Below are positions 1-64,000 of a stretch of DNA of 64,000 bases, in pieces. Position numbers and translations under genes: made by a program. Numbering within the stretch: the stretch's first letter is position 1; every line of letters starts with the position of its first letter. The DNA is from Desulfovibrio fairfieldensis (GTDB lineage: Bacteria; Desulfobacterota; Desulfovibrionia; Desulfovibrionales; Desulfovibrionaceae), in contig NZ_CP014229.1 of assembly GCF_001553605.1 (NCBI RefSeq), forward strand, positions 1,764,501 through 1,828,500, given 5' to 3'. A model generated the notes under the pieces. That model ran no database searches. It saw nothing but the letters and a program-made list of their open reading frames with translations, and had not been told where the DNA came from.

Positions 1-150
1 CATCAGCGCGAAACGGCCCATATGCCCCACGGCGGCCAGTGCTCCGGCCACAAGCACGACCTTCTTGGGCGGGTTGGAAATGACGGCGAACCCCATGGCC
101 GCCACGGCCGCGAAAAAGCCGTCCGCCAGCATTGTCAGCAGAGGGGTCAC
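1..150 (-). CDS. ThrE-type threonine/serine exporter, second (C-terminal) subunit, partial
   Basis: The gene runs off the left edge of the window, so only the first 50 residues are seen. They form a hydrophobic segment with the 'AVISNPPKK' stretch typical of the DUF3815/ThrE_2 half of split ThrE exporters. The GTG start at 150 overlaps the TGA of the upstream subunit (GTGA) and has a GGGGGTGAG Shine-Dalgarno just before it, so the two halves are translationally coupled. The expected role, from the family, is inner-membrane efflux of threonine/serine together with the neighbouring subunit. Confidence 0.75.
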   Translation of the reverse strand, partial: MTPLLTMLADGFFAAVAAMGFAVISNPPKKVVLVAGALAAVGHMGRFALM

Positions 151-1001
151 AACGAACTCACCCCCAGCAGGGCCATGGTCAGGGCCAGCCCCAGAGCGAT
201 GCAGGCAATCAGAATACTGGCCTGCACGGCCCGGGCAAAGCCCATCAGCGCATGCCCATCCATGATGTCCAGCATGGCGTTGATCAGGGGAATGCCCGGG
301 ATCAAAAACAGCACGCTGGCCGCCAGAGCGGTCTGCGGCGTCGTGCCCCAATGGAACAGCACGCCCGGCGCGGCCAGCAGGGAGGCGGCGAAGGCGCAGA
401 GAAAGAAGACGATCTTGCCGTCCACGCGCCAGCGCACCAGAAGCTGGCGCAGATAAAAACCCGCCAGGGTGGCGATGAAGACCAGGCCCATGGCCGTGGC
501 GTCGCCTTCAAACAAACGGCAGAAGGCGGCATTGGCGCAGGCCACCAGAATGCGCACCAAAGCCGGATGATAGCGCGGCCCGCTCAGGATGGCGTCGAGA
601 CTTTGCCGCGCTTCCTCCAGACTCAGACGCTCGTCCACAATGCGCCAGCCCAGAGCGTTGAGGCCCGCCACCTTCTGGAAGTCCGGCGCACCGGCCTTGA
701 TGGAGCCCACCGAAGTACGGCGGTCCCGCCCGTCCGCCGAGGTGACGGAGAGCATCAGATGCTTGGGAAAGACCGCCAGATCCACCGCAAAACCAAAGGC
801 CCCGGCAATGCGCACGGCATTGCGGTCCACACGCGCGGTCTGCGCGCCCAGGGCCAGCAGGGCCGCGCAGAAGACGCGCAGAAAGTCGTTGACCTCCCAT
901 GCGCTGGGGGTCTGCGCGACCGGGCCGAGGCTGCCGGAACTTTTGTGCGGGGCACGGGAAAGCGCGGCCGTGGCCGCGCTTTGTTGTGAAGAATCGGACA
1001 T
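147..1001 (-). CDS. ThrE-type threonine/serine exporter, first (DUF1212) subunit
   Basis: A 284-residue protein. Residues 35-150 form the cytoplasmic DUF1212/PF06738 domain (an 'RVDRNAVRIAGAFG' region and a later 'ALGWRIVDERLS' region). The C-terminal half (about 150-284) holds four to five hydrophobic membrane segments, one with 'LIPGIPLINAMLD', a hallmark of the ThrE N-terminal half. In Corynebacterium the two halves are one polypeptide; here they are two overlapping genes, as in many Gram-negative anaerobes. Family knowledge gives proton-motive-force-driven export of threonine and serine. The substrate is inferred, not shown. Confidence 0.85.
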   Translation of the reverse strand: MSDSSQQSAATAALSRAPHKSSGSLGPVAQTPSAWEVNDFLRVFCAALLALGAQTARVDRNAVRIAGAFGFAVDLAVFPKHLMLSVTSADGRDRRTSVGSIKAGAPDFQKVAGLNALGWRIVDERLSLEEARQSLDAILSGPRYHPALVRILVACANAAFCRLFEGDATAMGLVFIATLAGFYLRQLLVRWRVDGKIVFFLCAFAASLLAAPGVLFHWGTTPQTALAASVLFLIPGIPLINAMLDIMDGHALMGFARAVQASILIACIALGLALTMALLGVSSL

Positions 1002-1014
1002 ATCGTGTCTATAC

Positions 1015-1121
1015 TAAAGCAGATTCATTTTGACGGCGGGCAAAGGCCGCCTGCTCACATTTCGTGACAAGGAGTTGCAGGCAACAGAGCCGTTGACGCA
1101 TTTCATGCGTGAATTGCTCTA
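1015..1121. repeat. TAGAGCA-family intergenic repeat, copy A
   Basis: The segment begins TAAAGCAGATTCATTTTGA and ends GAATTGCTCTA. Its ends match the other family members at 11332, 15605, 29643, 43619 and 45964. The middle is unrelated to theirs apart from short internal palindromes. It lies between the exporter gene and the carbamoyltransferase-like gene. No coding potential was seen. Confidence 0.6.
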
Positions 1122-1126
1122 AACAC

Positions 1127-2020
1127 CTAGGCCGGGCTCTCGTTATCCAGAAACACCCAGTGCAGAATCCGCTTGTGCACACGCAGGCGGTATTCGGCCT
1201 GGCGCACCAGCCAGGAGGCCGGACTGGAAAGAATCTTCTGATCCACGGGAATGGCTTCCACGGGCGAAGCACTGAGCAGCAGACGCACATCGGGATTGGC
1301 CTTGCTCATCAGCGCGGCGTCAAGCCGCCAGGAACCGACATCCTCGGCGCTCATGCCGCCCCGGCAACCGGCAAAGACAAAATTGGCGTCCTTCACCGCT
1401 TCCTCCGGCGTTTCCACAAATGTCACCGGGGTTTGCAGCTTGTCCACCACGGCCTTGAGCGGGGCCGGGTCCAGATGCGGGGGCAGGGCCACGCGCAGAG
1501 CAAAGGGGAAAAAGGCCGTGGCCGCGATGAGGGAATGGAGCGTGCCGTTGGCGCACCCCAGCCAGGAGGCCGTGACGCCCTGCAGATAACGGGAGGCGCG
1601 CAGCATGCAGGCGATGTCGGCCAGGGCATGGGCCGGATGCGCGTCCGGGCTGCCCGCATTGATGACCGGAAAATTCACATTGGCGGTCCGCATGTCCCAG
1701 GTGTTTACCGGCAGGCCGTAGGTGTACAGGCAGTCCAGATAATAGCCGAAAATCGGCATCAAATGTTCCTGATAGTCATTGAGCTCCATGCGCCACGCGC
1801 CCTGCTCGCCCTCATACACTGTAAAGCCGCCCATCTGGCGTACGGCCGCCGTCACGCAGAGGCGCTCGGACAGGGATTGCTGGGCAAAAATCAGCACGGC
1901 TACCCGCTCGGTCATGAAGTCGGTGCGCGCCTTGGCATCCGGAGTGCCTATGGCCTGCTGCACCAGCAACCAGCAGGCGTTCTCTCCCAAATCCTTTATG
2001 GTCAGTACATGTCTTGGCAT
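1127..2020 (-). CDS. Ornithine/aspartate carbamoyltransferase-family protein with eroded active site
   Basis: A 297-residue protein with ornithine-carbamoyltransferase length and layout. The ATG at 2020 was chosen because GGAGGAAATA precedes it; an upstream in-frame extension lacks a ribosome site and homology. The substrate-binding signatures are altered. The carbamoyl-phosphate loop, normally STRTR, reads SLSER (residues 49-53), losing the key Arg-Thr. The HPTQ motif reads HPAH (128-131). The HCLP loop is replaced by LSASP (about 249-253). The overall fold is still recognisable ('FAQQSLSERL', 'QMGG', 'HALADIACML', 'YLQGVTASWLG'). It is probably not a standard carbamoyltransferase; a regulatory or new transferase role is possible. 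Confidence 0.65.
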   Translation of the reverse strand: MPRHVLTIKDLGENACWLLVQQAIGTPDAKARTDFMTERVAVLIFAQQSLSERLCVTAAVRQMGGFTVYEGEQGAWRMELNDYQEHLMPIFGYYLDCLYTYGLPVNTWDMRTANVNFPVINAGSPDAHPAHALADIACMLRASRYLQGVTASWLGCANGTLHSLIAATAFFPFALRVALPPHLDPAPLKAVVDKLQTPVTFVETPEEAVKDANFVFAGCRGGMSAEDVGSWRLDAALMSKANPDVRLLLSASPVEAIPVDQKILSSPASWLVRQAEYRLRVHKRILHWVFLDNESPA

Positions 2021-2391
2021 TATTTCCTCCCGTGAGGGGCCGGCACGGGCAATATGCCACGGCCGCATACAATTTAACTGTAGCAAGGCAGCCCGGCCCT
2101 GTCCAGAAGCCGAACAGCGGGAAACAACGCAAATCAGGCAGGTTGGGGAGTGGAGATCGTCTGGCGTCGTATGGAAAAGCGCGGTGTTGGCGCTGAATTG
2201 AACGCTTCCGGTCCATGAGCCGTGACAACGGCGCCCCAGACGCATGATGCCAAACCGATCCGCCATGATATGCGGCACTTGGGCTTATGGCGTTTTTCGG
2301 CTATACTGGCGGCCAAACTCGCTGACGGCGGACCCGCCGAGAGCGGCGCAATCTCCGTGAGGCAACGTTTGTTCAGTAGAATGGAGCGGAT
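2021..2391. other. Divergent intergenic region without a recognisable gene
   Basis: This stretch separates the leftward carbamoyltransferase-like gene from the rightward gph. It must carry both promoters, but no convincing -35/-10 pair with normal spacing was identified. No tRNA, riboswitch consensus or dispersed repeat was recognised. Confidence 0.4.
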
Positions 2392-3057
2392 ATGAAGGCT
2401 TTTATTTTTGATCTGGACGGCACCCTGCTGGACACGCTTGAAGACATCGGCCAGGCCTGCAACGCTGTTCTGGCCGCCCACGGCTATCCCACACATCCCC
2501 TGGCGGCCTACCGCCGGATGGTGGGCAACGGCTTCGGCCGTCTGGTACGCAGCGCCCTGCCCCCGGCGGCGCTGCAAGCACTCACGCCCGAGGCGCTCAC
2601 CCCCTTGGTGGACGAGGCCCGCGCCTGGTACGGACGACATATGCGCGAGCATACCCATCCCTATGCCGGCATGCCCGAAGCCCTGACGGAACTGGCCCGG
2701 CGCGGCCTGACCCTGGCCGTGCTGTCCAACAAGCCCGACGACTTCACCCGGACTCTGATCAACCACTATTTTCCGCAAATTCCCTTTGCCGAGGTACGCG
2801 GCGGGCGCTCCGACACGCCGCTCAAGCCCGATCCCGCCGGGCCCCGGGCCATCTTGGCCGCGCTGGCTCTGGAGGCCGGGCAGTGCTTTTACGTGGGCGA
2901 CAGCGACGTGGACATGCTCACGGCGCGCAATGCGGATATGGTTTCCGTAGGCGTGGGCTGGGGCTTTCGCGGCCTTGAGGAAGTGCGCGCCGCGGGCGCG
3001 CGACATCTGGTGGACACACCGGCGCAATTGCCGGAACTAGTACCATGTAACACTTAA
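2392..3057 (+). CDS. gph: HAD-family phosphatase, probable phosphoglycolate phosphatase
   Basis: A 221-residue HAD-superfamily hydrolase. Motif I DLDGT (residues 7-11) carries the nucleophile Asp7. Motif II SNK sits at 112-114, the motif III lysine in LKPDP (about 145), and motif IV GDSDVDM at 169-175. The helical cap between motifs I and II is the Gph/PGP type. GGAGCGGAT precedes the ATG. The expected reaction is hydrolysis of 2-phosphoglycolate (DNA-repair salvage) or another small phosphoester; substrate specificity cannot be read from sequence. An imperfect AT-rich hairpin (about 3048-3077) follows the stop. Confidence 0.85.
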   Translation: MKAFIFDLDGTLLDTLEDIGQACNAVLAAHGYPTHPLAAYRRMVGNGFGRLVRSALPPAALQALTPEALTPLVDEARAWYGRHMREHTHPYAGMPEALTELARRGLTLAVLSNKPDDFTRTLINHYFPQIPFAEVRGGRSDTPLKPDPAGPRAILAALALEAGQCFYVGDSDVDMLTARNADMVSVGVGWGFRGLEEVRAAGARHLVDTPAQLPELVPCNT

Positions 3058-3162
3058 AACTTCGTTTTACGTGTTAAGATCGCTGCGCCGAAAAACGTGG
3101 TTTTCGGCTTGCTCACGGCGGCTTTGCCGCCGCGCCGGGCGAGAGCCTGACGAAGGAAGACT

Positions 3163-3882
3163 ATGAAACGACCTATTATTGAGATCGATGAGGAAAAATG
3201 CAACGGTTGCGGCCAGTGCGTGCTGGACTGCGCCGAAGGCGCGCTGGCCGTCATTGACGGCAAGGCCCGTCTGGTCAGTGAAGTATTCTGTGACGGTTTG
3301 GGAGCCTGCCTGAACTGTCCGCAGGGCGCGCTGACCCTGACCACGCGCGAAGCCCCGGACTTTGACGAGGCGGCGGCCCTGGCGGCCAAGGCTCAGCGCG
3401 ATACCCCGAACGGCCCGGCCCGGCCCGCGCCGATGACGCCTCCGGCGGGCGGCTGTCCCGGCAGCGCGGCGCGTGTGCTGCGCCCCCTGAGCGGGAACGC
3501 CGCCGTTCCGGCCGCCCCTGAAGCTCTGCGTGTGGAGCTGCCCACCTGGCCCATCCAGTTGCGGCTGGTGCCGCCGCAGGCCCCCTTTCTGGACGGCGCG
3601 CATCTGCTGCTGGCCGCCCATTGCGCGGGCTTCGCCCTGCCCAACCTGCACAAGGACTGGCTGGCGGGCCGCGTGCCGCTCATAGCCTGCCCCAAGCTGG
3701 AAGACAATACGGTCCTGCTGGAAAAACTGACGGCCATCCTGCGCACCGGGCGCATTGCCGGGCTCACGGTGCTGCGCATGAGCGTGCCCTGCTGCGGCGG
3801 GCTGGAGCGCCTGGCCAGACAGGCCCTGGAGGCGGCGGCTTGTAATCTGCCCCTGGAAATCCATGTGGCGCGGCTGAGCTGA
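3163..3882 (+). CDS. 4Fe-4S ferredoxin-domain protein with Cys-rich C-terminal domain
   Basis: A 239-residue protein starting after AAGGAAG. An N-terminal ferredoxin module binds iron-sulfur through C13-x2-C16-x2-C19-x3-C23 and a second set C43/C49/C52. After a Pro/Ala linker (about 80-125), a second domain holds additional cysteines (C154, C176 and the pair C210-C211 in 'SVPCCGGLE'), reminiscent of the CCG-type cysteines of heterodisulfide-reductase-like proteins. It is probably a cytoplasmic electron carrier or redox adaptor; no membrane segment is seen. It is monocistronic, with a strong terminator immediately after. Partner unknown. Confidence 0.75.
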   Translation: MKRPIIEIDEEKCNGCGQCVLDCAEGALAVIDGKARLVSEVFCDGLGACLNCPQGALTLTTREAPDFDEAAALAAKAQRDTPNGPARPAPMTPPAGGCPGSAARVLRPLSGNAAVPAAPEALRVELPTWPIQLRLVPPQAPFLDGAHLLLAAHCAGFALPNLHKDWLAGRVPLIACPKLEDNTVLLEKLTAILRTGRIAGLTVLRMSVPCCGGLERLARQALEAAACNLPLEIHVARLS

Positions 3883-3893
3883 ACAAAGCAAAA

Positions 3894-3927
3894 CCCGGCT
3901 TTGGCCACACATCAGGCCAAAGCCGGG
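3894..3927 (+). terminator. Strong hairpin terminator after the ferredoxin gene
   Basis: A perfect 13-bp stem CCCGGCTTTGGCC / GGCCAAAGCCGGG around an 8-nt loop starts 11 bp after the ferredoxin stop codon. No long T-tract follows, so it may need Rho or act as a 3' stabiliser. Confidence 0.7.
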
Positions 3928-3990
3928 AATCAACGGCGTTGACGGCGCCTCGCACGGGGCCGCGGCGCGGGTAAAATTTTTTGTTACGCC

Positions 3991-4018
3991 TTGACAAAAC
4001 CTAGCAAACAACTATGTT
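3991..4018 (+). promoter_or_regulatory. Sigma-70-type promoter for metA
   Basis: The -35 is TTGACA (3991-3996), the spacer is 16 bp, and the -10 is TATGTT (4013-4018). The predicted leader is about 80 nt long and holds two TAAGCACG direct repeats, but no match to a SAM riboswitch that I recognise. Confidence 0.6.
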
Positions 4019-4104
4019 TTAAGCACGGCGTGATGCAACGACACCGTATATCTGAGGATAAGCACGCTTTGCCTTTGCGCAAGGTCTTGTAAAGGATTGT
4101 GGAC

Positions 4105-5046
4105 ATGCCCATCAAGATTCCCGCTGATCTCCCGGCCCGCGCCGCCCTGGAAGACGAAAACATCTTCGTCATGACCGAGGACCGCGCCCGCCGGCAGGAC
4201 ATCCGGCCTCTGGAGATCGTCATCGTCAACCTGATGCCCACCAAAATAGCCACGGAAACGCAGCTGCTGCGCCTGCTGGGCAATTCGCCCATCCAGGTCA
4301 ACATCACCTTGCTGCGCACGGCGGCGCACGAATCCAAGAATACGCCCCTGCGCCATCTGGAGCGTTTTTACAAGACCTTCGCGGAGATCCGCCACCGCAG
4401 TTTTGACGGCATGATCGTCACCGGCGCGCCCGTGGAACATCTGCCTTTCGAGGATGTGGACTACTGGCAGGAACTGCTGGAAATCATGGGCTACGCCCAG
4501 GGACACGTCTACTCCACGCTTTATCTCTGCTGGGCGGCCCAGGCGGCTCTGTACCATTTCTACGGCCTGCCCAAGTACATTCTTCCGGCCAAGGTCTCGG
4601 GCATTTTCTGTCATGAGGTTCTGCATCCGGAATGCCGCCTGTTTCGCGGCTTTGACGACGAATTTCTGGCTCCGCACTCACGGCATACCGAAGTGCGCGC
4701 GGAGGACGTGCTCAAGGTGCCCAATCTGCGCGTCCTGGCCGAGTCCGGCGAGGCCGGGCTGGCCCTGGCTGAGAGCCTGGACCACAGCCAGGTCTTCATG
4801 ACCGGCCATCTGGAATACGATCGGGGCACCCTGGACGCCGAATACCGGCGGGATCTGGGCAAGGGCCTGGACCCCGTGGTGCCCAGGCACTACTATCCCG
4901 GCGACAATCCCTCGGCCATGCCGTTGATGACCTGGCGGGCGCACGCCCACCTGTTTTTCAGCAACTGGCTCAATTATTATGTATATCAGGAAACCCCGTT
5001 CAGCCTCACGGCCATTTCCAGAAGCCGTGAGACACGGGCGGAATAA
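4105..5046 (+). CDS. metA: Homoserine O-acyltransferase (MetA), predicted acetyl-CoA type
   Basis: A 313-residue enzyme of the first committed step of methionine synthesis, acylating homoserine. The catalytic Cys142 (in 'LCWAAQAAL'), His235 and Glu237 ('GHLEYD') and Lys47 ('MPTK') fall at the canonical MetA positions. Position 111 is Glu ('APVEHLPF'); work on MetA specificity associates Glu111 with acetyl-CoA and Gly111 with succinyl-CoA, so this is probably a homoserine O-acetyltransferase. The ATG at 4105 is preferred over a GTG at 4099 because AAAGGA is 8 nt upstream. A promoter is visible just before it. Confidence 0.92.
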
Positions 5047-5081
5047 CCGGCCGGAGCCTCTGTCCGACCAGCGAGGTGCGC

Positions 5082-5522
5082 ATGCGTTTTTCCACCAGAA
5101 CCCGTTACGGTTTACGTTTTTTGCTGCGGCTGGCGGCCCAGCCCAAGGACAGTCTGCTGCAGCTGGGTCAAGTGGCCCGCGAGGAGAACATCTCCTCGGG
5201 CTATCTGGAGCAGATTGTCCGGGCCCTGAAGCCTCTGGGCATCCTGCGGGCCGTGCGCGGCTCGGGCGGAGGCTACGCCCTGGCTAAAGATCCGTCTGAA
5301 ATCAATATGGAAGATGTCTTTCTGCACCTGGAGGGCGAGATCGCGCCGGTGCGCTGCCTGACCAAGGGGCGGTGCTGCCAGCGTGAGCAGCAATGTTCCA
5401 CGCGTGGCTTCTGGAAAGAACTGGACGGCCACATCCGCGGATTCTTGCAGCAGCACACTCTCCGGGAAATCATAGAATCTGAAAAGCATTCCGCTTCAGG
5501 AGGCAATTATGTGGAATTATAG
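5082..5522 (+). CDS. Rrf2-family regulator, IscR-like
   Basis: A 146-residue winged-helix regulator. The N-terminal HTH (residues 1-65, 'STRTRYGLRFLLRLA', 'SGYLEQIVRALKPLGI', 'GSGGGYALA') is typical Rrf2. Cysteines at 92, 98, 99 and 105 match the [2Fe-2S] ligand spacing of IscR. The ATG at 5082 has GAGG 5 nt upstream; an earlier GTG at 5076 is less well placed. Its last 14 nt overlap nifU. The probable job is sensing Fe-S status and controlling the nifU-nifS operon it leads, inferred from family and synteny. Confidence 0.9.
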   Translation: MRFSTRTRYGLRFLLRLAAQPKDSLLQLGQVAREENISSGYLEQIVRALKPLGILRAVRGSGGGYALAKDPSEINMEDVFLHLEGEIAPVRCLTKGRCCQREQQCSTRGFWKELDGHIRGFLQQHTLREIIESEKHSASGGNYVEL

Positions 5523-6345
5523 CGAAGCCGTGCATGATCATTTTCTGCACCCGCACAACGCGGGCCCCCTGACCGACGCCAACGCCGTGGGCGAGGTGGG
5601 CAGCCTGGCCTGCGGCGACGCGCTCAAGCTCTATCTGAAAATCAATGACCAGGGCGTCATCGAGGACGCCGGTTTTGAAACTTTCGGCTGCGCCAGCGCC
5701 ATCGCCTCCAGCTCCGTGCTCACGGACATGATCAAGGGCATGACGGTGGACGAGGCGCTCAAGCTGACCAACAAGGACATCGCCAATGCCCTGGGCGGCC
5801 TGCCCAAGCAGAAGATGCACTGTTCGGTCATGGGCCAGGAAGCCCTTGAGGCGGCCATCCGCCAGTGGAAGGGCGAGCCGCCCGTGCCCCACGCCCATGA
5901 AGAGGGCAAGCTGGTCTGCAAGTGCTTCGGCGTCACGGACGCCCAGATCATCCGCGCCATCCGCGAGAACAATCTGAAGACCGTGGAGGAAATCACCAAC
6001 TATACCAAGGCCGGGGGCGCCTGTGGCGAATGCCTGGACGAGATCGCCGAAATTCTCGCCACCGAGCTCAAGCAGAAGCCTCTGGCCGAACTCAAGCCCA
6101 AGCCGCGCATGACCAACGTGCAGCGCATGCAGCAGGTGCTTAAGACCATTGACGAGGAAATCCGGCCCCAGCTCGCGGCCGACGGCGGCGACATCGAGCT
6201 GGTGGACGTAGACGGCAAGCGGGTGACCGTTTCCCTGCGCGGGCGCTGCTCGCACTGCCGCTCCAGCGAGGTGACCATCCGTAATCTGGTGGAGCGTCTG
6301 CTGCGCGAGCATGTGGAACCCGACATCGTGGTAGAGGAGGCTTAA
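5509..6345 (+). CDS. nifU: NifU-type iron-sulfur cluster scaffold
   Basis: A 278-residue three-domain scaffold. The IscU-like domain (1-125) has C35, C61 and C105. A BFD-type [2Fe-2S] domain has C137, C139, C172 and C175. The C-terminal Nfu domain has the CxxC C247-C250. This is the full NifU rather than the short IscU; it assembles Fe-S clusters with sulfur from the adjacent cysteine desulfurase and passes them to apoproteins. Its start codon lies inside the regulator gene, and nifS follows after 3 bp, so the three genes form one operon. AGGAGG precedes the ATG. Confidence 0.95.
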   Translation: MWNYSEAVHDHFLHPHNAGPLTDANAVGEVGSLACGDALKLYLKINDQGVIEDAGFETFGCASAIASSSVLTDMIKGMTVDEALKLTNKDIANALGGLPKQKMHCSVMGQEALEAAIRQWKGEPPVPHAHEEGKLVCKCFGVTDAQIIRAIRENNLKTVEEITNYTKAGGACGECLDEIAEILATELKQKPLAELKPKPRMTNVQRMQQVLKTIDEEIRPQLAADGGDIELVDVDGKRVTVSLRGRCSHCRSSEVTIRNLVERLLREHVEPDIVVEEA

Positions 6346-6348
6346 GCC

Positions 6349-7503
6349 ATGAAGACCATCTATCTCGACAACAACGCCACCACGGCCGTGGCCCCGGAAG
6401 TGCTCGCGGCCATGCTGCCCTATCTGGGCGAACTCTACGGCAACCCTTCCAGCATGCACAGCTTCGGCGGCCAGGTGGGCGAAGCCGTGGACACGGCCCG
6501 CGAACGCATCGCCGCCCTGCTGGGGGCCGGTCCGGATGAAATCATTTTCACCTCCTGCGGCTCGGAGAGCGACAATACGGCCATCTGGTCCGCCCTCCAG
6601 ACCCAGCCGGAAAAGCGCCACCTGATCACAACACGGGTGGAGCATCCGGCGGTGCTCAATGTGGTCCAGTACTGGGAGCGCCAGGGCTATCACGTGACCC
6701 TGCTCGGCGTGGACGGCAAGGGCCGCCTGGACCTGGACGAATACGCCGCCGCCCTGTCCGACGACACGGCCCTGGTGTCCATCATGTTCGCCAACAACGA
6801 GGTGGGCGACATCTACCCCATCCAGGCCATGGCCGAAATGGCCAAGGAACGGGGCATACTCTTCCACACCGATGCGGTACAAGCCGTGGGCAAAACCCCC
6901 ATCGACCTCAGGCATCTGCCGGTGGACATGCTCTCCCTGTCCGGGCACAAAATCCACGCGCCCAAAGGCATCGGCGTGCTCTACGTGCGCAAGGGCGTGC
7001 GCTTCAGACCGTTTCTGCGCGGCGGCCATCAGGAACGGGGCCGCCGGGCGGGCACGGAAAACGTGCCCTACATTGTGGGTCTGGGCATGGCGGCCCAACT
7101 CTCCAGCGACCATATGCAGGAAGAGCGCGTCAATGTGGCCCGGCTGCGGGACAAGCTGGAAAACGGCCTGCTGGAGCGCATCCCCGACTGCATGGTCAAC
7201 GGCGATGTGGAAAACCGCCTGCCCAACACCAGCAATATCGCCTTCAAAAATGTGGAAGGCGAGGCCATCCTGCTGATGCTCGACCGTCTGGGCATCTGCG
7301 CCAGCTCCGGTTCGGCCTGCACCTCGGGCAGCCTGGAGCCGTCGCATGTGCTCAGAGCCATGGGCGTGCCCTTCAACTACGCCCACGGTTCGGTGCGTCT
7401 CTCCCTCTCCCGCTACACCACGGAAGAGGATGTGGATTACGTGATTGAAAACTTCCCCGGCGTCATTGAAACCTTGCGGGCGATTTCCCCCTTCAAGAAC
7501 TGA
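6349..7503 (+). CDS. nifS: Cysteine desulfurase NifS
   Basis: A 384-residue PLP enzyme that removes sulfur from cysteine for Fe-S assembly. The PLP lysine is Lys201 in 'LSGHKIHAPKG', and the N-terminal 'YLDNNATT' is the family signature. The catalytic Cys324 lies in 'SSGSACTSG', the short-loop NifS/class I type. GGAGG lies about 8 nt before the ATG. It is the last gene of the Rrf2-nifU-nifS operon and is followed closely by a strong terminator. Confidence 0.95.
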   Translation: MKTIYLDNNATTAVAPEVLAAMLPYLGELYGNPSSMHSFGGQVGEAVDTARERIAALLGAGPDEIIFTSCGSESDNTAIWSALQTQPEKRHLITTRVEHPAVLNVVQYWERQGYHVTLLGVDGKGRLDLDEYAAALSDDTALVSIMFANNEVGDIYPIQAMAEMAKERGILFHTDAVQAVGKTPIDLRHLPVDMLSLSGHKIHAPKGIGVLYVRKGVRFRPFLRGGHQERGRRAGTENVPYIVGLGMAAQLSSDHMQEERVNVARLRDKLENGLLERIPDCMVNGDVENRLPNTSNIAFKNVEGEAILLMLDRLGICASSGSACTSGSLEPSHVLRAMGVPFNYAHGSVRLSLSRYTTEEDVDYVIENFPGVIETLRAISPFKN

Positions 7504-7520
7504 TCCGTAATGCGGCACAA

Positions 7521-7548
7521 CGCCGGAGGGCATGCCCTCCGGCGTTTT
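7521..7548 (+). terminator. Rho-independent terminator of the nifUS operon
   Basis: A perfect palindrome CGCCGGAGGGCATGCCCTCC continuing to GGCG is followed by TTTT. It lies 18 bp after the nifS stop codon. Confidence 0.9.
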
Positions 7549-7720
7549 CATATGCCTCCCGCCGGACAGACGGTGAAAACGCCCGGCGGCGGGCCATGGC
7601 TTACAAAAAAGTGTGCATTACATAAAAACGGCGTACCCGCTTGCCTCCCGAACCACTATGATTTAGTTTTGCTCAGCCCTTCAGGATATTCTTCCGGTGG
7701 GGGCAACAGCGTGAGGCTTT

Positions 7721-9025
7721 ATGCGGACGATCCGTCTTTTTGATTTGCTCAGAGGCTTTTCCACCGCGCTGGACATGGTGACGCCGGCTCTGGCCGGACA
7801 TCACGCGCGCGTGGCCTATCTGAGCCTGCGCATGGCGGAAAAACTGGGCTACAGCCGACGCAGGCGCAGCCAGCTGCTGACCGCGGCCATCCTCCACGAT
7901 ATCGGCACCGTGCCCCTGAAAACGGAAACCAGGGATCTGGTTTTTGAAATCAACGAGGGCCCCCACTCCCGTGCGGGCTGGGCTTTCTGCAAAACAGCGG
8001 GACTGCCGGAGGCCATCCATACCCTGGTCCTCCACCACCATACCCCTTGGAGCACGGCCCGCGCATGCGGCGGGGACGCCCGTCTGGGCAATCTCATCCA
8101 TCTGGCCGACAGGCTGGACATTGCCCTGCGCGCGCAGAAAAATACGGATTTCACCGCCGTGGCCGAGCATCTTTCCCGCCAGAGCGGCAAGTTCGCTCCA
8201 CGCTATCTGGAGGCCCTGCGCGCTTTGGCCGAAGACCGGGAGTTCGTGGAACAGGCCGGCCATGCGGAAGCCATGCTCCAACATTTGGGCGAAATCGCCC
8301 CCACAGAATGCCTGGGGCCACGAAAATTGCTGAAGGTCTGCGGACTGTTTTCCCTGATCGTCGACTCCAAAAGTCCGTTCACGGCCACCCATTCCAGCGG
8401 CGTGGCCTATACGGCCCGTGCCTTGCTGCAGCGCAGCGGCCTGGCAAGCGCAGAGGAATATACCACCATTTTTGTGGCCGGTCTGCTGCACGATATCGGC
8501 AAACTGGCCGTGCCCACGGAAATCCTGGAAAAACCCGCTGCCCTCACCCCCGAGGAATTCGCCGTCATTCAGCGTCATGCCGGAGTCGGCCTGGATCTGC
8601 TGGGCAGCGTGCCCGGCTTTGCCTGCATCCGGACCTGGGGCGGCCTGCACCACGAGCGGCCCGACGGTTCGGGCTATCCCCTGGGCCTCAGCGGACGGCA
8701 ACTCCCCCTGCCCGCACGGATCATGGCCGTGGCCGACGTGTTCACCGCCCTGACTGAGGACAGGCCCTACCGCAAAGGCATGCAGATCGACGATACCCTG
8801 ACGGTCATGCGGGACATGGCCGGTCGGAGTGCCCTGGACGCCGACGTGGTGCGTCTGCTGGCCGACGACGTGGCCCGGATCAATCGGGCCCGCCTTGACG
8901 GGCAGCGTAAGGCCGCTGAAAATTTTCAGCAACTGCGCGCCCTGTGCCGCAAGCCGGAAGAAACCGGCCCCGAGGGCGAAGCGCCCGTCCACGACGGCGA
9001 GCCTTACGGACACAGAGCATTTTGA
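7721..9025 (+). CDS. HD-GYP domain protein with an additional N-terminal HD domain (probable c-di-GMP phosphodiesterase)
   Basis: A 434-residue cytoplasmic protein. An N-terminal HD-like domain (about 25-150) carries 'AAILHDIG' (H59-D60) and an 'LVLHHHT' histidine cluster. The C-terminal domain (about 205-400) is a complete HD-GYP: 'LLHDIGK' at 256-261 and 'HHERPDGSGYP' at 310-320. Family knowledge gives hydrolysis of cyclic di-GMP at a bimetallic site. No receiver or sensor domain is visible, so the N-terminal HD may be the regulatory or a second catalytic module. GAGG precedes the ATG. The hemerythrin gene follows 99 bp downstream. Confidence 0.85.
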   Translation: MRTIRLFDLLRGFSTALDMVTPALAGHHARVAYLSLRMAEKLGYSRRRRSQLLTAAILHDIGTVPLKTETRDLVFEINEGPHSRAGWAFCKTAGLPEAIHTLVLHHHTPWSTARACGGDARLGNLIHLADRLDIALRAQKNTDFTAVAEHLSRQSGKFAPRYLEALRALAEDREFVEQAGHAEAMLQHLGEIAPTECLGPRKLLKVCGLFSLIVDSKSPFTATHSSGVAYTARALLQRSGLASAEEYTTIFVAGLLHDIGKLAVPTEILEKPAALTPEEFAVIQRHAGVGLDLLGSVPGFACIRTWGGLHHERPDGSGYPLGLSGRQLPLPARIMAVADVFTALTEDRPYRKGMQIDDTLTVMRDMAGRSALDADVVRLLADDVARINRARLDGQRKAAENFQQLRALCRKPEETGPEGEAPVHDGEPYGHRAF

Positions 9026-9124
9026 TACTGTCAAAATATTCCGCGCACGCTTGCTTGGCCGTCAAGGAACAATTTCAAGCGCGACAGGCTCTAGGGGCTG
9101 TTATGCGCAAGGCAGGATATAACG

Positions 9125-10198
9125 ATGCGTACCACTCTCTTTCTGCTGCTGGCCTGTGGACTGCTGGCGGGTGCGGCCACGGCTCTGGCCCCCGCCGCGC
9201 CCCTGGACTGGATATTGCCGGTTCTGGCCCTGCTGCCGGGCGGCTGCGGCCTGATTCTGCTCTACCGGGCGGTATTCGCCCCGGCAAAGGCGCTGGAACG
9301 GGATCTGCGCGGCCTGAAGGAGACCGCCGCCCTGCCCTGCGACGCGGCCTACGGCCTGCTGCGCCCAGTGGCGGACGCGGCGGCCGGACATGCGGAGCTG
9401 TTGCGGCGCGAACTGGCCCAGGCCCGGTGGGACGCCGAGGAGGCGACCCAGTCGTTGGAGGAGTGGCGCGAAAAATACAAGCTGATACAGGCTGGTCAGC
9501 AGCTGATCCGCGAGAACTTGGCGGCAAGCGCCACGCGCATCCACATACTTTCCGATGAATTATCCCGCTTGTTGCCTTCCCTGGCCGAGTCCGGTCCCGG
9601 CGCGGCTCCGGCCGGTGAGGAAGCGCTCTCGCGCCGCGCGCGCGGCGCGGATGCGCTCATCACGCAATTTCTGAAAAAATTCAACAGTGATCTGGATTTT
9701 CTCAATGCCTGTCTGGCGCAGGTGGAAAAATTCACCGACATGGCGCAGACAGAACAGCCGGCGGTGTTCCGGCCCAGCGGCGACGCCATTGTGACTTGGT
9801 CCGACAGTCTGTCCACGGGCGTACCGGCCGTGGACGGGCAGCACAAACTTTTGCTTTCCTACATCAACAAGCTGCACCGGGCCATCCGGGACGGCAGGGA
9901 TGAAAAGACCCTGCTGGAAGTGCTGGACGCTCTGGCGGGCTATGCCTTCACCCACTTCAATACAGAGGAAATCTTCTTCAGCCACTCCGACTACCCGGAT
10001 GTGGAGAAGCATATCCGCGTGCACGACCAGTTCAAGGCCAAAGTGGTGGAATTCCGCGACGCGGTTTCAGACGGCAAGGCCAATGTGGATACGGAAGTGC
10101 TGGACTTTCTGAAAAACTGGCTCATTGAGCACATTCAGGGCATGGATGTCGCCTTTGCCCCCTATCTTGCCAAAGCGTCGGGCGACGGCCGGGGGTGA
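9125..10198 (+). CDS. Membrane-anchored bacteriohemerythrin
   Basis: A 357-residue protein. Two N-terminal hydrophobic segments (about 3-22 and 28-48) anchor it. A coiled-coil-like region (85-210) resembles chemoreceptor linkers but lacks the methyl-accepting signature. The C-terminal hemerythrin domain (about 225-350) has the diiron ligands H240, H277, E281, H296, H300, H336 and D341 in the order expected. Known members bind O2 reversibly; in an anaerobe it is probably an oxygen sensor or scavenger. The upstream c-di-GMP phosphodiesterase may be its signalling partner (inference from adjacency). AGGA lies 8 nt before the ATG. Confidence 0.85.
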   Translation: MRTTLFLLLACGLLAGAATALAPAAPLDWILPVLALLPGGCGLILLYRAVFAPAKALERDLRGLKETAALPCDAAYGLLRPVADAAAGHAELLRRELAQARWDAEEATQSLEEWREKYKLIQAGQQLIRENLAASATRIHILSDELSRLLPSLAESGPGAAPAGEEALSRRARGADALITQFLKKFNSDLDFLNACLAQVEKFTDMAQTEQPAVFRPSGDAIVTWSDSLSTGVPAVDGQHKLLLSYINKLHRAIRDGRDEKTLLEVLDALAGYAFTHFNTEEIFFSHSDYPDVEKHIRVHDQFKAKVVEFRDAVSDGKANVDTEVLDFLKNWLIEHIQGMDVAFAPYLAKASGDGRG

Positions 10199-10230
10199 TC
10201 CCGGCCGTGCCGGATTCATTCTGGAACAGA

Positions 10231-10250
10231 TTCACGGTGAAATTGCTCTA
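10231..10250 (+). repeat. Right-end remnant of a TAGAGCA-family repeat
   Basis: The sequence ends GTGAAATTGCTCTAG, as in full copies of the family. No left end is recognisable, apart from a degenerate AACAGATTCACGG just upstream. It is fused directly to the long-hairpin element that starts at 10250. Confidence 0.5.
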
Positions 10251-10396
10251 GGGTCTGTTAAGACTATAGAATTTTTGTTCGCCTGCAAGGAAGATAAACC
10301 TGCTTTGAGGGAGTGTACTCTTCTGGTACTCGACCGAAAAAGCAGGTGAAATCTGACGCGGCAGGAGGGCAAAAAGGCATAGCGTTAACAGGCCCT
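10250..10396 (+). repeat. Long-hairpin element, copy 1 (conserved GTACTC-GACCG core)
   Basis: This 147-nt element has terminal inverted repeats AGGGTCTGTTAA (10250-10261) and TTAACAGGCCCT (10385-10396). An inner perfect 9-bp stem, ACCTGCTTT (10298-10306) with AAAGCAGGT (10339-10347), frames a loop containing GGAGTGTACTCT and GTACTCGACCGAA. The second copy at 35265 keeps the loop and overall fold while the stems differ in sequence. It sits between the convergent hemerythrin and nrdG genes. It could be a structured RNA, a 3'-UTR element or a non-autonomous mobile element. Confidence 0.75.
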
Positions 10397-10482
10397 AAGC
10401 GATTCCGCAGCAATCCTTGTCGCGCGGCGGAAAAGAACGGCCCCCAAAAACCAAAGTCTCGACGCGCCGGAATCGATCCGGT

Positions 10483-11094
10483 TCAGGCCGCATCTGTTGC
10501 ATGCTTTCCGGCGGCGCGCGCCAGCTGACGCCGCTGCTCCCTGTCCAGCAGGCGTTGGTTGGAACTGCCCCGGAAGGGCAGATCCAGATCCCGCAGAGCT
10601 TCCAGATACGGCCCGTCAATGAGCAGATCGGTCAGCTCCAGCAGGCGGGCTATTTCCGAAGCGTCTCCGCGTTCCGCCCGCGCCAGCAAAGATTCATAGG
10701 TATAGCCGGTGTACGTGACCACATCCCCGCCCCGCGCGCGGACCCTCTCGGCCACGGCGCAGAGCGCCGCGGCCTGGAGAAAGGGTTCGCCGCCGGAAAA
10801 GGTAACTCCGGCCAGCAACGGATTTTCGTCATACACAGCGAGGAGTTCGTCCACGTCGCGGATGAAACCGCCCTCCAGGCTGTGCGTTTCCGGATTGTGG
10901 CAGCCCTTGCAGCCGTGCGGACAGCCTTGGGTAAAGAGCACGAAGCGCAGGCCCGGACCGTCCACAATGGATTCTTCGACAATGCCGGACAGACGCAAAG
11001 ACGGGCGCAGATACGGGCGCGATTCACTGTCCGACTGCAATCCCGCCCGCGCGCGGGCCGCAGCGGGCGACGCGGACGCGGTCCGCTCAGGCAT
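10483..11094 (-). CDS. nrdG: Anaerobic ribonucleotide reductase activase
   Basis: A radical-SAM activating enzyme that generates the glycyl radical on class III ribonucleotide reductase. The [4Fe-4S]/SAM motif CPHGCKGC holds C58, C62 and C65. 'VDGPGLRFVLFTQGC' upstream and 'GVTFSGGEPFLQ' downstream are NrdG/PflA signatures. The start is uncertain: the ATG at 11094 overlaps the TGA of the glycyl-radical mini-gene (ATGCCTGA) and gives 203 residues. The first 25 residues are low-complexity, and longer readings up to 11235 are possible but unsupported. It is the last gene of the riboswitch-controlled nrdD operon. Confidence 0.9.
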   Translation of the reverse strand: MPERTASASPAAARARAGLQSDSESRPYLRPSLRLSGIVEESIVDGPGLRFVLFTQGCPHGCKGCHNPETHSLEGGFIRDVDELLAVYDENPLLAGVTFSGGEPFLQAAALCAVAERVRARGGDVVTYTGYTYESLLARAERGDASEIARLLELTDLLIDGPYLEALRDLDLPFRGSSNQRLLDREQRRQLARAAGKHATDAA

Positions 11095-11257
11095 GGCGGA
11101 CCCGGTCATGCTCCTCGGCTCGCTTGGCATTGTTGAAGCGGTCCAGGGTGCCCACCAGATAGCCGGTGATCCGGCGGATGCGCTCAAAGCCCATGCCCTG
11201 GCCCACCATCTTCTGTTTCGTTTTCGTTTCCTCAAACAAGCGCGATTCCATCAGCAT
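11087..11257 (-). CDS. Detached glycyl-radical C-terminal domain of class III ribonucleotide reductase
   Basis: A 56-residue protein whose C-terminal half, 'FERIRRITGYLVGTLDRF' and onward to 'RVRH', matches the glycyl-radical tail that normally ends NrdD (R-R-x-x-GYL, then FN-x-x-K-R and RVKH). The radical Gly is predicted at residue 32. The upstream NrdD stops before this motif, so the radical site is supplied in trans. ATG 11257 has AGGAG 9 nt upstream. nrdG starts inside its last codons. A dispersed repeat (11332-11457) lies between it and nrdD. YfiD is a precedent for a stand-alone glycyl-radical domain. Confidence 0.85.
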   Translation of the reverse strand: MLMESRLFEETKTKQKMVGQGMGFERIRRITGYLVGTLDRFNNAKRAEEHDRVRHA

Positions 11258-11331
11258 TGCCGCAATCTCCTTTCTGGTTCTGAAAGTTGTAAAAAATTTC
11301 CCACCGGTTCGGGAACCGGAGTTCAATAACG

Positions 11332-11457
11332 CGGATCAACTTTGAGAAGTTACATTCTCAGAGTGTCAGAGACGCCCGCTTCGGCGCTTAACGGCGCAAG
11401 TGAATCGCGCCCTCGCCTTCGCAGCCGCCAGAGCAATTTCAAGTTGAAATTGCTCCA
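11332..11457. repeat. TAGAGCA-family intergenic repeat, copy C
   Basis: The left part has a hairpin CTTTGAGAA / TTCTCAGAG. The right end is a palindrome AGAGCAATTTCAA / TTGAAATTGCTCC. It lies inside the nrd operon, between the body of nrdD and the glycyl-radical mini-gene. Confidence 0.75.
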
Positions 11458-11480
11458 CTATGATATTCCACCTCGACCGT

Positions 11481-13736
11481 TCATTCCCACTTGGGCATCA
11501 GGGGGTATTTTCTGCGGAGTTCCCGCAGCGCCTCCAGACTGATCCCCTCGCCCTCGCGGCGGCCGCAACGCGGGCAGACGTCGTTGATGACGCCCGTGTA
11601 GCCGCAGACCGGATCGCGGTCCAGGGGATGGTTGATGGAGCCGTAGCCCACGCCCTGATCATGCATGTAGCGGATGATGCGCTCAAAGGCCTCGAGATTT
11701 TTGCAGGTATCCCCGTCCAGCTCCACATAGGTGATGTGCCCGGCGTTGGTCATGGCGTGGTAGGGAGCTTCCAGCTGGATCTTCCTGAAGGCCTTGATGG
11801 GATAGTAAACCGGCACATGGAAGGAATTAGTGTAATAATCGCGGTCCGTGACGCCGGGAATACTGCCGTAGCGCTCCCGGTCCAGGGACACGAAACGCCC
11901 GCTCAAGCTTTCCGCCGGGGTGGCGATGAGCGTGAAGTTCAGGCCGGTCTTTTCCGCTTCCTCGTCAGCGCGACGGCGCATATGCCCGATGATTTCCAGG
12001 CCCAGCTTCTGGGCCTCCTCGCTTTCGCCGTGATGCGCGCCCACCAAGGCCTTGAGGGCCTCGGCCAGACCGATGAAGCCGATGGTCAGGGTGCCGTGCT
12101 TGAGCACTTCCCCTATGCCGTCGTCCCAGTCCAGCTTGCCGGAATCCAGCCAGATGCCGTTGCCCATAAGGAAGGGATAGTTGCGCACCTTTTTGGCGCT
12201 CTGGATCTTGAGCCGGTGCAGCAACTGCCGGAAGACCAGATCGATCTTCTCATCCAGCAGGGCGTAAAACTTTTCCGGATCATTACGGGCTTCCAGGCCC
12301 AGGCGCGGCAGGTTCACGGAGGTGAAGCTCAGATTGCCGCGTCCGCAGGTCACCTGGCGCTCCGGATCATACACATTGCCCAGCACACGCGTGCGGCAAC
12401 CCATATAGGCCACTTCGCTGTCGTAATAACCGTCCCTGTAGTACTGGAGGTTGAAGGGGGCGTCAAGAAAGCTGAAATTGGGGAAAAGGCGTTTAGCCGA
12501 GGTTTCCATGGCCAGTTTGAACAAATCGTAGTTGGGGTCCTCGGGATTGTAGTTGACCCCTTCCTTGACCTTGAAAATCTGCACCGGGAAAATGGAAGTC
12601 TCGCCGTTGCCCAGACCGGCCTGGGTGGCCAGGAGCAGGTTTTTCATGACCATCCGGCCCTCGGCGGAGACGTCCGTGCCGTAGTTGATGGAGCTGAACG
12701 GCACCTGGGCCCCGGCCCGGGAATTCATGGTATTCAGGTTGTGGATCAGGGCCTCCATGGCCTGGTACACGCGCCGGTCCGTATTGGCCAGAGCTTCGTC
12801 CACGGCATAGGCGTGGGCGCGTTCCGCCAGTTCTTTCCACTGTTCGGGAGCGGCTTCGGTCAGCGCGCGGCCCAGAGCATCGGCTCCGGCCATGCTCGGG
12901 CGCACGCCCACGGCATCCAGCAGTTTCCCGGCCAGTTCCTCCGCGGCGGCCGCGTCCAGGCCCCCGGCAATGCGCAGGCAGGCGCAGAAGGCCTTGCGGT
13001 ATTCCTTGGCATAGGTCTTGATCACGCCCTCGGCCATGGCATAGTCAAAGTGCGGCACGCTCTGGCCGCCGTGCATTTCATTCTGGTTGGCCTGAATGGC
13101 TATGCAGGCCAGGGCCGAATAGCTTTCAATGGAATTGGGCTCACGCAGATAGCCGTGCCCGGTGGAGAAACCGTTTTTGAACAGCGGGATCAGATTGATC
13201 TGGCAGCAGGTTTCGGTGAGCATGTAGAAATCTTTGTCATGAATATGGATATCGCCGTTAAGATGCGCGGCCGAGGCGTCCTTGGGCAGGATATAATTGT
13301 CGATGAAGAATTTGGAGCCCTCGGAACCGTACTTGAGCATGGTGCCCATGGCCGTGTCGCCGTCAATATTGGCGTTCTCCCGCTTGATGTCCTCCCGGAT
13401 GGCCGGGGAGTACGTCAGCTTTTTGTAGATATCCATCAGATAGGATTCCGCGTTGCGGATCTTGGCGTGCTCCGCGCGGTAGAGAATATAGGCCTTGGCG
13501 GTTTTGGCGTAATCGTACTGGATCAGCGTTTCTTCCACCACGTCCTGAATTTCTTCCACATGGCGGAGGCTGCGCTCATCCAGCTTTCTGCAGACTTTCT
13601 CGGTGACGAAAAGCAGGTCCGTGGGCGACATGTCCTCGCCGCCCACAGCCTGGTTGGCTTTGGTGATGGCGTTGAGAATCTTGACCGAATCAAAGGGCAC
13701 GGACGCGCCGTCCCGTTTCATAATACTGGCGGGCAT
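11481..13736 (-). CDS. nrdD: Anaerobic (class III) ribonucleoside-triphosphate reductase, main chain lacking the glycyl-radical tail
   Basis: A 751-residue catalytic chain. An N-terminal ATP-cone (about 5-100, 'VPFDSVKILNAITKANQAVG') provides allosteric control. The central barrel contains 'DIHIHDKDFYM', 'GGQSVPHFDYAMAEGV' and the Cys-bearing 'YMGCRTRVLGN'. The C-terminal zinc ribbon has C711, C721 and C724 (CPRCG). It ends in 'PLMPKWE' without the RxxGYL radical motif, which is encoded by the separate downstream gene. The reaction is reduction of NTPs to dNTPs without oxygen. Expression is placed under a cobalamin riboswitch with an intrinsic terminator 35 bp upstream of the start codon. Confidence 0.93.
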   Translation of the reverse strand: MPASIMKRDGASVPFDSVKILNAITKANQAVGGEDMSPTDLLFVTEKVCRKLDERSLRHVEEIQDVVEETLIQYDYAKTAKAYILYRAEHAKIRNAESYLMDIYKKLTYSPAIREDIKRENANIDGDTAMGTMLKYGSEGSKFFIDNYILPKDASAAHLNGDIHIHDKDFYMLTETCCQINLIPLFKNGFSTGHGYLREPNSIESYSALACIAIQANQNEMHGGQSVPHFDYAMAEGVIKTYAKEYRKAFCACLRIAGGLDAAAAEELAGKLLDAVGVRPSMAGADALGRALTEAAPEQWKELAERAHAYAVDEALANTDRRVYQAMEALIHNLNTMNSRAGAQVPFSSINYGTDVSAEGRMVMKNLLLATQAGLGNGETSIFPVQIFKVKEGVNYNPEDPNYDLFKLAMETSAKRLFPNFSFLDAPFNLQYYRDGYYDSEVAYMGCRTRVLGNVYDPERQVTCGRGNLSFTSVNLPRLGLEARNDPEKFYALLDEKIDLVFRQLLHRLKIQSAKKVRNYPFLMGNGIWLDSGKLDWDDGIGEVLKHGTLTIGFIGLAEALKALVGAHHGESEEAQKLGLEIIGHMRRRADEEAEKTGLNFTLIATPAESLSGRFVSLDRERYGSIPGVTDRDYYTNSFHVPVYYPIKAFRKIQLEAPYHAMTNAGHITYVELDGDTCKNLEAFERIIRYMHDQGVGYGSINHPLDRDPVCGYTGVINDVCPRCGRREGEGISLEALRELRRKYPLMPKWE

Positions 13737-13770
13737 GAAAAACTCCAGGCATGGAGGGGCTGTATGGAAT

Positions 13771-13801
13771 AAAAAACCTCCGCCCGCAACACAGGCGGAG
13801 G
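13771..13801 (-). terminator. Intrinsic terminator of the riboswitch expression platform
   Basis: Read leftward, an 8-bp GC stem CCTCCGCC / GGCGGAGG (13777-13784 with 13794-13801) is followed by six Ts (13776-13771). It lies between the cobalamin aptamer and nrdD, so it fits transcriptional control of nrdD by adenosylcobalamin. Confidence 0.85.
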
Positions 13802-13879
13802 AGGAAACGCATTTATCCTCACTGCAAGACCTGACGGCAAAAGCCCCGTTGCCGACGGTCCGTCCTCAAAGACGATGAA

Positions 13880-14035
13880 TGAAAGCAGGTCTTCCGGCTT
13901 GCCGGCTCGCTTTTCGGCCTTCCCGGAGCGAATCCAGTGGCGCGCAAGGAAAAGCGGCATCAGTTCGGCGCACGGCGGCGGGTCCGCTCCCGATTTGAAC
14001 GGGATTCCCTATTAAGCCCCGAAGGGCGCTTCCGT
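13880..14035 (-). promoter_or_regulatory. Cobalamin (B12) riboswitch upstream of nrdD
   Basis: Reading leftward the aptamer landmarks appear in order: AATAGGGAATCCCG, then GGGAGCGGACCCGCC, then GCCACTGG, then CGGGAAGGC, and finally the B12 box AAGCCGGAAGACCTGC (about 13885-13900). The terminator follows before nrdD. Cobalamin riboswitches on B12-independent ribonucleotide reductases are known: B12 shuts them off in favour of a B12-dependent class II enzyme (nrdJ), which is not in this window. Confidence 0.92.
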
Positions 14036-14042
14036 ATCTCTA

Positions 14043-14072
14043 GAGATAGTCAAAACAGCCCCTTTCTGTCAA
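14043..14072 (-). promoter_or_regulatory. Promoter of the riboswitch-nrdD transcript
   Basis: Read leftward, the -35 is TTGACA (14072-14067), the spacer is 18 bp, and the -10 is TATCTC (14048-14043). Transcription would start a few bases before the aptamer. Confidence 0.55.
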
Positions 14073-14270
14073 TCAGAGGCGCGAAAAAAGGCTTCCTTGC
14101 TTCGTAACAACATACTGAATTTAAAAGATAAATTTTAAGGATACGGCCCTACGGCGACGACCGTCAGCCCTCCGGCCACAGTGCCGGGCCGCCATGCCCT
14201 CCAAAAGGTAGAGCCGGATGGTTTCATCGCCGACGATGCCGGGCGGGAGCATCTTGCCGCCCCCGCCGGT
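14073..14270. other. Intergenic stretch without a supported gene
   Basis: It lies between the nrdD promoter and the 3' end of the PilZ gene. A 43-codon leftward reading frame starting 'MLPPGIVGDETIRLYLLEG' exists here but has no good ribosome site. No terminator with a clear T-tract was found for the PilZ gene. Confidence 0.35.
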
Positions 14271-15173
14271 TCACCGCGCCGGGGCGGCCTGACTTTCGGC
14301 TCCTCTCCCTGACGGGCCGCCGAGCCGCGCCGTGATCCAGAGGTCCAGACCGGGCACGCCCTCCTCGCCCACCGGCTGCCAGTCCAGCACGGCATCCCGC
14401 CGCGCTGCGGACAGATAGCGCACAAAACGCAAATGCAGGTTCAGAGCGCTGTCCTTTTTATTCCGACCGACAATCACGCTGTGGGCAGCCAGAAAAAACT
14501 TGCGGGACTCCCCTTCCGGGCCGTTGCAGTCCAGATAGAGCAGGCAGAGCGTATTCTGATCAATATCAATGTCGTTGAGCAGATCGTAATCGACCAGCCG
14601 CACGAACGCACCACCGGCGGAGACGTCGATCAGGCGTATTTTCCGTTCCAGATCCTGGCTGTAACGGCTCATATAGATCTGCACCTGGCCGCGCTGCTCC
14701 GGCAACATGGGCGCGAACCAGAAGCGGAATTTTTTGAGCATGTCCGGCCCCAGGCGCAGCCGTTCGTGCCGACGCAACTCCCGCCATAAGGAACGGAAAG
14801 GCGTCTTGAGAGTGATCTCGGTCAGGGCGTTTCCGGCGTCGCGCCGCACATCCTGCACGCGGCAGTTGCAATAAAAACCGTGCCGCGCGACGGCAGCCTT
14901 ACCGCTCTCTTCCTGCCCGTCCCTTGCCTCTTCCGGATTCGCCTCGATATCCGGCTTGAAATAGATGCGGCACTCTCCGCCCTTCAGTTCAGCGGGAATC
15001 AGGGGCTCCGCCGTGGACAGGACCGTGATGTCGCGGGCGGTAAAGGTTACGGTGCAGAGCAGAGGTCCCGCTTCGCGCGGACGGCCGTCAAAGGTGAGTT
15101 GGACCGGAAGGGCCCGGTCACGGGCGTATTCCAGGGCGGTTGCGATATTCGGACGCCAGAGGCAGAGGGGCAT
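14271..15173 (-). CDS. PilZ-domain protein (YcgR-like layout)
   Basis: A 300-residue soluble protein. The N-terminal beta-rich region (about 20-120) resembles the YcgR-N domain. The PilZ domain begins near residue 130 with the RxxxR c-di-GMP motif (R134-R138 in 'RRHERLRLG'), and the second motif DxSxxG appears at 183-188 ('IDVSAGGAF'). Members bind cyclic di-GMP and act on flagella, exopolysaccharide or secretion. It is not adjacent to flagellar genes. Two HD-GYP proteins in the window could lower its ligand. Single-gene transcript. Confidence 0.75.
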   Translation of the reverse strand: MPLCLWRPNIATALEYARDRALPVQLTFDGRPREAGPLLCTVTFTARDITVLSTAEPLIPAELKGGECRIYFKPDIEANPEEARDGQEESGKAAVARHGFYCNCRVQDVRRDAGNALTEITLKTPFRSLWRELRRHERLRLGPDMLKKFRFWFAPMLPEQRGQVQIYMSRYSQDLERKIRLIDVSAGGAFVRLVDYDLLNDIDIDQNTLCLLYLDCNGPEGESRKFFLAAHSVIVGRNKKDSALNLHLRFVRYLSAARRDAVLDWQPVGEEGVPGLDLWITARLGGPSGRGAESQAAPAR

Positions 15174-15527
15174 TACGCGGATCTCCTGTCATCACCAAGG
15201 ATGCATGCCATGTCCTTTGGCACAGAGCAAGCTGGGGAATTGCCATTCTCAAAGCCGGCGCTGCCCTCAGTCGGCTGCTGTTGTTATTCGCAGCAATGCT
15301 GTCCTCGTCTGTCGCGTTGCGGCTACAGCCAGGCTTCGCCATGAACGGTTCAGGCAAGCCCCGGCGGCAATAGCTGACGCCCGGTGGGACTGAGGTTCAG
15401 CCTTTTGCCTCAGGCGCGGGCGGCCACGCGAGTGAGCGCCGGAGCAGGGAATCTTTCAACGTTAACCTACCCTATTTCCCAAGGATTTTTCATGGATAGC
15501 TCACGCGGACGCGTTCTGTAAAGTCAC
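15174..15527. other. Intergenic region with a short repeat shared with 20274
   Basis: No gene is supported here. A 28-nt segment at 15333-15360 starting GCTTCGCCATGAACGG matches 20274-20301 with three mismatches. The surrounding sequence is rich in small palindromes, such as CGGCTACAGCCAG. It is probably another dispersed intergenic element. Confidence 0.45.
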
Positions 15528-15573
15528 AACAGCGCCCCGTCCCGGTCGAACTTGACCGTGACGGGGCGCTGTT
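15528..15573. terminator. Very stable bidirectional hairpin
   Basis: A perfect 14-bp stem AACAGCGCCCCGTC / GACGGGGCGCTGTT has a nested CGGTC / GACCG stem inside. No T-tract is present on either side. It may separate the M16 and PilZ transcription units or be part of a small RNA. Confidence 0.55.
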
Positions 15574-15604
15574 CAGACAAAACCTGCGAACGCCGGGGAT
15601 ATTC

Positions 15605-15762
15605 TAAGCAGATTAACTTTGAGAATTGACATTCTCAAAGTTTTTAAGCCGCTCGCTCTGCTCTCGATGTCCGTACGGCGGCATAGCCGCCAACGGCTGA
15701 CGCTCGTGGCGAGCGCCTGCTTACGCAGCCGCCAGAGCAATTTCAAAGTGAAATAGCTCTAG
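15605..15762. repeat. TAGAGCA-family intergenic repeat, copy D
   Basis: The left end is TAAGCAGATTAACTTTGAGA with a hairpin TTGAGAA / TTCTCAA. The right end is AGAGCAATTTCAAAGTGAAA followed by TAGCTCTAG. The ~90-nt GC-rich middle is not shared with the other copies. Confidence 0.75.
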
Positions 15763-15887
15763 GTTGGAAGTTTCATTCCCTGCCCAAGAAAGCGAATTCC
15801 GGCGCAGGACGCATGGTAAAGCATATTCGAACTTCGCATGGAACGGGCCTCGCGCAGGAGAGAATGAAAGCACGTTGGGAGCGGCTC

Positions 15888-18545
15888 CTACGGCAGCAGG
15901 GTTACCTCATAGGCATTGGCCGGTTCCAGATACTTGCGGGCCACGGCCTGCAAATCGGCCGGGGCCAGCGTAGCGGCCTTGTCCAGCAACTGCTTCTGGA
16001 AATCCTGGGGATAGTGCAGCACGGCGTCCGTGGCCGCCTCACCGGCGCGGTCCGCCAGGCTCTGCCTCTCGCGCAGGTATTCGCCCAGCAGGCGGTTGCT
16101 TCCGGCGGCCAACAGGGCCTTGGGCAGCGGCTTGGCCTTGATTTCGGCAATGATCCCGGCAAAGCCCCGCCGGGCCTGCTCCAGCTTGTCCGGCGTGGTG
16201 CCGATGTAAAAGGCCATGAAGCCCGTCTCCGGCATGCTGCGGTTGAAGGCGGTTACGGTATAGCCCAGGCCCTGCTCGTCGCGCAGGCTGGCAAACAGCA
16301 GGCCGCTCTGGCCCGAAAGCACGGATTGCAGCAGCATCAGGGCAGGCGCGTCCGGATGGGTGGGCGGCACGGTTTTGAAGATCTGCAGGAGATGGGCCTG
16401 ATTACGGCCCGGCAGATTCAGGCTGAGCGCTCTGTCCTTGCCCCAGTCGGGCGCGGCCACGGCCAGGCCTTCCCCTTCCGGCGCGGGCAGGCCCTGGGCG
16501 AAGGCCAGCACGGCCTCGCGGTCAAAGCTGCCTGCCACGGAAAGCACCCACGGCTGGCCGGACTGACGGGCCCAGAAAGCCTGCACGTCTTTGCGGTCAA
16601 AGCCGTCCAGGCTCCGGGGCGTGCCCAGGCCGTCAAAACCATAGGGCTGTCCGCCGGGATAGAGGAAGGGATTCAGCTTGGAGAACATATAAGCCAGAGG
16701 ATTGTCCGAGCGCTGGCGGATGGCGGATTTCATGTTATCCACCTCACGGCGCAGTTCCTTGGTTTCGAAACGCGGCTTGGCAAGCACATCGCCCAGCGCG
16801 CTGAAATACTCCGCGTTGAAGCGCGAGGGCCCGGTCAGGGAGATGCCGAAGGTCTGCAGACCCGCCTTGGCGGCAATGGAGGCCGCGCGTTCCGCGAAAT
16901 AGCGCTCCACGCCCTGGGCATCCAGATTGCCGCTGCCGTCGGTGAGCAGGCGGGCGGTCAGATCCGCCAAGCCCTGCTGTTCGGGCTTGAGCAGTGCGTT
17001 GCCGCCGGGCAGCATCAGGTCCAGGGAAATATAGGGCACCGTGGCGTCGGGGATCATGATCAGGGTGCGGCCCTGGCCCAGTTGAACCACCTCGCGCTTT
17101 CCGGCGGCCACAGCTGCCGCCGCCACGCTTTGCGCATGCGCAGCGGCGGGCCAGTTCTTCCGCAGCACGGCTTCCAGATCGGGCAGGGCCGCGCCTTCCG
17201 GTGCCAGCACGCGCACCCGCGCCCGTTCCGGCACGAGCCACTGGCTGACGGCATTCTGCAACTGATTTTCATCCACATTGCGCTGAGCGAAACGCATGTT
17301 GCGCTCCCCCTGCTCCCCGCCCAGATCAAACTGGATGGTTCCCTTCCAGGATGCCAGACCGTTGAGGGTTTCCCCGGCCCGGTCCATGCTGTCCTCCAGA
17401 TTGAACTTGGCCCGGCGCACGGCGTCGGCGCTGAAGTCCTTGGCCGTCAATCCGGCCAGATCCCTGGTCAGCTCCTGCCAAAAAGGTTCCAGCTTGTCGG
17501 CGTCCAGCTGGGCGGTGATGGTCAACAGGCCCGCGCGGGCCAGACTCATATTGTCCACGCTGATGCCGTCCACCAGTTGCTTTTCATACTTGTACTTGCG
17601 GTAGAAGGTCGAGGTGCCGTCGCCGCCGAGCAGATAGCTCAGCACGTCCAGATCCACGGCGCGCAGGTCGCGTAGACCGGGCGCGGGAAGGGAAATGCCC
17701 AGATAAACCTTATTCCAGGGTCCCCGGCTCACTTCCACGCGCGGACCACCCGCCGCGCCGGACAGGTCCAGCGGCTGGGGCACGGGCAGGTCGCCGCCGT
17801 TCTTCAGGCCGCCGAAAATCTTCTGGGCATAGGCCAGCACCGCGTCGGGCTCAATGTCGCCCGCCACCAGCAGCATCATGTTCTGCGGCTGGTACCAGCG
17901 CTTGACATAGTCGCGCAGATCCTGGGCGGTAATGGCCTTGATGGTGTCCACATAGCCGATAATCGGACGGCCGTAAGGCGTATTTTTGAGCCCGGCCACC
18001 TGAAGGTTTTCATAGAGCTTGCGCATGGGCGAATCCTCGCCGCGCTGGAGCTCGGAAATGACCACGTTTTTCTCGGCTTCCAGTTCCTTGGGATCGAGCC
18101 GGGCCTGGAAAGCCATATCCTTGACCACGTCCATGCCGGTGCGCCAGTGCGCGGCGGGCATGTCGGTCAGATACCAGGTTTTGTCAAAGCTGGTGGCCGC
18201 GTTGAGATAACCGCCCAGGGCCTCCACCTCGCGGGCCACCTGGCCTTTGGGCCGGTGCTCCGTGCCCTTGAAGACCATATGCTCAAGTACATGGCTGATG
18301 CCCGCATGGCGCGGTTCTTCATTGGCCGAGCCCGTGCGCACGTACAGGCGGGTGCAGACCAGGGGGAAACGCGTGTCCTTGAGAATATAGACGGTGAGCC
18401 CGTTGGGCAGCCGGGTCAGCACCTCGTTCGCCGAAACGGAAGAGGCAGCGGCTGCGCGCCCGGCGGCAAAGGCCTGACCGATGGAAAGCAGGACGGCGGC
18501 CGCGCAGAACAGCGCCGCTGTCAGAAAGGAGATACTATGTCGCAT
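15888..18545 (-). CDS. Secreted M16-family zinc peptidase, two-domain (pitrilysin/PqqL-type)
   Basis: An 885-residue protein with an N-terminal signal peptide (about 1-28, hydrophobic core ending 'GQAFA'). The inverted zinc motif HxxEH is H85-V-L-E88-H89, with the third ligand Glu165 in 'VVISELQRGED'. The C-terminal half (about 480-885) repeats the M16 fold without a zinc motif ('GLADLTARLLTDG', 'SVLSGQSGLLFASLRDEQGLGY'), as in two-domain M16 proteases. It probably degrades peptides in the periplasm. Monocistronic and flanked by large intergenic gaps. Confidence 0.88.
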   Translation of the reverse strand: MRHSISFLTAALFCAAAVLLSIGQAFAAGRAAAASSVSANEVLTRLPNGLTVYILKDTRFPLVCTRLYVRTGSANEEPRHAGISHVLEHMVFKGTEHRPKGQVAREVEALGGYLNAATSFDKTWYLTDMPAAHWRTGMDVVKDMAFQARLDPKELEAEKNVVISELQRGEDSPMRKLYENLQVAGLKNTPYGRPIIGYVDTIKAITAQDLRDYVKRWYQPQNMMLLVAGDIEPDAVLAYAQKIFGGLKNGGDLPVPQPLDLSGAAGGPRVEVSRGPWNKVYLGISLPAPGLRDLRAVDLDVLSYLLGGDGTSTFYRKYKYEKQLVDGISVDNMSLARAGLLTITAQLDADKLEPFWQELTRDLAGLTAKDFSADAVRRAKFNLEDSMDRAGETLNGLASWKGTIQFDLGGEQGERNMRFAQRNVDENQLQNAVSQWLVPERARVRVLAPEGAALPDLEAVLRKNWPAAAHAQSVAAAAVAAGKREVVQLGQGRTLIMIPDATVPYISLDLMLPGGNALLKPEQQGLADLTARLLTDGSGNLDAQGVERYFAERAASIAAKAGLQTFGISLTGPSRFNAEYFSALGDVLAKPRFETKELRREVDNMKSAIRQRSDNPLAYMFSKLNPFLYPGGQPYGFDGLGTPRSLDGFDRKDVQAFWARQSGQPWVLSVAGSFDREAVLAFAQGLPAPEGEGLAVAAPDWGKDRALSLNLPGRNQAHLLQIFKTVPPTHPDAPALMLLQSVLSGQSGLLFASLRDEQGLGYTVTAFNRSMPETGFMAFYIGTTPDKLEQARRGFAGIIAEIKAKPLPKALLAAGSNRLLGEYLRERQSLADRAGEAATDAVLHYPQDFQKQLLDKAATLAPADLQAVARKYLEPANAYEVTLLP

Positions 18546-18972
18546 GAAAACTCCTGAAAACTGGTTTCAAGTCTTCCGGCTGTCTCCGCATGATGCGGAT
18601 TTTTTCCGGAGGGTCGCTCATTACAGCATGTTGCGTTTGAACTATGTAATATTTCAAATTTTACGCAGCCCGCGTGCCGTGGAAGCGGCAACCGTTGGCA
18701 AGTCTCCGAGCCTTACGGATGCCGACAGCAACGCTAAAAAATAGTTTATCGCTGCTGTCGATACCCGTATTTGGGGCCAACGGCACGGCTGCGCCGCCTC
18801 CGGGCGCTTTCTTGCGCCTGGGCGCGGGCGTCTGCTCCGGCTGTAAAAACAAAACCGGATGGAAGGCATGACGCATTCCATCCGGGAATAGTAGTTTTTG
18901 CCGCCGCTCAAGGCAAGCGGGGAAAAAACAGCGGATTCCGGCAAAAGGCCGGGACACCCGAGGTTTTCCGGC
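18546..18972. other. Intergenic region between the M16 and DHH genes
   Basis: It holds the M16 upstream region, an AT-rich stretch near 18630-18665 and the terminator of the DHH gene (separate entry). A GC-rich segment with short palindromes (about 18660-18830) resembles the dispersed elements elsewhere but has no clear ends. No gene is supported. Confidence 0.4.
18851..18885 (-). terminator. Rho-independent terminator of the DHH phosphoesterase gene
   Basis: Read leftward, the 10-bp stem CCGGATGGAA / TTCCATCCGG (18885-18876 with 18864-18855) is followed by TTTTGTTTTT. It lies about 90 bp after the DHH gene stop. Confidence 0.85.
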
Positions 18973-19902
18973 TCAGCCCTGCAAGGCGGGCACAAGTTCG
19001 CGCAGCACTTCCTCGGCCCGCTCGTTGGGCACCTGGCAGGTTCCGGCGGCCAGATGCCCGCCCCCGCCGTGGGCCAGCATGACCTGACCGATATTGACCG
19101 TGCTGGACCGGTCCAGAATGGATTTGCCCACGGCAAAGACCGTGTTCTGCTTTTTCAGGCCCCAGAGCACATGCATGGAAATGTTGCACTGCGGGAAAAG
19201 CGCGTAAATCATGAAACGGTTGGTGCACCAGATGACATCCTCATCGCGCAGATCCAGCACCACCAGTTTGCCGTGCACCGAGGAACAGCGTTTGATCTGC
19301 TCCGCGGCCTTGGGCTGCTGCTCAAAATAGAGCTCCGTCCGTTCCTTCACGTCCGGCAATTGCAGGATATCCTCAATGAGATTGGTGCGGCAATGCTCGA
19401 TAAGCTCCATCATCAGCTCGTAGTTGCTGATCCGGAATTGGCGGAAGCGCCCCAGGCCCGTGCGCGGGTCCATGATATAGTTGAGCAGGGTCCAGCCCTC
19501 CGGCGCAAGGATGTCCTCTCTGGAATACCGGGCGGAGTCGGCCTGGTCCACGGCGCGCATCATTTCCTGCGGGATGCCCACAAAGCGCTCCCGTCCGCCG
19601 AAATATTCGTAGACGACCCTGGCCGCCGAGGGAGCTTCGGGATCGATGACGTAATTCTCGGGCCGCGCGCCGCCCAGGCGCAGGGTTTCCGAGAGGTGGT
19701 GGTCGAAGACCAGATGAGCCTTGGAATTGTACGGCAGATTGGTGGTGATGTCGTTTTCGGTGATCTCCACCTTGCCGTCCTGCATATCCTTGGGATGAAC
19801 GAATTTGATGCTGTCCAGCATGTCCATTTCTTTTAACAGAACGGCGCAGACAAGGCCGTCGAAATCGCTGCGGGTCACAAGCCGGTATTTTTTCTCAGCC
19901 AT
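18973..19902 (-). CDS. DHH-family phosphoesterase (exopolyphosphatase-like)
   Basis: A 309-residue protein. The DHH domain has 'RSDFDGLVCA' (D13, D15) and the signature DHH at 67-69. The C-terminal DHHA1 domain has 'HGGGGHLAAGTCQ' (about 278-290). These proteins are metal-dependent phosphoesterases acting on oligoribonucleotides, cyclic dinucleotide products or polyphosphate. The exact substrate cannot be assigned from sequence. The small Cys-rich gene lies 84 bp upstream on the same strand, so they may be cotranscribed. Confidence 0.85.
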   Translation of the reverse strand: MAEKKYRLVTRSDFDGLVCAVLLKEMDMLDSIKFVHPKDMQDGKVEITENDITTNLPYNSKAHLVFDHHLSETLRLGGARPENYVIDPEAPSAARVVYEYFGGRERFVGIPQEMMRAVDQADSARYSREDILAPEGWTLLNYIMDPRTGLGRFRQFRISNYELMMELIEHCRTNLIEDILQLPDVKERTELYFEQQPKAAEQIKRCSSVHGKLVVLDLRDEDVIWCTNRFMIYALFPQCNISMHVLWGLKKQNTVFAVGKSILDRSSTVNIGQVMLAHGGGGHLAAGTCQVPNERAEEVLRELVPALQG

Positions 19903-19986
19903 GCCGATCAGCTCCTGTGATGTATGAAGATATGACCATGATGCGGGATGGGCGGCATATTTTCAAGAGGCCGTCCAAGAGCCGCC

Positions 19987-20199
19987 TCAGGCATTTTGTT
20001 TGCTTTGCCTGATCACATCCGCGAATGTTTCAAGCGTGTAGGATGCGTTGAGATCCACATCCTCTTTGACCAGCTTCACAAAACAATTGGGAATTTCCCG
20101 AAGACGCAAATTCTTTTCAATACAGGGAGAACAGCCCTTATCATGCCTGGAAGGATGCAGAGGGCAGGCTTTGTTCGCGCAGGTGCAGAAATCTTTCAT
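19987..20199 (-). CDS. Small cysteine-rich protein (DUF6485-like)
   Basis: A 70-residue protein beginning 'MKDFCTCANKACPLH', with six cysteines (5, 7, 12, 23, 26, 39) and histidines spaced like a metal site. GGAG lies 7 nt before the ATG. It resembles a family of short Cys-rich proteins of anaerobes (DUF6485 by recollection). The function is unknown; a metal- or Fe-S-binding role is only inferred from the cysteines. Confidence 0.7.
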   Translation of the reverse strand: MKDFCTCANKACPLHPSRHDKGCSPCIEKNLRLREIPNCFVKLVKEDVDLNASYTLETFADVIRQSKQNA

Positions 20200-20273
20200 G
20201 GATATTCTCCGTATCCGCCGCTCCCGGCATAAAGGAGCTTTAGCCGTAGGCAAACCTTGTGATCCGTAACACT

Positions 20274-20396
20274 GCTTCGCCGTGAACGGCTCAAGCAAGC
20301 CGCCGGCGCGGTAACGGCTAGCGCCCTTGGCAGAGAATGAAAATCCTAATTTAGAAACAGCCCCTAGAACAGTCAAGACTTGAAATGCTCTGGCCG
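20274..20396. repeat. Intergenic repeats next to livF (CGTGAACGG element and TAGAGCA-family end)
   Basis: 20274-20301 matches 15333-15360 at 25 of 28 positions. Further on, 20361-20396 has an AGTCAAGACTTGAAATGCTC end of the TAGAGCA family. The motif AACAGCCCCTAG (20356-20367) is the reverse complement of CTAGGGGCTGTT seen at 9091. The whole region between 20200 and 20404 is repeat-derived and has no gene. Confidence 0.5.
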
Positions 20397-20404
20397 CCCA
20401 CGCA

Positions 20405-21127
20405 TCAGCCGCCCAGATAGGCTTCCTTGACTTTGGGATTTTCCAGCAGTTCCCGGCCCGGACCTTCCAGCACAACCCGGCCCACTTCCAGAATATAGGC
20501 GTAATGGGCCACGGAAAGCGCGGCAAAGGCGTTCTGCTCCACCAGGAGCACGGTTTTGCCTTCCGCGTTGATCCGTTTGATGATTTCAAAAATTTCACGC
20601 ACCAGCAAGGGCGCAAGGCCCAGCGAGGGCTCGTCGAGCATGAGCAGGTCCGGACGACTCATGAGCGCCCGGCCCACGGCCAGCATCTGCTGCTCGCCGC
20701 CGGACAGGGTGCCTCCCTTCTGCCAGCTGCGCTCCTTGAGGCGCGGGAAAAGGGTGTAAACCCATTCCAGGTCCGCCGCGATCTCGTCCTTTTCCTTGCG
20801 GGAATATGCGCCCAGATAGAGATTTTCCTCCACGCTCAAATGCGGCAGGATGCGGCGGCCCTCGGGCGAAAGGGAAATACCCTTGCGCACCATGCCCTCG
20901 GGCTTCAGGCCCATCAGGGACACCGGCTCCTCGCCCTCATGCCGGGTAAAAAGAATTTCGCCGCTGATGGTCTTGTTCAGACCGGCGATGGAACGGATGA
21001 TGCTGCTTTTGCCCGCGCCGTTGGCCCCGATCAGGGTCACGATGCTGCCGCGCGGGATGGAAAGGCTGACGCCCTGCACGGCCTGGATGCCGCCGTAACG
21101 CACATGGAGATCACGTATTTCAAGCAT
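20405..21127 (-). CDS. livF: Branched-chain amino-acid ABC transporter ATP-binding protein LivF
   Basis: A 240-residue ATPase. Walker A GANGAGKSS (about 34-42), signature 'LSGGEQQMLAVGRALM', Walker B 'LLMLDEPSLGLAP'. The ATG at 21127 lies within the last codons of livG (coupled). Last gene of livK-H-M-G-F. Supplies ATP hydrolysis for uptake of leucine/isoleucine/valine or related amino acids. Confidence 0.93.
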   Translation of the reverse strand: MLEIRDLHVRYGGIQAVQGVSLSIPRGSIVTLIGANGAGKSSIIRSIAGLNKTISGEILFTRHEGEEPVSLMGLKPEGMVRKGISLSPEGRRILPHLSVEENLYLGAYSRKEKDEIAADLEWVYTLFPRLKERSWQKGGTLSGGEQQMLAVGRALMSRPDLLMLDEPSLGLAPLLVREIFEIIKRINAEGKTVLLVEQNAFAALSVAHYAYILEVGRVVLEGPGRELLENPKVKEAYLGG

Positions 21128-21938
21128 GTTGCACCACCACATCCTCACCCAGGTAGGCGCGGATGACCACAGGATTGTTGCGTACGGATTCGGGATCGCC
21201 CTGGGCGATCAGCGCGCCGTACTCCATCACCCAGATATACTGGCACACGCCCATGACAACCTTCATGTCGTGTTCAATGAGTAGAATCGTCAGATTGAAT
21301 TCGTCCCGGATGTGCCCGATGAAGTGCATCAGATCCAGGCTTTCCTGAGGGTTCATGCCCGCCGCCGGTTCGTCCAGGAGCAAAAGGCGCGGCTCGGTGG
21401 CCAGGGCGCGGGCGATTTCCAGGCGGCGCTGGGCCCCGTAAGGCAGGCTGCCCGCCTTTTCGTCCAGTTGGTCGCCCAGATTCACGCGCTCGGCCAGCAG
21501 CCGCCCCTTGCGGGCGATCTCCGCCTCTTCCCGGTAGAAACGGGGCAGGCCCAGGGGAGCCATCCACCAGGGGCAATGGCGGCGCACATGACAACCCACC
21601 ATGATGTTTTCCAGCACGGTCATCTGGCGCGAAAGCCGGATGTTCTGGAAAGTGCGGGCCATGCCCAGGCGACAGATATCATAGGGTTTGCGCCCCTTGA
21701 TGCTCTTGCCCGCGAAAATCACGTCGCCTTCCTGCGGCGTGTAGAAGCCGCTCAGCACGTTGAATACCGTGGTTTTACCGGCGCCGTTGGGGCCGATGAT
21801 CCCCGCGATGGCCCCCTGGGGGACGGCCAGGGTCAGCTCGCTCACCGCCGTCACCCCGCCGAAGCGCATGGTCACGTCGCGGGCCAGCAGCAGCGCGCCC
21901 TCATAATCGGGCGGCGTGGGCAATACAAAGCCGCTCAT
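21120..21938 (-). CDS. livG: Branched-chain amino-acid ABC transporter ATP-binding protein LivG
   Basis: A 272-residue ATPase. Walker A GPNGAGKTT (49-57), 'RTFQNIRLSRQMTVLENIMV', and Walker B 'LLLLDEPAAGMNPQE', a LivG hallmark. GAGGAGG lies before the ATG, which overlaps the livM stop (ATGA). Its signature loop reads 'LPYGAQRRLEIARAL', where LSxGxQ is replaced by LPYGAQ, as is usual for LivG. Confidence 0.93.
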   Translation of the reverse strand: MSGFVLPTPPDYEGALLLARDVTMRFGGVTAVSELTLAVPQGAIAGIIGPNGAGKTTVFNVLSGFYTPQEGDVIFAGKSIKGRKPYDICRLGMARTFQNIRLSRQMTVLENIMVGCHVRRHCPWWMAPLGLPRFYREEAEIARKGRLLAERVNLGDQLDEKAGSLPYGAQRRLEIARALATEPRLLLLDEPAAGMNPQESLDLMHFIGHIRDEFNLTILLIEHDMKVVMGVCQYIWVMEYGALIAQGDPESVRNNPVVIRAYLGEDVVVQHA

Positions 21939-22972
21939 GCCTTATGCCTCCTCAGGAAGGCGAAAATTCTCGTCCAGGTCAGCTCGCGCGTGCCCATGAT
22001 GCCCTCGCGCCGATAGAGAATGATCGCCAGCAGCACCAGTGAAAAGACCACCATGCGCATGCCCGGAATGCCCGGCAGCTCGATGAAGCCCAGATTCATG
22101 GGTTCCTCGATGGCCCGCAGCCATTCCAGCAGGATGGTGATCACCGTGGCGCCCAGAATGCTGCCGGTCAGGGAGCCCAGGCCGCCGGCCACCACGAACA
22201 TGAGCACGTTGAAGGTCAGCAGAAAGTTGAACATCTTCGGGTCGATGGTGGAAAGATGGCTGCCCAGCAGCGCGCCGCCCACGCCCGCGAAAAAGGCCCC
22301 GATGCAGAAGGAAAGCACCTTGTAGCGAAAGACGTTGATGCCCATGACGCTGGCCGCGATTTCATTGTCGCGGATGCAGCGCAGCACGTTGCCGAAATTG
22401 CTGAAGACCAGACGCGCCAGGACAATAAGAGTAAACAGCGTCCAGCCGTAACAGGCCAGCAGAGTGGCGTGGCTCGGTATGCCCTTGATGCCCAGGGAGC
22501 CGTTGGTCACGGCCGTGGCGTTGACGATGAGCACGCGGATGATTTCAGCAAAGCCCAGGGTGGCGATGCCCAGATAGTCGTCGCCCAGGCGCAGCACGGG
22601 CACGGCGATGAAAAAGGCGAAAATCATGGCGACAAAGCCGCCGGCCAGCACGGAAGTCCAGAAGGGAGTGAACAATTCGGAGAAAGGCCAGATGATGGGC
22701 TCCAGAATCCACATCATTTCTTTCTGCTCGGGCGGCAGGATACACAGTGCCGAGACATAGGCCCCCACGGCGATGAAGCCCGCCTGCCCCAGGGAAAACA
22801 GGCCCGTGAAACCGTAAATCAGGTTCAGGGAAAGAGCCAGGATGATATTGATGAAGATCAGCTTGGCGATGTAGATCTGGTAGTCGCCCAGAAAGCTTTC
22901 CGCCTGCCAGAGCACACAGCCCAGCAGGAACATGGCCACGATGTTCAGGAGGGTGCTGCGGTTCAGGCGCAT
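21935..22972 (-). CDS. livM: Branched-chain amino-acid ABC transporter permease LivM
   Basis: A 345-residue inner-membrane permease with about eight to ten hydrophobic segments and the family stretch 'ALSLNLIYGFTGLFSLGQAG', followed by 'FIAVGAY'. The 'GSLTGSILGATVITILLEWLR' region near residue 270 is the EAA-type contact with the ATPase. The start at 22972 (GGAGGAGAAAATCTG before it) overlaps the livH stop as TGATG. Confidence 0.92.
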   Translation of the reverse strand: MRLNRSTLLNIVAMFLLGCVLWQAESFLGDYQIYIAKLIFINIILALSLNLIYGFTGLFSLGQAGFIAVGAYVSALCILPPEQKEMMWILEPIIWPFSELFTPFWTSVLAGGFVAMIFAFFIAVPVLRLGDDYLGIATLGFAEIIRVLIVNATAVTNGSLGIKGIPSHATLLACYGWTLFTLIVLARLVFSNFGNVLRCIRDNEIAASVMGINVFRYKVLSFCIGAFFAGVGGALLGSHLSTIDPKMFNFLLTFNVLMFVVAGGLGSLTGSILGATVITILLEWLRAIEEPMNLGFIELPGIPGMRMVVFSLVLLAIILYRREGIMGTRELTWTRIFAFLRRHKA

Positions 22973-23865
22973 CAGATTTTCTCCTCCATGCGTTCGCCCA
23001 GCAGGCCCGTGGGTTTGATCAGCAGAACCAGCACCAGCAGCACAAAGGCGAAGGCGTCGCGGTATCCGGAAAGCTCGGGCATGAAAGCCACGGTCATGAT
23101 TTCCACAAAGCCCAAGGCCACGCCGCCGATCACCGCGCCCTGGATGGAGCCGATGCCGCCGAACACCGCCGCGATAAAGGCTTTCAGGCCGGGCATGATG
23201 CCCATGTAGGGATGCACCTGCGGATACCGCAGGGCCCACATGATGCCCGAGGCCGCAGCCAGGGCCGAGCCGATGCAGAAGGTGAAGGCAATGATGTTGT
23301 CCACCCGCACGCCCAGCAGACGCGTGGTCTCAATATCCTTGGAAATAGCCCGCATGGCCAGGCCAGGCTTGGTGCGGTAGACGATGTAGAGCAGTATGCC
23401 CACCAGCACGGCGGTCATGGTCGGCACGAAGGCCGTCAGGCGCAGGATGCGCAGGCCGCCCACCTGCCATTCCGAAACCAGCCACTCCGGCTGGAGCACG
23501 GGCCTGGGCTGTCCGGTAAAGACCACCACGGCGAGGCTTTCTATGAAAAAGGATACCGCAATGGCGCTGATCAGAGCCGAAATGCGCGGAGCGTCGCGCA
23601 AAGGCCGGTAGGCCACCCGCTCAATGATCACGCCCAGCAGGCTCGCCCCGGCAATGGACATGATGGCGGCCACGCCCCAGGGCCAGCCGAAGGCGAAGGT
23701 GCCGAAAAAGACGAAATACGCGCCCACCATCAGGATGTCGCCGTGGGCGAAGTTGATCAGGCGCAGGATGCCGTAGACCATGGTATAGCCGATGGCGATC
23801 AGCGCATAGAGCGAGCCCAGGGTCAGGGCATTGAAACAGTGCTGCAAAAACATCTCAAGGCTCAT
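22972..23865 (-). CDS. livH: Branched-chain amino-acid ABC transporter permease LivH
   Basis: A 297-residue permease. The N-terminus 'LTLGSLYALIAIGYTMVYG' and following 'LINFAHGDILMVGAY' are diagnostic for LivH, and 'FGGIGSIQGAVIGGVALGF' is the ATPase-coupling loop. The ATG at 23865 was chosen for AGAGGTGG upstream and for homology; the open frame runs further upstream but is not conserved. A strong hairpin separates it from livK. Confidence 0.92.
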   Translation of the reverse strand: MSLEMFLQHCFNALTLGSLYALIAIGYTMVYGILRLINFAHGDILMVGAYFVFFGTFAFGWPWGVAAIMSIAGASLLGVIIERVAYRPLRDAPRISALISAIAVSFFIESLAVVVFTGQPRPVLQPEWLVSEWQVGGLRILRLTAFVPTMTAVLVGILLYIVYRTKPGLAMRAISKDIETTRLLGVRVDNIIAFTFCIGSALAAASGIMWALRYPQVHPYMGIMPGLKAFIAAVFGGIGSIQGAVIGGVALGFVEIMTVAFMPELSGYRDAFAFVLLVLVLLIKPTGLLGERMEEKI

Positions 23866-23958
23866 GGGCCACCTCTGGGCGCAGCCGTGCCGCGAAGCCC
23901 GGACACTGGCGGTCCGGCTTCGGGTCAACGGCGATCACAGCGGAAAAAGAGACGACAG

Positions 23959-23990
23959 CGGCCCCGCGGCGGCAAGCCGCCGCGGGGCCG
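23959..23990 (-). terminator. Perfect 15-bp hairpin between livK and livH
   Basis: CGGCCCCGCGGCGGC and GCCGCCGCGGGGCCG pair perfectly around a 2-nt loop, 16 bp after the livK stop. There is no strict T-tract. It probably attenuates readthrough and protects the livK message, giving more binding protein than permease. Confidence 0.75.
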
Positions 23991-24005
23991 AGATACTGCA
24001 ACCGT

Positions 24006-25154
24006 TTACTTGGGCGTCACTTCGCCCACATAGACGCGCTGCCCATTCTTGTATTCGATGATGCCCACAGGCATTTCGGCATCGTGGGTCTTGTTGATGG
24101 AGAGTTTGCCCAGAGCGGTGGGCAGATCCTTGGTTTCGGCCAGGGCCTTGGCAATGGCCTGGGGGTCGGCCGAATTGGCGCGCTTGATGGCGTCCACGAT
24201 CAGGAAGTAGCAGTTGTAGCCCAGAGCGCCGTTCACGTTGGTTTCCTTGTCGGGATAGGCCTTTTTCCAGGCCTCGGTGAAGCGCTTGGCCTCGGGGCTC
24301 ATGTTGGTCATCTTGGAATCATAGGGGAAGGTGGTGTGCAAAAAGCCTTCCGCGGCCTTGCCGCCCAGCTTGACGGTGTCGGGATTGTCCATGGCGTCAG
24401 CGCCCATCAGGCGGAAGGTGGCGCCCAGTTCGCGGGCCTGCTTCATGATGATGGCGCCTTCGGCGAAGTAGGCGGGCATAAAGACGATGTCGGGCTTTTT
24501 GGCGATCAGCTCGGTGAGCTGGGCCGTGAAGTCCTGGTCGCCGGAGCTGTACTTGAGGTTTGCCACCACTTCGCCGCCCAGCTTCTTGAAGGAGCGGGTG
24601 AAGAAGCTGGAGAGACCCACGGCATAGTCGTTGGTCATGTCCATAAGCACAGCGGCCTTTTTGAGGCCCAGGTTTTCATAGGCATAAGTGGCCGCGGCAG
24701 CGCCCTGATAGGGGTCGATGAAGCAGGCGCGGAAATAGTATTTCTTGCCCTGGGTCACCAGAGGATTGGTGCAGGAGGTGCCCACGCCGGGCACCTTGGC
24801 CTTTTCGGCCACTTCAGCGCCGGCCATGGCCAGGGAGGAACCGTAGGTACCGATAAGGGCTACGACCTTGTCGCGTTCCACCAGGCGTTTCACGGCATTG
24901 GCCGCTTCCACCTTGTCGGACTTGTTGTCCACCACCACAAGCTCCACGGGACGGTCCAGAACCGTGGGCATTTCCTTCTGGGCCAGGCGCACGCCTTCCA
25001 GCTCCAGCTGGCCGCCGAAGGCGTTCTGCCCGGTCAGCGGCAGATACACGCCGATTTTAATGGGATCCTTGTCCGCGGCGGACGGGGCCTGCGCGCCAAA
25101 ACCCAGCGAAAGCGTCAGCGCGGCCAGCACCGCAAGATGTTTGCCCAGTTTCAT
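24006..25154 (-). CDS. livK: Periplasmic branched-chain amino-acid binding protein
   Basis: A 382-residue type I periplasmic binding protein. A signal peptide (about 1-27, core 'VLAALTLSLGFG', cleavage near 'SAADKDP') is followed by 'IKIGVYLPLTGQNAFGG', the family opening. 'NKSDKVEAANAVKRLV' and 'GTYGSSLAMAGAEVAEK' are ligand-loop regions. GGAGGGTTAG precedes the ATG at 25154. It delivers ligand to LivHMGF. The actual ligand could be leucine/isoleucine/valine or another amino acid or amide. A good promoter lies upstream. Confidence 0.92.
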   Translation of the reverse strand: MKLGKHLAVLAALTLSLGFGAQAPSAADKDPIKIGVYLPLTGQNAFGGQLELEGVRLAQKEMPTVLDRPVELVVVDNKSDKVEAANAVKRLVERDKVVALIGTYGSSLAMAGAEVAEKAKVPGVGTSCTNPLVTQGKKYYFRACFIDPYQGAAAATYAYENLGLKKAAVLMDMTNDYAVGLSSFFTRSFKKLGGEVVANLKYSSGDQDFTAQLTELIAKKPDIVFMPAYFAEGAIIMKQARELGATFRLMGADAMDNPDTVKLGGKAAEGFLHTTFPYDSKMTNMSPEAKRFTEAWKKAYPDKETNVNGALGYNCYFLIVDAIKRANSADPQAIAKALAETKDLPTALGKLSINKTHDAEMPVGIIEYKNGQRVYVGEVTPK

Positions 25155-25260
25155 CCTAACCCTCCAGGTTGTGCGGTTTACGACACGACAGTCCTGCACG
25201 GGCCGTTTCAGCGGCCCGCAACGGCAGTCCTCCCGCCGCTGTGACAGGTATGTAACAACA

Positions 25261-25289
25261 AGTATAGACCACTTGGCCTCTTGTCGCAA
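25261..25289 (-). promoter_or_regulatory. Sigma-70-type promoter of the liv operon
   Basis: Read leftward, the -35 is TTGCGA (25289-25284), the spacer is 17 bp and the -10 is TATACT (25266-25261). The 5' leader is about 100 nt. Confidence 0.75.
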
Positions 25290-25318
25290 TTCACAAAAAA
25301 AGCGGAGATATCAGCGCG

Positions 25319-27136
25319 TTATTTATACATGGCCGCATAACGCGCAAAAAGCCGGAGGCTCGGCCGCGAAAAACTGTCCCATTCCGCGGTAAGCTCCAGA
25401 CCCGGAATCAGAACGCGGACCACGGGCAGGTTCAGATCCGTCCGGGTCAGATCCACATAGAGCGGGCTTTTGCCGTGCCCGGCCAGCACGCTTTCCAGCA
25501 AGCGCAGATTGGCCTCGGCCGACGGCAGGCTGTAATCCGGCAGATCTTCCAACACGCGCTCGGGCAACGCCGCCAGGCCGGGCCCGGATGCTTTGCCGAA
25601 AGGGGCCGGACGCGCCCAGACATAGGGCCAGGGCGTTTCGGTCAGGGCGGCCAGGGCCGCGCGCGCGCCGTTCAGATTGGCGCCGGTGGCCCGCGCCACG
25701 GTACCGTCAAGAGCCGTGACGAAACACTGGTATACGGGCAGGCCCAGTTCCGTGGTGAGGTCCTGAAACTGCACGCGGATGCCGCGCGCGGCATAGTCTT
25801 CCAAAAGGCTCTGAATGCGCTGGTCGCGGCTTCTGAGGGTAAAACAGCGCGCCCGGCTGAAGGGCGTGGTGGCCTCGGCGTCCCGTTCCAGAATCTCCGT
25901 GATCGCCGCCACCTTGGCCTCGTCCAGGCTGTTGCCCGAGGCCAGTCCCGTGGAGCCCCCGGCCAGAAAGAGGCCCGGCTCGTCCAGATTGCAGAACAGA
26001 AAAACGGCCTGGGCCGGGACCAGCACTTCCGCGCCGTCCACGGCACGGGCCGTCAGCCAGTACAGGGGCGCGTCCGGACAAGATGCCTCCAGAGGCAACA
26101 GTCCGGGATCAAGCACTGCCCTTCCCTGCGCCTTGAGGTCCGCATAACGGGCTTTGATCAACAACAGGGGCAGCTTGCGGTCCAGCACTTCGCCGCCAAT
26201 CCCGGCTTGGCCCGGTCCCACGCTGACGTAGGCGCTGGCCCGCTCCACGATTTCCATGGCGTAAGAGGCGCGGGCCTGGGCCAGCGAAAGCCCCCGGCCA
26301 TAGGCCGTGGCCTGGCCGCGCAGACTGTGGTTCAGACGGCTGTTGCGCACGCTGATGTCCACCTGCCAGGAGCGCAGCAGGGCAATGGGCGAAAGCGAGG
26401 CTTCATGCCGCATTTCCGGTCCGGCGATGAAGCCCGCCTCCATCAGGGCGTCCAGGGCGCGCAAAAAAGTTTCCTTGGCCGGAGGCCGTTCCCGAGGCTC
26501 CCAGTCTTCGGCTTTCCGGCGGGCATGCTCCCGGGCCAGGATGTCGGCGCGCGACGCGAGTCCCTCGGCTCTTGCCGTCAGTTCTCGCGGGCAAAACAGC
26601 GGGGGGATGTCCGCCTCGTCCGGCCGGGGAAGCGGATGATGGCCGCAGATATTGGCGCGGAACATAGCACTCCAGGCCGCGGCGGCCTCCCGGTCGGATT
26701 GAAGCGCGGCCCGCAGGTAGACTGTCGGGCTGGCCGGAGCCAGCCGCGCGGCGGCGTCGGCGGGAAAGCCATTGCACACTTCCCGGCAGGCGGGCAGCAG
26801 CAAGGCGCATTCCAGCAGCAGACCGGCCAGGGCGGGTCTGATGAAAACATCGGCGGCGGCGTCATAGCAGGTTGCGGCCAGAGAACGCAGCTCGCCCGGA
26901 CTTTTCTTACTCAGAACCCGCAGAAGATGCTGGTGCAGAAAGTCGTCCAAGGGTGTTGCCTCCAGCCGTTCCAGGGCCGCCTCCAGACTTAGGGAGGACG
27001 GCGGTTCGCAGGAGAAATAGCCGGTGGTCGCCAGGGTTTCGGCGTGGGTGTAGGCGTAGTCGATGGGGGAAGGCGTAACAGGCGATCCTTCCGGTGCCGG
27101 ATAGGGTCCGGATGCTTGGGAATGGCCGGGCATCAT
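25319..27136 (-). CDS. YcaO-domain protein
   Basis: A 605-residue protein. The N-terminal half (1-220) is an alpha-helical, unassigned region. The YcaO domain spans about 240-600, with 'STGLASGNSLDEAKVAAITE' and onward to 'ILERDA', the ATP-binding signature. YcaO enzymes phosphorylate a backbone amide, as in azoline formation, thioamidation or RimO-linked methylthiolation of S12. No RiPP precursor, TfuA or dehydrogenase partner is visible nearby. The gene follows rplM-rpsI but is separated by a terminator. AGGA precedes two consecutive ATGs (27136 and 27133), either of which may be used. Confidence 0.85.
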   Translation of the reverse strand: MMPGHSQASGPYPAPEGSPVTPSPIDYAYTHAETLATTGYFSCEPPSSLSLEAALERLEATPLDDFLHQHLLRVLSKKSPGELRSLAATCYDAAADVFIRPALAGLLLECALLLPACREVCNGFPADAAARLAPASPTVYLRAALQSDREAAAAWSAMFRANICGHHPLPRPDEADIPPLFCPRELTARAEGLASRADILAREHARRKAEDWEPRERPPAKETFLRALDALMEAGFIAGPEMRHEASLSPIALLRSWQVDISVRNSRLNHSLRGQATAYGRGLSLAQARASYAMEIVERASAYVSVGPGQAGIGGEVLDRKLPLLLIKARYADLKAQGRAVLDPGLLPLEASCPDAPLYWLTARAVDGAEVLVPAQAVFLFCNLDEPGLFLAGGSTGLASGNSLDEAKVAAITEILERDAEATTPFSRARCFTLRSRDQRIQSLLEDYAARGIRVQFQDLTTELGLPVYQCFVTALDGTVARATGANLNGARAALAALTETPWPYVWARPAPFGKASGPGLAALPERVLEDLPDYSLPSAEANLRLLESVLAGHGKSPLYVDLTRTDLNLPVVRVLIPGLELTAEWDSFSRPSLRLFARYAAMYK

Positions 27137-27162
27137 GGTTCCTCGCGCGGGACAATAACTAC

Positions 27163-27193
27163 AAAAAAAGCGGGCCGCATGGGACGGCCCGCT
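27163..27193 (-). terminator. Rho-independent terminator of the rplM-rpsI operon
   Basis: Read leftward, the stem AGCGGGCCG / CGGCCCGCT is followed by a run of Ts (27169-27163). A second hairpin lies just before it at 27207-27244. Confidence 0.88.
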
Positions 27194-27206
27194 TGTCGCG
27201 CAGATA

Positions 27207-27244
27207 TATTCCGGAAATCCCCGGCAGGAGGGATTTCCGGAATA
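27207..27244. repeat. Perfect 15-bp inverted repeat after rpsI
   Basis: TATTCCGGAAATCCC pairs with GGGATTTCCGGAATA around an 8-nt loop. It lies between the rpsI stop and the terminator, so it is probably a 3'-UTR stabilising hairpin or a second terminator. Confidence 0.6.
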
Positions 27245-27253
27245 AAAGGCGGA

Positions 27254-27646
27254 TTAACGCTTGGAATACTGGTACCGGGCGCGGGCCGCGCGCAGACCGT
27301 ACTTTTTACGTTCCTTCTTGCGGGCGTCGCGGGTCAGGAAACCGGCCTTCTTGAGCACAGGGCGCAGAGCCGGGTCCACAAGCAGAAGGGCGCGGGAAAT
27401 GCCGTGGCGCACGGCCTCGGCCTGACCGGTCACGCCGCCGCCGGCCACATTGACGCGCACGTCCAGCTTTTCAGCCAGCTTGGCCAGCACCAGGGGCTGG
27501 CGGATGATCATCTGCAGGGTCTTGCGGGGGAAATACTCCTCAAAGGAGCGCCCGTTAACCGTGATGCCGCCCGAACCGGCATAAATGCGGGTACGGGCCG
27601 TGGCGGTCTTGCGGCGTCCGGTGCCGTATTCAAATTTCTCGCTCAT
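27254..27646 (-). CDS. rpsI: 30S ribosomal protein S9
   Basis: 130 residues beginning '[20 protein letters not shown]' and ending 'RARYQYSKR', both S9 signatures. ATG 27646 has AGGAG 8 nt upstream; an ATG three codons further upstream is less likely. Second gene of the rplM-rpsI operon. S9's C-terminal tail contacts the P-site tRNA. Confidence 0.98.
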
Positions 27647-27658
27647 GGCGTGCACTCC

Positions 27659-28093
27659 TTAGTAAGGCAGGGTCAGCGGCTGGGGATTCTGGGCCATGTG
27701 CGGATGCTCGGGCCCGGCATAAACCTTGAGTTTCTTCAATATGGCGCGGCCCAAGCGGTTCTTGGGCAGCATGCCGCGCACGGCGGCCGTCAGAACACGC
27801 GAAGGCTTGTCGGCCAGCACATCGCCCAAGGTCGTGGTCTTGAGGCCACCCACCCAGCCGGAGTGCCGGTAGTATTTCTTGTCGGTCATTTTCGCGCCGG
27901 TCACCTTGATCTTTTCACAGTTGACCACCACGATGAAATCCCCGTTATCCATATGCGGGGCGAACTCAGGCTTGTGCTTGCCGCGCAGGCGATGGGCAAT
28001 CTGGCTGGCCAGACGGCCAAGAACCTGATCCTGGGCATCAACCACAAACCACTGGCGGTCGATGTCTTTGGGGGTAGGGCTGAACGTCTTCAT
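27659..28093 (-). CDS. rplM: 50S ribosomal protein L13
   Basis: 144 residues with '[16 protein letters not shown]', '[16 protein letters not shown]', '[13 protein letters not shown]' and '[12 protein letters not shown]', all L13 signatures. ATG 28093 has GAGGAG 9 nt upstream; the longer open frame (to 28252) lacks homology. rpsI follows 12 bp later. A clean promoter lies about 130 bp upstream. Confidence 0.98.
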
Positions 28094-28223
28094 CAGAATG
28101 AACTCCTCAGGGTCTGCTGGAATAAGCAGCAAAAAATATACGGCAGCCGTCAGGCTGAAAAAAATTCGTCCAGCGTCGCGCCGTCTAACGGGGGGTGGCG
28201 GCAGGATCACTGCAAAGGTCGAT

Positions 28224-28252
28224 TTGATACGCCAAAGGCCGGGACGTGTCAA
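28224..28252 (-). promoter_or_regulatory. Promoter of the rplM-rpsI operon
   Basis: Read leftward, the -35 is a consensus TTGACA (28252-28247), the spacer 17 bp, and the -10 is TATCAA (28229-28224). The leader of about 125 nt could hold autoregulatory structure. Confidence 0.8.
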
Positions 28253-28297
28253 GCGCTATCCGTGCCTGACAACGATTTTCCGTCGGCTTCGCAACGC

Positions 28298-28326
28298 TTG
28301 AGCTTTGTAGCACATGCCCCTATACT
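28298..28326 (+). promoter_or_regulatory. Promoter of the HD-domain gene
   Basis: The -35 is TTGAGC (28298-28303), the spacer 17 bp, and the -10 is TATACT (28321-28326). It is divergent from the rplM promoter, with about 45 bp between the two -35 boxes. Confidence 0.75.
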
Positions 28327-28406
28327 TTCGCCATTACTTTTTAAGACCCACGGCGGCGGCCCGCACCACGCCCCGCCGCCGTGCGCGTCTTTATTGAGGA
28401 TACCGT

Positions 28407-29645
28407 ATGCCGGTCATTCGCAAGAGCCTGCTGCAACTGATCTTTTCCGGCGCGTACCTGTTGCGCTGGAACGACAAGCTGCGCCCCGCGGAACTGCTGG
28501 AAATCGACAAGCAGGCCCATAAAATGCTGCTGGCCTGCGTGCTCTGGCATGAAAATTCCCGCACGCTGCCGGACGGGCAACGTCTGACCCTGGCGCGCGA
28601 CATCATTGAAGGCGGTCTGTTCGACTATTTCTATCGCCTGATCATCACGGACATCAAGCCGCCGGTCTTTTACAAAATCAAGGAAAATCCCGCCCACTTC
28701 CGCCAGCTCACCGAACATGTGCTGGCCCGGCTTGAGCCGGTGCTCTCCCCGCTGGGAAATTTCTGGGAGCGGATGCGCGCCTGGCACCTCACGGGCGACG
28801 AGAGCGGGCCGGCCCGGCGCATCCTCACCGCGGCCCATCTCTATGCCTCGCAATGGGAATTCCATCTCATCAAGCCGCTCAACGGTTTTGACGATGAAAT
28901 GGACGAGATCGACGACTCCTTTGTGGAGCGTCTGGATACCTTCCGTGATCTGGAGGGAATGGAGGCCATCCTCACGCCCAACACAGCCCTGGCCCGTTTT
29001 GCCAATCTCTGCGGGCAGCTGCGCTTCCAGATCCGCTGGACGCAGGCTCCGCGCATTCCGGCCACTTCGGTGCTCGGGCACATGTTTATTGTGGCGACTT
29101 TCGCCTACTTCTTCAGCCTTTCGGTGGACGCCTGCACGGCCAGAGCCAACAACAATTTCTTCTGCGGCCTGTTCCACGACCTGCCCGAACTGTTGACCCG
29201 CGACATCATTTCCCCGGTCAAGCAGTCCGTGGCCAGCCTGCCCCTGATCCTCAAAGAATACGAGGAAGCGGAACTGGAGCGGCGCATCTTCCGTCCCCTG
29301 CGCGACGAGGGCTTCGCGCCCCTGGTGGAACGGATTTCCTACTATCTGGGCCTGGGCGTAGGCTCGGAATTTCAGGAATGCCACCGGGAGGGCGGCAATA
29401 TCATCAAAGTGGATGGTTTTGAGACCCTTCAGCGTAGTTGCAACGCCGACGCCCTGGACCCCAAGGACGGCCAGATGCTCAAGATCTGCGACTGGCTGGC
29501 CGCCTTTCTGGAGGCGCACAGTTCCATCCGCAACGGCGTTTCCTCGCCGCATTTGCAGGAGGCCCAGGCCCGGCTCAAGGCCAAACTTTGTGAAAGCCCG
29601 CTGGAATGCCTGCATCTGGGCGCGCTGCTAGCCGACTTTGACTAG
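28407..29645 (+). CDS. HD-domain protein (YfbR/HD_3-like hydrolase)
   Basis: A 412-residue soluble protein. 'SVLGHMFIVATFAYFFS' (about 216-232) followed by 'FCGLFHDLPELLTRDIISPVK' (about 248-268) gives the His...HD ligands and the PE/TGDI-like motif of YfbR-type 5'-nucleotidases. Flanking helical regions (1-190 and 300-412) are not recognised. The substrate is unknown; nucleotide monophosphates are the family guess. The stop codon TAG is the first three bases of a dispersed repeat. Confidence 0.75.
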   Translation: MPVIRKSLLQLIFSGAYLLRWNDKLRPAELLEIDKQAHKMLLACVLWHENSRTLPDGQRLTLARDIIEGGLFDYFYRLIITDIKPPVFYKIKENPAHFRQLTEHVLARLEPVLSPLGNFWERMRAWHLTGDESGPARRILTAAHLYASQWEFHLIKPLNGFDDEMDEIDDSFVERLDTFRDLEGMEAILTPNTALARFANLCGQLRFQIRWTQAPRIPATSVLGHMFIVATFAYFFSLSVDACTARANNNFFCGLFHDLPELLTRDIISPVKQSVASLPLILKEYEEAELERRIFRPLRDEGFAPLVERISYYLGLGVGSEFQECHREGGNIIKVDGFETLQRSCNADALDPKDGQMLKICDWLAAFLEAHSSIRNGVSSPHLQEAQARLKAKLCESPLECLHLGALLADFD

Positions 29646-29925
29646 AGCAGATTAACTTTGAAATTTTACAACTTTCAAAGTTGGCATTCCGGCGAAAAAC
29701 GCGGCTATCGTTGCTGGCGATCCCCGTATGGCTCCGTTGTCGCCAACGTGGACAGCCCTTCGGGCTGCCTTCGGTCGCTTCGCCGGAATCCACGCCGCGT
29801 TGCTCTCGATGCCTGTACGCCCTTTGGGCTACAGGCACGGCCCTACGGGCCGCCCGTCGGGCCGGTCTTCGCGGCGCGCCGCACCATGTGCGGCGTTAGA
29901 GCAATTTCAAAGTAAAATTGCTCCA
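29643..29925. repeat. TAGAGCA-family intergenic repeat, copy E (longest)
   Basis: It starts TAGAGCAGATTAACTTTGAA, with a left hairpin ACTTTGAAA / TTTCAAAGT, and ends AGAGCAATTTCAAAGTAAAA then TTGCTCC. The 200-nt GC-rich middle holds several small palindromes (AGCCCTTCGGGCTG, GGCCCTACGGGCC). The first TAG is the stop codon of the preceding gene. No protein-coding pattern is seen inside. Confidence 0.8.
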
Positions 29926-29941
29926 AGATATTCACTCCACC

Positions 29942-30709
29942 ATGGCAGTCATGAACAGAACCACCCGCCCTTTGCTTCCGCCGTTGGCGGCGTTTCTTCT
30001 GGCCGCGCTCTGCCTTCTGTCGCCCCGCCCGGCGGACGCCCTCTCCGTTTCCAAAAGCCTGCCCCTGTATGCGCGGGATATGGAATTTTACTACCAGAAC
30101 AAACGCCCCGAAGTGCTGCCCGGCATTCTGCGTTCTTTTGACGGCCAGGGCGTCCTGGCTCAGGGTGAAAAACGGCTGATGGTGGCCGCTTTCCTGGCCG
30201 AGGTGCTGCGCGACGACCCGTCCGCGCGCCCCTTGCTTCTGCCGCCGCAAGACGGTCTGAGCCAAGACGGCAGGCGTACCCTGGCCTGGGTGGCGCATCT
30301 GGCCGGGCTGCCCGACGAAACGGCCCTGCTGGGCGAACTGCTCAGCCCGGATGACGCCCCGCTGCTGGCCCAGATCCAAAGCAGCCCCGCGTCGCTGGCC
30401 CGCTGGGACATCTATGCCGAAAAATCAGTTCTGCAGATGTACTGGGCGGCCTTTCTGGCTTCGGGCAAGGTCGGTTATCTGGACGCCATCATCGATGCCG
30501 CCCTGCGCTATGCCCGGCTCAATGCCGGGGGGCGCCAGAACGAAGCGTCTTTTCCGGTCTGCGCGGCGGCGGCCGCCTCGCTCTACGAACTGGCACCGCG
30601 CCATGCCGTGGTGCGCTCTCGTCTGGAGCAGGCCCTTCAGGGGCGGACCGGACCGGAGGCAGACACCCTACGGATTATTCTGCGCCAACAGCGGCCCGCC
30701 GGTTTCTGA
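29942..30709 (+). CDS. Secreted protein of unknown function
   Basis: About 255 residues from the ATG at 29942 (another at 29951; neither has a strong ribosome site). A signal peptide covers about residues 5-35 (hydrophobic 'LAAFLLAALCLLS', then 'ADALS'). The mature part is alpha-helical and Ala/Leu-rich, with 'LPLYARDMEFYYQNKRPEVLPGI'. It may contain helical repeats. I do not recognise the family. It lies directly after a dispersed repeat and 67 bp before the next unknown gene. Confidence 0.6.
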   Translation: MAVMNRTTRPLLPPLAAFLLAALCLLSPRPADALSVSKSLPLYARDMEFYYQNKRPEVLPGILRSFDGQGVLAQGEKRLMVAAFLAEVLRDDPSARPLLLPPQDGLSQDGRRTLAWVAHLAGLPDETALLGELLSPDDAPLLAQIQSSPASLARWDIYAEKSVLQMYWAAFLASGKVGYLDAIIDAALRYARLNAGGRQNEASFPVCAAAAASLYELAPRHAVVRSRLEQALQGRTGPEADTLRIILRQQRPAGF

Positions 30710-30776
30710 CGCGATTCCCTTTTGCGCCGTTGCTCCTTCCCAGCCGGGACTTATATGGAGGGGAAGGAGTTTCGCC

Positions 30777-31415
30777 ATGACCACACTGAAAAGCATGGAA
30801 GCGCGCCTGCAGGCGCAGTCCGCGCTCCATTTTCTTCCTTATATAGGCCCGGAATACGGCGTTGCCGCGCCACGGATCGCCATGCTGGGCGAAGCGGCGC
30901 ACGGCCCGGCCCCGGCGGGGCAGAACCGGAGCTTCGTCCGTTCCGTGGTGCGCACCGCTTTGGACGAGAGCGCCAAGGGCATGAAGGGCGACCACTGGAT
31001 CCGCTACGTCCGCAATATTGAAGCCATGCTTGGCGGCCGGGAATACGGCGCGCCGGAACACTGTTGGCAGAAGCTGGCCTATGCCGTCTTTTTTCAAAGG
31101 ATCAAGACCAATCCCGGCGACGGGCACACGCCGGAGGACATCCGCCGGGGCCGGGAGGCCTTTTCCGCCCTTCTGGATATCCTTGCGCCTGATTATCTCA
31201 TTGTCTGGGGCCAGGCTTTGCTGAAGAACGGCTGGCTGCCTCAGGAAGGACTGACCACGCTGGAAGCCTCCCTGCAGCTCTACGTCTACGCCGCCCATCC
31301 GCATCCTCTGATCTGGCAGTGCCATCATCCGTCCCGCGATTTCAGCTATCGGAACGAATACGCGCGCTGGCTGGCCGTGCAAAAGACGGCGGCAGCCCGT
31401 GACGGGGCGTCTTAA
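30777..31415 (+). CDS. Conserved-looking protein of unknown function
   Basis: 212 residues starting after AAGGAG. Soluble, with 'RIAMLGEAAHG' near the N-terminus, 'PDYLIVWGQALLKNGWLP' in the middle and 'HPHPLIWQCHHPSRDFSY' near the end. The order of a GE/GQ loop, a 'P-x-Y-I-x-x-x-G' strand and a terminal HPS motif recalls uracil-DNA-glycosylase-like folds, but this is a weak impression. Its last bases overlap the convergent radical-SAM gene (31412-31415). Confidence 0.55.
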   Translation: MTTLKSMEARLQAQSALHFLPYIGPEYGVAAPRIAMLGEAAHGPAPAGQNRSFVRSVVRTALDESAKGMKGDHWIRYVRNIEAMLGGREYGAPEHCWQKLAYAVFFQRIKTNPGDGHTPEDIRRGREAFSALLDILAPDYLIVWGQALLKNGWLPQEGLTTLEASLQLYVYAAHPHPLIWQCHHPSRDFSYRNEYARWLAVQKTAAARDGAS

Positions 31416-32470
31416 ACCTCAAAACGCTTGGGACAGGCCAGACAGCAGGCGTCCGGCGCATTGTGCGCCAGCGCTGCGCGGAACCCGCCGAACGCTTCGC
31501 TGTTCCACACCGCCCAGGGATCGTCGTCAAGAACGTTGCCGAAGACCCGGCGGTGCGGCTCGTCCCGGTCAGCGGGCACATTGAGATAGACGCAGGGCGA
31601 AAGCGCGCCGTCGGCATCCACGTACAGGCTGCGGGCCACGTTTTCGCGACATCCTCCGGCGTCCGCCAAAGGCCGGGGGCCCGGCAGGGCGTAATGGATT
31701 TCCCTCCCGTCCTCCGCCGCCTGCGCGGCGGCGCGCTCCAGCACGGCACGGGCGCGGGCGATCTTGTCCGTCTCTTCCGGCGCGAAGGCCAGGGCGGCCT
31801 GTTCCGGCGCGGCGATATAGTCCAGCGTACTGATCACTGCCGTGCGCACGTCCAATTCGGCCATCAGCCGGGGCAGCCCGGCCGCGGCGTCTATTCTGTC
31901 GGCCAGCAGCAGATAGGCCAGATGGACTTCCAGGGCCGTCTCCTTCCGCGCGTCCGAAGCATGCTGAGCGGCCCGGACCAGGCGGACGGCCTCGCAGACC
32001 CGCTCAAAGGGCACGCCGGACCGCGCCGCATTAGAGGCCGCGTCCGTGCCCGCCAGAGAAAAAGCCAGCATGTCCATGCCGCTTTGCACAATGCGCGCGG
32101 CCAGGTCCGCATCCATGCATAGGCCGCAGGAGGTGCTGGACACCTGACAGCCCGCCTTGCGGGCCAGGGCCGCGAAATCAAAAAAGCGCGGGTGCAGCAG
32201 GGGTTCCCCCCAGCCCTGGAGATGCGCCCGGCCAGAGCGGCGCAGCAAGGGCCAAAGGGCCGCGAAAACAACATCCGGCATGTGGCGCGACCGCCAGAAG
32301 GCGGCCTGAGTGGTATGCGGACAATAGACGCAGCGCCCGGCGCAGCAGGAGGTCACTTCCACCTGCACGCAGTCCAGAGGACGACGCTCACCCAGCAGCA
32401 ATTCCCGCAGGCGTTCGCCCAGACCGGGCGCGCGGAAGGCCGGATTTCGCAACGGATCATTCCCGATCAT
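31412..32470 (-). CDS. Radical SAM protein with SPASM-like C-terminus
   Basis: 352 residues. The cluster motif CxxxCxxC is 'CAGRCVYC' (about residues 42-49), followed by 'LQGWGEPLLHPRFFD', the usual GGEP-region equivalent. The C-terminal part has a SPASM-like cysteine set ('GGCRENVARSLYVDADGALS', 'PCVYLN', 'ACCLACPKRF'), suggesting auxiliary Fe-S clusters as in peptide- and sugar-modifying enzymes. ATG 32470 has GGAGGG 6 nt upstream. Third gene of an operon with a GNAT gene and a GNAT-TraB fusion. No precursor peptide was found. Confidence 0.8.
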   Translation of the reverse strand: MIGNDPLRNPAFRAPGLGERLRELLLGERRPLDCVQVEVTSCCAGRCVYCPHTTQAAFWRSRHMPDVVFAALWPLLRRSGRAHLQGWGEPLLHPRFFDFAALARKAGCQVSSTSCGLCMDADLAARIVQSGMDMLAFSLAGTDAASNAARSGVPFERVCEAVRLVRAAQHASDARKETALEVHLAYLLLADRIDAAAGLPRLMAELDVRTAVISTLDYIAAPEQAALAFAPEETDKIARARAVLERAAAQAAEDGREIHYALPGPRPLADAGGCRENVARSLYVDADGALSPCVYLNVPADRDEPHRRVFGNVLDDDPWAVWNSEAFGGFRAALAHNAPDACCLACPKRFEV

Positions 32471-32486
32471 GACAAGCCCTCCGTAA

Positions 32487-33380
32487 TCAGCGCCCCAGCA
32501 GGCGCGCCAGCCAGCTCTTTTTTGCCGCCCGCACGGACCAGCCGGTTTCCACACAGGGCAGAAAAAGGCTTGCCCCCCACTTTTTCTTGAAAAAGGCCAC
32601 GCCCGGATGAATGCCCAGGCCCAGATTGAGCAGGCCGTGCCCGCGCGCTTCCGCTTCGGCCGCCAGGGCCGCCAGCAGCGCGTCCGCCGTGCCCGGCGGC
32701 GCGTCCGGACAGCGAAAGGCGAACATGTAAAACGCGGTGGAAAAGGACGAGTAATCGCCGATGGCACATCCGGCCAAGCCGCCGTCCCGGCAGCGGGCGG
32801 AAAACAGACGGGCCTGCGGCGCGGCGGCCAGATACGCGTCCAGATGCCGGAAAATATGCACGCTGCCCGGCTCCAGAGTACGGGCGCGGCAGAAATCTTC
32901 CACCAGGGCCGCGTGCTCCGCTGTCCAGCAGTCCGGGCCGCCGCTCTGCTCCACCGTGATGTCCCGCGCGGCCCGGCGCAGCATGTTCCGCAGCTTCAGG
33001 CCCACAGGGGGCACAGGCAGAAGCAGGGACCAGTAGGCGTCTTCCCGGCTCTCGGCCCCGGACGGCGCGGCGGCCGGGCGCGCGGCGGCCAGAACCGTAA
33101 TTCGGGACAGATCGGGCACGGTCAAGGCTTCACGCACGGCCGCGTCCACGGCCGCCGTATCGCGCGGGTCATGCAGCGGGTAGCCCACAAGCACCACCTC
33201 GCCTTCGCCCGTGTGCCCCACACAGTCGCCGAACAGGCGGGGCCGCAGACCGGACACGGCCCCTACATAGGGCAGAAGCTGTTCCGGCGTCACGGCCTGC
33301 GCCGTCACGCGGGCCAGGCCGCCGGACAGCCCACCGTACAGGCCGCGCGCCGGATTTTTTGCGTCCCCGAACGGCGTCAC
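32487..33380 (-). CDS. GNAT-fold acyltransferase (paralogue of the N-terminal half of the next gene upstream)
   Basis: 297 residues from the GTG at 33380, which overlaps the upstream stop (GTGA) and has GGAGG 7 nt before it. The C-terminal GNAT/BioF2-like core contains 'LLNLGLGIHPGVAFFKKKWG' followed by a Leu/Pro-rich end. The same block occurs as 'VHLGLGVNEGILRFKRKWGG' in the upstream fusion, and 'LKLRNMLRRAA' parallels 'ARLRGVLRRAA', so the two genes are paralogues. An acyl or aminoacyl transfer reaction is expected. The acceptor is unknown. Confidence 0.65.
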   Translation of the reverse strand: MTPFGDAKNPARGLYGGLSGGLARVTAQAVTPEQLLPYVGAVSGLRPRLFGDCVGHTGEGEVVLVGYPLHDPRDTAAVDAAVREALTVPDLSRITVLAAARPAAAPSGAESREDAYWSLLLPVPPVGLKLRNMLRRAARDITVEQSGGPDCWTAEHAALVEDFCRARTLEPGSVHIFRHLDAYLAAAPQARLFSARCRDGGLAGCAIGDYSSFSTAFYMFAFRCPDAPPGTADALLAALAAEAEARGHGLLNLGLGIHPGVAFFKKKWGASLFLPCVETGWSVRAAKKSWLARLLGR

Positions 33381-35155
33381 CAGCGCACCTCCGCGTCTCC
33401 GCGCCAAAGCGCGCGCAGTTTGTGCCCAAGGCCGGGCAGGCAACGGCGCACCCGGAAGCCGTCTTCCGCCAGCATGCGGCGCAGATTGACCAGATGAGCC
33501 GCGCCCACGAAAACCACGCATCGGCCTTCTTCCAGATACGGCCGCATGCGCTCCCGGAAGCGTTGATCGCGGACATTGACCACATATTCCGTGCGGGTGG
33601 GAAATTCCGCGCTGGAGCCCATCATCCGCTCAAGATCCCCGGCCAGATAGGCGCGCATGTTCCGGCGGGACTGGGCCTTCCAGCCTTCGCAGGCCCGGAA
33701 AAAACGCAGCACCCGCTCCACGGGCACCGACTCCAGCGAGGCCAGCTGTTCTTCCAGATTTTCCATGCCGATCACGTTCTTGCCCATATCGTGGGCGATG
33801 CGCCAAGCCTCCATATCCACGGAACCGCACCAGCCCTGCCGCTCCAGAAAGGCGGTCCAGAGAGAGAAAAAGGCGCACCAGGGCCGGGCATGGCGCAACA
33901 GCCAGCGCACGTCCGCCTTGCGCGCGGCTTCCATGCCCAGCCAGCGGACCAGCGGGCCCTCCGGGCCGCGCACCACCCGTTCCAGGCGACGGATTTCCTC
34001 CTCGGCGAGCATTTCCAGCAGCGCTTTGTGCTCCGGCGGCAACCGTTTGCCCGCCTGGTCCACGGCGGCCAGGGCGTCCTCGTCCAGCGGGCCTTCAAAC
34101 AGCACGTTGTCCACCTTGCGAAACAAGCGGATAAAGGACGTCTCAAAGGAATAGCAGAAGAAGTGGGCCGTGCCGCCAAGCCAGGACACTCTGCCGTTTT
34201 TTTCCACTTCCCAGAGCATGGCAAAGGGACGCTGGTCGGGCCGCGCGTTCTCCGGCGACGGCAGTGACGGCGAGGGTGCGGCAGCGGCGCGCAGCAGGGC
34301 CAGGGTCAACGCGCGGGCCGTATCGTTGCGCGCGGCACGCGTTTTTTCCTCCCAGGCGGCCATGACATAGGGCAGATAGGGCCTGCCGCCCCATTTGCGC
34401 TTGAAGCGCAAAATACCTTCATTGACGCCCAGGCCCAGGTGCACATAGCGCTTGCCCGCCCGGCGGGTCTTTTCCAGCATGGCCGCGAACAGCAGGTCCG
34501 CCGCGTGGGGCGTATACTGCGCGCGGGAATGCGCGCCGAGCACATAGGAGCAGAATTTTTCCGGCGCGTCGTCCAGCAGCAGGCAGGCGGCAAGGCGACC
34601 TTCCTGATCCCAGGCGTTGAGCAGGCACAGCGCGCCGTCCGCTTCAGCCAGAGCCTCGGGAGTGCGGGCGTACAGTTCGCGTACATGCGGGGCCAGCGGC
34701 CTGGCCTCTTTCCGGTCCGCGCGCCCCATAAACTCCGCCCAGAGCCGCCGATGGGCCGGAGTGAACTCGCGGCCCTCCTCCACCCGCAGCGCGGCAGCCG
34801 CGCGGCGCAACACGCCGCGCAGCCGGGCCGGGGGCTCGGCCCGCGCCGAAAGCAGATAGTAGCGGTCGCGATCGACAATATGAGCATGCAGACGCGGCGG
34901 CAGATCCGGGCCCACGGCCCAGCAGCTCACGGCCCCGCTTTTCTCCAGGGCTTCGTCAAGGGCCGCCTCAAAGGCCGTGTGGCTGTATTTGCCGCGCAGG
35001 GGATAGGCCACGGCCATGAGCCAGTCCTCGGCGGCCCAAAAAAGATACGGCCCCACACGAAGGGGCGCACCCCGCGACATGGCCCGCATGAGCGGCAGAG
35101 AATGCTCCGGCACGCGGGCCAGGGCGTTGATACGGGCAAGAAACTCGGTTTCCAT
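33377..35155 (-). CDS. GNAT-like / TraB-GumN fusion protein
   Basis: 592 residues in two parts. Residues 1-285 are a GNAT-like transferase ending 'FKRKWGGRPYLPYV'. Residues about 310-585 resemble the TraB/PrgY/GumN family ('VSWLGGTAHFF', 'NVLFEGPLDEDAL', 'VFVGAAHLVNLRRML'), with the GxxH-type motifs near both ends as in erythromycin-esterase-like/TIKI peptidases. No signal peptide or membrane segment is seen. The start is uncertain because ATG 35155 lacks a Shine-Dalgarno. First gene of the three-gene operon; a long-hairpin element lies upstream. Confidence 0.7.
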   Translation of the reverse strand: METEFLARINALARVPEHSLPLMRAMSRGAPLRVGPYLFWAAEDWLMAVAYPLRGKYSHTAFEAALDEALEKSGAVSCWAVGPDLPPRLHAHIVDRDRYYLLSARAEPPARLRGVLRRAAAALRVEEGREFTPAHRRLWAEFMGRADRKEARPLAPHVRELYARTPEALAEADGALCLLNAWDQEGRLAACLLLDDAPEKFCSYVLGAHSRAQYTPHAADLLFAAMLEKTRRAGKRYVHLGLGVNEGILRFKRKWGGRPYLPYVMAAWEEKTRAARNDTARALTLALLRAAAAPSPSLPSPENARPDQRPFAMLWEVEKNGRVSWLGGTAHFFCYSFETSFIRLFRKVDNVLFEGPLDEDALAAVDQAGKRLPPEHKALLEMLAEEEIRRLERVVRGPEGPLVRWLGMEAARKADVRWLLRHARPWCAFFSLWTAFLERQGWCGSVDMEAWRIAHDMGKNVIGMENLEEQLASLESVPVERVLRFFRACEGWKAQSRRNMRAYLAGDLERMMGSSAEFPTRTEYVVNVRDQRFRERMRPYLEEGRCVVFVGAAHLVNLRRMLAEDGFRVRRCLPGLGHKLRALWRGDAEVRW

Positions 35156-35264
35156 ACAGTTACAAAAAATGTTTTCCCAAGCGCTGTTTCAGGCGTTGCC
35201 TCTCCCAAGATGCATTTTGTCTTTTGGCAAGAAAAAAACGGGACGGATTTCTTCGCAGGCCGTG

Positions 35265-35413
35265 GGCAATCCACGCAAAGCAGGGAATTTTGTTCTTCCA
35301 GCGAGGAAAACAAGTTTTTTACGGAGCGGAGTGTACTCTAACGTACTCGACCGAAGTAAAAAACGCCGTTTGACGAAGCTGGAAGGCAAAAGAACCGCTT
35401 TGCGCGGGTTGCC
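35265..35413 (+). repeat. Long-hairpin element, copy 2
   Basis: A 149-nt element. The outer arms GGCAATCCACGCAAAGC and (reverse complement of the right end) GGCAACCCGCGCAAAGC form a long stem. The inner perfect 9-bp stem is GTTTTTTAC (35314-35322) with GTAAAAAAC (35356-35364). The loop carries GGAGTGTACTCT and GTACTCGACCGAA, as in copy 1 at 10250. Its right end meets the polA stop codon (35415-35413), so it forms the polA 3' untranslated region. Confidence 0.75.
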
Positions 35414-38181
35414 TAGTGGGCGGTGCCCCAATCATGCCCCACCCCCCAATCCACCACCAGAGGCACGGAAAGCGTCTCGCCGCCCGGAGCCACCGAGCTC
35501 ATCAGGGCGGCCACCCGCGCACCGGCCGCTTCGGCCGTGGCTTCGGGCGTTTCCAGCAACAGTTCGTCATGCACCTGCAAGAGAAGGCGGGCGTCCATGC
35601 GCCGCAGTTCCGCGTCATGGGCCACGGCCAGCATGGCCAGCTTGATGATGTCCGCGGCCGAGCCCTGGATGACCGTATTAATGGCCTGCCGCCGGGCCAG
35701 GGCAAAGGCCTGGCCGTTGGCCGAAAGAATGTCGGGCAACAGACGGCGGCGGCCGCCCAGGGTGGTCACGTAGCCCTGGCGTTTGGCCGTGGCCTCCACG
35801 TTCTCGTAAAAAGCCTTGAGGCCCGTGAGCCGTTCAAAATAGCGGGTAATAAATTCCTTGGCCTCGGCGGTGCTGATCTTGAGTTCCTGGCCCAGCTTTT
35901 GCGCGCCCATGCCGTAGATCAGGCCGAAATTGATGGTCTTGGCATTGCGGCGCTGGTCCGGGCTGACCTCACCGGCCTGCAGGTCATAGATCAGGGCCGC
36001 GGTGCGGGCGTGAATGTCCTCGCCCTGGCGGAAGGCGTCCAGCAGGGCCGCGTCCTGGGACATATGGGCCAGCACGCGCAGTTCCACCTGGGAATAGTCG
36101 GCGGAAACCAGGGTACGGCCCGGCCCGGCGATGAAGCAGGCCCGCATGCGCTTACCCAGCGGGCCGCGCACGGGAATATTCTGCAAGTTGGGATTACTGG
36201 AAGACAGCCGCCCGGTGGCCGTGGCCTTCTGATTGAAGGTGGTATGGATGCGCCCCTGCCCGTCCACCAGGCGCGGCAGCGGGTCCAGATAGGTGGAGCG
36301 CATCTTCTCCAGTTTGCGGAATTGCAGAATGCTGTCCACCACAGCGTGGCGTCCGGCCAGTTTTTCCAAAGTCTGCTGGCTGGTGGAAGCCTGCCCGCCC
36401 TTGGTTTTGCGCGGCGAGGGCAGATTCAGGGTCTTGAAGAGCACATCGCCCAGCTGCTGGGCCGAACGGATGTTGAAGGTCGTTCCCGCCGCCGCGTAGA
36501 CCTCGGCGGTGAGGCGGTCCAGCTCGTGCTGTACGTCGGAGAGAAAGGCCTGGAACGCGGCGGCGTCGATAGCCACGCCGCGCCCTTCCATTTCGGCCAG
36601 CACCGGGGTAAGAGGCAGTTCCAGCGTATTGTAAAGCTCGCGCAGCCCGTCGCGGACCAAACGATCCTCCAGGGCTTCGGCCATGGCCAGAGCCAGCCGG
36701 GCCGGACCCCCGCCCTCGGGTTTCAGAGCCGCCCCCCAGCGCGCGGCCAAGCGGGGCCAGCCGTAATCGCTTTCCTCGGGATTGAGCAGATAGGCGGCCA
36801 AGCCCAGGTCGAAACAGCGCGGCGGCGTTTCGCCCAGAGGCAGATTGCGCCAACAGGGCGCGGCGGTCAGCAGGGCCTTGAGATCGGCCACCACCAGCCG
36901 CCGGGCCGACTGCAGCCAGGCGCAGAGCATGTCCATGCGCCCGGTCCAGCAGTATTCCGCAGGCTCCGTCGTCTCGGACAGCGGATCGCCCACGGCCAGA
37001 TGCGGCGGCTGCTTGGGACCCTGCGGCCAGATCAGGGCCACATGGCGGCCCGCGCAGTCCGGCAGGGCGGCGACATCCGAGAGTTCCGGGGCCAGAGGTT
37101 CTTCAACGGCATCCAGCAGGCTCATCTGCGCGCCCGTGCGGGTCTGGGACCGCGAGACGCCGCCGGATGACGCCGCAGCGAACGAAACGCTTTGCGCACC
37201 GGCTTTCTGCGCGGCGGCCCCCTCGGCTCCGGACGCGGCATCCTCTGTCCGCGCGCCCGGACGCGGCGGCGCGGCCGCATCCTCATCGCTCTGGCGGCGC
37301 AGCAGCGATGCCATTTCCCGGCGCAGGGCAAAGAGTTCGAATTCCTCGGCCAGAGCCCGGCATTCCGGCACATTCAGCGGCCGCACGGCCATGTCGTCCA
37401 GGGTCAGGCTTTCGCAGGCCTTGAGCGACAAGGTGGTCAGCTCCCGCCAGATGAACATATCCTCCAGATGGCCGCGCATCTTGTCCTGGATTTTGGGCGG
37501 CAGCAGGACGAAATGATCCCGGATGTCCTCCAGGCTGGGACAGATCTCGAAAATCTGGCGCGCGGTCTTGGGGCCGATGCCCGGCACGCCGGGGATATTG
37601 TCGCTGGCGTCGCCCACCAGGGCCTGCACGTCGGGCCACTGGGCCGGGCTCACCCCGCTCTCGGCCCGGAATTCGGCTTCGTTGAGAAGTTTTTCCTCGC
37701 GCGCCGCCGGATCCCACATATAGACGTTGGGCCCCAGGCATTGTTTCAGATCCTTGTCGCCGCTGACGATGACCACCGGGCGCTCGGAAGAAAAACGGGC
37801 CGCCAGGGAGGCGATGCAGTCATCGGCCTCGCAGCCCTCCGAGACTTCCAGCTTGAGGCCCAGGGCATGCACCATGCGCAGGATGGGCTCGATCTGCCGG
37901 GCCAGATCCTCGGGCATGGCGTCGCGGTTGGCCTTGTACAGCGGAAAGATATCGTGGCGAAAATTTTTGCCCTTGCCGTCTTTGACGAAGACGAAATGCC
38001 GGGGCCGCTCCTCGCGCAGGATGCGCAGCAGCACGCGGGTCACCACCACCAGGGCGTTGGTGGGAAAACCGTCGGAGCGCTGCATATTTTTATTGGCGAA
38101 AAAGCCGCGATAAATGAAGGCGGAACCGTCCATCAGAAATATGGGATCAGAGGCTAGGCCCAGGCGTTCTTTCAGTGACAT
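35413..38181 (-). CDS. polA: DNA polymerase I
   Basis: 922 residues. The 5'-3' nuclease domain (1-300) has 'FLMDGSAFIYRGFF', 'GCEADDCIASLA', 'SGDKDLKQCL' and 'GVPGIGPKTA'. The 3'-5' exonuclease region (about 350-520) has lost its catalytic acidic motifs: where DxE is expected it reads 'HVALIWPQGP', so it is probably not proofreading. The polymerase domain (520-922) has motif A 'VSADYSQVELRVLAHMS', motif B 'RRNAKTINFGLIYGMG' and motif C 'LLQVHDELLLE'. Expected role: Okazaki-fragment processing and repair synthesis. Confidence 0.96.
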   Translation of the reverse strand: MSLKERLGLASDPIFLMDGSAFIYRGFFANKNMQRSDGFPTNALVVVTRVLLRILREERPRHFVFVKDGKGKNFRHDIFPLYKANRDAMPEDLARQIEPILRMVHALGLKLEVSEGCEADDCIASLAARFSSERPVVIVSGDKDLKQCLGPNVYMWDPAAREEKLLNEAEFRAESGVSPAQWPDVQALVGDASDNIPGVPGIGPKTARQIFEICPSLEDIRDHFVLLPPKIQDKMRGHLEDMFIWRELTTLSLKACESLTLDDMAVRPLNVPECRALAEEFELFALRREMASLLRRQSDEDAAAPPRPGARTEDAASGAEGAAAQKAGAQSVSFAAASSGGVSRSQTRTGAQMSLLDAVEEPLAPELSDVAALPDCAGRHVALIWPQGPKQPPHLAVGDPLSETTEPAEYCWTGRMDMLCAWLQSARRLVVADLKALLTAAPCWRNLPLGETPPRCFDLGLAAYLLNPEESDYGWPRLAARWGAALKPEGGGPARLALAMAEALEDRLVRDGLRELYNTLELPLTPVLAEMEGRGVAIDAAAFQAFLSDVQHELDRLTAEVYAAAGTTFNIRSAQQLGDVLFKTLNLPSPRKTKGGQASTSQQTLEKLAGRHAVVDSILQFRKLEKMRSTYLDPLPRLVDGQGRIHTTFNQKATATGRLSSSNPNLQNIPVRGPLGKRMRACFIAGPGRTLVSADYSQVELRVLAHMSQDAALLDAFRQGEDIHARTAALIYDLQAGEVSPDQRRNAKTINFGLIYGMGAQKLGQELKISTAEAKEFITRYFERLTGLKAFYENVEATAKRQGYVTTLGGRRRLLPDILSANGQAFALARRQAINTVIQGSAADIIKLAMLAVAHDAELRRMDARLLLQVHDELLLETPEATAEAAGARVAALMSSVAPGGETLSVPLVVDWGVGHDWGTAH

Positions 38182-38260
38182 GGCAGTAGGGGTTGAGGGT
38201 TGCGCGGCCCGGTCGGCGTCGCCGCTTGCGGAGAAGACATGCTGCGGGTATAGTATAGGG

Positions 38261-39388
38261 ATGGAAACAAGTCCGCAAGTGACAGCTTCGGCTCAAGGGC
38301 CGCTCTGGCTCGTAAGCGTGGGCGGCCGCTGGAATATGGAAGAGCCGTGGCCCGAGGAAGCCGACGCTGCCCTGGCCGGCATTGCGGACCAGCGCGTGCG
38401 CGAATTGCGCCTGGAAGCAAATGGTCTGGGCCGGTGGGACACCAGTCTGCTGGTCTTTCTGGTGCAGATGGTCAAGGCCGCGCGCGCCCGCAAGCTGGAT
38501 GTGGATCTGGCTCTGCCCGAAGGACTGGAACGCCTGCTGCACATGGCCTTCGCCGTTCCCGCGCAGGAAGGCGCGGCCCGCAAAAAAAGCGACGCGACGT
38601 TTTTGTCCGGCCTGGGGGACGCGGCCCTGAGTCTGCCGCCCACGGTCGGGGACTTTCTTAGTTTTTGCGGCGAGGTGACGCTCTCCATCTGGCGGCTTTT
38701 TCTGGGCCGGTCCAAGATGCGCAGCCAGGATTTCGTGGCCGCCATGTATGAATGCGGGGTGCAGGCCCTGCCCATCATCTCCGTCACCAGCATGCTTTTC
38801 GGCCTGATCCTGGCCTTTGTGGGCGCGGTGCAGCTGACCCAGTTCGGCGCGCAGATCTATGTGGCGGGCCTGGTGGGCATCGGCATGCTGCGGGTCATGG
38901 GCGCGGTGATGGTGGGCGTGGTCATGTCGGGCCGGGTGGGCGCGGCCTACGCCGCGCTTATCGGCACCATGCAGGTCAACGAAGAGGTGGACGCCCTGGC
39001 GACTCTGGGCATCTCGCCCGTGGACTTTCTGGTGCTGCCGCGCGTACTGGCGCTCACGGCCATGGTGCCCCTGCTGACGCTCTACGCCGACCTCATGGGC
39101 GTGCTGGGCGGCTATCTGGTGGGTGTCATGATGCTGGACCTCAATCCCATGGAATACATCAACGCCACCACCCAGATGGTGCCCTTCAAGCATGTGCTCA
39201 TCGGCCTGGTTTACGGTACGGTTTTCGGGGTGGTCATTGCCGTGGCCGGTTGTTACCAGGGCATGCGCTGCGGCCGCAGCGCCCAGGCCGTGGGACAGGC
39301 CACCACCACGGCGGTGGTCCATTCCATTGTGGGCATCATCGTGGCCACGGCCGCCATCACCGTCATCTGCAACGTACTGGGCGTCTGA
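38261..39388 (+). CDS. mlaE: MlaE-family permease with N-terminal STAS domain
   Basis: 375 residues from the ATG at 38261; the upstream in-frame extension runs into polA on the opposite strand. An N-terminal STAS-like domain (about 10-100, 'LRLEANGLGRWDTSLLVFLVQ') precedes the MlaE permease (about 140-375), with five to six membrane segments and 'GRVGAAYAALIGTMQVNEEVD', the family signature. STAS fusion replaces the separate MlaB. It forms the inner-membrane part of a lipid-transport ABC system with the next genes. Divergent from polA. Confidence 0.9.
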   Translation: METSPQVTASAQGPLWLVSVGGRWNMEEPWPEEADAALAGIADQRVRELRLEANGLGRWDTSLLVFLVQMVKAARARKLDVDLALPEGLERLLHMAFAVPAQEGAARKKSDATFLSGLGDAALSLPPTVGDFLSFCGEVTLSIWRLFLGRSKMRSQDFVAAMYECGVQALPIISVTSMLFGLILAFVGAVQLTQFGAQIYVAGLVGIGMLRVMGAVMVGVVMSGRVGAAYAALIGTMQVNEEVDALATLGISPVDFLVLPRVLALTAMVPLLTLYADLMGVLGGYLVGVMMLDLNPMEYINATTQMVPFKHVLIGLVYGTVFGVVIAVAGCYQGMRCGRSAQAVGQATTTAVVHSIVGIIVATAAITVICNVLGV

Positions 39389-39389
39389 C

Positions 39390-40259
39390 ATGAGCATGGG
39401 CAAAGACAACACCCAAACGGCGGGCGGCTCCGGGCCGGGCGAACGCGAGATCCGGGTCAGCGTGCGCGGCCTGCAAGTGGGCTACGGCTCCTTTGTGCTC
39501 ATGCGCAATGTGGAATTCGACGTGCGCGCCGGAGACGTTTTTTTCATTATGGGCGGTTCGGGATGCGGCAAAAGCACGTTGCTGCGGGTGCTCATGGGAC
39601 TCAAGCCCCCCCAGGCCGGGCAAGTGCTTTACGGGGGCACGGATTTCTGGGGCGGCGGCGAGGACGTGCGCCGGAAAATCATGCGCCACGCGGGCGTGCT
39701 CTTCCAAGGCGGGGCGTTATGGAGCTCCATGACCCTGGCCGAAAACGTGGGCCTGCCCCTGCAACAGTATACGGATCTGGACGACGAGGAAATCCGCGAA
39801 CAGGCCTCGCTCAAGCTGGCCCTGGCCGGGCTGGCCGGATTTGAGGATTATTATCCCTCGGAAATCAGCGGCGGCATGCGCAAGCGCGCCGGTCTGGCCC
39901 GCGCCCTGGCCCTGGATCCCCAGATCCTCTTCCTGGACGAGCCCTCGGCCGGTCTGGACCCGGTCAGCTCCCACCTGCTGGACGAGCTGATTCTGGAATT
40001 GCGGGACACGCTGGGCACCACCTTTGTGATCGTCTCTCACGAACTGGCCAGCATTTTCGCCATTGCCAGCAACAGCATTTTTCTGGACGCGCAGACCCGT
40101 TCTGTCACAGCCAGGGGCAATCCCAACGAACTGGTGCGCGATCCCCATACCGAGAAGCGCGCCCTGCTCTTCCTGACCAGAGGCGGCGAACGCCGCGGAG
40201 AGGACTCCGCCCGTGACGACGCCGGGGCAGCCACGCCCGACAAGGATACGTCAGAATGA
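39390..40259 (+). CDS. mlaF: MlaF-type ABC transporter ATP-binding protein
   Basis: 289 residues. Walker A 'GGSGCGKSTLLR', signature 'EISGGMRKRAGLARALAL', Walker B 'ILFLDEPSAGLDPVSS'. The C-terminal tail (about 250-289) is acidic and specific to this protein. Starts one base after the mlaE stop and overlaps mlaD by ATGA. Powers phospholipid movement between inner and outer membranes with MlaE and MlaD. Confidence 0.93.
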   Translation: MSMGKDNTQTAGGSGPGEREIRVSVRGLQVGYGSFVLMRNVEFDVRAGDVFFIMGGSGCGKSTLLRVLMGLKPPQAGQVLYGGTDFWGGGEDVRRKIMRHAGVLFQGGALWSSMTLAENVGLPLQQYTDLDDEEIREQASLKLALAGLAGFEDYYPSEISGGMRKRAGLARALALDPQILFLDEPSAGLDPVSSHLLDELILELRDTLGTTFVIVSHELASIFAIASNSIFLDAQTRSVTARGNPNELVRDPHTEKRALLFLTRGGERRGEDSARDDAGAATPDKDTSE

Positions 40260-41221
40260 CTTCACAAGCATACAAAACCATGGTGGGCGCCTTTGTGCTC
40301 GGCGGCATCGGTCTCTTTGCCCTGGGCCTGGTTCTGCTGGCCGGGAGCCGCCTGTTCAGCAACGACCTCGAGTACGTGCTCTATTTTGACGGCTCGGTGA
40401 GCGGCCTTTCCATCGGCGCGCCCGTGGTCTTCCGCGGCGTGCCCATGGGCAGCGTCACCCAGATCAGCCTGGTAGCCAACTCGCGCGATTCCAACGTGAC
40501 CATCCCGGTGCACATCCGCATTGACGAAAAAAGCATTGTGCGCGCCGGGGGCAGAGGCATCTCCGAGGCCTTTCAGCAGGAGATCGTCCGCCGCATGGTC
40601 CAGCGCGGCCTGCGCGCCCGGCTGCAACTGCAAAGCCTGATCACCGGCCAATACCGCATCGAGCTGGATTTCCACCCGGACACTCCGGCCAATTTCCGCT
40701 CCTCCACGCCGGATCTGGAAATTCCCACCATTCCCTCGCCCATTGATACGCTCCAGCGCACCCTGGCCAAACTGCCTCTGGAACAAATGGTCCATTCGCT
40801 GGATTCCATTCTGGAAGATCTGGCCCAGGCCCTGGCCGACGGCAAGCTCAAGGAAGGCATCGCCGCCTTTGCCGGCACCTTTGCCGAGGCGCAGCGGATG
40901 CTCAAGGACAGCCCCCTGCGCAATGCGGCGGACAGCGCCCTGCAGCAGATCGACGGCGCGGCCCGTGCCGTGCGCCAGGAACTGCCCGGCGCGCTGGTGG
41001 CCTTCCGCGAGGCCATGACCAACATGGCCCAGGCCGCCGACCAGTTGCGCAGGGTTTCGGGCTCGGCCCAAGATGTGCTGGGACGCGACTCGCCCGCCAT
41101 GAACGATCTGCGCCGCCTGCTCAAGGAAAGCACCGCAGCGGCCCGTGCGCTGCGCGATCTCGCGGACCTGCTTGAACGCAACCCGGAAGCCCTGCTCAAG
41201 GGCAGAAAAGGAACACGCTGA
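40256..41221 (+). CDS. mlaD: MlaD/MCE-family lipid-binding protein
   Basis: 321 residues. One N-terminal membrane anchor (about 9-31), then an MCE domain ('YVLYFDGSVSGLSIGAPVVF', 'RGVPMGSV') to about residue 160. A long C-terminal helical region (170-320), not in E. coli MlaD, may form an extended channel as in YebT/PqiB-like proteins. The start overlaps mlaF and the end overlaps the lipoprotein gene. Confidence 0.9.
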   Translation: MTSQAYKTMVGAFVLGGIGLFALGLVLLAGSRLFSNDLEYVLYFDGSVSGLSIGAPVVFRGVPMGSVTQISLVANSRDSNVTIPVHIRIDEKSIVRAGGRGISEAFQQEIVRRMVQRGLRARLQLQSLITGQYRIELDFHPDTPANFRSSTPDLEIPTIPSPIDTLQRTLAKLPLEQMVHSLDSILEDLAQALADGKLKEGIAAFAGTFAEAQRMLKDSPLRNAADSALQQIDGAARAVRQELPGALVAFREAMTNMAQAADQLRRVSGSAQDVLGRDSPAMNDLRRLLKESTAAARALRDLADLLERNPEALLKGRKGTR

Positions 41222-41817
41222 TGTCACGCCGTATCTTTCTTCTGGCCGCGCTGCTGACCCTGCTGACCGCCTGCGGCCGCAGCACGCCCACCAACTACTA
41301 TCTGCTGGAGAGCTCGCTGGGGCCGGTGCAGGCCGACGGCCTGCCCGCCAAAAGCCTGCGCGTGGCCCAGGTCTGCGTACCGGAGTATCTGGACCGCGGC
41401 GGCATTGTCAGCCGCGTGGACGGCCAGACCCAGGTGATCGTGGCCCAGTTCCACGCCTGGGCCGAACCCGTCAGCAACGGCGTGCGCCGCGTCACCCAGG
41501 AGGTGCTGACCCCGCCGCTGCTGGCCGAGGGCATCAATGTGCTGCCCTCCGGCGACGAAAGCAGCGGCGATTTCACCCTGTTGCTGGACGTGCAGCGCCT
41601 GGACGGCAATTTTGACGACAAGGCCGTGCTGGAAACGCGCTGGACGCTCCGGAACAGGGACAACGCCATCCTCGGCCGAGGCATTTACGCCTCCGAGGAA
41701 ATGGTGCGGGGCAAAACCTACGACCTGCTGGTGGGCGCGGAAAGCCGTCTGGTGCGCCGTATGGCGGACTATCTGGCCGAAAAGCTGCCGCCGCTGATGC
41801 GCGGGAAAAAGTCATGA
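41221..41817 (+). CDS. ABC-type transport auxiliary lipoprotein (PqiC/DUF330-like)
   Basis: 198 residues. A signal peptide with lipobox LLTAC (Cys18) predicts an outer- or inner-membrane lipoprotein. 'TNYYLLESSLGP' and 'RVAQVCVPEYLDRGGIVSRV' are PqiC-type motifs. The genes before and after overlap by 1 to 4 bases. PqiC-like lipoproteins complete MCE transport systems at the outer membrane. Confidence 0.85.
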   Translation: MSRRIFLLAALLTLLTACGRSTPTNYYLLESSLGPVQADGLPAKSLRVAQVCVPEYLDRGGIVSRVDGQTQVIVAQFHAWAEPVSNGVRRVTQEVLTPPLLAEGINVLPSGDESSGDFTLLLDVQRLDGNFDDKAVLETRWTLRNRDNAILGRGIYASEEMVRGKTYDLLVGAESRLVRRMADYLAEKLPPLMRGKKS

Positions 41818-42932
41818 GCGCCGTTGTTTCCGACGCCGCTCCCGCGCCCAGCCGCGTGCTGATCGTGGACGACGCGCCGGAAAACCTGCGCATTCTGAGT
41901 GAAAGCCTGCGCGGGGACTATACCATCATGTTTGCCAAAAACGGCCGGGACGCCCTGCGTCTGGCCGATGGCAAACCCACGCCGGATCTTATCCTGCTGG
42001 ACGTAATCATGCCCGGCATGAACGGCTATGAAGTCTGCCGCCGGCTCAAGGAGTCGGCGCGCACCCGCGACATCCCGGTCATGTTCATCACAGCCCAGAA
42101 CGAGGAGATCGACGAGGCCGAGGGCCTTTCCCTGGGCGCGCAGGATTATATCAAAAAGCCCTTTCAGGCTTCGCTGGTGCGCAGCCGCGTGGCCAACCAG
42201 CTGGAATTCAAACGCTATCGCGACCATCTCAAGGAACTGGTGGACGAACGCACCCGGCAGCTGGCCCTGACCCAGGAAGCCACCATTCACGCCATGGCCA
42301 GCCTGGCCGAATGGCGCGACCCGGAAACCGGCGCGCACATCAAACGCACCCAGAATTACGTCCGGGCTCTGGCCGAATATATGGCTACCCTGCCCCAATA
42401 CGCGGACCGTCTTGATGCGGACGCCATTTCCTGGCTCTATCTGTCCGCGCCTCTGCACGACGTGGGCAAGGTGGCCATTGCCGACGCCGTGCTGCAAAAG
42501 CCGGGACCACTCACGGACGAAGAGTACGAGGCCATGAAGGAGCATACCGTACGCGGACGCGCAGTGCTGGCTTCGGCCGAGCAGGTGCTGGGCGGCAATT
42601 CCTTTTTGCGGGTTGCCAGCGATATCGCCTATTGCCATCACGAACGCTGGGACGGCAAGGGCTACCCGCGCGGGCTCAAAGGCGATGAGATTCCCCTTTC
42701 GGCCCGGCTGATGAGCGTGGCCGACGTCTACGACGCCCTGCGCAGCCAGCGCGTCTACAAGCCGCCCATGAATCATGAGATGGCCGCTAAAATCATCCTG
42801 GCCGGACGCGGCACGCAGTTCGCTCCGGATGTGGTGGACGCCTTCGCAACCATCCAGAACCGGTTCCGGGACATTGCGGAGCGCTATTCCGATCAGGATG
42901 ACGCAGACAAGCGCGTCGACGCCCCCGTGTAA
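41814..42932 (+). CDS. Response regulator with HD-GYP output (RpfG family)
   Basis: 372 residues. Receiver domain 1-125 with the acidic pair D19-D20, phosphoacceptor D63 ('LLDVIMPGMNG') and a conserved Lys ('YIKKPF', near 116). A short coiled linker leads to an HD-GYP domain with 'APLHDVGKVAI' and 'HHERWDGKGYP'. It hydrolyses c-di-GMP when phosphorylated, by family analogy. The ATG overlaps the lipoprotein stop (ATGA), making it the last gene of the mla operon. No histidine kinase is adjacent. A strong terminator follows. Confidence 0.9.
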   Translation: MSAVVSDAAPAPSRVLIVDDAPENLRILSESLRGDYTIMFAKNGRDALRLADGKPTPDLILLDVIMPGMNGYEVCRRLKESARTRDIPVMFITAQNEEIDEAEGLSLGAQDYIKKPFQASLVRSRVANQLEFKRYRDHLKELVDERTRQLALTQEATIHAMASLAEWRDPETGAHIKRTQNYVRALAEYMATLPQYADRLDADAISWLYLSAPLHDVGKVAIADAVLQKPGPLTDEEYEAMKEHTVRGRAVLASAEQVLGGNSFLRVASDIAYCHHERWDGKGYPRGLKGDEIPLSARLMSVADVYDALRSQRVYKPPMNHEMAAKIILAGRGTQFAPDVVDAFATIQNRFRDIAERYSDQDDADKRVDAPV

Positions 42933-42987
42933 GAAGAAATAGTCATGGTTTGAGCCGTTGCCGTCCGCTTCAATGTGGAATAACGAC

Positions 42988-43038
42988 GCTGGAAAAGTTG
43001 ATGAACAGGGCGTTCATCGGCTTTTCCAGCTTGTTTTT
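42988..43038 (+). terminator. Rho-independent terminator of the mla operon
   Basis: GCTGGAAAAG (42988-42997) pairs with CTTTTCCAGC (43021-43030), with an inner GATGAAC / GTTCATC stem, followed by TTGTTTTT. It ends just before the ribosome site of the next gene, so that gene needs its own promoter or readthrough. Confidence 0.88.
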
Positions 43039-43053
43039 CAAGAGGAGAACAAA

Positions 43054-43614
43054 ATGCTGAGACAGGCAGTCGCCGCGGATCTGGATCATATAGAAGAAGG
43101 ATATCAGGAGCATTTTTTACATGAAAGAGAACACGGCGCATTTACCGTCTTTCAGGAGGGGGTTTATCCAACAATAGAAGACGCGAAGAGAGCTTTGCTG
43201 GCCGGGGCCTTATTTGTATGCGAAGAGGGCGATATTCTGGCGGGCAGCATCATTGCCGATACGCGGCAGCCGGATGAATATGGGGAAATAAACTGGCCGA
43301 GTCGGGCGGCAGACGAAAAAGTAATGGTCATCCATCTGGTTATTGTACGCCCCGGCATGGCAGGAAAAGGCATTGGTTCGTCACTTGTAAATTACGCGCT
43401 GGAAATAGCCAAACAGCGTTCATGCGAGGCAGTCAGACTTGACACAGGCTCACAAAACATTCCCGCTGTTTCCTTATACAGGAAGCTGGGGTTTGAGCTG
43501 GCGGGGACTACCAGCATGAAGGTCGGCGGGTTGATTGCTCACGATAGGCATCTCTTTTTTGAAAAAAGACTATACTACAACGCGAAAAGCAGCGCGGGCG
43601 CATCTGCGCGCTGA
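43054..43614 (+). CDS. GNAT-family N-acetyltransferase, foreign-looking
   Basis: 186 residues after AGAGGAG. The GNAT core holds 'MVIHLVIVRPGMAGKGIGSS', followed by an acetyl-CoA loop, and 'VSLYRKLGFELAG'. The acceptor is unknown. AT-rich third positions and a more relaxed codon use contrast with all neighbours, so it is probably a recent acquisition. It is isolated between two terminators and followed by a TAGAGCA-family repeat end. Confidence 0.8.
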   Translation: MLRQAVAADLDHIEEGYQEHFLHEREHGAFTVFQEGVYPTIEDAKRALLAGALFVCEEGDILAGSIIADTRQPDEYGEINWPSRAADEKVMVIHLVIVRPGMAGKGIGSSLVNYALEIAKQRSCEAVRLDTGSQNIPAVSLYRKLGFELAGTTSMKVGGLIAHDRHLFFEKRLYYNAKSSAGASAR

Positions 43615-43618
43615 TCTT

Positions 43619-43657
43619 TAGAGCAGATTACCTTTGAAACGCTACACGTTTCAAAGG
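43619..43657. repeat. TAGAGCA-family repeat, left end (copy F)
   Basis: TAGAGCAGATTACCTTTGAA begins the copy, with the hairpin CCTTTGAAACG / CGTTTCAAAGG. A right end was not found, so the copy is truncated or its right part has diverged. Confidence 0.65.
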
Positions 43658-43695
43658 ATTCATTCCGGCAAAGCGACCGAAGGCAGCCCGCAACG

Positions 43696-43727
43696 CGGAA
43701 AATGCCCGGCGAACCGGGCATTTTCCG
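43696..43727. terminator. Hairpin between the GNAT gene and grpE
   Basis: A perfect 14-bp stem CGGAAAATGCCCGG / CCGGGCATTTTCCG around a CGAA loop. It lies between two convergent genes and can serve both. No T-tract is seen. Confidence 0.65.
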
Positions 43728-43807
43728 GATAAAAACCGTATTGCCCCCAGGAGTTCCGCTTGCGCTAACCAGATCAGCGCTCGTCGTCGCGCCGGGGCAA
43801 ATCGTTC

Positions 43808-44434
43808 TTACTGATTGATCATCACCTTGGCCGGGCGCAGCAGACGGTCGCCCAGCTTGTAGCCCCGCTGGAGCACGCGGGCCACAGCGCCGGAGGCAAA
43901 ATCCGGCCGGGCATCAAAGCCCACGGCTTCATGCACTTCCGGGTTGAATTCCTCGCCCTCTTCGCCCAGCGGCGTCAGACCGTGCTTCGTCACCGCCTCC
44001 CGCAACAGCTTGCGGGTCATGGCCACGCCCTGAAGCATGTCCTTGCAGGCTTCGTGCTTACTGCCGTATTGCAGGGCCAGATCCAGATTGTCCAGCGTGG
44101 GCAACAGATCGCTGAGCACGTTTTCGGCCGCGTAACGCATCTGTTCCTGATGTTCCCGGGTAAGACGCTTTTTGAAATTTTCCATTTCCGCGGCGGCGCG
44201 CAGGCGCAGTTCCTCAACCTCGGCCTTGAGGCGCGCCTCGGCGTCAGCCTGGGCTTGGTCCGCCGCGGCGCCCGCGTCTTCCGGCATAAGGGCTTCGTCG
44301 CGCAAGGCGTTATCCCATCCGTTGTTATCCGGGCTCATGCCCTCCTGCTCCGGACGGCCTTCACCGGCCTCGTCCTGAAATTCCTCACCGGCCTGGGCCG
44401 ACCGCATATATGACTGCATCGTATGACGCCGCAT
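43808..44434 (-). CDS. grpE: Heat-shock nucleotide-exchange factor GrpE
   Basis: 208 residues. An acidic disordered N-terminus (1-70) leads to a long coiled coil (about 75-130, 'ELRLRAAAEMENFKKRLTRE') and the beta domain ('PLGEEGEEFNPEVHEAVG', 'VLQRGYKLGDRLLRPAKVMI'). It exchanges ADP on DnaK. ATG 44434 follows AGGAGG; an upstream extension is unsupported. dnaK is not in the window. Confidence 0.95.
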   Translation of the reverse strand: MRRHTMQSYMRSAQAGEEFQDEAGEGRPEQEGMSPDNNGWDNALRDEALMPEDAGAAADQAQADAEARLKAEVEELRLRAAAEMENFKKRLTREHQEQMRYAAENVLSDLLPTLDNLDLALQYGSKHEACKDMLQGVAMTRKLLREAVTKHGLTPLGEEGEEFNPEVHEAVGFDARPDFASGAVARVLQRGYKLGDRLLRPAKVMINQ

Positions 44435-44661
44435 GCTTCCTCCTGAAACGTGCCGCCCTGAAAACGTCATCCCGATGGATGCTTCATGACGGTGTATATC
44501 TGTATTGAGTAAGGTCGCCGCGCCGTGCTGTCAAGATGCGGCGGCGCGCGCAGGACATTGCCGGAGCTCCGGACGCTTCTCCAGCAGGCAATACCCAGCA
44601 TGCGCCTCGACATTCTCGCGGCCCTTCTGTATATTGTCCCGATTGCTGAGAGGACTTGCCT

Positions 44662-45966
44662 ATGACATGCCGTATTCTGACCCTGCAGAACGAACAGGAA
44701 TGGCCCAAAGCCGCCCAGTGGCTGCAGGGCCGCAGCAACCCCGGTGACGGGGTTGAAAATGCCGTGCGGGACATTCTGGCCGCCGTGCGGGACAAGGGCG
44801 ACGAAGCCCTTGTTGACTTTACCCGCCGTTTCGACTGCCCGGATTTCGCCCCGCCCCTGCGCGTAAGCGAACAGGAAATCGCCCGCGCCGCGGCATCGGT
44901 TTCCGTGGAAAGCCGGGAGCAGATCAGCGGGGCCGCCGCCAACATCCGCGCTTTCCACGAAGCCCAGCTGGAGAAATCCTGGTTTCTGACCCGGCCGGAC
45001 GGCAGCATCCTGGGTCAGCGGGTTCTGCCCGTGGACGCCGTGGGCCTGTACGTGCCGGGCGGCCAGGGCGGCAACACGCCCCTGGTTTCCAGCCTGCTGA
45101 TGAACGCCATTCCGGCCCAGGTGGCGGGCGTGCCGCGTCTGGCCGTCTGCACGCCGCCCCGCAAGGACGGCAGCGTTAACCCGCACATTCTGGCTGCCGC
45201 CCATCTGCTGGATATCGACGAAGTCTACCGCGTGGGCGGGGCCTGGAGCATCGCGGCCCTGGCCTACGGCACGCAGAGTCTGCCGCCGGTGGACGTCATC
45301 GCCGGACCGGGCAATATTTATGTGACCACGGCCAAGCGTCTGGTTCAGGGCACAGTGGGCATCGACATGATCGCCGGTCCCAGCGAAGTGCTGGTCCTGG
45401 CCGATTCGTCGGCCAATGTGAGCTGGATCGCGGCGGACATGCTCTCTCAGGCCGAGCATGACCCCCTGGCTTCGGCCATCTGCGTCACGGACGATCCCCG
45501 CCTTGCCGAAAGCCTGCAGCAGGAACTGGACAACCAGTACGTAAGCCTGCCCAGGGCTCAGATCGCCGGGCGTTCGCTCATGGACTGGGGCGCTATCGTG
45601 GTGGTGCCCAACCTCAGTGTGGCCGTGGCCGTGGCCAACCGCGTGGCCCCGGAGCATCTGGAAATCTGCACCCGCGACCCTTGGGCCGTGCTGCCGCACA
45701 TCCGCCATGCGGGCGCGGTCTTCATGGGGCAGCACAGCCCCGAAGCCGTGGGCGATTATTACGCCGGTCCCAACCATGTGCTGCCCACTCTGGGCACGGC
45801 GCGTTTTTCCTCGGCCCTTTCCGTGCAGACCTTCTGCAAAAAAACCAGCATCGTGGCCGCCTCGTCGGCCTTCCTGCTGCAAAATGCCCCGGCCATCGCC
45901 GCTCTGGCCCGTCTGGAAGGCCTGGAGGCCCATGCCCGCTCGGTGGAAGCCCGCCGGCACAAATAG
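44662..45966 (+). CDS. hisD: Histidinol dehydrogenase
   Basis: 434 residues. Signature 'IAGPGNIYVTTAKRLVQGTV' followed by 'GIDMIAGPSEVLV', and the catalytic Glu-His pair in 'VAPEHLEI'. It catalyses the last two oxidations of histidine synthesis using NAD and zinc. ATG 44662 follows GAGAGGA; a TTG two codons upstream is less likely. No other his genes are adjacent. Its stop codon TAG is the first three bases of a dispersed repeat. Confidence 0.96.
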   Translation: MTCRILTLQNEQEWPKAAQWLQGRSNPGDGVENAVRDILAAVRDKGDEALVDFTRRFDCPDFAPPLRVSEQEIARAAASVSVESREQISGAAANIRAFHEAQLEKSWFLTRPDGSILGQRVLPVDAVGLYVPGGQGGNTPLVSSLLMNAIPAQVAGVPRLAVCTPPRKDGSVNPHILAAAHLLDIDEVYRVGGAWSIAALAYGTQSLPPVDVIAGPGNIYVTTAKRLVQGTVGIDMIAGPSEVLVLADSSANVSWIAADMLSQAEHDPLASAICVTDDPRLAESLQQELDNQYVSLPRAQIAGRSLMDWGAIVVVPNLSVAVAVANRVAPEHLEICTRDPWAVLPHIRHAGAVFMGQHSPEAVGDYYAGPNHVLPTLGTARFSSALSVQTFCKKTSIVAASSAFLLQNAPAIAALARLEGLEAHARSVEARRHK

Positions 45967-46093
45967 AGCATAGCACGCTTGAGATTTCCGCTTTACGGAG
46001 GGCAAAGCCCGCCTACGGAAATCTTGCGGGCCTTGTTTCACAAGGCCGAGCATTTTAACAGTACAGGGTAATTTTCATTGTGAAAATGCTCTA
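45964..46093. repeat. TAGAGCA-family intergenic repeat, copy G
   Basis: It begins TAGAGCATAGC and ends AAAATGCTCTA, so the termini form an exact inverted repeat TAGAGCAT / ATGCTCTA. Internal hairpins: GATTTCCG / CGGAAATC and GGCCTTGTTTCACAAGGCC. The first TAG is the hisD stop codon. purC begins 21 bp after the right end. Confidence 0.75.
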
Positions 46094-46113
46094 GCGGCAC
46101 AACAGGAGCCCAT

Positions 46114-47001
46114 ATGAAAGTCGTCGTCAAAACGGACATCACCGCCTATCCTCTGCTTTCGCGCGGCAAAGTGCGCGACATCTACGATGTGGACGAAAAA
46201 ACCCTGCTCATCGTCACCACGGACCGCATGTCGGCCTTTGACGTGATCATGAGCGAGCCTATTCCCTACAAGGGCGTGATCCTGAACAAGATCACCCTGT
46301 TCTGGATGGATAAATTCAAGGACATCATCCCCAACCATCTGCTGGAAAGCGACGTAAACCGCTTCCCAGCCGCCCTGGCCCCCTGGAAGGACGAGCTGGA
46401 AGGCCGCGCCGTGCTGGTGCGCAAGGCTAAGCCCCTGCCGGTGGAATGCATCGTGCGCGGCTACATCACGGGTTCCGGCTGGAAAGACTACCAAGCCACG
46501 GGCCAGCTCTGCGGCTACAGGCTGCCCGAGGGCCTGCGCGAGTCGGACAAACTTGAGCCCGCCCTGTTCACCCCCTCCACCAAGGCGGAACTGGGCCAGC
46601 ACGACGAAAACATCAGCGTGGCCGAAGCCGCCCGCCTGCTGGGCGAGGACACGGCCCGTCTGGCGGAAAAAACCTCCCTGGCCATTTACGAGGCCGGGCG
46701 CGCCTATGCCTCCGGGCGCGGCATCATCGTGGCGGACACCAAATTTGAATTCGGCTTCATAGACGGCAGCCTGCACCTTATTGACGAAGTGCTCACGCCC
46801 GACTCCTCGCGCTTCTGGCCCGCTGACCAGTACAAGGCCGGACAGGGCCAGCCCAGCTTTGACAAGCAGTATCTGCGCGACTGGCTCAAGAAGCAGCCCT
46901 GGAATATGCAGCCGCCCCCGCCGCACCTGCCCGAAGAAGTCATTCAGGCCACGGCGGAACGCTACAAGGAAGCCTACGAGATTCTGACCAGCGAAATTTA
47001 A
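46114..47001 (+). CDS. purC: Phosphoribosylaminoimidazole-succinocarboxamide synthase
   Basis: 295 residues. 'SRGKVRDIYDVDEKTLLIVT', 'PVECIVRGYITGSGWKDY' and 'DTKFEFGFIDG' are SAICAR-synthetase motifs. It joins aspartate to CAIR in purine synthesis. AGGAG lies before the ATG. The long-type C-terminus ('WLKKQPWNMQPPPPHLPEEV') resembles yeast-like PurC. Confidence 0.95.
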   Translation: MKVVVKTDITAYPLLSRGKVRDIYDVDEKTLLIVTTDRMSAFDVIMSEPIPYKGVILNKITLFWMDKFKDIIPNHLLESDVNRFPAALAPWKDELEGRAVLVRKAKPLPVECIVRGYITGSGWKDYQATGQLCGYRLPEGLRESDKLEPALFTPSTKAELGQHDENISVAEAARLLGEDTARLAEKTSLAIYEAGRAYASGRGIIVADTKFEFGFIDGSLHLIDEVLTPDSSRFWPADQYKAGQGQPSFDKQYLRDWLKKQPWNMQPPPPHLPEEVIQATAERYKEAYEILTSEI

Positions 47002-47073
47002 CGGGCTCGCACCCGCAGGACCAACATTCATTAACCGAAGGCCGGCGCGCCGGCTTGTTTTTAAGGAGAAGCC

Positions 47074-47844
47074 ATGCTGCTGCAAGGTAAAAAAGCCCTG
47101 ATCATGGGGCTCGCCAACAATAGAAGCATTGCCTACGGCATAGCCTCATGTCTCAAAGCCCAGGGGGCCCGGCTGGCCTTCAACTATGTGGGCGAAGCCA
47201 TCAAAAAGCGTGTGGAGCCCCTGAGCGAGGAACTCGGCGGGGAATTTACCTTCCAGTGCGACGTCTGCGACGACGCCCAGATTCAGGCCGCCGCCGACTT
47301 GGTCAAGGAAAAATGGGGCGATCTGGACATCCTCGTGCATTCCGTGGCCTTTGCCAACCGCCAGGATCTGGTGGGCCGCTTTGTGGACACCTCACGCGAC
47401 GGCTTCAAGCTGGCCCTGGAGGTTTCCGCCTATTCGCTCACCGGGCTCTGTCGGGCCTTCGAGCCCCTGCTCCACGACGGCAGCTCAGTGATCACCATGA
47501 CCTACCACGGCTCCACCAAGATCATCCCCGGCTACAACGTCATGGGCGTGGCCAAGGCCGCCTTGGAAGCCTCGGTGCGCTACCTGGCCTATGATCTGGG
47601 CCCCAAGGGCGTGCGCGTCAATGCCCTCAGCGCCGGGCCCATCAAAACCCTGGCCGCCTCGGCGGTGTCCAGCCTCAAGGACATCTTCAACCATGTGGAG
47701 GCCCACGCCCCCCTGCGCCGCAACGTCAGCACCACGGATGTGGGCGGCGCGGCGGTCTTCCTGGCTTCGGAGCTGTCCCACGCGGTCACCGGTGAAATCA
47801 TCTACGTGGACAGCGGCTTCAACCAGATCGGCATTTCGGCCTGA
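47074..47844 (+). CDS. fabI: Enoyl-[acyl-carrier-protein] reductase (NADH), FabI
   Basis: 256 residues of the short-chain dehydrogenase fold. 'GLANNRSIAYGIA' is the NADH-binding loop of FabI. The catalytic Tyr and Lys have the FabI spacing YxxxxxxK in 'YNVMGVAK', with 'SAGPIKTLAASAV' after them. Catalyses the last step of fatty-acid elongation and is the triclosan/diazaborine target in other bacteria. AAGGAG lies before the ATG. Two tiny membrane-protein genes follow. Confidence 0.95.
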   Translation: MLLQGKKALIMGLANNRSIAYGIASCLKAQGARLAFNYVGEAIKKRVEPLSEELGGEFTFQCDVCDDAQIQAAADLVKEKWGDLDILVHSVAFANRQDLVGRFVDTSRDGFKLALEVSAYSLTGLCRAFEPLLHDGSSVITMTYHGSTKIIPGYNVMGVAKAALEASVRYLAYDLGPKGVRVNALSAGPIKTLAASAVSSLKDIFNHVEAHAPLRRNVSTTDVGGAAVFLASELSHAVTGEIIYVDSGFNQIGISA

Positions 47845-47854
47845 CGGCGGCGGT

Positions 47855-47995
47855 ATGGATTATCTGACCCTCAACGCTCTGGGCATTACCCTACTGGCCG
47901 CATTCGGGCTCTGGGCCTTCCAGCGCGGCGCGCAAGGCGGTAAAAAACGTCCGCCGCGCTCTGAGGACGACGACAACAAGAAGGACAAGTCCTGA
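47855..47995 (+). CDS. Small single-span membrane protein (46 aa)
   Basis: 'MDYLTLNALGITLLAAFGLW' forms one membrane span, followed by a basic then acidic tail ('KKRPPRSEDDDNKKDKS'). It starts 10 bp after fabI. The ribosome site is weak (GGCGGCGG). Length, hydrophobic span and charge pattern support a real small gene, but homology could not be tested. Confidence 0.5.
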   Translation: MDYLTLNALGITLLAAFGLWAFQRGAQGGKKRPPRSEDDDNKKDKS

Positions 47996-48020
47996 ACCGG
48001 CCGACGCCGGGGAAAACGCC

Positions 48021-48119
48021 ATGTTCTGGAGCATTCTGGCGATTGTGATTGTGCTGGCTCTGGCCTGGCTGTTCAAAAAAGGCTGTGAAGGCACGCCCTT
48101 CGCCAATCACAGCCCGTGA
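48021..48119 (+). CDS. Small single-span membrane protein (32 aa)
   Basis: 'MFWSILAIVIVLALAWLFKK' is a clean membrane span; the tail 'GCEGTPFANHSP' contains one cysteine. GGGGAAAA is a possible ribosome site. It starts 25 bp after the previous small gene. Too short for confident prediction. The unknown function could be membrane-enzyme modulation. Confidence 0.4.
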   Translation: MFWSILAIVIVLALAWLFKKGCEGTPFANHSP

Positions 48120-48168
48120 GCGCCAAATATCAATCACCTCCGGTGGAGGGAAAAAAGCGATACGCCCC

Positions 48169-48186
48169 CCGGCGGCAAGCCGCCGG
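48169..48186 (+). terminator. Short GC hairpin after the small-protein genes
   Basis: CCGGCGGC and GCCGCCGG pair with a 2-nt loop. There is no T-tract, so termination strength is uncertain. It closes the fabI transcription unit before the tRNA-Ser promoter. Confidence 0.45.
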
Positions 48187-48219
48187 ACAAGTTATAGTAG
48201 CACAGACCGCACTTTTTGC

Positions 48220-48248
48220 TTGCGGCTGACACGGTTTTAGCATATACA
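48220..48248 (+). promoter_or_regulatory. Promoter of tRNA-Ser
   Basis: -35 TTGCGG (48220-48225), 17-bp spacer, -10 TATACA (48243-48248). The tRNA begins 42 bp downstream. Confidence 0.6.
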
Positions 48249-48289
48249 GATTCGGCTTTACGGGCGGGTGCCAGCATTCGCCCATCCAC

Positions 48290-48381
48290 GGAGAGGTGTC
48301 CGAGCTGGTCTAAGGAGCACGATTGGAAATCGTGTGTACGTTAATAGCGTACCGTGAGTTCGAATCTCACCCTCTCCGCCA
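48290..48381 (+). tRNA. tRNA-Ser(GGA)
   Basis: 92 nt including an encoded CCA. The acceptor stem GGAGAGG pairs with CCTCTCC. The anticodon loop TTGGAAA gives anticodon GGA, reading TCC/TCT. A long class II variable arm (GTACGTTAATAGCGTAC) and the T-loop TTCGAAT are present. It marks the insertion site of the mobile element that begins at its 3' end. Confidence 0.97.
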
Positions 48382-48393
48382 GATGATTTTTTA

Positions 48394-48435
48394 AAGAAGA
48401 CCAAGGTTGTCTTAAAAACCTTGGTCTTCTTTTAT
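48394..48435 (+). terminator. Terminator between tRNA-Ser and the integrase
   Basis: A perfect 15-bp stem AAGAAGACCAAGGTT / AACCTTGGTCTTCTT followed by TTATTT. It ends the tRNA transcript. It may also be part of the attachment region of the element. Confidence 0.85.
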
Positions 48436-48544
48436 TTCCGGCCTGTTCACTGTCATTAGCGTCCAAGGTAGTCGATTGACAGCCAGCTCTATTTGGGGGC
48501 AAGAATAGGGGCATCATTCCCCCATGCCAAGGAGATGCCCCCAC

Positions 48545-49717
48545 ATGCCCCTGACCGACACTGCTATCAAGGCGTTGCGGCCCAAGGACAAGCCCTACAA
48601 AATATTTGACGGTGGCGGCCTCTACATTGAAGTGCTGCCGACCGGCACGAAAGTTTGGCGCATTAAATACCGCAAAGACAAAAAAGAGCAACGCCTGACC
48701 TTGGGAACGTATCCGCAGATATCTCTGCGCGAAGCTCGAAAAGAACTCCTCGACGTCAAAGAAAAGCTGTCCCACAAAATCACTCCCAAGAAGGCGGCAA
48801 GCAAAGCCTTTCGCGCTGTGGCAGCAGAATGGCTCCGAAAACAGAAACTCACGTTGAGTGAAACCTACTTCAAAGAGGTTTCGACCAGGCTTGATCGCCT
48901 GATATATCCAGGAATCGGAGACGCCGAACTTACCGAAATTACTCCTCCGCAGATACTAGAAAGAATTCTTACGCCCCTGGAGCGGCAGGAAAAGCACGAA
49001 ACGGCGGCCAAGGTTCTGAGCATTTGTTCCAGGATTTTCCGATACGGGGTAGCATGTGGCCATGTGCAGTCTGATCCATGTCGCGATCTGAGAGGCGTCC
49101 TGGCTTCAAAGCCCGTTAAATCCTTTGCTGCAATCACAGACCCCAAAGAGGTGGGGAGGCTGATGGCGGCCATCAAGGGCTACGAAGGCTATGGAGCGGT
49201 ACGCCTGGCCATGCTGTGGTCAGCCTATACTTTTTGCAGGCCTGGAGAAGTGCGCCGCGCTGAGTGGCGTGAAATCGTATGGGATAAACAGGAATGGCGC
49301 ATCCCGCCCGAGAAGATGAAAATGCGCCGGGAGCATCGCGTACCGTTGTCAGCGCAGTGTATGAGTATTATTGAGATATTGCGGGCTCAGCGCCGTTCCG
49401 ACATATGGCTATTCCCTTCCCCACGACCTGGCAAACCCTTGTCTGAAAACGGGGTTTCTGCGGCATTGCGCACCATGGGATTCACCAAATCGGAAATGAC
49501 CGCGCACGGTTTCCGAAGCATGGCGTCTACCCTGCTGAATGAGCAAGGCTATGATTTTGATGTTATCGAAATCCAGTTGGCGCATGTCAGCAAGGATGCC
49601 GTCCGGGCAACATACAACAGAGCCCAATACTGGGAAAAACGCGTAAAAATGATGCAGGAATGGGCTGACTATCTTGATGCTCTTAGCCTTGCGCATCAAT
49701 CGGGTCTGGCGTCCTGA
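48545..49717 (+). CDS. int: Tyrosine recombinase (P4-type integrase)
   Basis: 390 residues. The N-terminal DUF4102 arm-binding domain ('MPLTDTAIKALRPKDKPYKI', 'DGGGLYIEV') is followed by a catalytic domain with 'CRPGEVRRAEW' (Arg), 'HGFRSMASTLLNE' (His-x-x-Arg), 'QLAHVSKDAVRATYNRAQY' (His and nucleophile Tyr). AAGGAG lies 9 nt before the ATG. Adjacent to a tRNA 3' end, as expected for an integrative element that uses tRNA-Ser as attB. The matching direct repeat at the other end was not found in the window. Confidence 0.95.
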   Translation: MPLTDTAIKALRPKDKPYKIFDGGGLYIEVLPTGTKVWRIKYRKDKKEQRLTLGTYPQISLREARKELLDVKEKLSHKITPKKAASKAFRAVAAEWLRKQKLTLSETYFKEVSTRLDRLIYPGIGDAELTEITPPQILERILTPLERQEKHETAAKVLSICSRIFRYGVACGHVQSDPCRDLRGVLASKPVKSFAAITDPKEVGRLMAAIKGYEGYGAVRLAMLWSAYTFCRPGEVRRAEWREIVWDKQEWRIPPEKMKMRREHRVPLSAQCMSIIEILRAQRRSDIWLFPSPRPGKPLSENGVSAALRTMGFTKSEMTAHGFRSMASTLLNEQGYDFDVIEIQLAHVSKDAVRATYNRAQYWEKRVKMMQEWADYLDALSLAHQSGLAS

Positions 49718-49928
49718 GATAAGGACGAATTTCCTCAACAAACCAGAACGAGATCCGCTCTCCATCTTTACGCAATGGCGGCAATTTCCCTTCCCTAATC
49801 CGATTGTAGAGTGTCGCTCTACATATGCCCATGACGCAGGCAACTTGTGCCGGCCGACAGCGTCCTTCCCGCGGTAACTCAAGGAGCCGGGAAGCGGTAC
49901 CCAATTTATTTTTATTCTCTCCATTCAT
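49683..49928 (-). CDS. AlpA/excisionase-like helix-turn-helix protein
   Basis: 81 residues. An HTH of the MerR/AlpA type is seen in 'QVACVMGICRATLYNRIREG'. It overlaps the end of the integrase gene convergently by 35 bp. GGAGC lies 8 nt before the ATG. Such proteins assist excision and regulate integrase. The N-terminus ('MNGENKNKLGTASRLLELPR') is unusual for AlpA and may be a DNA-binding extension. Confidence 0.75.
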   Translation of the reverse strand: MNGENKNKLGTASRLLELPREGRCRPAQVACVMGICRATLYNRIREGKLPPLRKDGERISFWFVEEIRPYLRTPDPIDAQG

Positions 49929-50042
49929 ACCTTTTGCTCCAGTCAGTTCAATGTAAGTTTGTTATCATTTTGCTTTGTTGTACTCTTCACCGAGTCCAAC
50001 AGGTATTTTTCGAGATCGTTGATGTTGAGCTTAATGCAGATG

Positions 50043-50567
50043 TTACTCATTTCTATTTTCCACCCGCTTAAAAGTAATCACCCAGACCCTCGGGTTTACG
50101 GACCAGCCAAGGCCGCGTTTCCAGTACAGTAAATCCCAGGCAATACGGAATTTGTTCTTAGAAGCGGGCCTGTCGCTGAAACCTTCCGCCTGGACATCTT
50201 CCTCGCTGATATCCTGCACCCTCTCCACACGGATGTCGGTGATCTCAAGGGTGATGCGGGACAGGATGCGGGGCATGTGGCTGGAGGGCGTCCAGCGCTG
50301 TTTTTTTCCTTCGCTGTCTTTGTCACAAAGGGTGATCCCGTCCGCCCTGTACAGGGCCTTTGGTTCGGGCCACGTTTCTGAGGGGTAATATCTGTAAAAG
50401 GTTTCCTTGACCCACAGGCGGTCGCCGGGCTGGCCGTAGGGGCAGATGGAGCCATGATTCCCTCTCGTTCTAGTGGGAGGCACAACCGTCTGCCGCGTCT
50501 GCGTCTTCTGCCCGGCCAGGATCGCTCTGACCATGTCGCCCTTGAAGGGTATCGGACTCTCTTTCAT
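50043..50567 (-). CDS. ASCH-domain-like phage/plasmid protein
   Basis: 174 residues. 'IPFKGDMVRAILAGQKTQTR' and 'CPYGQPGDRLWVKETF' are the usual openings of small ASCH-fold proteins of phages; these are thought to bind RNA or modified nucleotides. The ATG at 50567 overlaps the upstream gene stop (ATGA). It is the last gene of a leftward, tightly packed cargo operon. Function unproven. Confidence 0.65.
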   Translation of the reverse strand: MKESPIPFKGDMVRAILAGQKTQTRQTVVPPTRTRGNHGSICPYGQPGDRLWVKETFYRYYPSETWPEPKALYRADGITLCDKDSEGKKQRWTPSSHMPRILSRITLEITDIRVERVQDISEEDVQAEGFSDRPASKNKFRIAWDLLYWKRGLGWSVNPRVWVITFKRVENRNE

Positions 50568-51064
50568 GCTTGCTTCACGGCCTTGTAAAATGCCATCCAA
50601 TGAGTTTTGAGATTCGCCGTCGTCGTGTGCCCAAAGACGGGGCGCTGCGGGAAGCATGTCAGCACCTTCTGCACGCTGATCTGCGTCTCGGACCACTTAA
50701 AAATCAGTGTCCCTCCGGGCTTGAGCACCCGCCAGCACTCCTTGAACCCGGCTGATAGATCGTCGCGCCATGCGCCCTTTGTGAGCTTACCGTACTTCTT
50801 CCTCTGCCAGGATTGGGGTCCACACCGCTCAAGATGCGGAGGATCAAAGACTACAAGGTGGAAACTTGCGTCGGCATGCGGAAGCGCTCGAAAATCTGCC
50901 ACCGTGTCCGGGCAGACCGTAAAAATCCTATCATCACAAAGCACATGCTCTTCCCGGCGAATGTCGCAGCACAGTATACGGGGATCGTGCTTATCAAAAT
51001 AGAACATACGGCCGCCGCAGCAGGGATCAAGGATTTGGGGCAGTAAGGTGCATTGCTCCTGCAT
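50564..51064 (-). CDS. Class I SAM-dependent methyltransferase, phage type
   Basis: 166 residues. 'ILDPCCGGRMFYFDK' is the SAM loop, 'VVFDPPHL' corresponds to the catalytic DPPY/NPPY of amino-methyltransferases (with His in place of Tyr), and 'ECWRVLKPGGTLIFKWSE' is the typical post-motif strand. It may methylate DNA (N4-C or N6-A) or another substrate. It is short, lacking a recognition domain. Overlaps both neighbours (TGATG, ATGA). Confidence 0.75.
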   Translation of the reverse strand: MQEQCTLLPQILDPCCGGRMFYFDKHDPRILCCDIRREEHVLCDDRIFTVCPDTVADFRALPHADASFHLVVFDPPHLERCGPQSWQRKKYGKLTKGAWRDDLSAGFKECWRVLKPGGTLIFKWSETQISVQKVLTCFPQRPVFGHTTTANLKTHWMAFYKAVKQA

Positions 51065-51753
51065 CAGGACTCCTCCACAGCCTTGCGGGCGGCTTCGCGC
51101 CACCATTCCGGATTTTGGTCACGCGTCTGAGGTTCAATATCTCGCGCGCTCTGAATGCACAGGCGGTTTGCCAGCCACTCGGCCTCTTTTTCCAGCAGTT
51201 CAGCTCTGATATTCGCCGGATGCTTGGGACACACCTTGTCATGTGCGATTGCATCTTCAGCGCTGGTGAAGCAGGCATTGCAATGTACGCATGTCGCGCC
51301 AGTCTGAACCCTTACGCTTTCAGAATCTCCCGATCCCGAGATTCCTTCTACCATTCCTGTGAATAGTGTCTTGGCGATCTCCGCAAGGCGCAGTCCATTG
51401 ACATGCAAAGCGTTCTCCAGCTCTTCTTTCAGCCGAACGTTCTCAGCCTGTATGCGCAGAACTTCTTCTTTTAATGATATGTTTTCTTTTATGCGAAAAT
51501 TGCAATCTACCAATGTTTTATTAGCCACATATCGTAGTGACTGGATGCTATCTTTATACTGTTCCAGCTCGGCCCGCAGCCGCAGAAGTTCGCATTCCAG
51601 CGGTTCGACATGGGCCCTGTAAACTACAACGGCTCTGCTTGTGTTGCACCGGCCACATTGTGGCTCGTCATATGACACCCCGTTATCACAGGGATGTGGG
51701 GCTCCCATAAGCCGAGCGATTTCGCTTACCTTGTTTTTTTGTTTATCAGTCAT
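51064..51753 (-). CDS. Coiled-coil protein with C-terminal zinc-finger-like site
   Basis: 229 residues from ATG 51753 (GGAGG upstream). The N-terminal region has a CxxC ('PQCGRCNTSRA'). The middle (about 50-130) is a heptad-rich coiled coil ('LECELLRLRAELEQYKDSIQ', 'RIQAENVRLKEELENAL'). A C-x2-C-x12-H-x4-C-like site lies near 165-190 ('TCVHCNACFTSAEDAIAHDK'). Unrecognised. Probably an accessory phage/ICE protein. The stop overlaps the methyltransferase start. Confidence 0.6.
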   Translation of the reverse strand: MTDKQKNKVSEIARLMGAPHPCDNGVSYDEPQCGRCNTSRAVVVYRAHVEPLECELLRLRAELEQYKDSIQSLRYVANKTLVDCNFRIKENISLKEEVLRIQAENVRLKEELENALHVNGLRLAEIAKTLFTGMVEGISGSGDSESVRVQTGATCVHCNACFTSAEDAIAHDKVCPKHPANIRAELLEKEAEWLANRLCIQSARDIEPQTRDQNPEWWREAARKAVEES

Positions 51754-52111
51754 GGCTGGCCTCCGTGGCGTTGTAGGCGGCCTCAGCCCAGCAACGTTTG
51801 CAGGGACAAAATTCTTCTCTCTGTACTTCGGGGCAATCGACGGTGCGAAACTTTTCAGGGGGGCAGACATAATCACCTTGTCCCGCCAGCCACCGCACCA
51901 TGGCCACCAGCCGCAGGACGGTGGCAGGATTGGCTGCGGCGATAAATGCCGCGTCGTCGGGATTCAAATCATAAGCGACAGTCCCGCTGCTTTTTACTTC
52001 CACTTCACTGCTGACGTCACCGAAGAACTCTTTGGTTATAGCTTTCCATTCCCCTTGCTCCGCCTCTTGAGCCTTTGCTTCCAGGTCGGCCAGCAATTCG
52101 TCAGCGGTCAT
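51746..52111 (-). CDS. Ead/Ea22-like phage protein
   Basis: 121 residues. 'FIAAANPATVLRLVAMVRWL' is characteristic of the Ead/Ea22 family found in lambdoid and delta-proteobacterial prophages. The C-terminus has a Cys cluster ('EEFCPCKRCWAEAAYNA'). GGAGG lies 6 nt before the ATG. It overlaps both neighbours. No function is known for the family. Confidence 0.65.
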   Translation of the reverse strand: MTADELLADLEAKAQEAEQGEWKAITKEFFGDVSSEVEVKSSGTVAYDLNPDDAAFIAAANPATVLRLVAMVRWLAGQGDYVCPPEKFRTVDCPEVQREEFCPCKRCWAEAAYNATEASHD

Positions 52112-52457
52112 TTTCAGCCTCCATTTCGGCTTCGACGGCGATGCGGGCATGTTTCAGCCAGCACGCAACGCACTCTGAAATTCTCTGCGCTCTACAGCTT
52201 GTCCGCGTAGGACACTGCATATGCTGGCTCCAGAATGCGATATATGCCCCCACCCGAGCCTCAAACTTGGCGGCGTCCTCGTAATTGTTTATGGGATAAC
52301 TCAATGAAAATGGCCCAAGGACAGTTATCTTCCAGAAACGACAGTTTCTTGTGTTGTATCCGTGCTTCTTTCCTGTGCGACAATATTTGCGATCACGACA
52401 GCGCAAACATATATTTTGCCGCTCTTCCAGCCACTTCAGTTCAGCGTCAGTTAGCAT
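52101..52457 (-). CDS. Small Cys-rich phage-like protein
   Basis: 118 residues from ATG 52457 (GGAGGGAG upstream). Two CxxC-type sites ('ICLRCRDRKYC' near 16-26 and 'ISECVACWLKHAR' near the C-terminus), plus an internal 'HMQCPTRTSC', suggest metal binding. Not recognised. It overlaps the DUF5131 gene upstream and the Ead-like gene downstream by about 11 bp each. Confidence 0.55.
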   Translation of the reverse strand: MLTDAELKWLEERQNICLRCRDRKYCRTGKKHGYNTRNCRFWKITVLGPFSLSYPINNYEDAAKFEARVGAYIAFWSQHMQCPTRTSCRAQRISECVACWLKHARIAVEAEMEAENDR

Positions 52458-53370
52458 AGGCTCTCCCTCCCTCCGGAAACTCGTCACATGTGCGCCCGTC
52501 GAGCAGACGGCCAGCGCGGCGCTTGCCGCATTTAAACATACATCCCACATGCCCAGGCGTGGGCCGTTGGATAATTGGGTGAGGCCTTTTGGCCCCGCAA
52601 AGGCAATTGGGAGCCCACTCCCCCCAAGATTTGAAGAAAAACGGGACGCGCGCGCCCTGGCACTGGTCTCGCAGGTCACGCACCCAATCAGGATGCATGG
52701 GCCGCGCGCCGGGGCCGGTTTCGCCGCCGCAAATGACCCAGTCGAGCAAACGATGATGGACTTTTCCCGACACCGGAGAAAACCAACTCCCGGAACCGTC
52801 AGGGCACGTCCAGTGGCAAAGCTTTCCACGTAAATCCACCGGCCCCAAGCATGGCTCCACGCTGACGAACCGGACAGCCGCCGGAGTCTGGAGCAGAACG
52901 GGAATTTTGGCGTCGGCCTCGGCCTGGTTACAGACCGTGACGCCGAGCCAGACGTTGGTAACTTTTCGGTATGGTTCCCATCGTGTAAAGAAATCACGCA
53001 TTCTTTCTGGACGCTTTGTAAGAAGCATAAATGTGTGATGGGCGTTGTCTCTCGTGAGGCCGATATGCCCCACGATCTGTTCTAGATGGGTGTCCATCAC
53101 GGAGTCGTGAAACAGATCGCACATGCTACCCACAAAAATGCGTTTCGGTTTCCTGGGTAACTTGACCAAGCAGGACACATCGAAATCTATAACGCCCGTC
53201 CACTTGCCTTTCTCGTCCACTACGCCCGAGTATTTTTTGGCCGTCTTGGGATTCTTCGCCAGCCGCGCAGCAAAGCGCTCAGCGTAACAGTTATCGCAGC
53301 CCGGCGAACAGGGGGAGCAGCCCACAACCGGATTTATGGTCATGTCGGCCCATTCGATTTTGGTGGTCAC
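52447..53370 (-). CDS. Phage Gp37/Gp68 (DUF5131) family protein
   Basis: 307 residues from the GTG at 53370 ('MTTKIEWADMTINPVVGCSP' if GTG is read as Met). The Cys motif 'CSPGCDNCYAERFAARL' contains CxxxCxxC, resembling a radical-SAM cluster site, and the following 'RIFVGSMCDLFHDSV', 'LLTKRPERM' and 'WVICGGETGPGARPM' blocks are DUF5131 hallmarks. Carried by many phages and ICEs; activity unknown. The GTG gives the known family start; an in-frame GTG at 53427 adds 19 unconserved residues. Confidence 0.8.
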   Translation of the reverse strand: MTTKIEWADMTINPVVGCSPCSPGCDNCYAERFAARLAKNPKTAKKYSGVVDEKGKWTGVIDFDVSCLVKLPRKPKRIFVGSMCDLFHDSVMDTHLEQIVGHIGLTRDNAHHTFMLLTKRPERMRDFFTRWEPYRKVTNVWLGVTVCNQAEADAKIPVLLQTPAAVRFVSVEPCLGPVDLRGKLCHWTCPDGSGSWFSPVSGKVHHRLLDWVICGGETGPGARPMHPDWVRDLRDQCQGARVPFFFKSWGEWAPNCLCGAKRPHPIIQRPTPGHVGCMFKCGKRRAGRLLDGRTCDEFPEGGRAYAN

Positions 53371-53520
53371 AGGTATTCCCGTTTTTTCCCGGGAGAGGGC
53401 GCTCTCCGGGGTTGAGTTTGATGACACCCTGCTGTCGCCTCTCGGCCTGTTCCCAGACGCGCGGCGCGCCCACGCTCAATCCCGCCCACGTCCTGGGACT
53501 CGAGCGGTCAGAGGGGAGGA

Positions 53521-53685
53521 TTAGTCTTCGTCGGGGGCGTGGTTGCTATCTCCCCGGAGCCAAGCAAGGACATCCATGACGCCCTGCTCATAGCTCATGC
53601 CGGGGTAGTGGCTGCCGTTGTCAAAACCTTCCGCCGCCCAGTTTTCAACGCGGTCGATTTCTTCTTTATTTCTCACGATATTCAT
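53521..53685 (-). CDS. Small protein (54 aa) of the cargo operon
   Basis: 'MNIVRNKEEIDRVENWAAEG', acidic, ending 'SNHAPDED'. AGGAG is 6 nt before the ATG. The ATG overlaps the stop of the next upstream gene (ATGA), which supports its reality. Similar short proteins in phages are unannotated. Function unknown. Confidence 0.5.
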   Translation of the reverse strand: MNIVRNKEEIDRVENWAAEGFDNGSHYPGMSYEQGVMDVLAWLRGDSNHAPDED

Positions 53686-53885
53686 AGTGATCTCCTTTCG
53701 CGTTCGTTCACCACATAGTCGCTGGCGAAAATCTTCCACAGCACGCTTGAGACCTCGCGGCAGTTAACGTTATGCGGACATACGCCATCCAGGAAACAAT
53801 TCTGGATATTGCCAGCACGTACACACGCATTAGCCAGACAGCGCGCTAAAACATCGACTTCTTCATTCAGGTGTTCAGTTTTCAT
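53682..53885 (-). CDS. Small Cys-containing protein (67 aa)
   Basis: 'MKTEHLNEEVDVLARCLANA' begins it; cysteines recur at 'ACVRAGNIQNC' and 'GVCPHNVNCREV', spaced for a possible metal site. The start codon has no strong Shine-Dalgarno. Coupled to the 54-aa gene by ATGA. Unrecognised. Confidence 0.5.
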   Translation of the reverse strand: MKTEHLNEEVDVLARCLANACVRAGNIQNCFLDGVCPHNVNCREVSSVLWKIFASDYVVNERERRSL

Positions 53886-53936
53886 TTCTTATTCTCCAAG
53901 ATTCTAGCCCCGATTCGCGCCGCGCTTGCCGAAAGA

Positions 53937-54326
53937 TCATTTTCCGTTGGTGCGGCCAGCCTCCAGAATCGGCAGCCCAGCTTCCGTGGGGACATAGACC
54001 ACCTGGGGAGTTGCACCTTCCTGCAATCCCTGTATCCACAGATAACGGAGGTAGGCTTCATTGCCGCGCAGGCTGTCGCCAATGATCTTGTTGGCCTCAG
54101 CTACGCCTTTGGCCCTCTCGACTTCCGCCGCAGCCCTCATTTGCGCGCTTTCCTGCTCGGCCTTGGCCTCTTGGATTTTGATCTGCCGGTTTTGGGTCGC
54201 CCTTGCCAGCTCGGCCTCTCCTTTAAGGTTTTGTTGATAAACGTCATAACGCGGGCAACCCCACATCCCCAAAGCTACAAGGGCTACAAGAAAAAATGTT
54301 CCGACTGTCCCAAGAAAGGCAGACAT
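53937..54326 (-). CDS. Short membrane protein with SPFH/prohibitin-like helical region
   Basis: 129 residues. An N-terminal membrane or lipoprotein signal ('FLGTVGTFFLVALVALGMWG', Cys24) is followed by a long charged helix rich in Ala/Glu/Lys/Arg ('AKAEQESAQMRAAAEVERAK', 'GVAEANKIIGDSL') and 'YLRYLWIQGLQEG', which matches the C-terminal helix of SPFH proteins. The SPFH beta domain itself is missing, so it is a mini version. GGGAG lies 5 nt before the ATG. Confidence 0.6.
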   Translation of the reverse strand: MSAFLGTVGTFFLVALVALGMWGCPRYDVYQQNLKGEAELARATQNRQIKIQEAKAEQESAQMRAAAEVERAKGVAEANKIIGDSLRGNEAYLRYLWIQGLQEGATPQVVYVPTEAGLPILEAGRTNGK

Positions 54327-54480
54327 AATAACTCCCGTGAGTTGAATTAAGCCGGACTACAACGCCGCCCGGCATGGCTGCTCAGGGATTGACATGAGGA
54401 CGGTGAAGGCATCGCCCCGCCGTTGCACTTTTCCCCGGCTAGAGCCTCGCCGGAGTCTCCACGGCCACGGGAGCAAATCA

Positions 54481-54549
54481 CTACAACTCTCCACGCCCCA
54501 GCACGCGCACGTCTTCGCAGCGCACTAGGCGCGGGCCGTCTATGGTCAT
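54481..54549 (-). CDS. Tiny open reading frame (22 aa)
   Basis: 'MTIDGPRLVRCEDVRVLGRG' followed by EL. GGGAGATAGCCC precedes the ATG. The opening slightly recalls the start of phage Mu Com-like zinc-finger proteins, so it may be a remnant. Very short; listed only because the ribosome site is good and it starts 4 bp after the previous stop. The surrounding 54361-54552 holds nothing else. Confidence 0.25.
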   Translation of the reverse strand: MTIDGPRLVRCEDVRVLGRGEL

Positions 54550-54552
54550 GGG

Positions 54553-54801
54553 CTATCTCCCTGTCCGCATGAAAGCAGTGCGAGTTGCGGCACGGAGAGA
54601 TTCAGCAGCCTCCCCATGACGTTGAAGCATCCAAGCCTTACGGGAGGCATTGCCGTGGCAATGGACACCAGCCCCATTGCAGCAATATAGATAGAGATTG
54701 AAAGACCAGGGAAACGAAATTCCGTTTTCTATCCAAAACGTCGACATAGATCTTTCCAACCGCTTATGGCCATCATGAAGATGCGATATTTTACGTGCCA
54801 T
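54553..54801 (-). CDS. Small phage-like protein (82 aa)
   Basis: 'MARKISHLHDGHKRLERSMS' begins it; the C-terminus has 'CCNGAGVHCHGNASRKAW', which resembles a His/Cys metal site. GAGGAG upstream. An HNH-endonuclease fragment is possible but not convincing. Unrecognised. Confidence 0.45.
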   Translation of the reverse strand: MARKISHLHDGHKRLERSMSTFWIENGISFPWSFNLYLYCCNGAGVHCHGNASRKAWMLQRHGEAAESLRAATRTAFMRTGR

Positions 54802-54828
54802 AAACTCTGCTCCTCGCCTTATTTCCAA

Positions 54829-55077
54829 TTAATTATTGGGAATATTTTTATTCACTATTTCCAAGCTGTATCCGGCGTTAATAAATAAACCTCGTGCAAT
54901 TCTTTTAATATCACGAACTATGATTGTCCGTTGTTGCTCGGACGCTGCTCTCCAAATCTGTGTTTCTGTGAGTTCGCTCATGCCTTCAGGTGCTGCATTA
55001 CAGTTATTTAGAGCTCGTTTGGAGTAAATTCTTGCAAAATTGTCCATCTGACCTGTAGAAAACTCTGCTTTGCTCAT
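54829..55077 (-). CDS. Small protein (82 aa), unknown
   Basis: 'MSKAEFSTGQMDNFARIYSK', then 'LTETQIWRAASEQQRTIIVR' and 'DIKRIARGLFINAGYSLEIV'. Charged, mostly helical. AAGGA lies 7 nt before the ATG. Lower GC than the core genome. It starts 4 bp after the zinc-ribbon gene stop. Unrecognised. Confidence 0.5.
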   Translation of the reverse strand: MSKAEFSTGQMDNFARIYSKRALNNCNAAPEGMSELTETQIWRAASEQQRTIIVRDIKRIARGLFINAGYSLEIVNKNIPNN

Positions 55078-55081
55078 AGTA

Positions 55082-55540
55082 TTATCCTTTACCTTCGCAG
55101 GCAGAACAGAGATCCTTCTCGATCCAATAGCAGCCCCCTGGACAGGCATGAAAATTATCGCAGCCGCAAACTCGGCACCTACGCACGAAGGCCATGTTCT
55201 TCTGCATGAGCTCCTGAGCTTCCGCAGCGCTAGCTGGTTCAAAAATCGGGATTTGAGCGCCATCTTTCAGGACTTCGAGTTTATGTGGAAATGCATTCCC
55301 AGTCAGACGACAGCTGCAGCCGACTTCTTTGTTTTTCCGGAAACTCAGTTTGGTGAAGCAACCTTCACAGGCAGAGTAGACCGCTTGCAGAGCGGCATCA
55401 GGGCTCATATGCTTAGCCAAGGAGACCGGACTCTGGACATGGCCACAGTGAGCACATTTAAAGGCATAATGCTCATACGGCACACCCTGTGCTTCAAGCC
55501 TGGCTTCCAATTCCGCCCAGGTGATCTGCCGGATTTCCAT
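55082..55540 (-). CDS. Zinc-ribbon phage-like protein (VVA0879-like)
   Basis: 152 residues from ATG 55540 (GGAG upstream). 'FKCAHCGHVQSP', 'YSACEGCFTKLSF', 'VGCSCRLTG', 'RRCRVCGCDNFHACPGGCYW' and 'DLCSACEGKG' give five CxxC-type sites, so at least two zinc ions are likely. 'HKLEVLKDGAQIPIFEP' resembles VVA0879-type conserved proteins of phages. Function unknown. Confidence 0.65.
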   Translation of the reverse strand: MEIRQITWAELEARLEAQGVPYEHYAFKCAHCGHVQSPVSLAKHMSPDAALQAVYSACEGCFTKLSFRKNKEVGCSCRLTGNAFPHKLEVLKDGAQIPIFEPASAAEAQELMQKNMAFVRRCRVCGCDNFHACPGGCYWIEKDLCSACEGKG

Positions 55541-55610
55541 AACAGCTCCAGTTGATTTCATTCACACAAACCGTCCGTGCAGAACGACATGACGGATTCC
55601 CCTGTTGGAA

Positions 55611-56234
55611 TTACAGAGCAAAGGGAGTTTCATGAGCTGCGGCCTCTTCCGCGCTGAATCCGCGAAGCTTGCGCCAGCATGCCGGGCAACGATAATCACG
55701 CGTGGGGCGGCCGCAATCATGACAGCATCGCCCTTGTTTCTTCTCCAGGTTTCTGGAGAAATGGGGATTCACAGCGACTTTATCGTCACTCCGGCGGGCA
55801 AACCGTTTCGCATCCGGTTCAGGCAGTCCGGCGGCGGTCGCCGCACCCGGTCCAAAAGCCAGACAAAGCAGGATGTTCAGGCGCTTATGCCTGCCATTGA
55901 TGAGGATATTCGGGATCCCGCTTTTGTCGGGATCTCTTTCCTTCTCCTTACCGTCGGGATCGCGGACGACACCCATTCGGTTGATTGCGTAATCCGGACA
56001 TTCAGGAATAGGCACGAAGCCCTTATCGCCGTGAAATGAAGCCGGTGAAGATTCGCACGTCGGGTGTTTCATAAGCTGAATCAATTCCGCTCTGGAGATG
56101 CGATGGCGAACGCCTTGACGCTTCAAATAGTAAGTTTGGCCATAAATTGGCACTTGATAGCCCCGCTCCGTCCGCACACAGCCACGGGCATCTATCTGGT
56201 AACCTGGCCAGCCGGGAATATTACGCCAATTCAT
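55611..56234 (-). CDS. NUMOD4-like protein with zinc-ribbon tail
   Basis: 207 residues. 'MNWRNIPGWPGYQIDARGCV' is a NUMOD4 opening, and 'CPDYAINRMGVVRDPDGKE' is a second, weaker NUMOD-like repeat; such modules flank HNH homing-type nucleases or transcription factors. 'INGRHKRLNILLCLAFGPG' occupies the place of the usual HNH 'VHRLVALAF' region but lacks the HNH His residues. C-terminus 'RCCHDCGRPTRDYRCPACW' is a zinc ribbon. Probably a DNA-binding regulator or inactive nuclease. Confidence 0.65.
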   Translation of the reverse strand: MNWRNIPGWPGYQIDARGCVRTERGYQVPIYGQTYYLKRQGVRHRISRAELIQLMKHPTCESSPASFHGDKGFVPIPECPDYAINRMGVVRDPDGKEKERDPDKSGIPNILINGRHKRLNILLCLAFGPGAATAAGLPEPDAKRFARRSDDKVAVNPHFSRNLEKKQGRCCHDCGRPTRDYRCPACWRKLRGFSAEEAAAHETPFAL

Positions 56235-56248
56235 ATTCCCCCCTCATC

Positions 56249-56671
56249 CTATGCAGATTGATGAGACCCGTTTGACTGAAGCATGGCTTTGACAGGCTCA
56301 CTTACCTCAAGGTTGAGCGTGCCGCAGAAAAGCCGCGCCGCACTTTCAGGATCCAAGCGGGCTCTATCAACTTCCGCGAACATCTCTCCCAGGACCAAGG
56401 CATTGTCCTTTTTTTCCACCGGAACGCTCGCGTTGCCTTCCAGAATACTCCAGATCCGCCAGGCCAGCCCCGCCACGCGCTCAGCATGAATACTCGCTCG
56501 GGTCTGAGCTACGCTCCCTGGCTCTGCATGGTTGCTGAGTTCATGGATGGCCCGAGTCAGCTTGCCCATCTCGACGGTAAGGGCCGACGCGGCATCATCA
56601 GTGCTCAGCCGGGGGAACATGCGCTGGTTCTTTTCAAGTTCGCGTCTCGTAGCGAAGAAAAAGTTTTGCAT
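56249..56671 (-). CDS. Phage-like protein of unknown function (140 aa)
   Basis: Starts 'MQNFFFATRRELEKNQRMFP' after AAAGGAG. 'TVEMGKLTRAIHELSNHAEP' and 'VAGLAWRIWSILEG' are heptad-like helices. No known domain. It is the first gene of the leftward cargo run and is preceded by two AATTTTTCA repeats 21 bp apart. Confidence 0.55.
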   Translation of the reverse strand: MQNFFFATRRELEKNQRMFPRLSTDDAASALTVEMGKLTRAIHELSNHAEPGSVAQTRASIHAERVAGLAWRIWSILEGNASVPVEKKDNALVLGEMFAEVDRARLDPESAARLFCGTLNLEVSEPVKAMLQSNGSHQSA

Positions 56672-56723
56672 GGCGCGCTCCTTTGGGTTTGTTTTTAACA
56701 TCAGGTGTGAACTTTCTTATTCC

Positions 56724-56753
56724 AATTTTTCAAGTTTTACAACTAATTTTTCA
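56724..56753. promoter_or_regulatory. Two phased AATTTTTCA repeats upstream of the cargo operon
   Basis: Identical 9-mers at 56724-56732 and 56745-56753, start-to-start 21 bp (two helical turns). They lie 53 to 82 bp upstream of the start codon at 56671. The same 9-mer with the same 21-bp spacing occurs at 58562 and 58583. Likely operators for one regulator of the mobile element. Confidence 0.5.
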
Positions 56754-56763
56754 ATAAAATAAG

Positions 56764-56787
56764 AAAAGGCCGGGATGCCGGCCTTTT
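56764..56787 (-). terminator. Rho-independent terminator after the Bro-type gene
   Basis: AAAAGGCCGG and CCGGCCTTTT pair around GATG, 24 bp past the stop codon, giving a TTTTCTT tail leftward. Confidence 0.85.
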
Positions 56788-56810
56788 CAAATCACCTATA
56801 TGTTATGGGA

Positions 56811-57380
56811 TCAGTCTTCGTGAACGCTTCCACACAGAGCGCTGATAGCGGTAAACGCAGCTCCGCGCATCTCAGTTTTGCGCTCCATGGCTTCAGCTAT
56901 GTGAACCCTAGCCGCATCCCCATCACGGCTGAGTTCCCAGATCATCTTGCGAATCGCCCCCAGGGTCATGCCCACAGCGCACAACTCACGCTCCAGTTCC
57001 CCCCGATGGAGCTGCAGGCGCGCTATTTGGCTTGCGCTGTCCTTGTCGTTTTCTTTAACGAGTCTGCCGAGCCCCTTGGCAATGAGGACGTGCGCATAGG
57101 TCAACCATTCAAAGAACGCGAAATCAGGCGCACTTGAGGAAATAGCGGCCAGCATGGCCCCTGCCGGAGATACCGCCACCACCTCATCATTTTTGCCCGG
57201 CAAGACCATGCGCCATGTGTCAGGAAGATGTTTGACACGCTCCTTCGCTTCCAGAGGAGAACCCGCATCCGCAATGGCAAGGATGTCGGAAGCGTCAAAG
57301 AATGGATTTCCTTCATGGATGAAAAAACGGATCTGCATATTGTTGAAGCGCAGGACACGCCAAAGAATTGTTTCCATCAT
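56811..57380 (-). CDS. Bro-N/antirepressor-type phage protein
   Basis: 189 residues from ATG 57380 (GGAGGGTGTG upstream; a second ATG follows at 57377). 'FNNMQIRFFIHEGNPFFDAS' and 'DILAIADAGSPLEAKERVKH' form the Bro-N opening ('W-x-x-x-D-x-x-x-A-L-x-x' in the family). The C-terminal part is helical with 'LHRGELERELCAVGMTLGAI'. Bro-type proteins bind DNA and often act as antirepressors. Flanked by terminators, so it has its own transcript. Confidence 0.7.
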   Translation of the reverse strand: MMETILWRVLRFNNMQIRFFIHEGNPFFDASDILAIADAGSPLEAKERVKHLPDTWRMVLPGKNDEVVAVSPAGAMLAAISSSAPDFAFFEWLTYAHVLIAKGLGRLVKENDKDSASQIARLQLHRGELERELCAVGMTLGAIRKMIWELSRDGDAARVHIAEAMERKTEMRGAAFTAISALCGSVHED

Positions 57381-57805
57381 CACACCCTCCAAAGCTGGTT
57401 TCAACTTTATTGGCGCGCCTTTTATTACAATATACGCGGTGTTAGGCGTTCTTGGGAAGGAAAAAAAACCGCCCCTCAGTTTTCACCAAGGGGCGGGGGC
57501 CTTTTACATGGCCGCTTATCTGCAGCCTGGCCACAATGGCCATGTTTCCTTGGAGTATGTCCGTCAGAGGGTGTTCTACTCTTGCTTGTCTCGCTGGCTT
57601 CCTGCGGCCTTAACGCAGTGCCCGGCGGCGTCCTTGTCGGTGTCGTGACAAGGTGGCGAATCAACCTTGTGCCGAGACATTTGGTGCCCCTTCTGACACG
57701 GTGCGGGAGGCGGCGCGTTGGGGAAGTGGCACGAAAACGAAAACGTTTCGGTCAGGTTCGTCACCATATATTTAAAGAGGGTGGTGATCACGGCGTATCC
57801 TTTGA
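57381..57805. other. Gene-poor stretch between the Bro-type gene and tRNA-Pro
   Basis: It contains the Bro upstream region and the terminator at 57461-57496 that can end the tRNA-Pro transcript. Leftward frames here read through the tRNA and look non-coding. No other feature was recognised. Confidence 0.4.
57461..57496 (-). terminator. Rho-independent terminator downstream of tRNA-Pro
   Basis: Read leftward, CCGCCCCT / AGGGGCGG is followed by eight Ts (57468-57461). It lies 310 bp beyond tRNA-Pro. Confidence 0.85.
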
Positions 57806-57882
57806 TGGTCGGAGCGAAAGGATTCGAACCTTCGACCCCCTGCTCCCAAAGCAGGTGCGCTTCCAAGCTGCGCCACGCTCCG
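57806..57882 (-). tRNA. tRNA-Pro(TGG) within the mobile region
   Basis: 77 nt with an encoded CCA. Acceptor CGGAGCG / CGCTCCG, D-stem GCGC / GCGC, anticodon stem CCTGC / GCAGG with loop TTTGGGA (anticodon TGG), T-loop TTCGAAT. Its first base is immediately next to the TGA of the upstream gene (57885-57883), so it appears cotranscribed with that gene and must be processed out by RNase P. Confidence 0.95.
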
Positions 57883-58551
57883 TCACTGGTTCTTGGCGGC
57901 CCTCAAGGCATCTTGGGCAATCATACGTTCAAGGATATACTTTGCACGCTTGAGCACATTGGCGTCCCCAGGCCTGTAATCTCCGACCAGGCGGATAATT
58001 TCCCCCTGGTGATAGGAAATCCCCGGGTGCGCTTCCAACACCGCCATCCAGTCATCCCAGTCACACGTATGCTCTTCCGACATCGTCCTTCCTACCTTCT
58101 CGTGCGCTGGATCCTGAGAAACAGGCTTTTCCTCTTCTTTCGGAATCTGCCCAGCGCTTATTCTCGGGTCTGAGTCCACGGGCACATCTTGCACAGCGTC
58201 GCCCACAAGGCTTTCAGAAAGCGCCTCAGTCTCCCACTCTTCGCTCGCGCTACCGCCGTCAGCATCGGAGACGGGCTGGCCGGGGAATGCTGGTTGGCGC
58301 CGTACAGATTCCGGAAGGGGTTCATGTTGATCCTTCATAAGAGCGGCGGCTGTATCAGAAACCTGACCAACCTCCAGAGGCTCATCCTCGCGGCCCGGAA
58401 CCGGATCCGCCGGAACCCCGGGAGCGGAGCCGGCCGGATCCAGATCCGTCCAGTCCGCGGCCGGAGAAGTGCCGGACAGTTCATCGCTCTGGTCCTGAAC
58501 CGTCTCATCGGGCTTTTTTCCGCCGTTTTGTGGAGGAACAAACGACTTCAT
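57883..58551 (-). CDS. Acidic, low-complexity protein of the mobile element (222 aa)
   Basis: Starts 'MKSFVPPQNGGKKPDETVQD' after GAGG. Residues about 10-155 are Pro/Asp/Glu-rich and disordered. The folded C-terminal 70 residues contain 'CDWDDWMAVLEAHPGISYHQ' and 'LVGDYRPGDANVLKRAKYIL'. It may be a conjugation accessory or regulator. AATTTTTCA repeats overlap its 5' region and ribosome-site zone. Not recognised. Confidence 0.55.
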   Translation of the reverse strand: MKSFVPPQNGGKKPDETVQDQSDELSGTSPAADWTDLDPAGSAPGVPADPVPGREDEPLEVGQVSDTAAALMKDQHEPLPESVRRQPAFPGQPVSDADGGSASEEWETEALSESLVGDAVQDVPVDSDPRISAGQIPKEEEKPVSQDPAHEKVGRTMSEEHTCDWDDWMAVLEAHPGISYHQGEIIRLVGDYRPGDANVLKRAKYILERMIAQDALRAAKNQ

Positions 58552-58561
58552 TTTCAACCTC

Positions 58562-58631
58562 AATTTTTCATGTTGTGAAGACAATTTTTCATATTTTTCA
58601 TAAAACGTCAATGTAATTTTGTAATTTTTCA
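58562..58631. promoter_or_regulatory. Cluster of AATTTTTCA repeats upstream of the 222-aa gene
   Basis: Exact copies at 58562-58570, 58583-58591 and 58623-58631, with TATTTTTCA at 58592-58600. The first two are 21 bp apart, matching the pair at 56724. They cover the -11 to -80 region of the gene starting at 58551. Likely binding sites of one element-encoded regulator. Confidence 0.5.
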
Positions 58632-58652
58632 AAAACAGAGTTTAAAAAGATA

Positions 58653-59630
58653 CTAGTGCCTTGGGCGCATCCCGGAGGCGTGAGGCACGCCCGCCTCGGC
58701 GTCGGCCAAGTCCAGACGCTTGATCAGGGCATCCGCAAGGGGAAGAAAGTGCGCCAGTGCCGTGTGGTAGGAAGACGTCCCGCCGTGCAGAACCAGATCC
58801 TTGAGCGATGTCTCATAATCCCGTGCATGTCTGGGGTCCTTCCGCAGATCCATGACAGACGCTTTCATGGCCTTTCTGGCATCCGCCCCAAAGGCGGCGC
58901 TGATGCCGGCATATTGGCAAGTGTCGAGCCGGACTTTCTGAACGAACATTTCCTGGAATTTCGCATCGTCGGGCCGGCCGATGTTTTGTATGATCCGGCT
59001 GAGATCGTAGACGTGGCGCATTAGATATGGATTATGCCGGTTCCGCTCTCTGTCGTCCCCCAAGCGGCGCAGGAGGGCGACTGTTTTTTCGACAAGCGTT
59101 TCGCGCAGTGTCGTACAGGGGAGTTCCACGGCTTTTCCCACGTCGAAATGGTCAGCCACGATGGAGCGCATTGGCTTCAGCTGAGGCTTTTCCACCGGCG
59201 CGATATTGATGCATTCAACCTGAATATATGGACGCAGGGATTCGGACTGGCTTTTGAAACGGCTGTTATATCGGAGCCGGAAGGTAAAAAATCTATTGTT
59301 ATTATAGGCACGGCAATCATCGCCGGGGAAGCCGATGCGCTCCACTGCGGCGCGGATCTGAACCCGGGAGGTTTCAAGGGAAGAGAGAAGCTGCTTTTCG
59401 CTGCATGTGGGAACAGTGACCTTGAAATCAAGATCTTCGCTCATCCGGTCAATGACTTTGTAGGCCTTGGCGAGAGCCGTTCCACCGCAAAAAGCGAGGG
59501 AGAATCCTCGCGGCCTGATCTCGGAGATGGCCTGCAGGACATCGGTCAATAAAATATCTTTCTCAAGGACGGCGGCAGGTATGCCTCTGCGGGATTCAAG
59601 GCTGTAAACCTCTATCATGTCGCGTTCCAT
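58653..59630 (-). CDS. AbiEii-type nucleotidyltransferase toxin
   Basis: 325 residues. 'LAFCGGTALAKAYKVIDRMS' followed by 'EDLDFKV' gives the GG-T...DLD nucleotidyltransferase motif of AbiEii (MenT-like) toxins; 'TLRETLVEKTVALLRRLGDD' is the second family block. Family knowledge: type IV toxin-antitoxin module giving phage defence by toxic nucleotide transfer. The start is uncertain (59648, 59630 or 59618), and all overlap the antitoxin. The C-terminus ends 'HASGMRPRH'. Confidence 0.85.
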   Translation of the reverse strand: MERDMIEVYSLESRRGIPAAVLEKDILLTDVLQAISEIRPRGFSLAFCGGTALAKAYKVIDRMSEDLDFKVTVPTCSEKQLLSSLETSRVQIRAAVERIGFPGDDCRAYNNNRFFTFRLRYNSRFKSQSESLRPYIQVECINIAPVEKPQLKPMRSIVADHFDVGKAVELPCTTLRETLVEKTVALLRRLGDDRERNRHNPYLMRHVYDLSRIIQNIGRPDDAKFQEMFVQKVRLDTCQYAGISAAFGADARKAMKASVMDLRKDPRHARDYETSLKDLVLHGGTSSYHTALAHFLPLADALIKRLDLADAEAGVPHASGMRPRH

Positions 59631-60033
59631 GCGACCTATTTCTCTCATAACTGACCTTCAACTCTCCCAGGCCGAGCTTTCTGCGAATGCGGGTGCCCAC
59701 TTCAAAGGCTACTGTCATGGGAACCTGATTTGTCTTGCCCTCCAAATAAGCCCGCTGCGCCCGGCCCGGGCCGCAGGATACGCCCAGGCGCCTGAGGGCT
59801 TCTTCAGCCATGCCCTCAAAGGGGCGCTGCAGTGCGTATCGGCCAAGATGCCCGACAAATCGCAACTTTCCATAAACGCCGTATCCAAGCCGACAGAGAA
59901 CATTGGAACCGACAAGTTCCCTGAGGGCCTTTGCCACGGCCGCCTTGCTTCCAAAACCCGAAAAATCGCGTGTGAGGACCACTGATCCTTTGCGTCTGGC
60001 GATGCTTCGCCGGATCCGGAAAATCAGCTTCAT
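59596..60033 (-). CDS. AbiEi/DUF6088-type antitoxin
   Basis: 145 residues. The N-terminal winged-helix part ('VVLTRDFSGFGSKAAVAKAL', 'LCRLGYGVYGKLRF') matches the DUF6088/AbiEi antitoxin pattern ('R...G.YY...'). The toxin start lies within its final codons, so the pair is coupled. It represses its own promoter in known systems. The divergent IcmV-DotA genes are across an AT-rich spacer. Confidence 0.8.
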   Translation of the reverse strand: MKLIFRIRRSIARRKGSVVLTRDFSGFGSKAAVAKALRELVGSNVLCRLGYGVYGKLRFVGHLGRYALQRPFEGMAEEALRRLGVSCGPGRAQRAYLEGKTNQVPMTVAFEVGTRIRRKLGLGELKVSYERNRSHGTRHDRGLQP

Positions 60034-60231
60034 AATCCACCTTCCGTAACCTAATATTTTTCTTTTTTACATTTTATAATATAACCTACTTATAATTTTA
60101 GTTATTTTTTGTCAAAAAGTCTTTTTTTAATTTCCTTTTATTCACAAAAAACCGGGACTTGCCAACTATCCGTTGTCTGTATATTTCTTTTTATATGTAA
60201 ATAGAATTTTTAACAAGGCGAGGGAAAACTC
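60034..60231. other. AT-rich divergent promoter region between AbiE and icmV-dotA
   Basis: 198 bp with several T- and A-runs (TTTTTTGTCAAAAAG, TATAATATAACC). It should contain promoters for both directions. Clear -35/-10 pairs with normal spacing were not assigned. No repeat from the other families is here. Confidence 0.5.
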
Positions 60232-60714
60232 ATGCCGTCACGAATCAAAAAAACGGCCATCTGGCTTGGGCGTCAGATAAAAAAATTTCTTGCCATTGAT
60301 GACGGCGTCAGGTTCGCCAGGACGCTGCCGCGGCCGAGAAAACTTTTCGAGTATCACAAAAACCAGCTGCAGGAAAATATCAGCCGAGAAGAAGCGCTCA
60401 CTCGCAAAGACTTCGCGGAGATATTGCGGCAATGGGGCATCACCACGGAAAATCTGGATCTTGTGCTCAAAGAACGCCGCCAGATGAGGCGTATGGGATA
60501 CTTTCTGCTGCTCTTCGGGCTTGGCCTTGACATTTGGCAAACATTCTTGCTGCAGCAGAGCCTTTACTGGCGAACTCTCCAGGGCTTTTTTGCCCTTTCG
60601 CTGACATTTTTAGGCATCCTCATGGTCCTGGCCTGCACCTGGCGTATCCAGGTTCTCACAAAACGCCGGTTTGTGCCGTTTCTCGAATGGCTGCGCCGGA
60701 AGGGACGGATATAA
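60232..60714 (+). CDS. IcmV-like type IVB secretion protein
   Basis: 160 residues. Basic N-terminus, a helical region ('RKDFAEILRQWGITTENLDL') and two membrane segments ('MGYFLLLFGLGLDIWQTFLL', 'LQGFFALSLTFLGILMVLAC') followed by a basic tail. IcmV of Legionella has the same length, topology and position directly before dotA. dotA-like starts 2 bp downstream. Sequence identity to IcmV is not strong, so position is part of the evidence. Confidence 0.65.
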   Translation: MPSRIKKTAIWLGRQIKKFLAIDDGVRFARTLPRPRKLFEYHKNQLQENISREEALTRKDFAEILRQWGITTENLDLVLKERRQMRRMGYFLLLFGLGLDIWQTFLLQQSLYWRTLQGFFALSLTFLGILMVLACTWRIQVLTKRRFVPFLEWLRRKGRI

Positions 60715-60716
60715 CA

Positions 60717-62927
60717 ATGGCCTCCGGACTGGAATCCATCCCCAATGTCGATGTTTCAAGCACTGATTACGGCGTGCAGCTCTTCAACCGCATTTTCGGG
60801 GAGGGCTGGCAGAACCTGTCCGCTCTCATCGGCGGGAGTCCCGGCGGCGATGCCGGGGTTACCTTTATATATCATCTCCTGGGCACGCTGAACATACTTT
60901 GCGGGGTGGGCATTGTATGGATTGTGATCATGACCTGGATCGTGGGCACGGTGGGCGCCGCGCGCGATGGATCCATGGGGAAGTATGCCAATTTATGGGT
61001 ACCGGTGCGCATGTCGTTTTCCTTCGCGGCCATCACGCCCATTTTTTCGGGTCTCAATGCCTTGCAGATACTCATGCTGGCGGCCATGGGCATGAGCATG
61101 GGCATGGCCAATACAGCTTGGGAAGAAGGCCTGGATTACATTTCCGAATATGGGGTGATCAACTCCTCCGTACCGCCCGCCGTGGACTACCAGGGCCGGG
61201 TACTCGCTTCGGGTGCGCTGCGCAGCCGTGGACTTATGGAATATCTCGCAGCCCAGTCGTACTGCGGCAACTGGATTGAGGGCGAATGGAAGGACACAGG
61301 AGATTCCATCGTCTACCTTTTTGCCGTGCCCAGGACCTGCGGAGCCTCGCAGAACGAGACCAATCTCCAGCCTGGCGATCTGGGCGGGTTCAAATTCCCC
61401 AAGTCAACCATCGGTACGGATATTGACGTTGCCAAGCAAAAGGGCATCGTCAGTCTGCTCAACGCCATTCAGCCCCCTGCTGAACGTCTGGGACAAAAGA
61501 ATTTCACCTATACGGACAGGGCCCGCATCTTTTCGGCCGGGCACAGTTACACCACATCCGTGGCCAACGCCCTGGGCGCCGTGGTTCAACAGTCAGACGC
61601 CAAACGCCGTGAAGCCTTTCAGTCTTTCGCTGAAGTGGCCAAATCTTCGGGCTGGCTTACAGCCGGCTCCTATTACTGGGCGCTTTCCGCGATCAACGGC
61701 CGGGTGGTCGAGGCCATGGAGGACAATACCGAGTACATGCAGCCCAACATGGAGGCGGTAAGGCCTCTGCTGCATCCGGACTGGCTGACATATGCCGAGC
61801 CCAATCTGCAGGCGGCCACCACTACCCTTCTTCTCGCCGATTCCAAAGACTCGGAGCATCTGCAGGAGGGGGAGGCATCCGACCGCATGCAGGCGGCCAT
61901 GGGCAATGACACCACGTGGGGGCACGTCAAGGGTATTCTGTCGGGCTTGAGCGAATGGCCGGCCAAAACCATGGCCGACTTTTCCTCCGGAGGCGGCAAC
62001 GGCGATGCGGTTCTGACCATGTCCAGGGCTGCCCGCCAGGTCATGACGGCTATTGAAGCGGCCTTTGTGGCGCTCTCCGGCGCCAAGGGCGCCGTCAGCG
62101 CCACGGACAAATGGGATGATTCCTTGTGGGGCAAGGCCGCGGGCGTGTTCACGGCCGGCGGCAGCAGCGCGGCCATAGGCGCGGCCAAGAGCATCATTTC
62201 CGACGCCATGACCGCATTCACATTCCTTGGGGGCGGACTTTGGACCGTTTTCTGGTTCTTTGCCTACGGCCTGCCCCTGATCCCGTTCATGATCTGGGTT
62301 GCGGCCGTTGTGGGCTGGATTGTGCTGTCCATTGAAGCCATTGTGGCCGCGCCGCTGTGGCTGATCAGCCACGCCATGCCCGAGGGCGAAGGCTTCGCCG
62401 GCATGGGGGCCCGGGCCGGCTACGCCCTGTTCTTCTCCCTGCTCTTCCGGCCCCTGCTGCTGATCCTGTCGCTCTTTGTCTGCATGATCGTCATGTCGGC
62501 CACGGGTCCGCTCATCGGGCTGCTGTTCCGGCCTTTTGCCGAGAGCCTGCGCGGAATCTCAGGCAACTACGGGATCACCGGGGCCGTGTCGCTGATGATC
62601 ATGTTGGGCACGGTCATCGGCCTGCTGACCTGGAAGATGTTTTCCATGACCACCCAGATCGCGGACAGGATCCTGCGCTGGATCGGCCAGCTCATCGCCA
62701 ACCTGGGCGACGACAACGCCCAGGGCATGATTTCGGAAGCATATGGTTCGGCACAACGAGGCGCTACCAAATTCGCAGACGCAGCTGGAAAGTCGGGGAT
62801 TCTGGCAAATGTCCAAGGACATGTAAATAAGGATGATAAAAAAACGATGGCGCAGGACGTGTCCCGGCGCGATGCCCAAAATGCTCAGCATATGCCAGAG
62901 CCGCTGGATTCACCAAAGAAGTTTTGA
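60717..62927 (+). CDS. DotA/TraY family type IVB conjugation protein
   Basis: 736 residues. Several membrane segments near the N-terminus (about 50-82 and 99-131, 'ILCGVGIVWIVIMTWIVGTV', 'LNALQILMLAAMGMSMGMAN'), a periplasmic domain (about 140-500), and a C-terminal cluster (about 510-680) with 'GLPLIPFMIWVAAVVGWIVL' then 'EAIVAAPLWL', a DotA/TraY hallmark. It is an inner-membrane component of IncI/Dot-Icm type IVB systems. Start ATG 60717 follows the icmV stop by 2 bp. The rest of the transfer system should lie to the right of the window. Confidence 0.9.
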   Translation: MASGLESIPNVDVSSTDYGVQLFNRIFGEGWQNLSALIGGSPGGDAGVTFIYHLLGTLNILCGVGIVWIVIMTWIVGTVGAARDGSMGKYANLWVPVRMSFSFAAITPIFSGLNALQILMLAAMGMSMGMANTAWEEGLDYISEYGVINSSVPPAVDYQGRVLASGALRSRGLMEYLAAQSYCGNWIEGEWKDTGDSIVYLFAVPRTCGASQNETNLQPGDLGGFKFPKSTIGTDIDVAKQKGIVSLLNAIQPPAERLGQKNFTYTDRARIFSAGHSYTTSVANALGAVVQQSDAKRREAFQSFAEVAKSSGWLTAGSYYWALSAINGRVVEAMEDNTEYMQPNMEAVRPLLHPDWLTYAEPNLQAATTTLLLADSKDSEHLQEGEASDRMQAAMGNDTTWGHVKGILSGLSEWPAKTMADFSSGGGNGDAVLTMSRAARQVMTAIEAAFVALSGAKGAVSATDKWDDSLWGKAAGVFTAGGSSAAIGAAKSIISDAMTAFTFLGGGLWTVFWFFAYGLPLIPFMIWVAAVVGWIVLSIEAIVAAPLWLISHAMPEGEGFAGMGARAGYALFFSLLFRPLLLILSLFVCMIVMSATGPLIGLLFRPFAESLRGISGNYGITGAVSLMIMLGTVIGLLTWKMFSMTTQIADRILRWIGQLIANLGDDNAQGMISEAYGSAQRGATKFADAAGKSGILANVQGHVNKDDKKTMAQDVSRRDAQNAQHMPEPLDSPKKF

Positions 62928-62941
62928 ATATGGAGAAAAAA

Positions 62942-62969
62942 AAGGGCTTGGTTCTCCAAGCCCTTTTTT
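62942..62969. terminator. Bidirectional terminator after dotA
   Basis: AAGGGCTTGG and CCAAGCCCTT pair around TTCT, with a run of As before and Ts after, so it can end transcripts from both sides. Confidence 0.88.
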
Positions 62970-62985
62970 GCAATCAATGTTGTAA

Positions 62986-63306
62986 TCAAGAATCAAAATC
63001 TTTTTCCGCAAGTTCACGCTGCCGGCTTATTCTAACATTAATTTCTTCGCGGCTAAGTCCGAGATTGCTTTGATTTTCACGCAAAATATCATAAGCGGCA
63101 TCACGCTCCGCAGCAATTATATGCATGGTTCTGCATGTTTCAGAAAATTTTTCTCTCAGATCATTGTACTGACCGATGAGATCCATCATTTCAGTATGAT
63201 ACTTATCGCGGATTGTGCGAGTCTCATCCAACTGCTTAAGTCGCTGCCTGCGTTCTACAAGCGCGTCCATCCAGCCATCAGAAGTGGAACCGTTATTACC
63301 GAACAT
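62986..63306 (-). CDS. Small coiled-coil protein
   Basis: 106 residues from ATG 63306 (GAGGAGGG upstream). 'MFGNNGSTSDGWMDALVERR' then an almost continuous charged helix ('RQRLKQLDETRTIRDKYHTE', 'MDLIGQYNDLREKFSETCRT'). No known domain; a transfer-accessory or regulatory role is possible. Confidence 0.6.
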   Translation of the reverse strand: MFGNNGSTSDGWMDALVERRQRLKQLDETRTIRDKYHTEMMDLIGQYNDLREKFSETCRTMHIIAAERDAAYDILRENQSNLGLSREEINVRISRQRELAEKDFDS

Positions 63307-63364
63307 AGGCCCTCCTCGGAGCGCTTCATTTACGTTGAAAATATATCTGTTTTGCAATGCGAAG

Positions 63365-63619
63365 TCAAAACTCCAGGCCGGAAATGACGGACAGCAGGCG
63401 CGTCCACTTCCAGCGCAAGGCGCTTTTTCCCATTCCCACGTCCAGCATGGCCAGCGCCTGCGGCGTAAGCGCAAAGCCGCGCTTATCCCCATGGGCCAAA
63501 GTCAGGTGATCCTCCAACCCTGGCAGGATCACCCGTAGACGATCAATTTCCCGCAGCACATGGGAGTGCTTCCGGCAAGCTATTCTGGCGACTTCCATAG
63601 AGGTGGCGACATGTTCCAT
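63365..63619 (-). CDS. Rha-like phage regulatory protein (short)
   Basis: 84 residues. 'VATSMEVARIACRKHSHVLR' followed by 'EIDRLRVIL' corresponds to the Rha N-terminal pattern (V-x-S-x-x-V-A-x-x-x-x-K-x-H-x-x-V-L-R-x-I). 'GFALTPQALAMLDVGMGK' resembles the following Rha segment. GGAGG precedes the ATG. It is coupled to the partial gene upstream (start 2 bp after its stop). Confidence 0.65.
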   Translation of the reverse strand: MEHVATSMEVARIACRKHSHVLREIDRLRVILPGLEDHLTLAHGDKRGFALTPQALAMLDVGMGKSALRWKWTRLLSVISGLEF

Positions 63620-63621
63620 GG

Positions 63622-64000
63622 CTATGCCTCCTGCCGCCTTGACAGAATGGACGCGGCCTGGGTCATGTGCCGGGTGATCCGGAAGCCGCGAGCAAAGGCG
63701 TCGCGCGCTTCGTCAAAGGGATTGAGGTAAGCCATGGCCAGGGATATATCCTCGGAGCCTCCGCGGCGTGCCTGCTCTCTGGCCGTGGCCAACAGATACG
63801 GTTTGGCACCGATGTGGATCTCGCCCAGCAGCTCCTCGACGATCCGGCGCTGTTGCTCCATACGCCGCAGATAGATCTGAAAAGCTTCCTGAGACACTCC
63901 GGAATCCTGGACAGGGCACTCAGGCGTTTCATCCTTCACTGCTGTCGGCAGAGCCATCGGCGCCGGCGACTCTGCCAGAGCTTCCACCCGACCGTACCAC
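63622..64000 (-). CDS. Partial open reading frame at right edge, function unknown
   Basis: The frame is open to the window edge; about 126 codons are visible and the start lies outside, unless the GTG at 63987 is used. 'GVSQEAFQIYLRRMEQQRRI' to 'VEELLGEIHIGAKPYLLATA' forms helices, and 'AYLNPFDEARDAFARGFRIT' ends the visible part. A helical DNA- or membrane-associated protein of the element is likely; no family is recognised. Confidence 0.5.
   Translation of the reverse strand, partial: WYGRVEALAESPAPMALPTAVKDETPECPVQDSGVSQEAFQIYLRRMEQQRRIVEELLGEIHIGAKPYLLATAREQARRGGSEDISLAMAYLNPFDEARDAFARGFRITRHMTQAASILSRRQEA

Follow-up and report, generated by a model that had tools for sequence, protein, structure and literature searches.

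The window analysed here, a stretch of 64,000 nucleotides from Desulfovibrio fairfieldensis, contains two long hairpins whose inner stems differ in sequence and are both paired. This raises the question of what these elements are and which of their properties, if any, is under selection. An initial annotation had placed the elements at 10250-10396 and 35265-35413, and we found both there. The loop that it described as common, GGAGTGTACTCT with GTACTCGACCGAA (10326-10338 and 35343-35355), is present in elements 1 and 2, as are the inner stems, ACCTGCTTT/AAAGCAGGT in element 1 and GTTTTTTAC/GTAAAAAAC in element 2, and the outer pairing TTTTGTTC/GGCAAAA in both. When folding was compared with dinucleotide shuffles, the z-scores were -8.4 for element 1 and -7.8 for element 2. 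Element 1 lies between convergent genes, and element 2 is flanked by two genes that are both antisense to it. The coordinates are collected in Table 1.

Table 1. The two elements of the window, their parts and their neighbouring genes.
Feature	Position	Strand	Remarks
Element 1	10250..10396	+	member of a 41-copy near-identical family; arms AGGGTCTGTTAA...TTAACAGGCCCT; model match 10266-10381, 112.4 bits
Element 1 helix 3, 5' side ACCTGCTTT	10298..10306	+	
Element 1 helix 3, 3' side AAAGCAGGT	10339..10347	+	
Element 1 hairpin tip	10308..10338	+	GA-GG-GA-G-T-GTAC, loop, GTAC-T-C-GA-CC-GAA
Element 2	35265..35413	+	no close copy; immediately behind the stop of minus-strand DNA polymerase I; model match 35282-35398, 106.9 bits
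Element 2 hairpin tip	35329..35355	+	GAGTGTACTC, loop, GTACTCGACCGAA
Hemerythrin-domain gene	9125..10198	+	left of element 1, same strand, ends before element 1
Radical SAM / 4Fe-4S gene	10483..11235	-	right of element 1, opposite strand; minus strand backed by Pfam
TraB/PrgY/gumN family gene	33377..35155	-	next gene beyond element 2, same direction as polA
polA	35413..38181	-	DNA_pol_A and 5'-3' exonuclease domains; stop TAG 35415-35413 touches element 2

Size and spread of the family

Within the window alone, a test of the 13-mer gave a result close to chance, with 10 of 100 shuffles holding at least two matches at up to two mismatches. We consider the 13-mer non-random because the whole 3.70-Mb genome holds 43 exact copies of this 13-nt core and none of the reversed pattern. 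Upon reading the 43 copies, most proved to belong to the near-identical family of element 1, three fell into a second family whose arms differ, and a few were solitary, including the one at 35265.

We built a covariance model, R1, from the aligned middle of 25 diverse copies (MAFFT alignment A1). When the whole window was searched with the filters disabled, elements 1 and 2 were the sole clear matches, at the scores given in Table 1, and the next-best match reached 15.6 bits. In its own genome the model found at least 136 matches (E up to 0.1; 150 of 1126 first-look candidates were scored), so the initial annotation's worry that just these two copies exist did not come true. Of the 136 genome matches, we retrieved the loci of the 43 core copies plus 60 additional stretches. 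From these, 120 elements of the own genome were analysed, and 12 distinct matches (weak, long-insert or locus-edge) were left out after duplicate removal.

The initial annotation had also proposed a search of the Desulfovibrionaceae. At E up to 1e-4, R1 matched 70 of the 247 genomes in our family sample, which represent 14 of its 44 genera. In a phylum sample it matched 31 of 198 genomes, from 22 of 144 genera, and 24 of the 31 lie outside the own family. Per genome, 14 candidates were scored in the family sample and 18 in the phylum sample, under stricter filters, as compared with 150 in the own genome and four named genomes. Four weak-scoring relatives (L438-L441, one of them from the own family) were read; the other phylum matches outside the family were assigned by score alone. 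A pattern made of both core halves was found in 26 of 247 genomes of the order, every one in the own family. A pattern scan of named genomes returned at least 120 stretches, and Nitratidesulfovibrio oxamicus, N. liaohensis, Desulfovibrio sp. A2 and Lentisphaerae assemblies were among the 80 stretches listed. R1 gave 74 and 88 matches in two Nitratidesulfovibrio genomes (E up to 1e-3), and 23 and 53 weaker matches in two metagenome-assembled Lentisphaerota assemblies (best E 2e-6 and 6e-6). A Clostridia assembly with a single hit had no R1 match, and an Actinophytocola assembly, likewise with a single hit, scored 26.8 bits.

No Rfam family matched the element, also at a relaxed threshold, where one spurious SOX2OT exon appeared (17.3 bits vs 45); the match to a known RNA family that would have told against a new element thus failed to appear. 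Elsewhere in the window, a cobalamin riboswitch lies on the minus strand at 13867-14048 (91.6 bits). Plasmid and phage collections, searched with the copy at 10250 as the sole query, held no similar DNA. One element on an 18.5-kb IMG/VR contig (L083 6304-6420, 110.6 bits) looks real and may represent host DNA or a mobile carrier, and a further viral-contig match (L082) was judged by eye to be a chance match.

Covariation, folding strand and folding molecule

Each element consists of a structured middle of about 117 nt and outer arms, near 150 nt in total. RNAalifold predicted 30 pairs on the MAFFT alignment of the 25 copies, and 21 of them carry double changes. Covariation counted on this alignment gave a score of 0.557, compared with 0.177 after shuffling, for a structure predicted from the same alignment. 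Paired cells make up 94.6% of this structure, and sliding the partners by 1-3 columns lowered the value to 38.9-48.7%. The stems therefore do not vary at random, and double compensatory changes across diverse copies and genomes strongly support the original claim of selection on structure. Pairing in near-identical copies such as that at 10250, one of 41, reflects common descent and is therefore not independent evidence. Similarly, the invariant core in A1 exists by construction, because all 25 members were found by, or chosen with, the core pattern. Compensatory changes were also seen between close species at the same locus (L205/L206 and L199/L278). For example, in two species whose YebC proteins are 98% identical, the element at the same place pairs TTTTGCC with GGCAAAA in one and TTTCGCC with GGCGAAA in the other.

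The hairpin is interrupted by conserved mismatches. Among 62 non-redundant copies (less than 80% alike), GA/GA occurs at the tip in 47, a T/T mismatch in 42, and GA/GA beside helix 2 in 37; this last site is outside the search pattern. The idea that all internal loops are tandem GA was rejected, as most of the 62 copies have AA facing GCN in the loop below helix 1. In two copies (L018 2458-2621 and L163 1919-2083) the hairpin loop is enlarged by about 48 nt of inserted sequence (GCCTCAGYCGTTGC...GAGGACAG), which may be a nested element, and a third (L279 10265-10427) has the same length as these two. Five copies (L188, L192, L193, L199, L200) form a sub-type with a different tip, CCAGGGATAGTAC...GTACAGACCTGG and variants.

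Because the mismatches are conserved on one strand, we take that strand to be the folding strand. The model scored element 2 at 106.9 bits and its opposite strand at 12.2 bits. Of the 47 representatives, two with long inserts were left out; among the remaining 45, the strand with the GA mismatches gave the better fold of the two strands in 40 under RNA parameters and in 38 under DNA parameters.

A folding RNA is expected to tolerate G.U more than A.C, so the mismatched pairs bear on the identity of the folding molecule. The alignments used for these counts, and for the mismatch counts above, were fitted to the model structure and lean towards pairing. At two conserved wobble sites there were 52 T.G and 2 A.C. 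The variable stems, in contrast, held 35 G.T and 28 A.C among 1164 cells of the 62 copies, with 17 G.T and 14 A.C in helix 1 and 18 and 14 in helices 2-3 (P = 0.60). Earlier, smaller counts over all pairs minus the two wobble sites gave 49 G.T and 32 A.C in the own genome (14 of the 49 at one tip pair, 17 of the 32 at two pairs) and 13 of each in other genomes. As a control, 24 distinct tRNAs from the same DNA had 46 G.U and no A.C among 536 pairs, as called by ARAGORN, which may itself reject A.C. The initial annotation had spoken of a structured RNA or cruciform DNA. We lean to the DNA half of that statement, since G.T and A.C are about equally rare in the stems, unlike in RNA, and the conserved mismatches add that one strand matters. 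At about an even chance, we prefer the reading that the folding molecule would be DNA, as a single strand or a cruciform. Alternatively, the stem pattern could come from repair of palindromes by template switching, with the mismatches held by selection. Because its pairs co-vary and wobble is hardly tolerated, the family would lend itself to testing whether selection can act on a folded DNA strand and not on an RNA.

Placement at gene ends and turnover between relatives

The 120 own elements form 47 clusters at 85%, of which 34 are single elements, that is, elements without a close copy (no other of the 120 at a ratio above 0.85). The gene 3' of the element is antisense in 32 of these 34 (one-sided chance at one half, about 4e-8), and 27 of the 34 sit between two genes that are both antisense to the element, 21 of them directly adjoining the stop of the first gene. 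In 23 of the 34 the antisense gene's stop codon lies within 16 nt of the model end. When all 120 elements are considered, 57 adjoin an antisense stop and 5 a sense stop. The 41-copy family shows little overall difference, with 28 antisense downstream genes and 22 sense upstream genes, and there the bias is clear in the abutting stops alone (13 antisense, 2 sense). We observed the same tendency in other genomes, using non-redundant elements whose core is exact and which are flanked by a called gene at either end: the 3'-side gene is antisense in 28 of 30, and in 19 of these its stop falls 42-63 nt from the core end, which is the element edge. Five sense upstream genes in these genomes also end 45-70 nt from the core. 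Three of the four weak relatives (L438-L441) have an antisense open frame that ends 14-18 nt from the match.

The gene calls came from a hexamer script with uncertain start codons. It miscalled at least one neighbour, assigning the gene to the right of element 1 to the plus strand. Because the caller is fallible, we checked the 23 genes abutting single elements against Pfam and found a match on the called strand for 21; the other two are a 71-residue fragment and a 143-residue protein. The abutting genes include polA, yebC, EF-G, ribosome recycling factor, a LeuA-type synthase, an AhpC-type peroxiredoxin and transporters. Their stops are TAG in 9, TAA in 8 and TGA in 6, as compared with 140 TGA, 126 TAG and 80 TAA among called genes overall. 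At the abutting antisense stops, the folding strand is the template strand of the gene that has just been read. Part of the orientation bias may stem from insertion instead of selection. By eye, the elements appear to change strand near 1.4 and 3.24 Mb of the own genome; a weaker DnaA-type match lies at 3242639, near one switch, and a stronger PF00308 match at 2231520.

Comparison of relatives indicates that elements are gained and lost. Behind yebC, R1 matched 3 of 30 loci, namely the own genome, one close relative and a different element in L219, and gave no match in the other 27. Behind polA, 4 of 29 loci have elements, each with different arms, and the polA locus of the close relative G045 holds an apparent element remnant without the middle. 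Vertical conservation at yebC and polA is thereby rejected, and since elements come and go there, orthologs of one locus give no deep covariation set. Across 779 kb of G045, the same element is at the same place at five loci (L045, L147, L158, L159, L199), an unrelated element in the same orientation is found at two (L182, L188), and at some loci there is none. These last two loci (compared as L188/L284 and L182/L315) and polA show that one gene end can bear unrelated, equally oriented elements in different species. Comparing L148 with L295 revealed a near-empty site in the relative that would be consistent with a TA target; the relative differs there by one base. Tandem arrays in a single orientation were noted twice, with five copies at 152 bp behind polA (L063/L239, G026), one of the four polA loci above, and three at 148 bp in Desulfovibrio sp. 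MES5 (L334).

The copies also differ in kind within one genome. The near-identical family has 41 copies with conserved terminal inverted repeats and mostly YTAR flanks. Several arm types occur. In many of the single elements the arms are specific to the locus, and these elements adjoin TGA as well as TAG or TAA stops. Near-identical dispersed copies with terminal inverted repeats, the usual mark of a MITE, thus describe the 41 copies and not the 34 single elements. An origin of the locus-specific arms by insertion into existing terminator hairpins was hinted at by some loci, but by eye the element-free polA and yebC sites of relatives do not have the same arms.

Candidate explanations and related systems

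Taken together, we conclude that the family is real, large and mobile at least in part, and that its structure, strand and gene-end placement look selected. The explanation we favour, tentatively and at slightly less than an even chance, is a superfamily of non-coding palindromic elements that would fold as one long hairpin on one strand, spread non-autonomously and be kept at gene ends. The folding molecule would be DNA, the conserved mismatches would act as a recognition signal for a putative protein, copies would spread as non-autonomous elements, and they would persist where the hairpin falls on the template strand at a gene end. As a guess, the hairpin might serve there as punctuation, either a roadblock for RNA polymerase or an insulator. 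A stronger form of this proposal, which we consider quite unlikely, is a joint DNA-level punctuation and mobility system, in which a template-strand hairpin behind stops would be read by a putative protein through its GA and T.T mismatches, would spread in the form of folded single-stranded DNA, independently of a Y1 transposase, and would block or insulate transcription, in Desulfobacterota and perhaps Lentisphaerota. If the favoured explanation is true, scores of sites per genome (136, 88 and 74 matches in the three sulfate-reducer genomes with the fullest search), many of them gene ends, carry a selected-looking element, and a class of palindromic repeat is added that does without the transposase needed by REP elements. 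Laboratory model organisms are found among the genera that carry it.

Two rival explanations place the function in transcripts or at transcript ends. In a structured RNA, the GA strand might be an antisense or trans-acting RNA, or its complement might form a hairpin in the 3'-UTR of the mRNA as a stabiliser or processing site. Such a role would fit the covariation, the conserved internal loops, the very stable fold of the GA strand, the location directly behind stop codons and the larger number of G.T than A.C in the own-genome counts outside the wobble sites. A lenient terminator scan also found sites on the mRNA-sense strand in 28 of 47 representatives and on the other strand in 18 of 47, and a T5 run follows the element behind yebC in both species, which would suit a 3'-UTR role. 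We rate a structured RNA as rather unlikely, given that G.U and A.C are about equally rare in the stems whereas tRNAs have G.U in 46 of 536 pairs, that the strand with the better fold runs antisense to the genes beside it, and that more than 100 matches per genome would be odd for one RNA. The T5 run and the 28 sites on the mRNA strand could also point to a terminator or gene-end insulator, where the hairpin stops RNA polymerase as RNA or as a template-strand hairpin. The single elements between two antisense genes, most of them right behind the first stop, and the unrelated, same-orientation elements at one gene end across species agree with this idea. However, at the three polA loci with a single element (L235, L241, L247) no T-run comes right after the element, and in our own scan a terminator-like site followed the element for 18 of 65 genes, as compared with 49 of 143 control genes, which would suggest that elements neither replace nor accompany ordinary terminators. 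We consider a terminator or insulator unlikely.

The remaining rivals concern movement. If these are ordinary MITEs of one or more insertion sequences, their terminal inverted repeats would be mobilised in trans, the palindromic middle would be neutral, and landing would occur at YTA, stop codons included. This is possible, though on the unlikely side. The 41-copy family with its conserved arms and mostly YTAR flanks, the several arm types per genome and the near-empty site fitting TA speak for it. On the other hand, the structure of the middle is preserved in different arm types and genera, so the middle is not neutral, many single elements have locus-specific arms beside TGA as well as TAG or TAA, and a palindromic target leaves the orientation bias unexplained. 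A partner transposon is also missing: the main arm sequence, allowing up to two mismatches, occurs at 46 sites of the own genome, all of them at element matches by eye (one weak), and none belongs to a transposon with main-family arms. Among 21 element-rich genomes, an IS630-type transposase (DDE_3) is present in just one, and Y1_Tnp is absent from 12; Y1/RAYT and IS630 transposases were accordingly rejected as the mover. With respect to the initial annotation's concern about a known transposable element, part of the family is thus MITE-like, while none of these transposases, nor a partner with the same arms, could be linked to the elements. If the elements were REP-like and mobilised by a Y1 (HUH) transposase acting on a folded single strand, they would share the folded-strand logic and the mismatches, in so far as the accessible text of PMC8266576 describes them for REP. 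Location at gene ends would be a further likeness to REP. We consider this highly improbable and already largely refuted, unless the enzyme is of another family, by the 12 genomes without Y1_Tnp and the length of about 150 nt.

ERIC and NEMIS-type palindromic MITEs are about 127-160 bp long, have hairpin potential, use a TA target and lie at gene ends, and the target of IS630-related MITEs is also TA. The hairpin elements resemble ERIC and NEMIS in size, hairpin potential and gene-end location, and may do so in the TA target. In contrast to ERIC and NEMIS families, which conserve sequence, the hairpin elements keep structure while stems change, and their arm types differ within one genome. Integron attC sites are bound in their folded, single-stranded form, and their structure counts for more than their sequence; folded-strand recognition would be the likeness, and the difference is that no attC boxes were seen on reading the elements. 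Geobacter belongs to the same wider bacterial group as the source organism. Its multicopy nucleotide sequences are palindromic and intergenic, as far as the accessible parts of PMC2700814 and PMC2996986 describe them. The G. metallireducens paper, compared without its supplementary alignments, names other consensus repeats, and distant members may overlap with ours. The family was not recognised in the open-access literature as far as its texts were accessible, including parts of PMC3409199, PMC11124144 and PMC3543383. Apparently it is undescribed and unnamed in Rfam and in the open literature searched.

REP palindromes are abundant between genes, often at gene ends, and are 20-40 nt long with a GTAG foot and a Y1 enzyme. 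The REP/BIME repeats with TnpA-REP (RAYT) are like the hairpin elements in being abundant intergenic palindromes with imperfect pairing; the latter differ in their length and in the frequent absence of Y1_Tnp given above. No GTAG or GGAG foot beside a short hairpin was seen on reading the element copies. REP sequences are imperfect palindromes with a bulge and are read as single strands, according to the accessible text of PMC8266576. A second short palindrome, of the type AGAGCATTTCAAAGTTGAAATGCTCT, adjoins several main-family copies (flanks of L024, L020, L029 and L049) and also lies behind some genes, as in L238 downstream of polA; it is possibly a terminator or a REP-like repeat.
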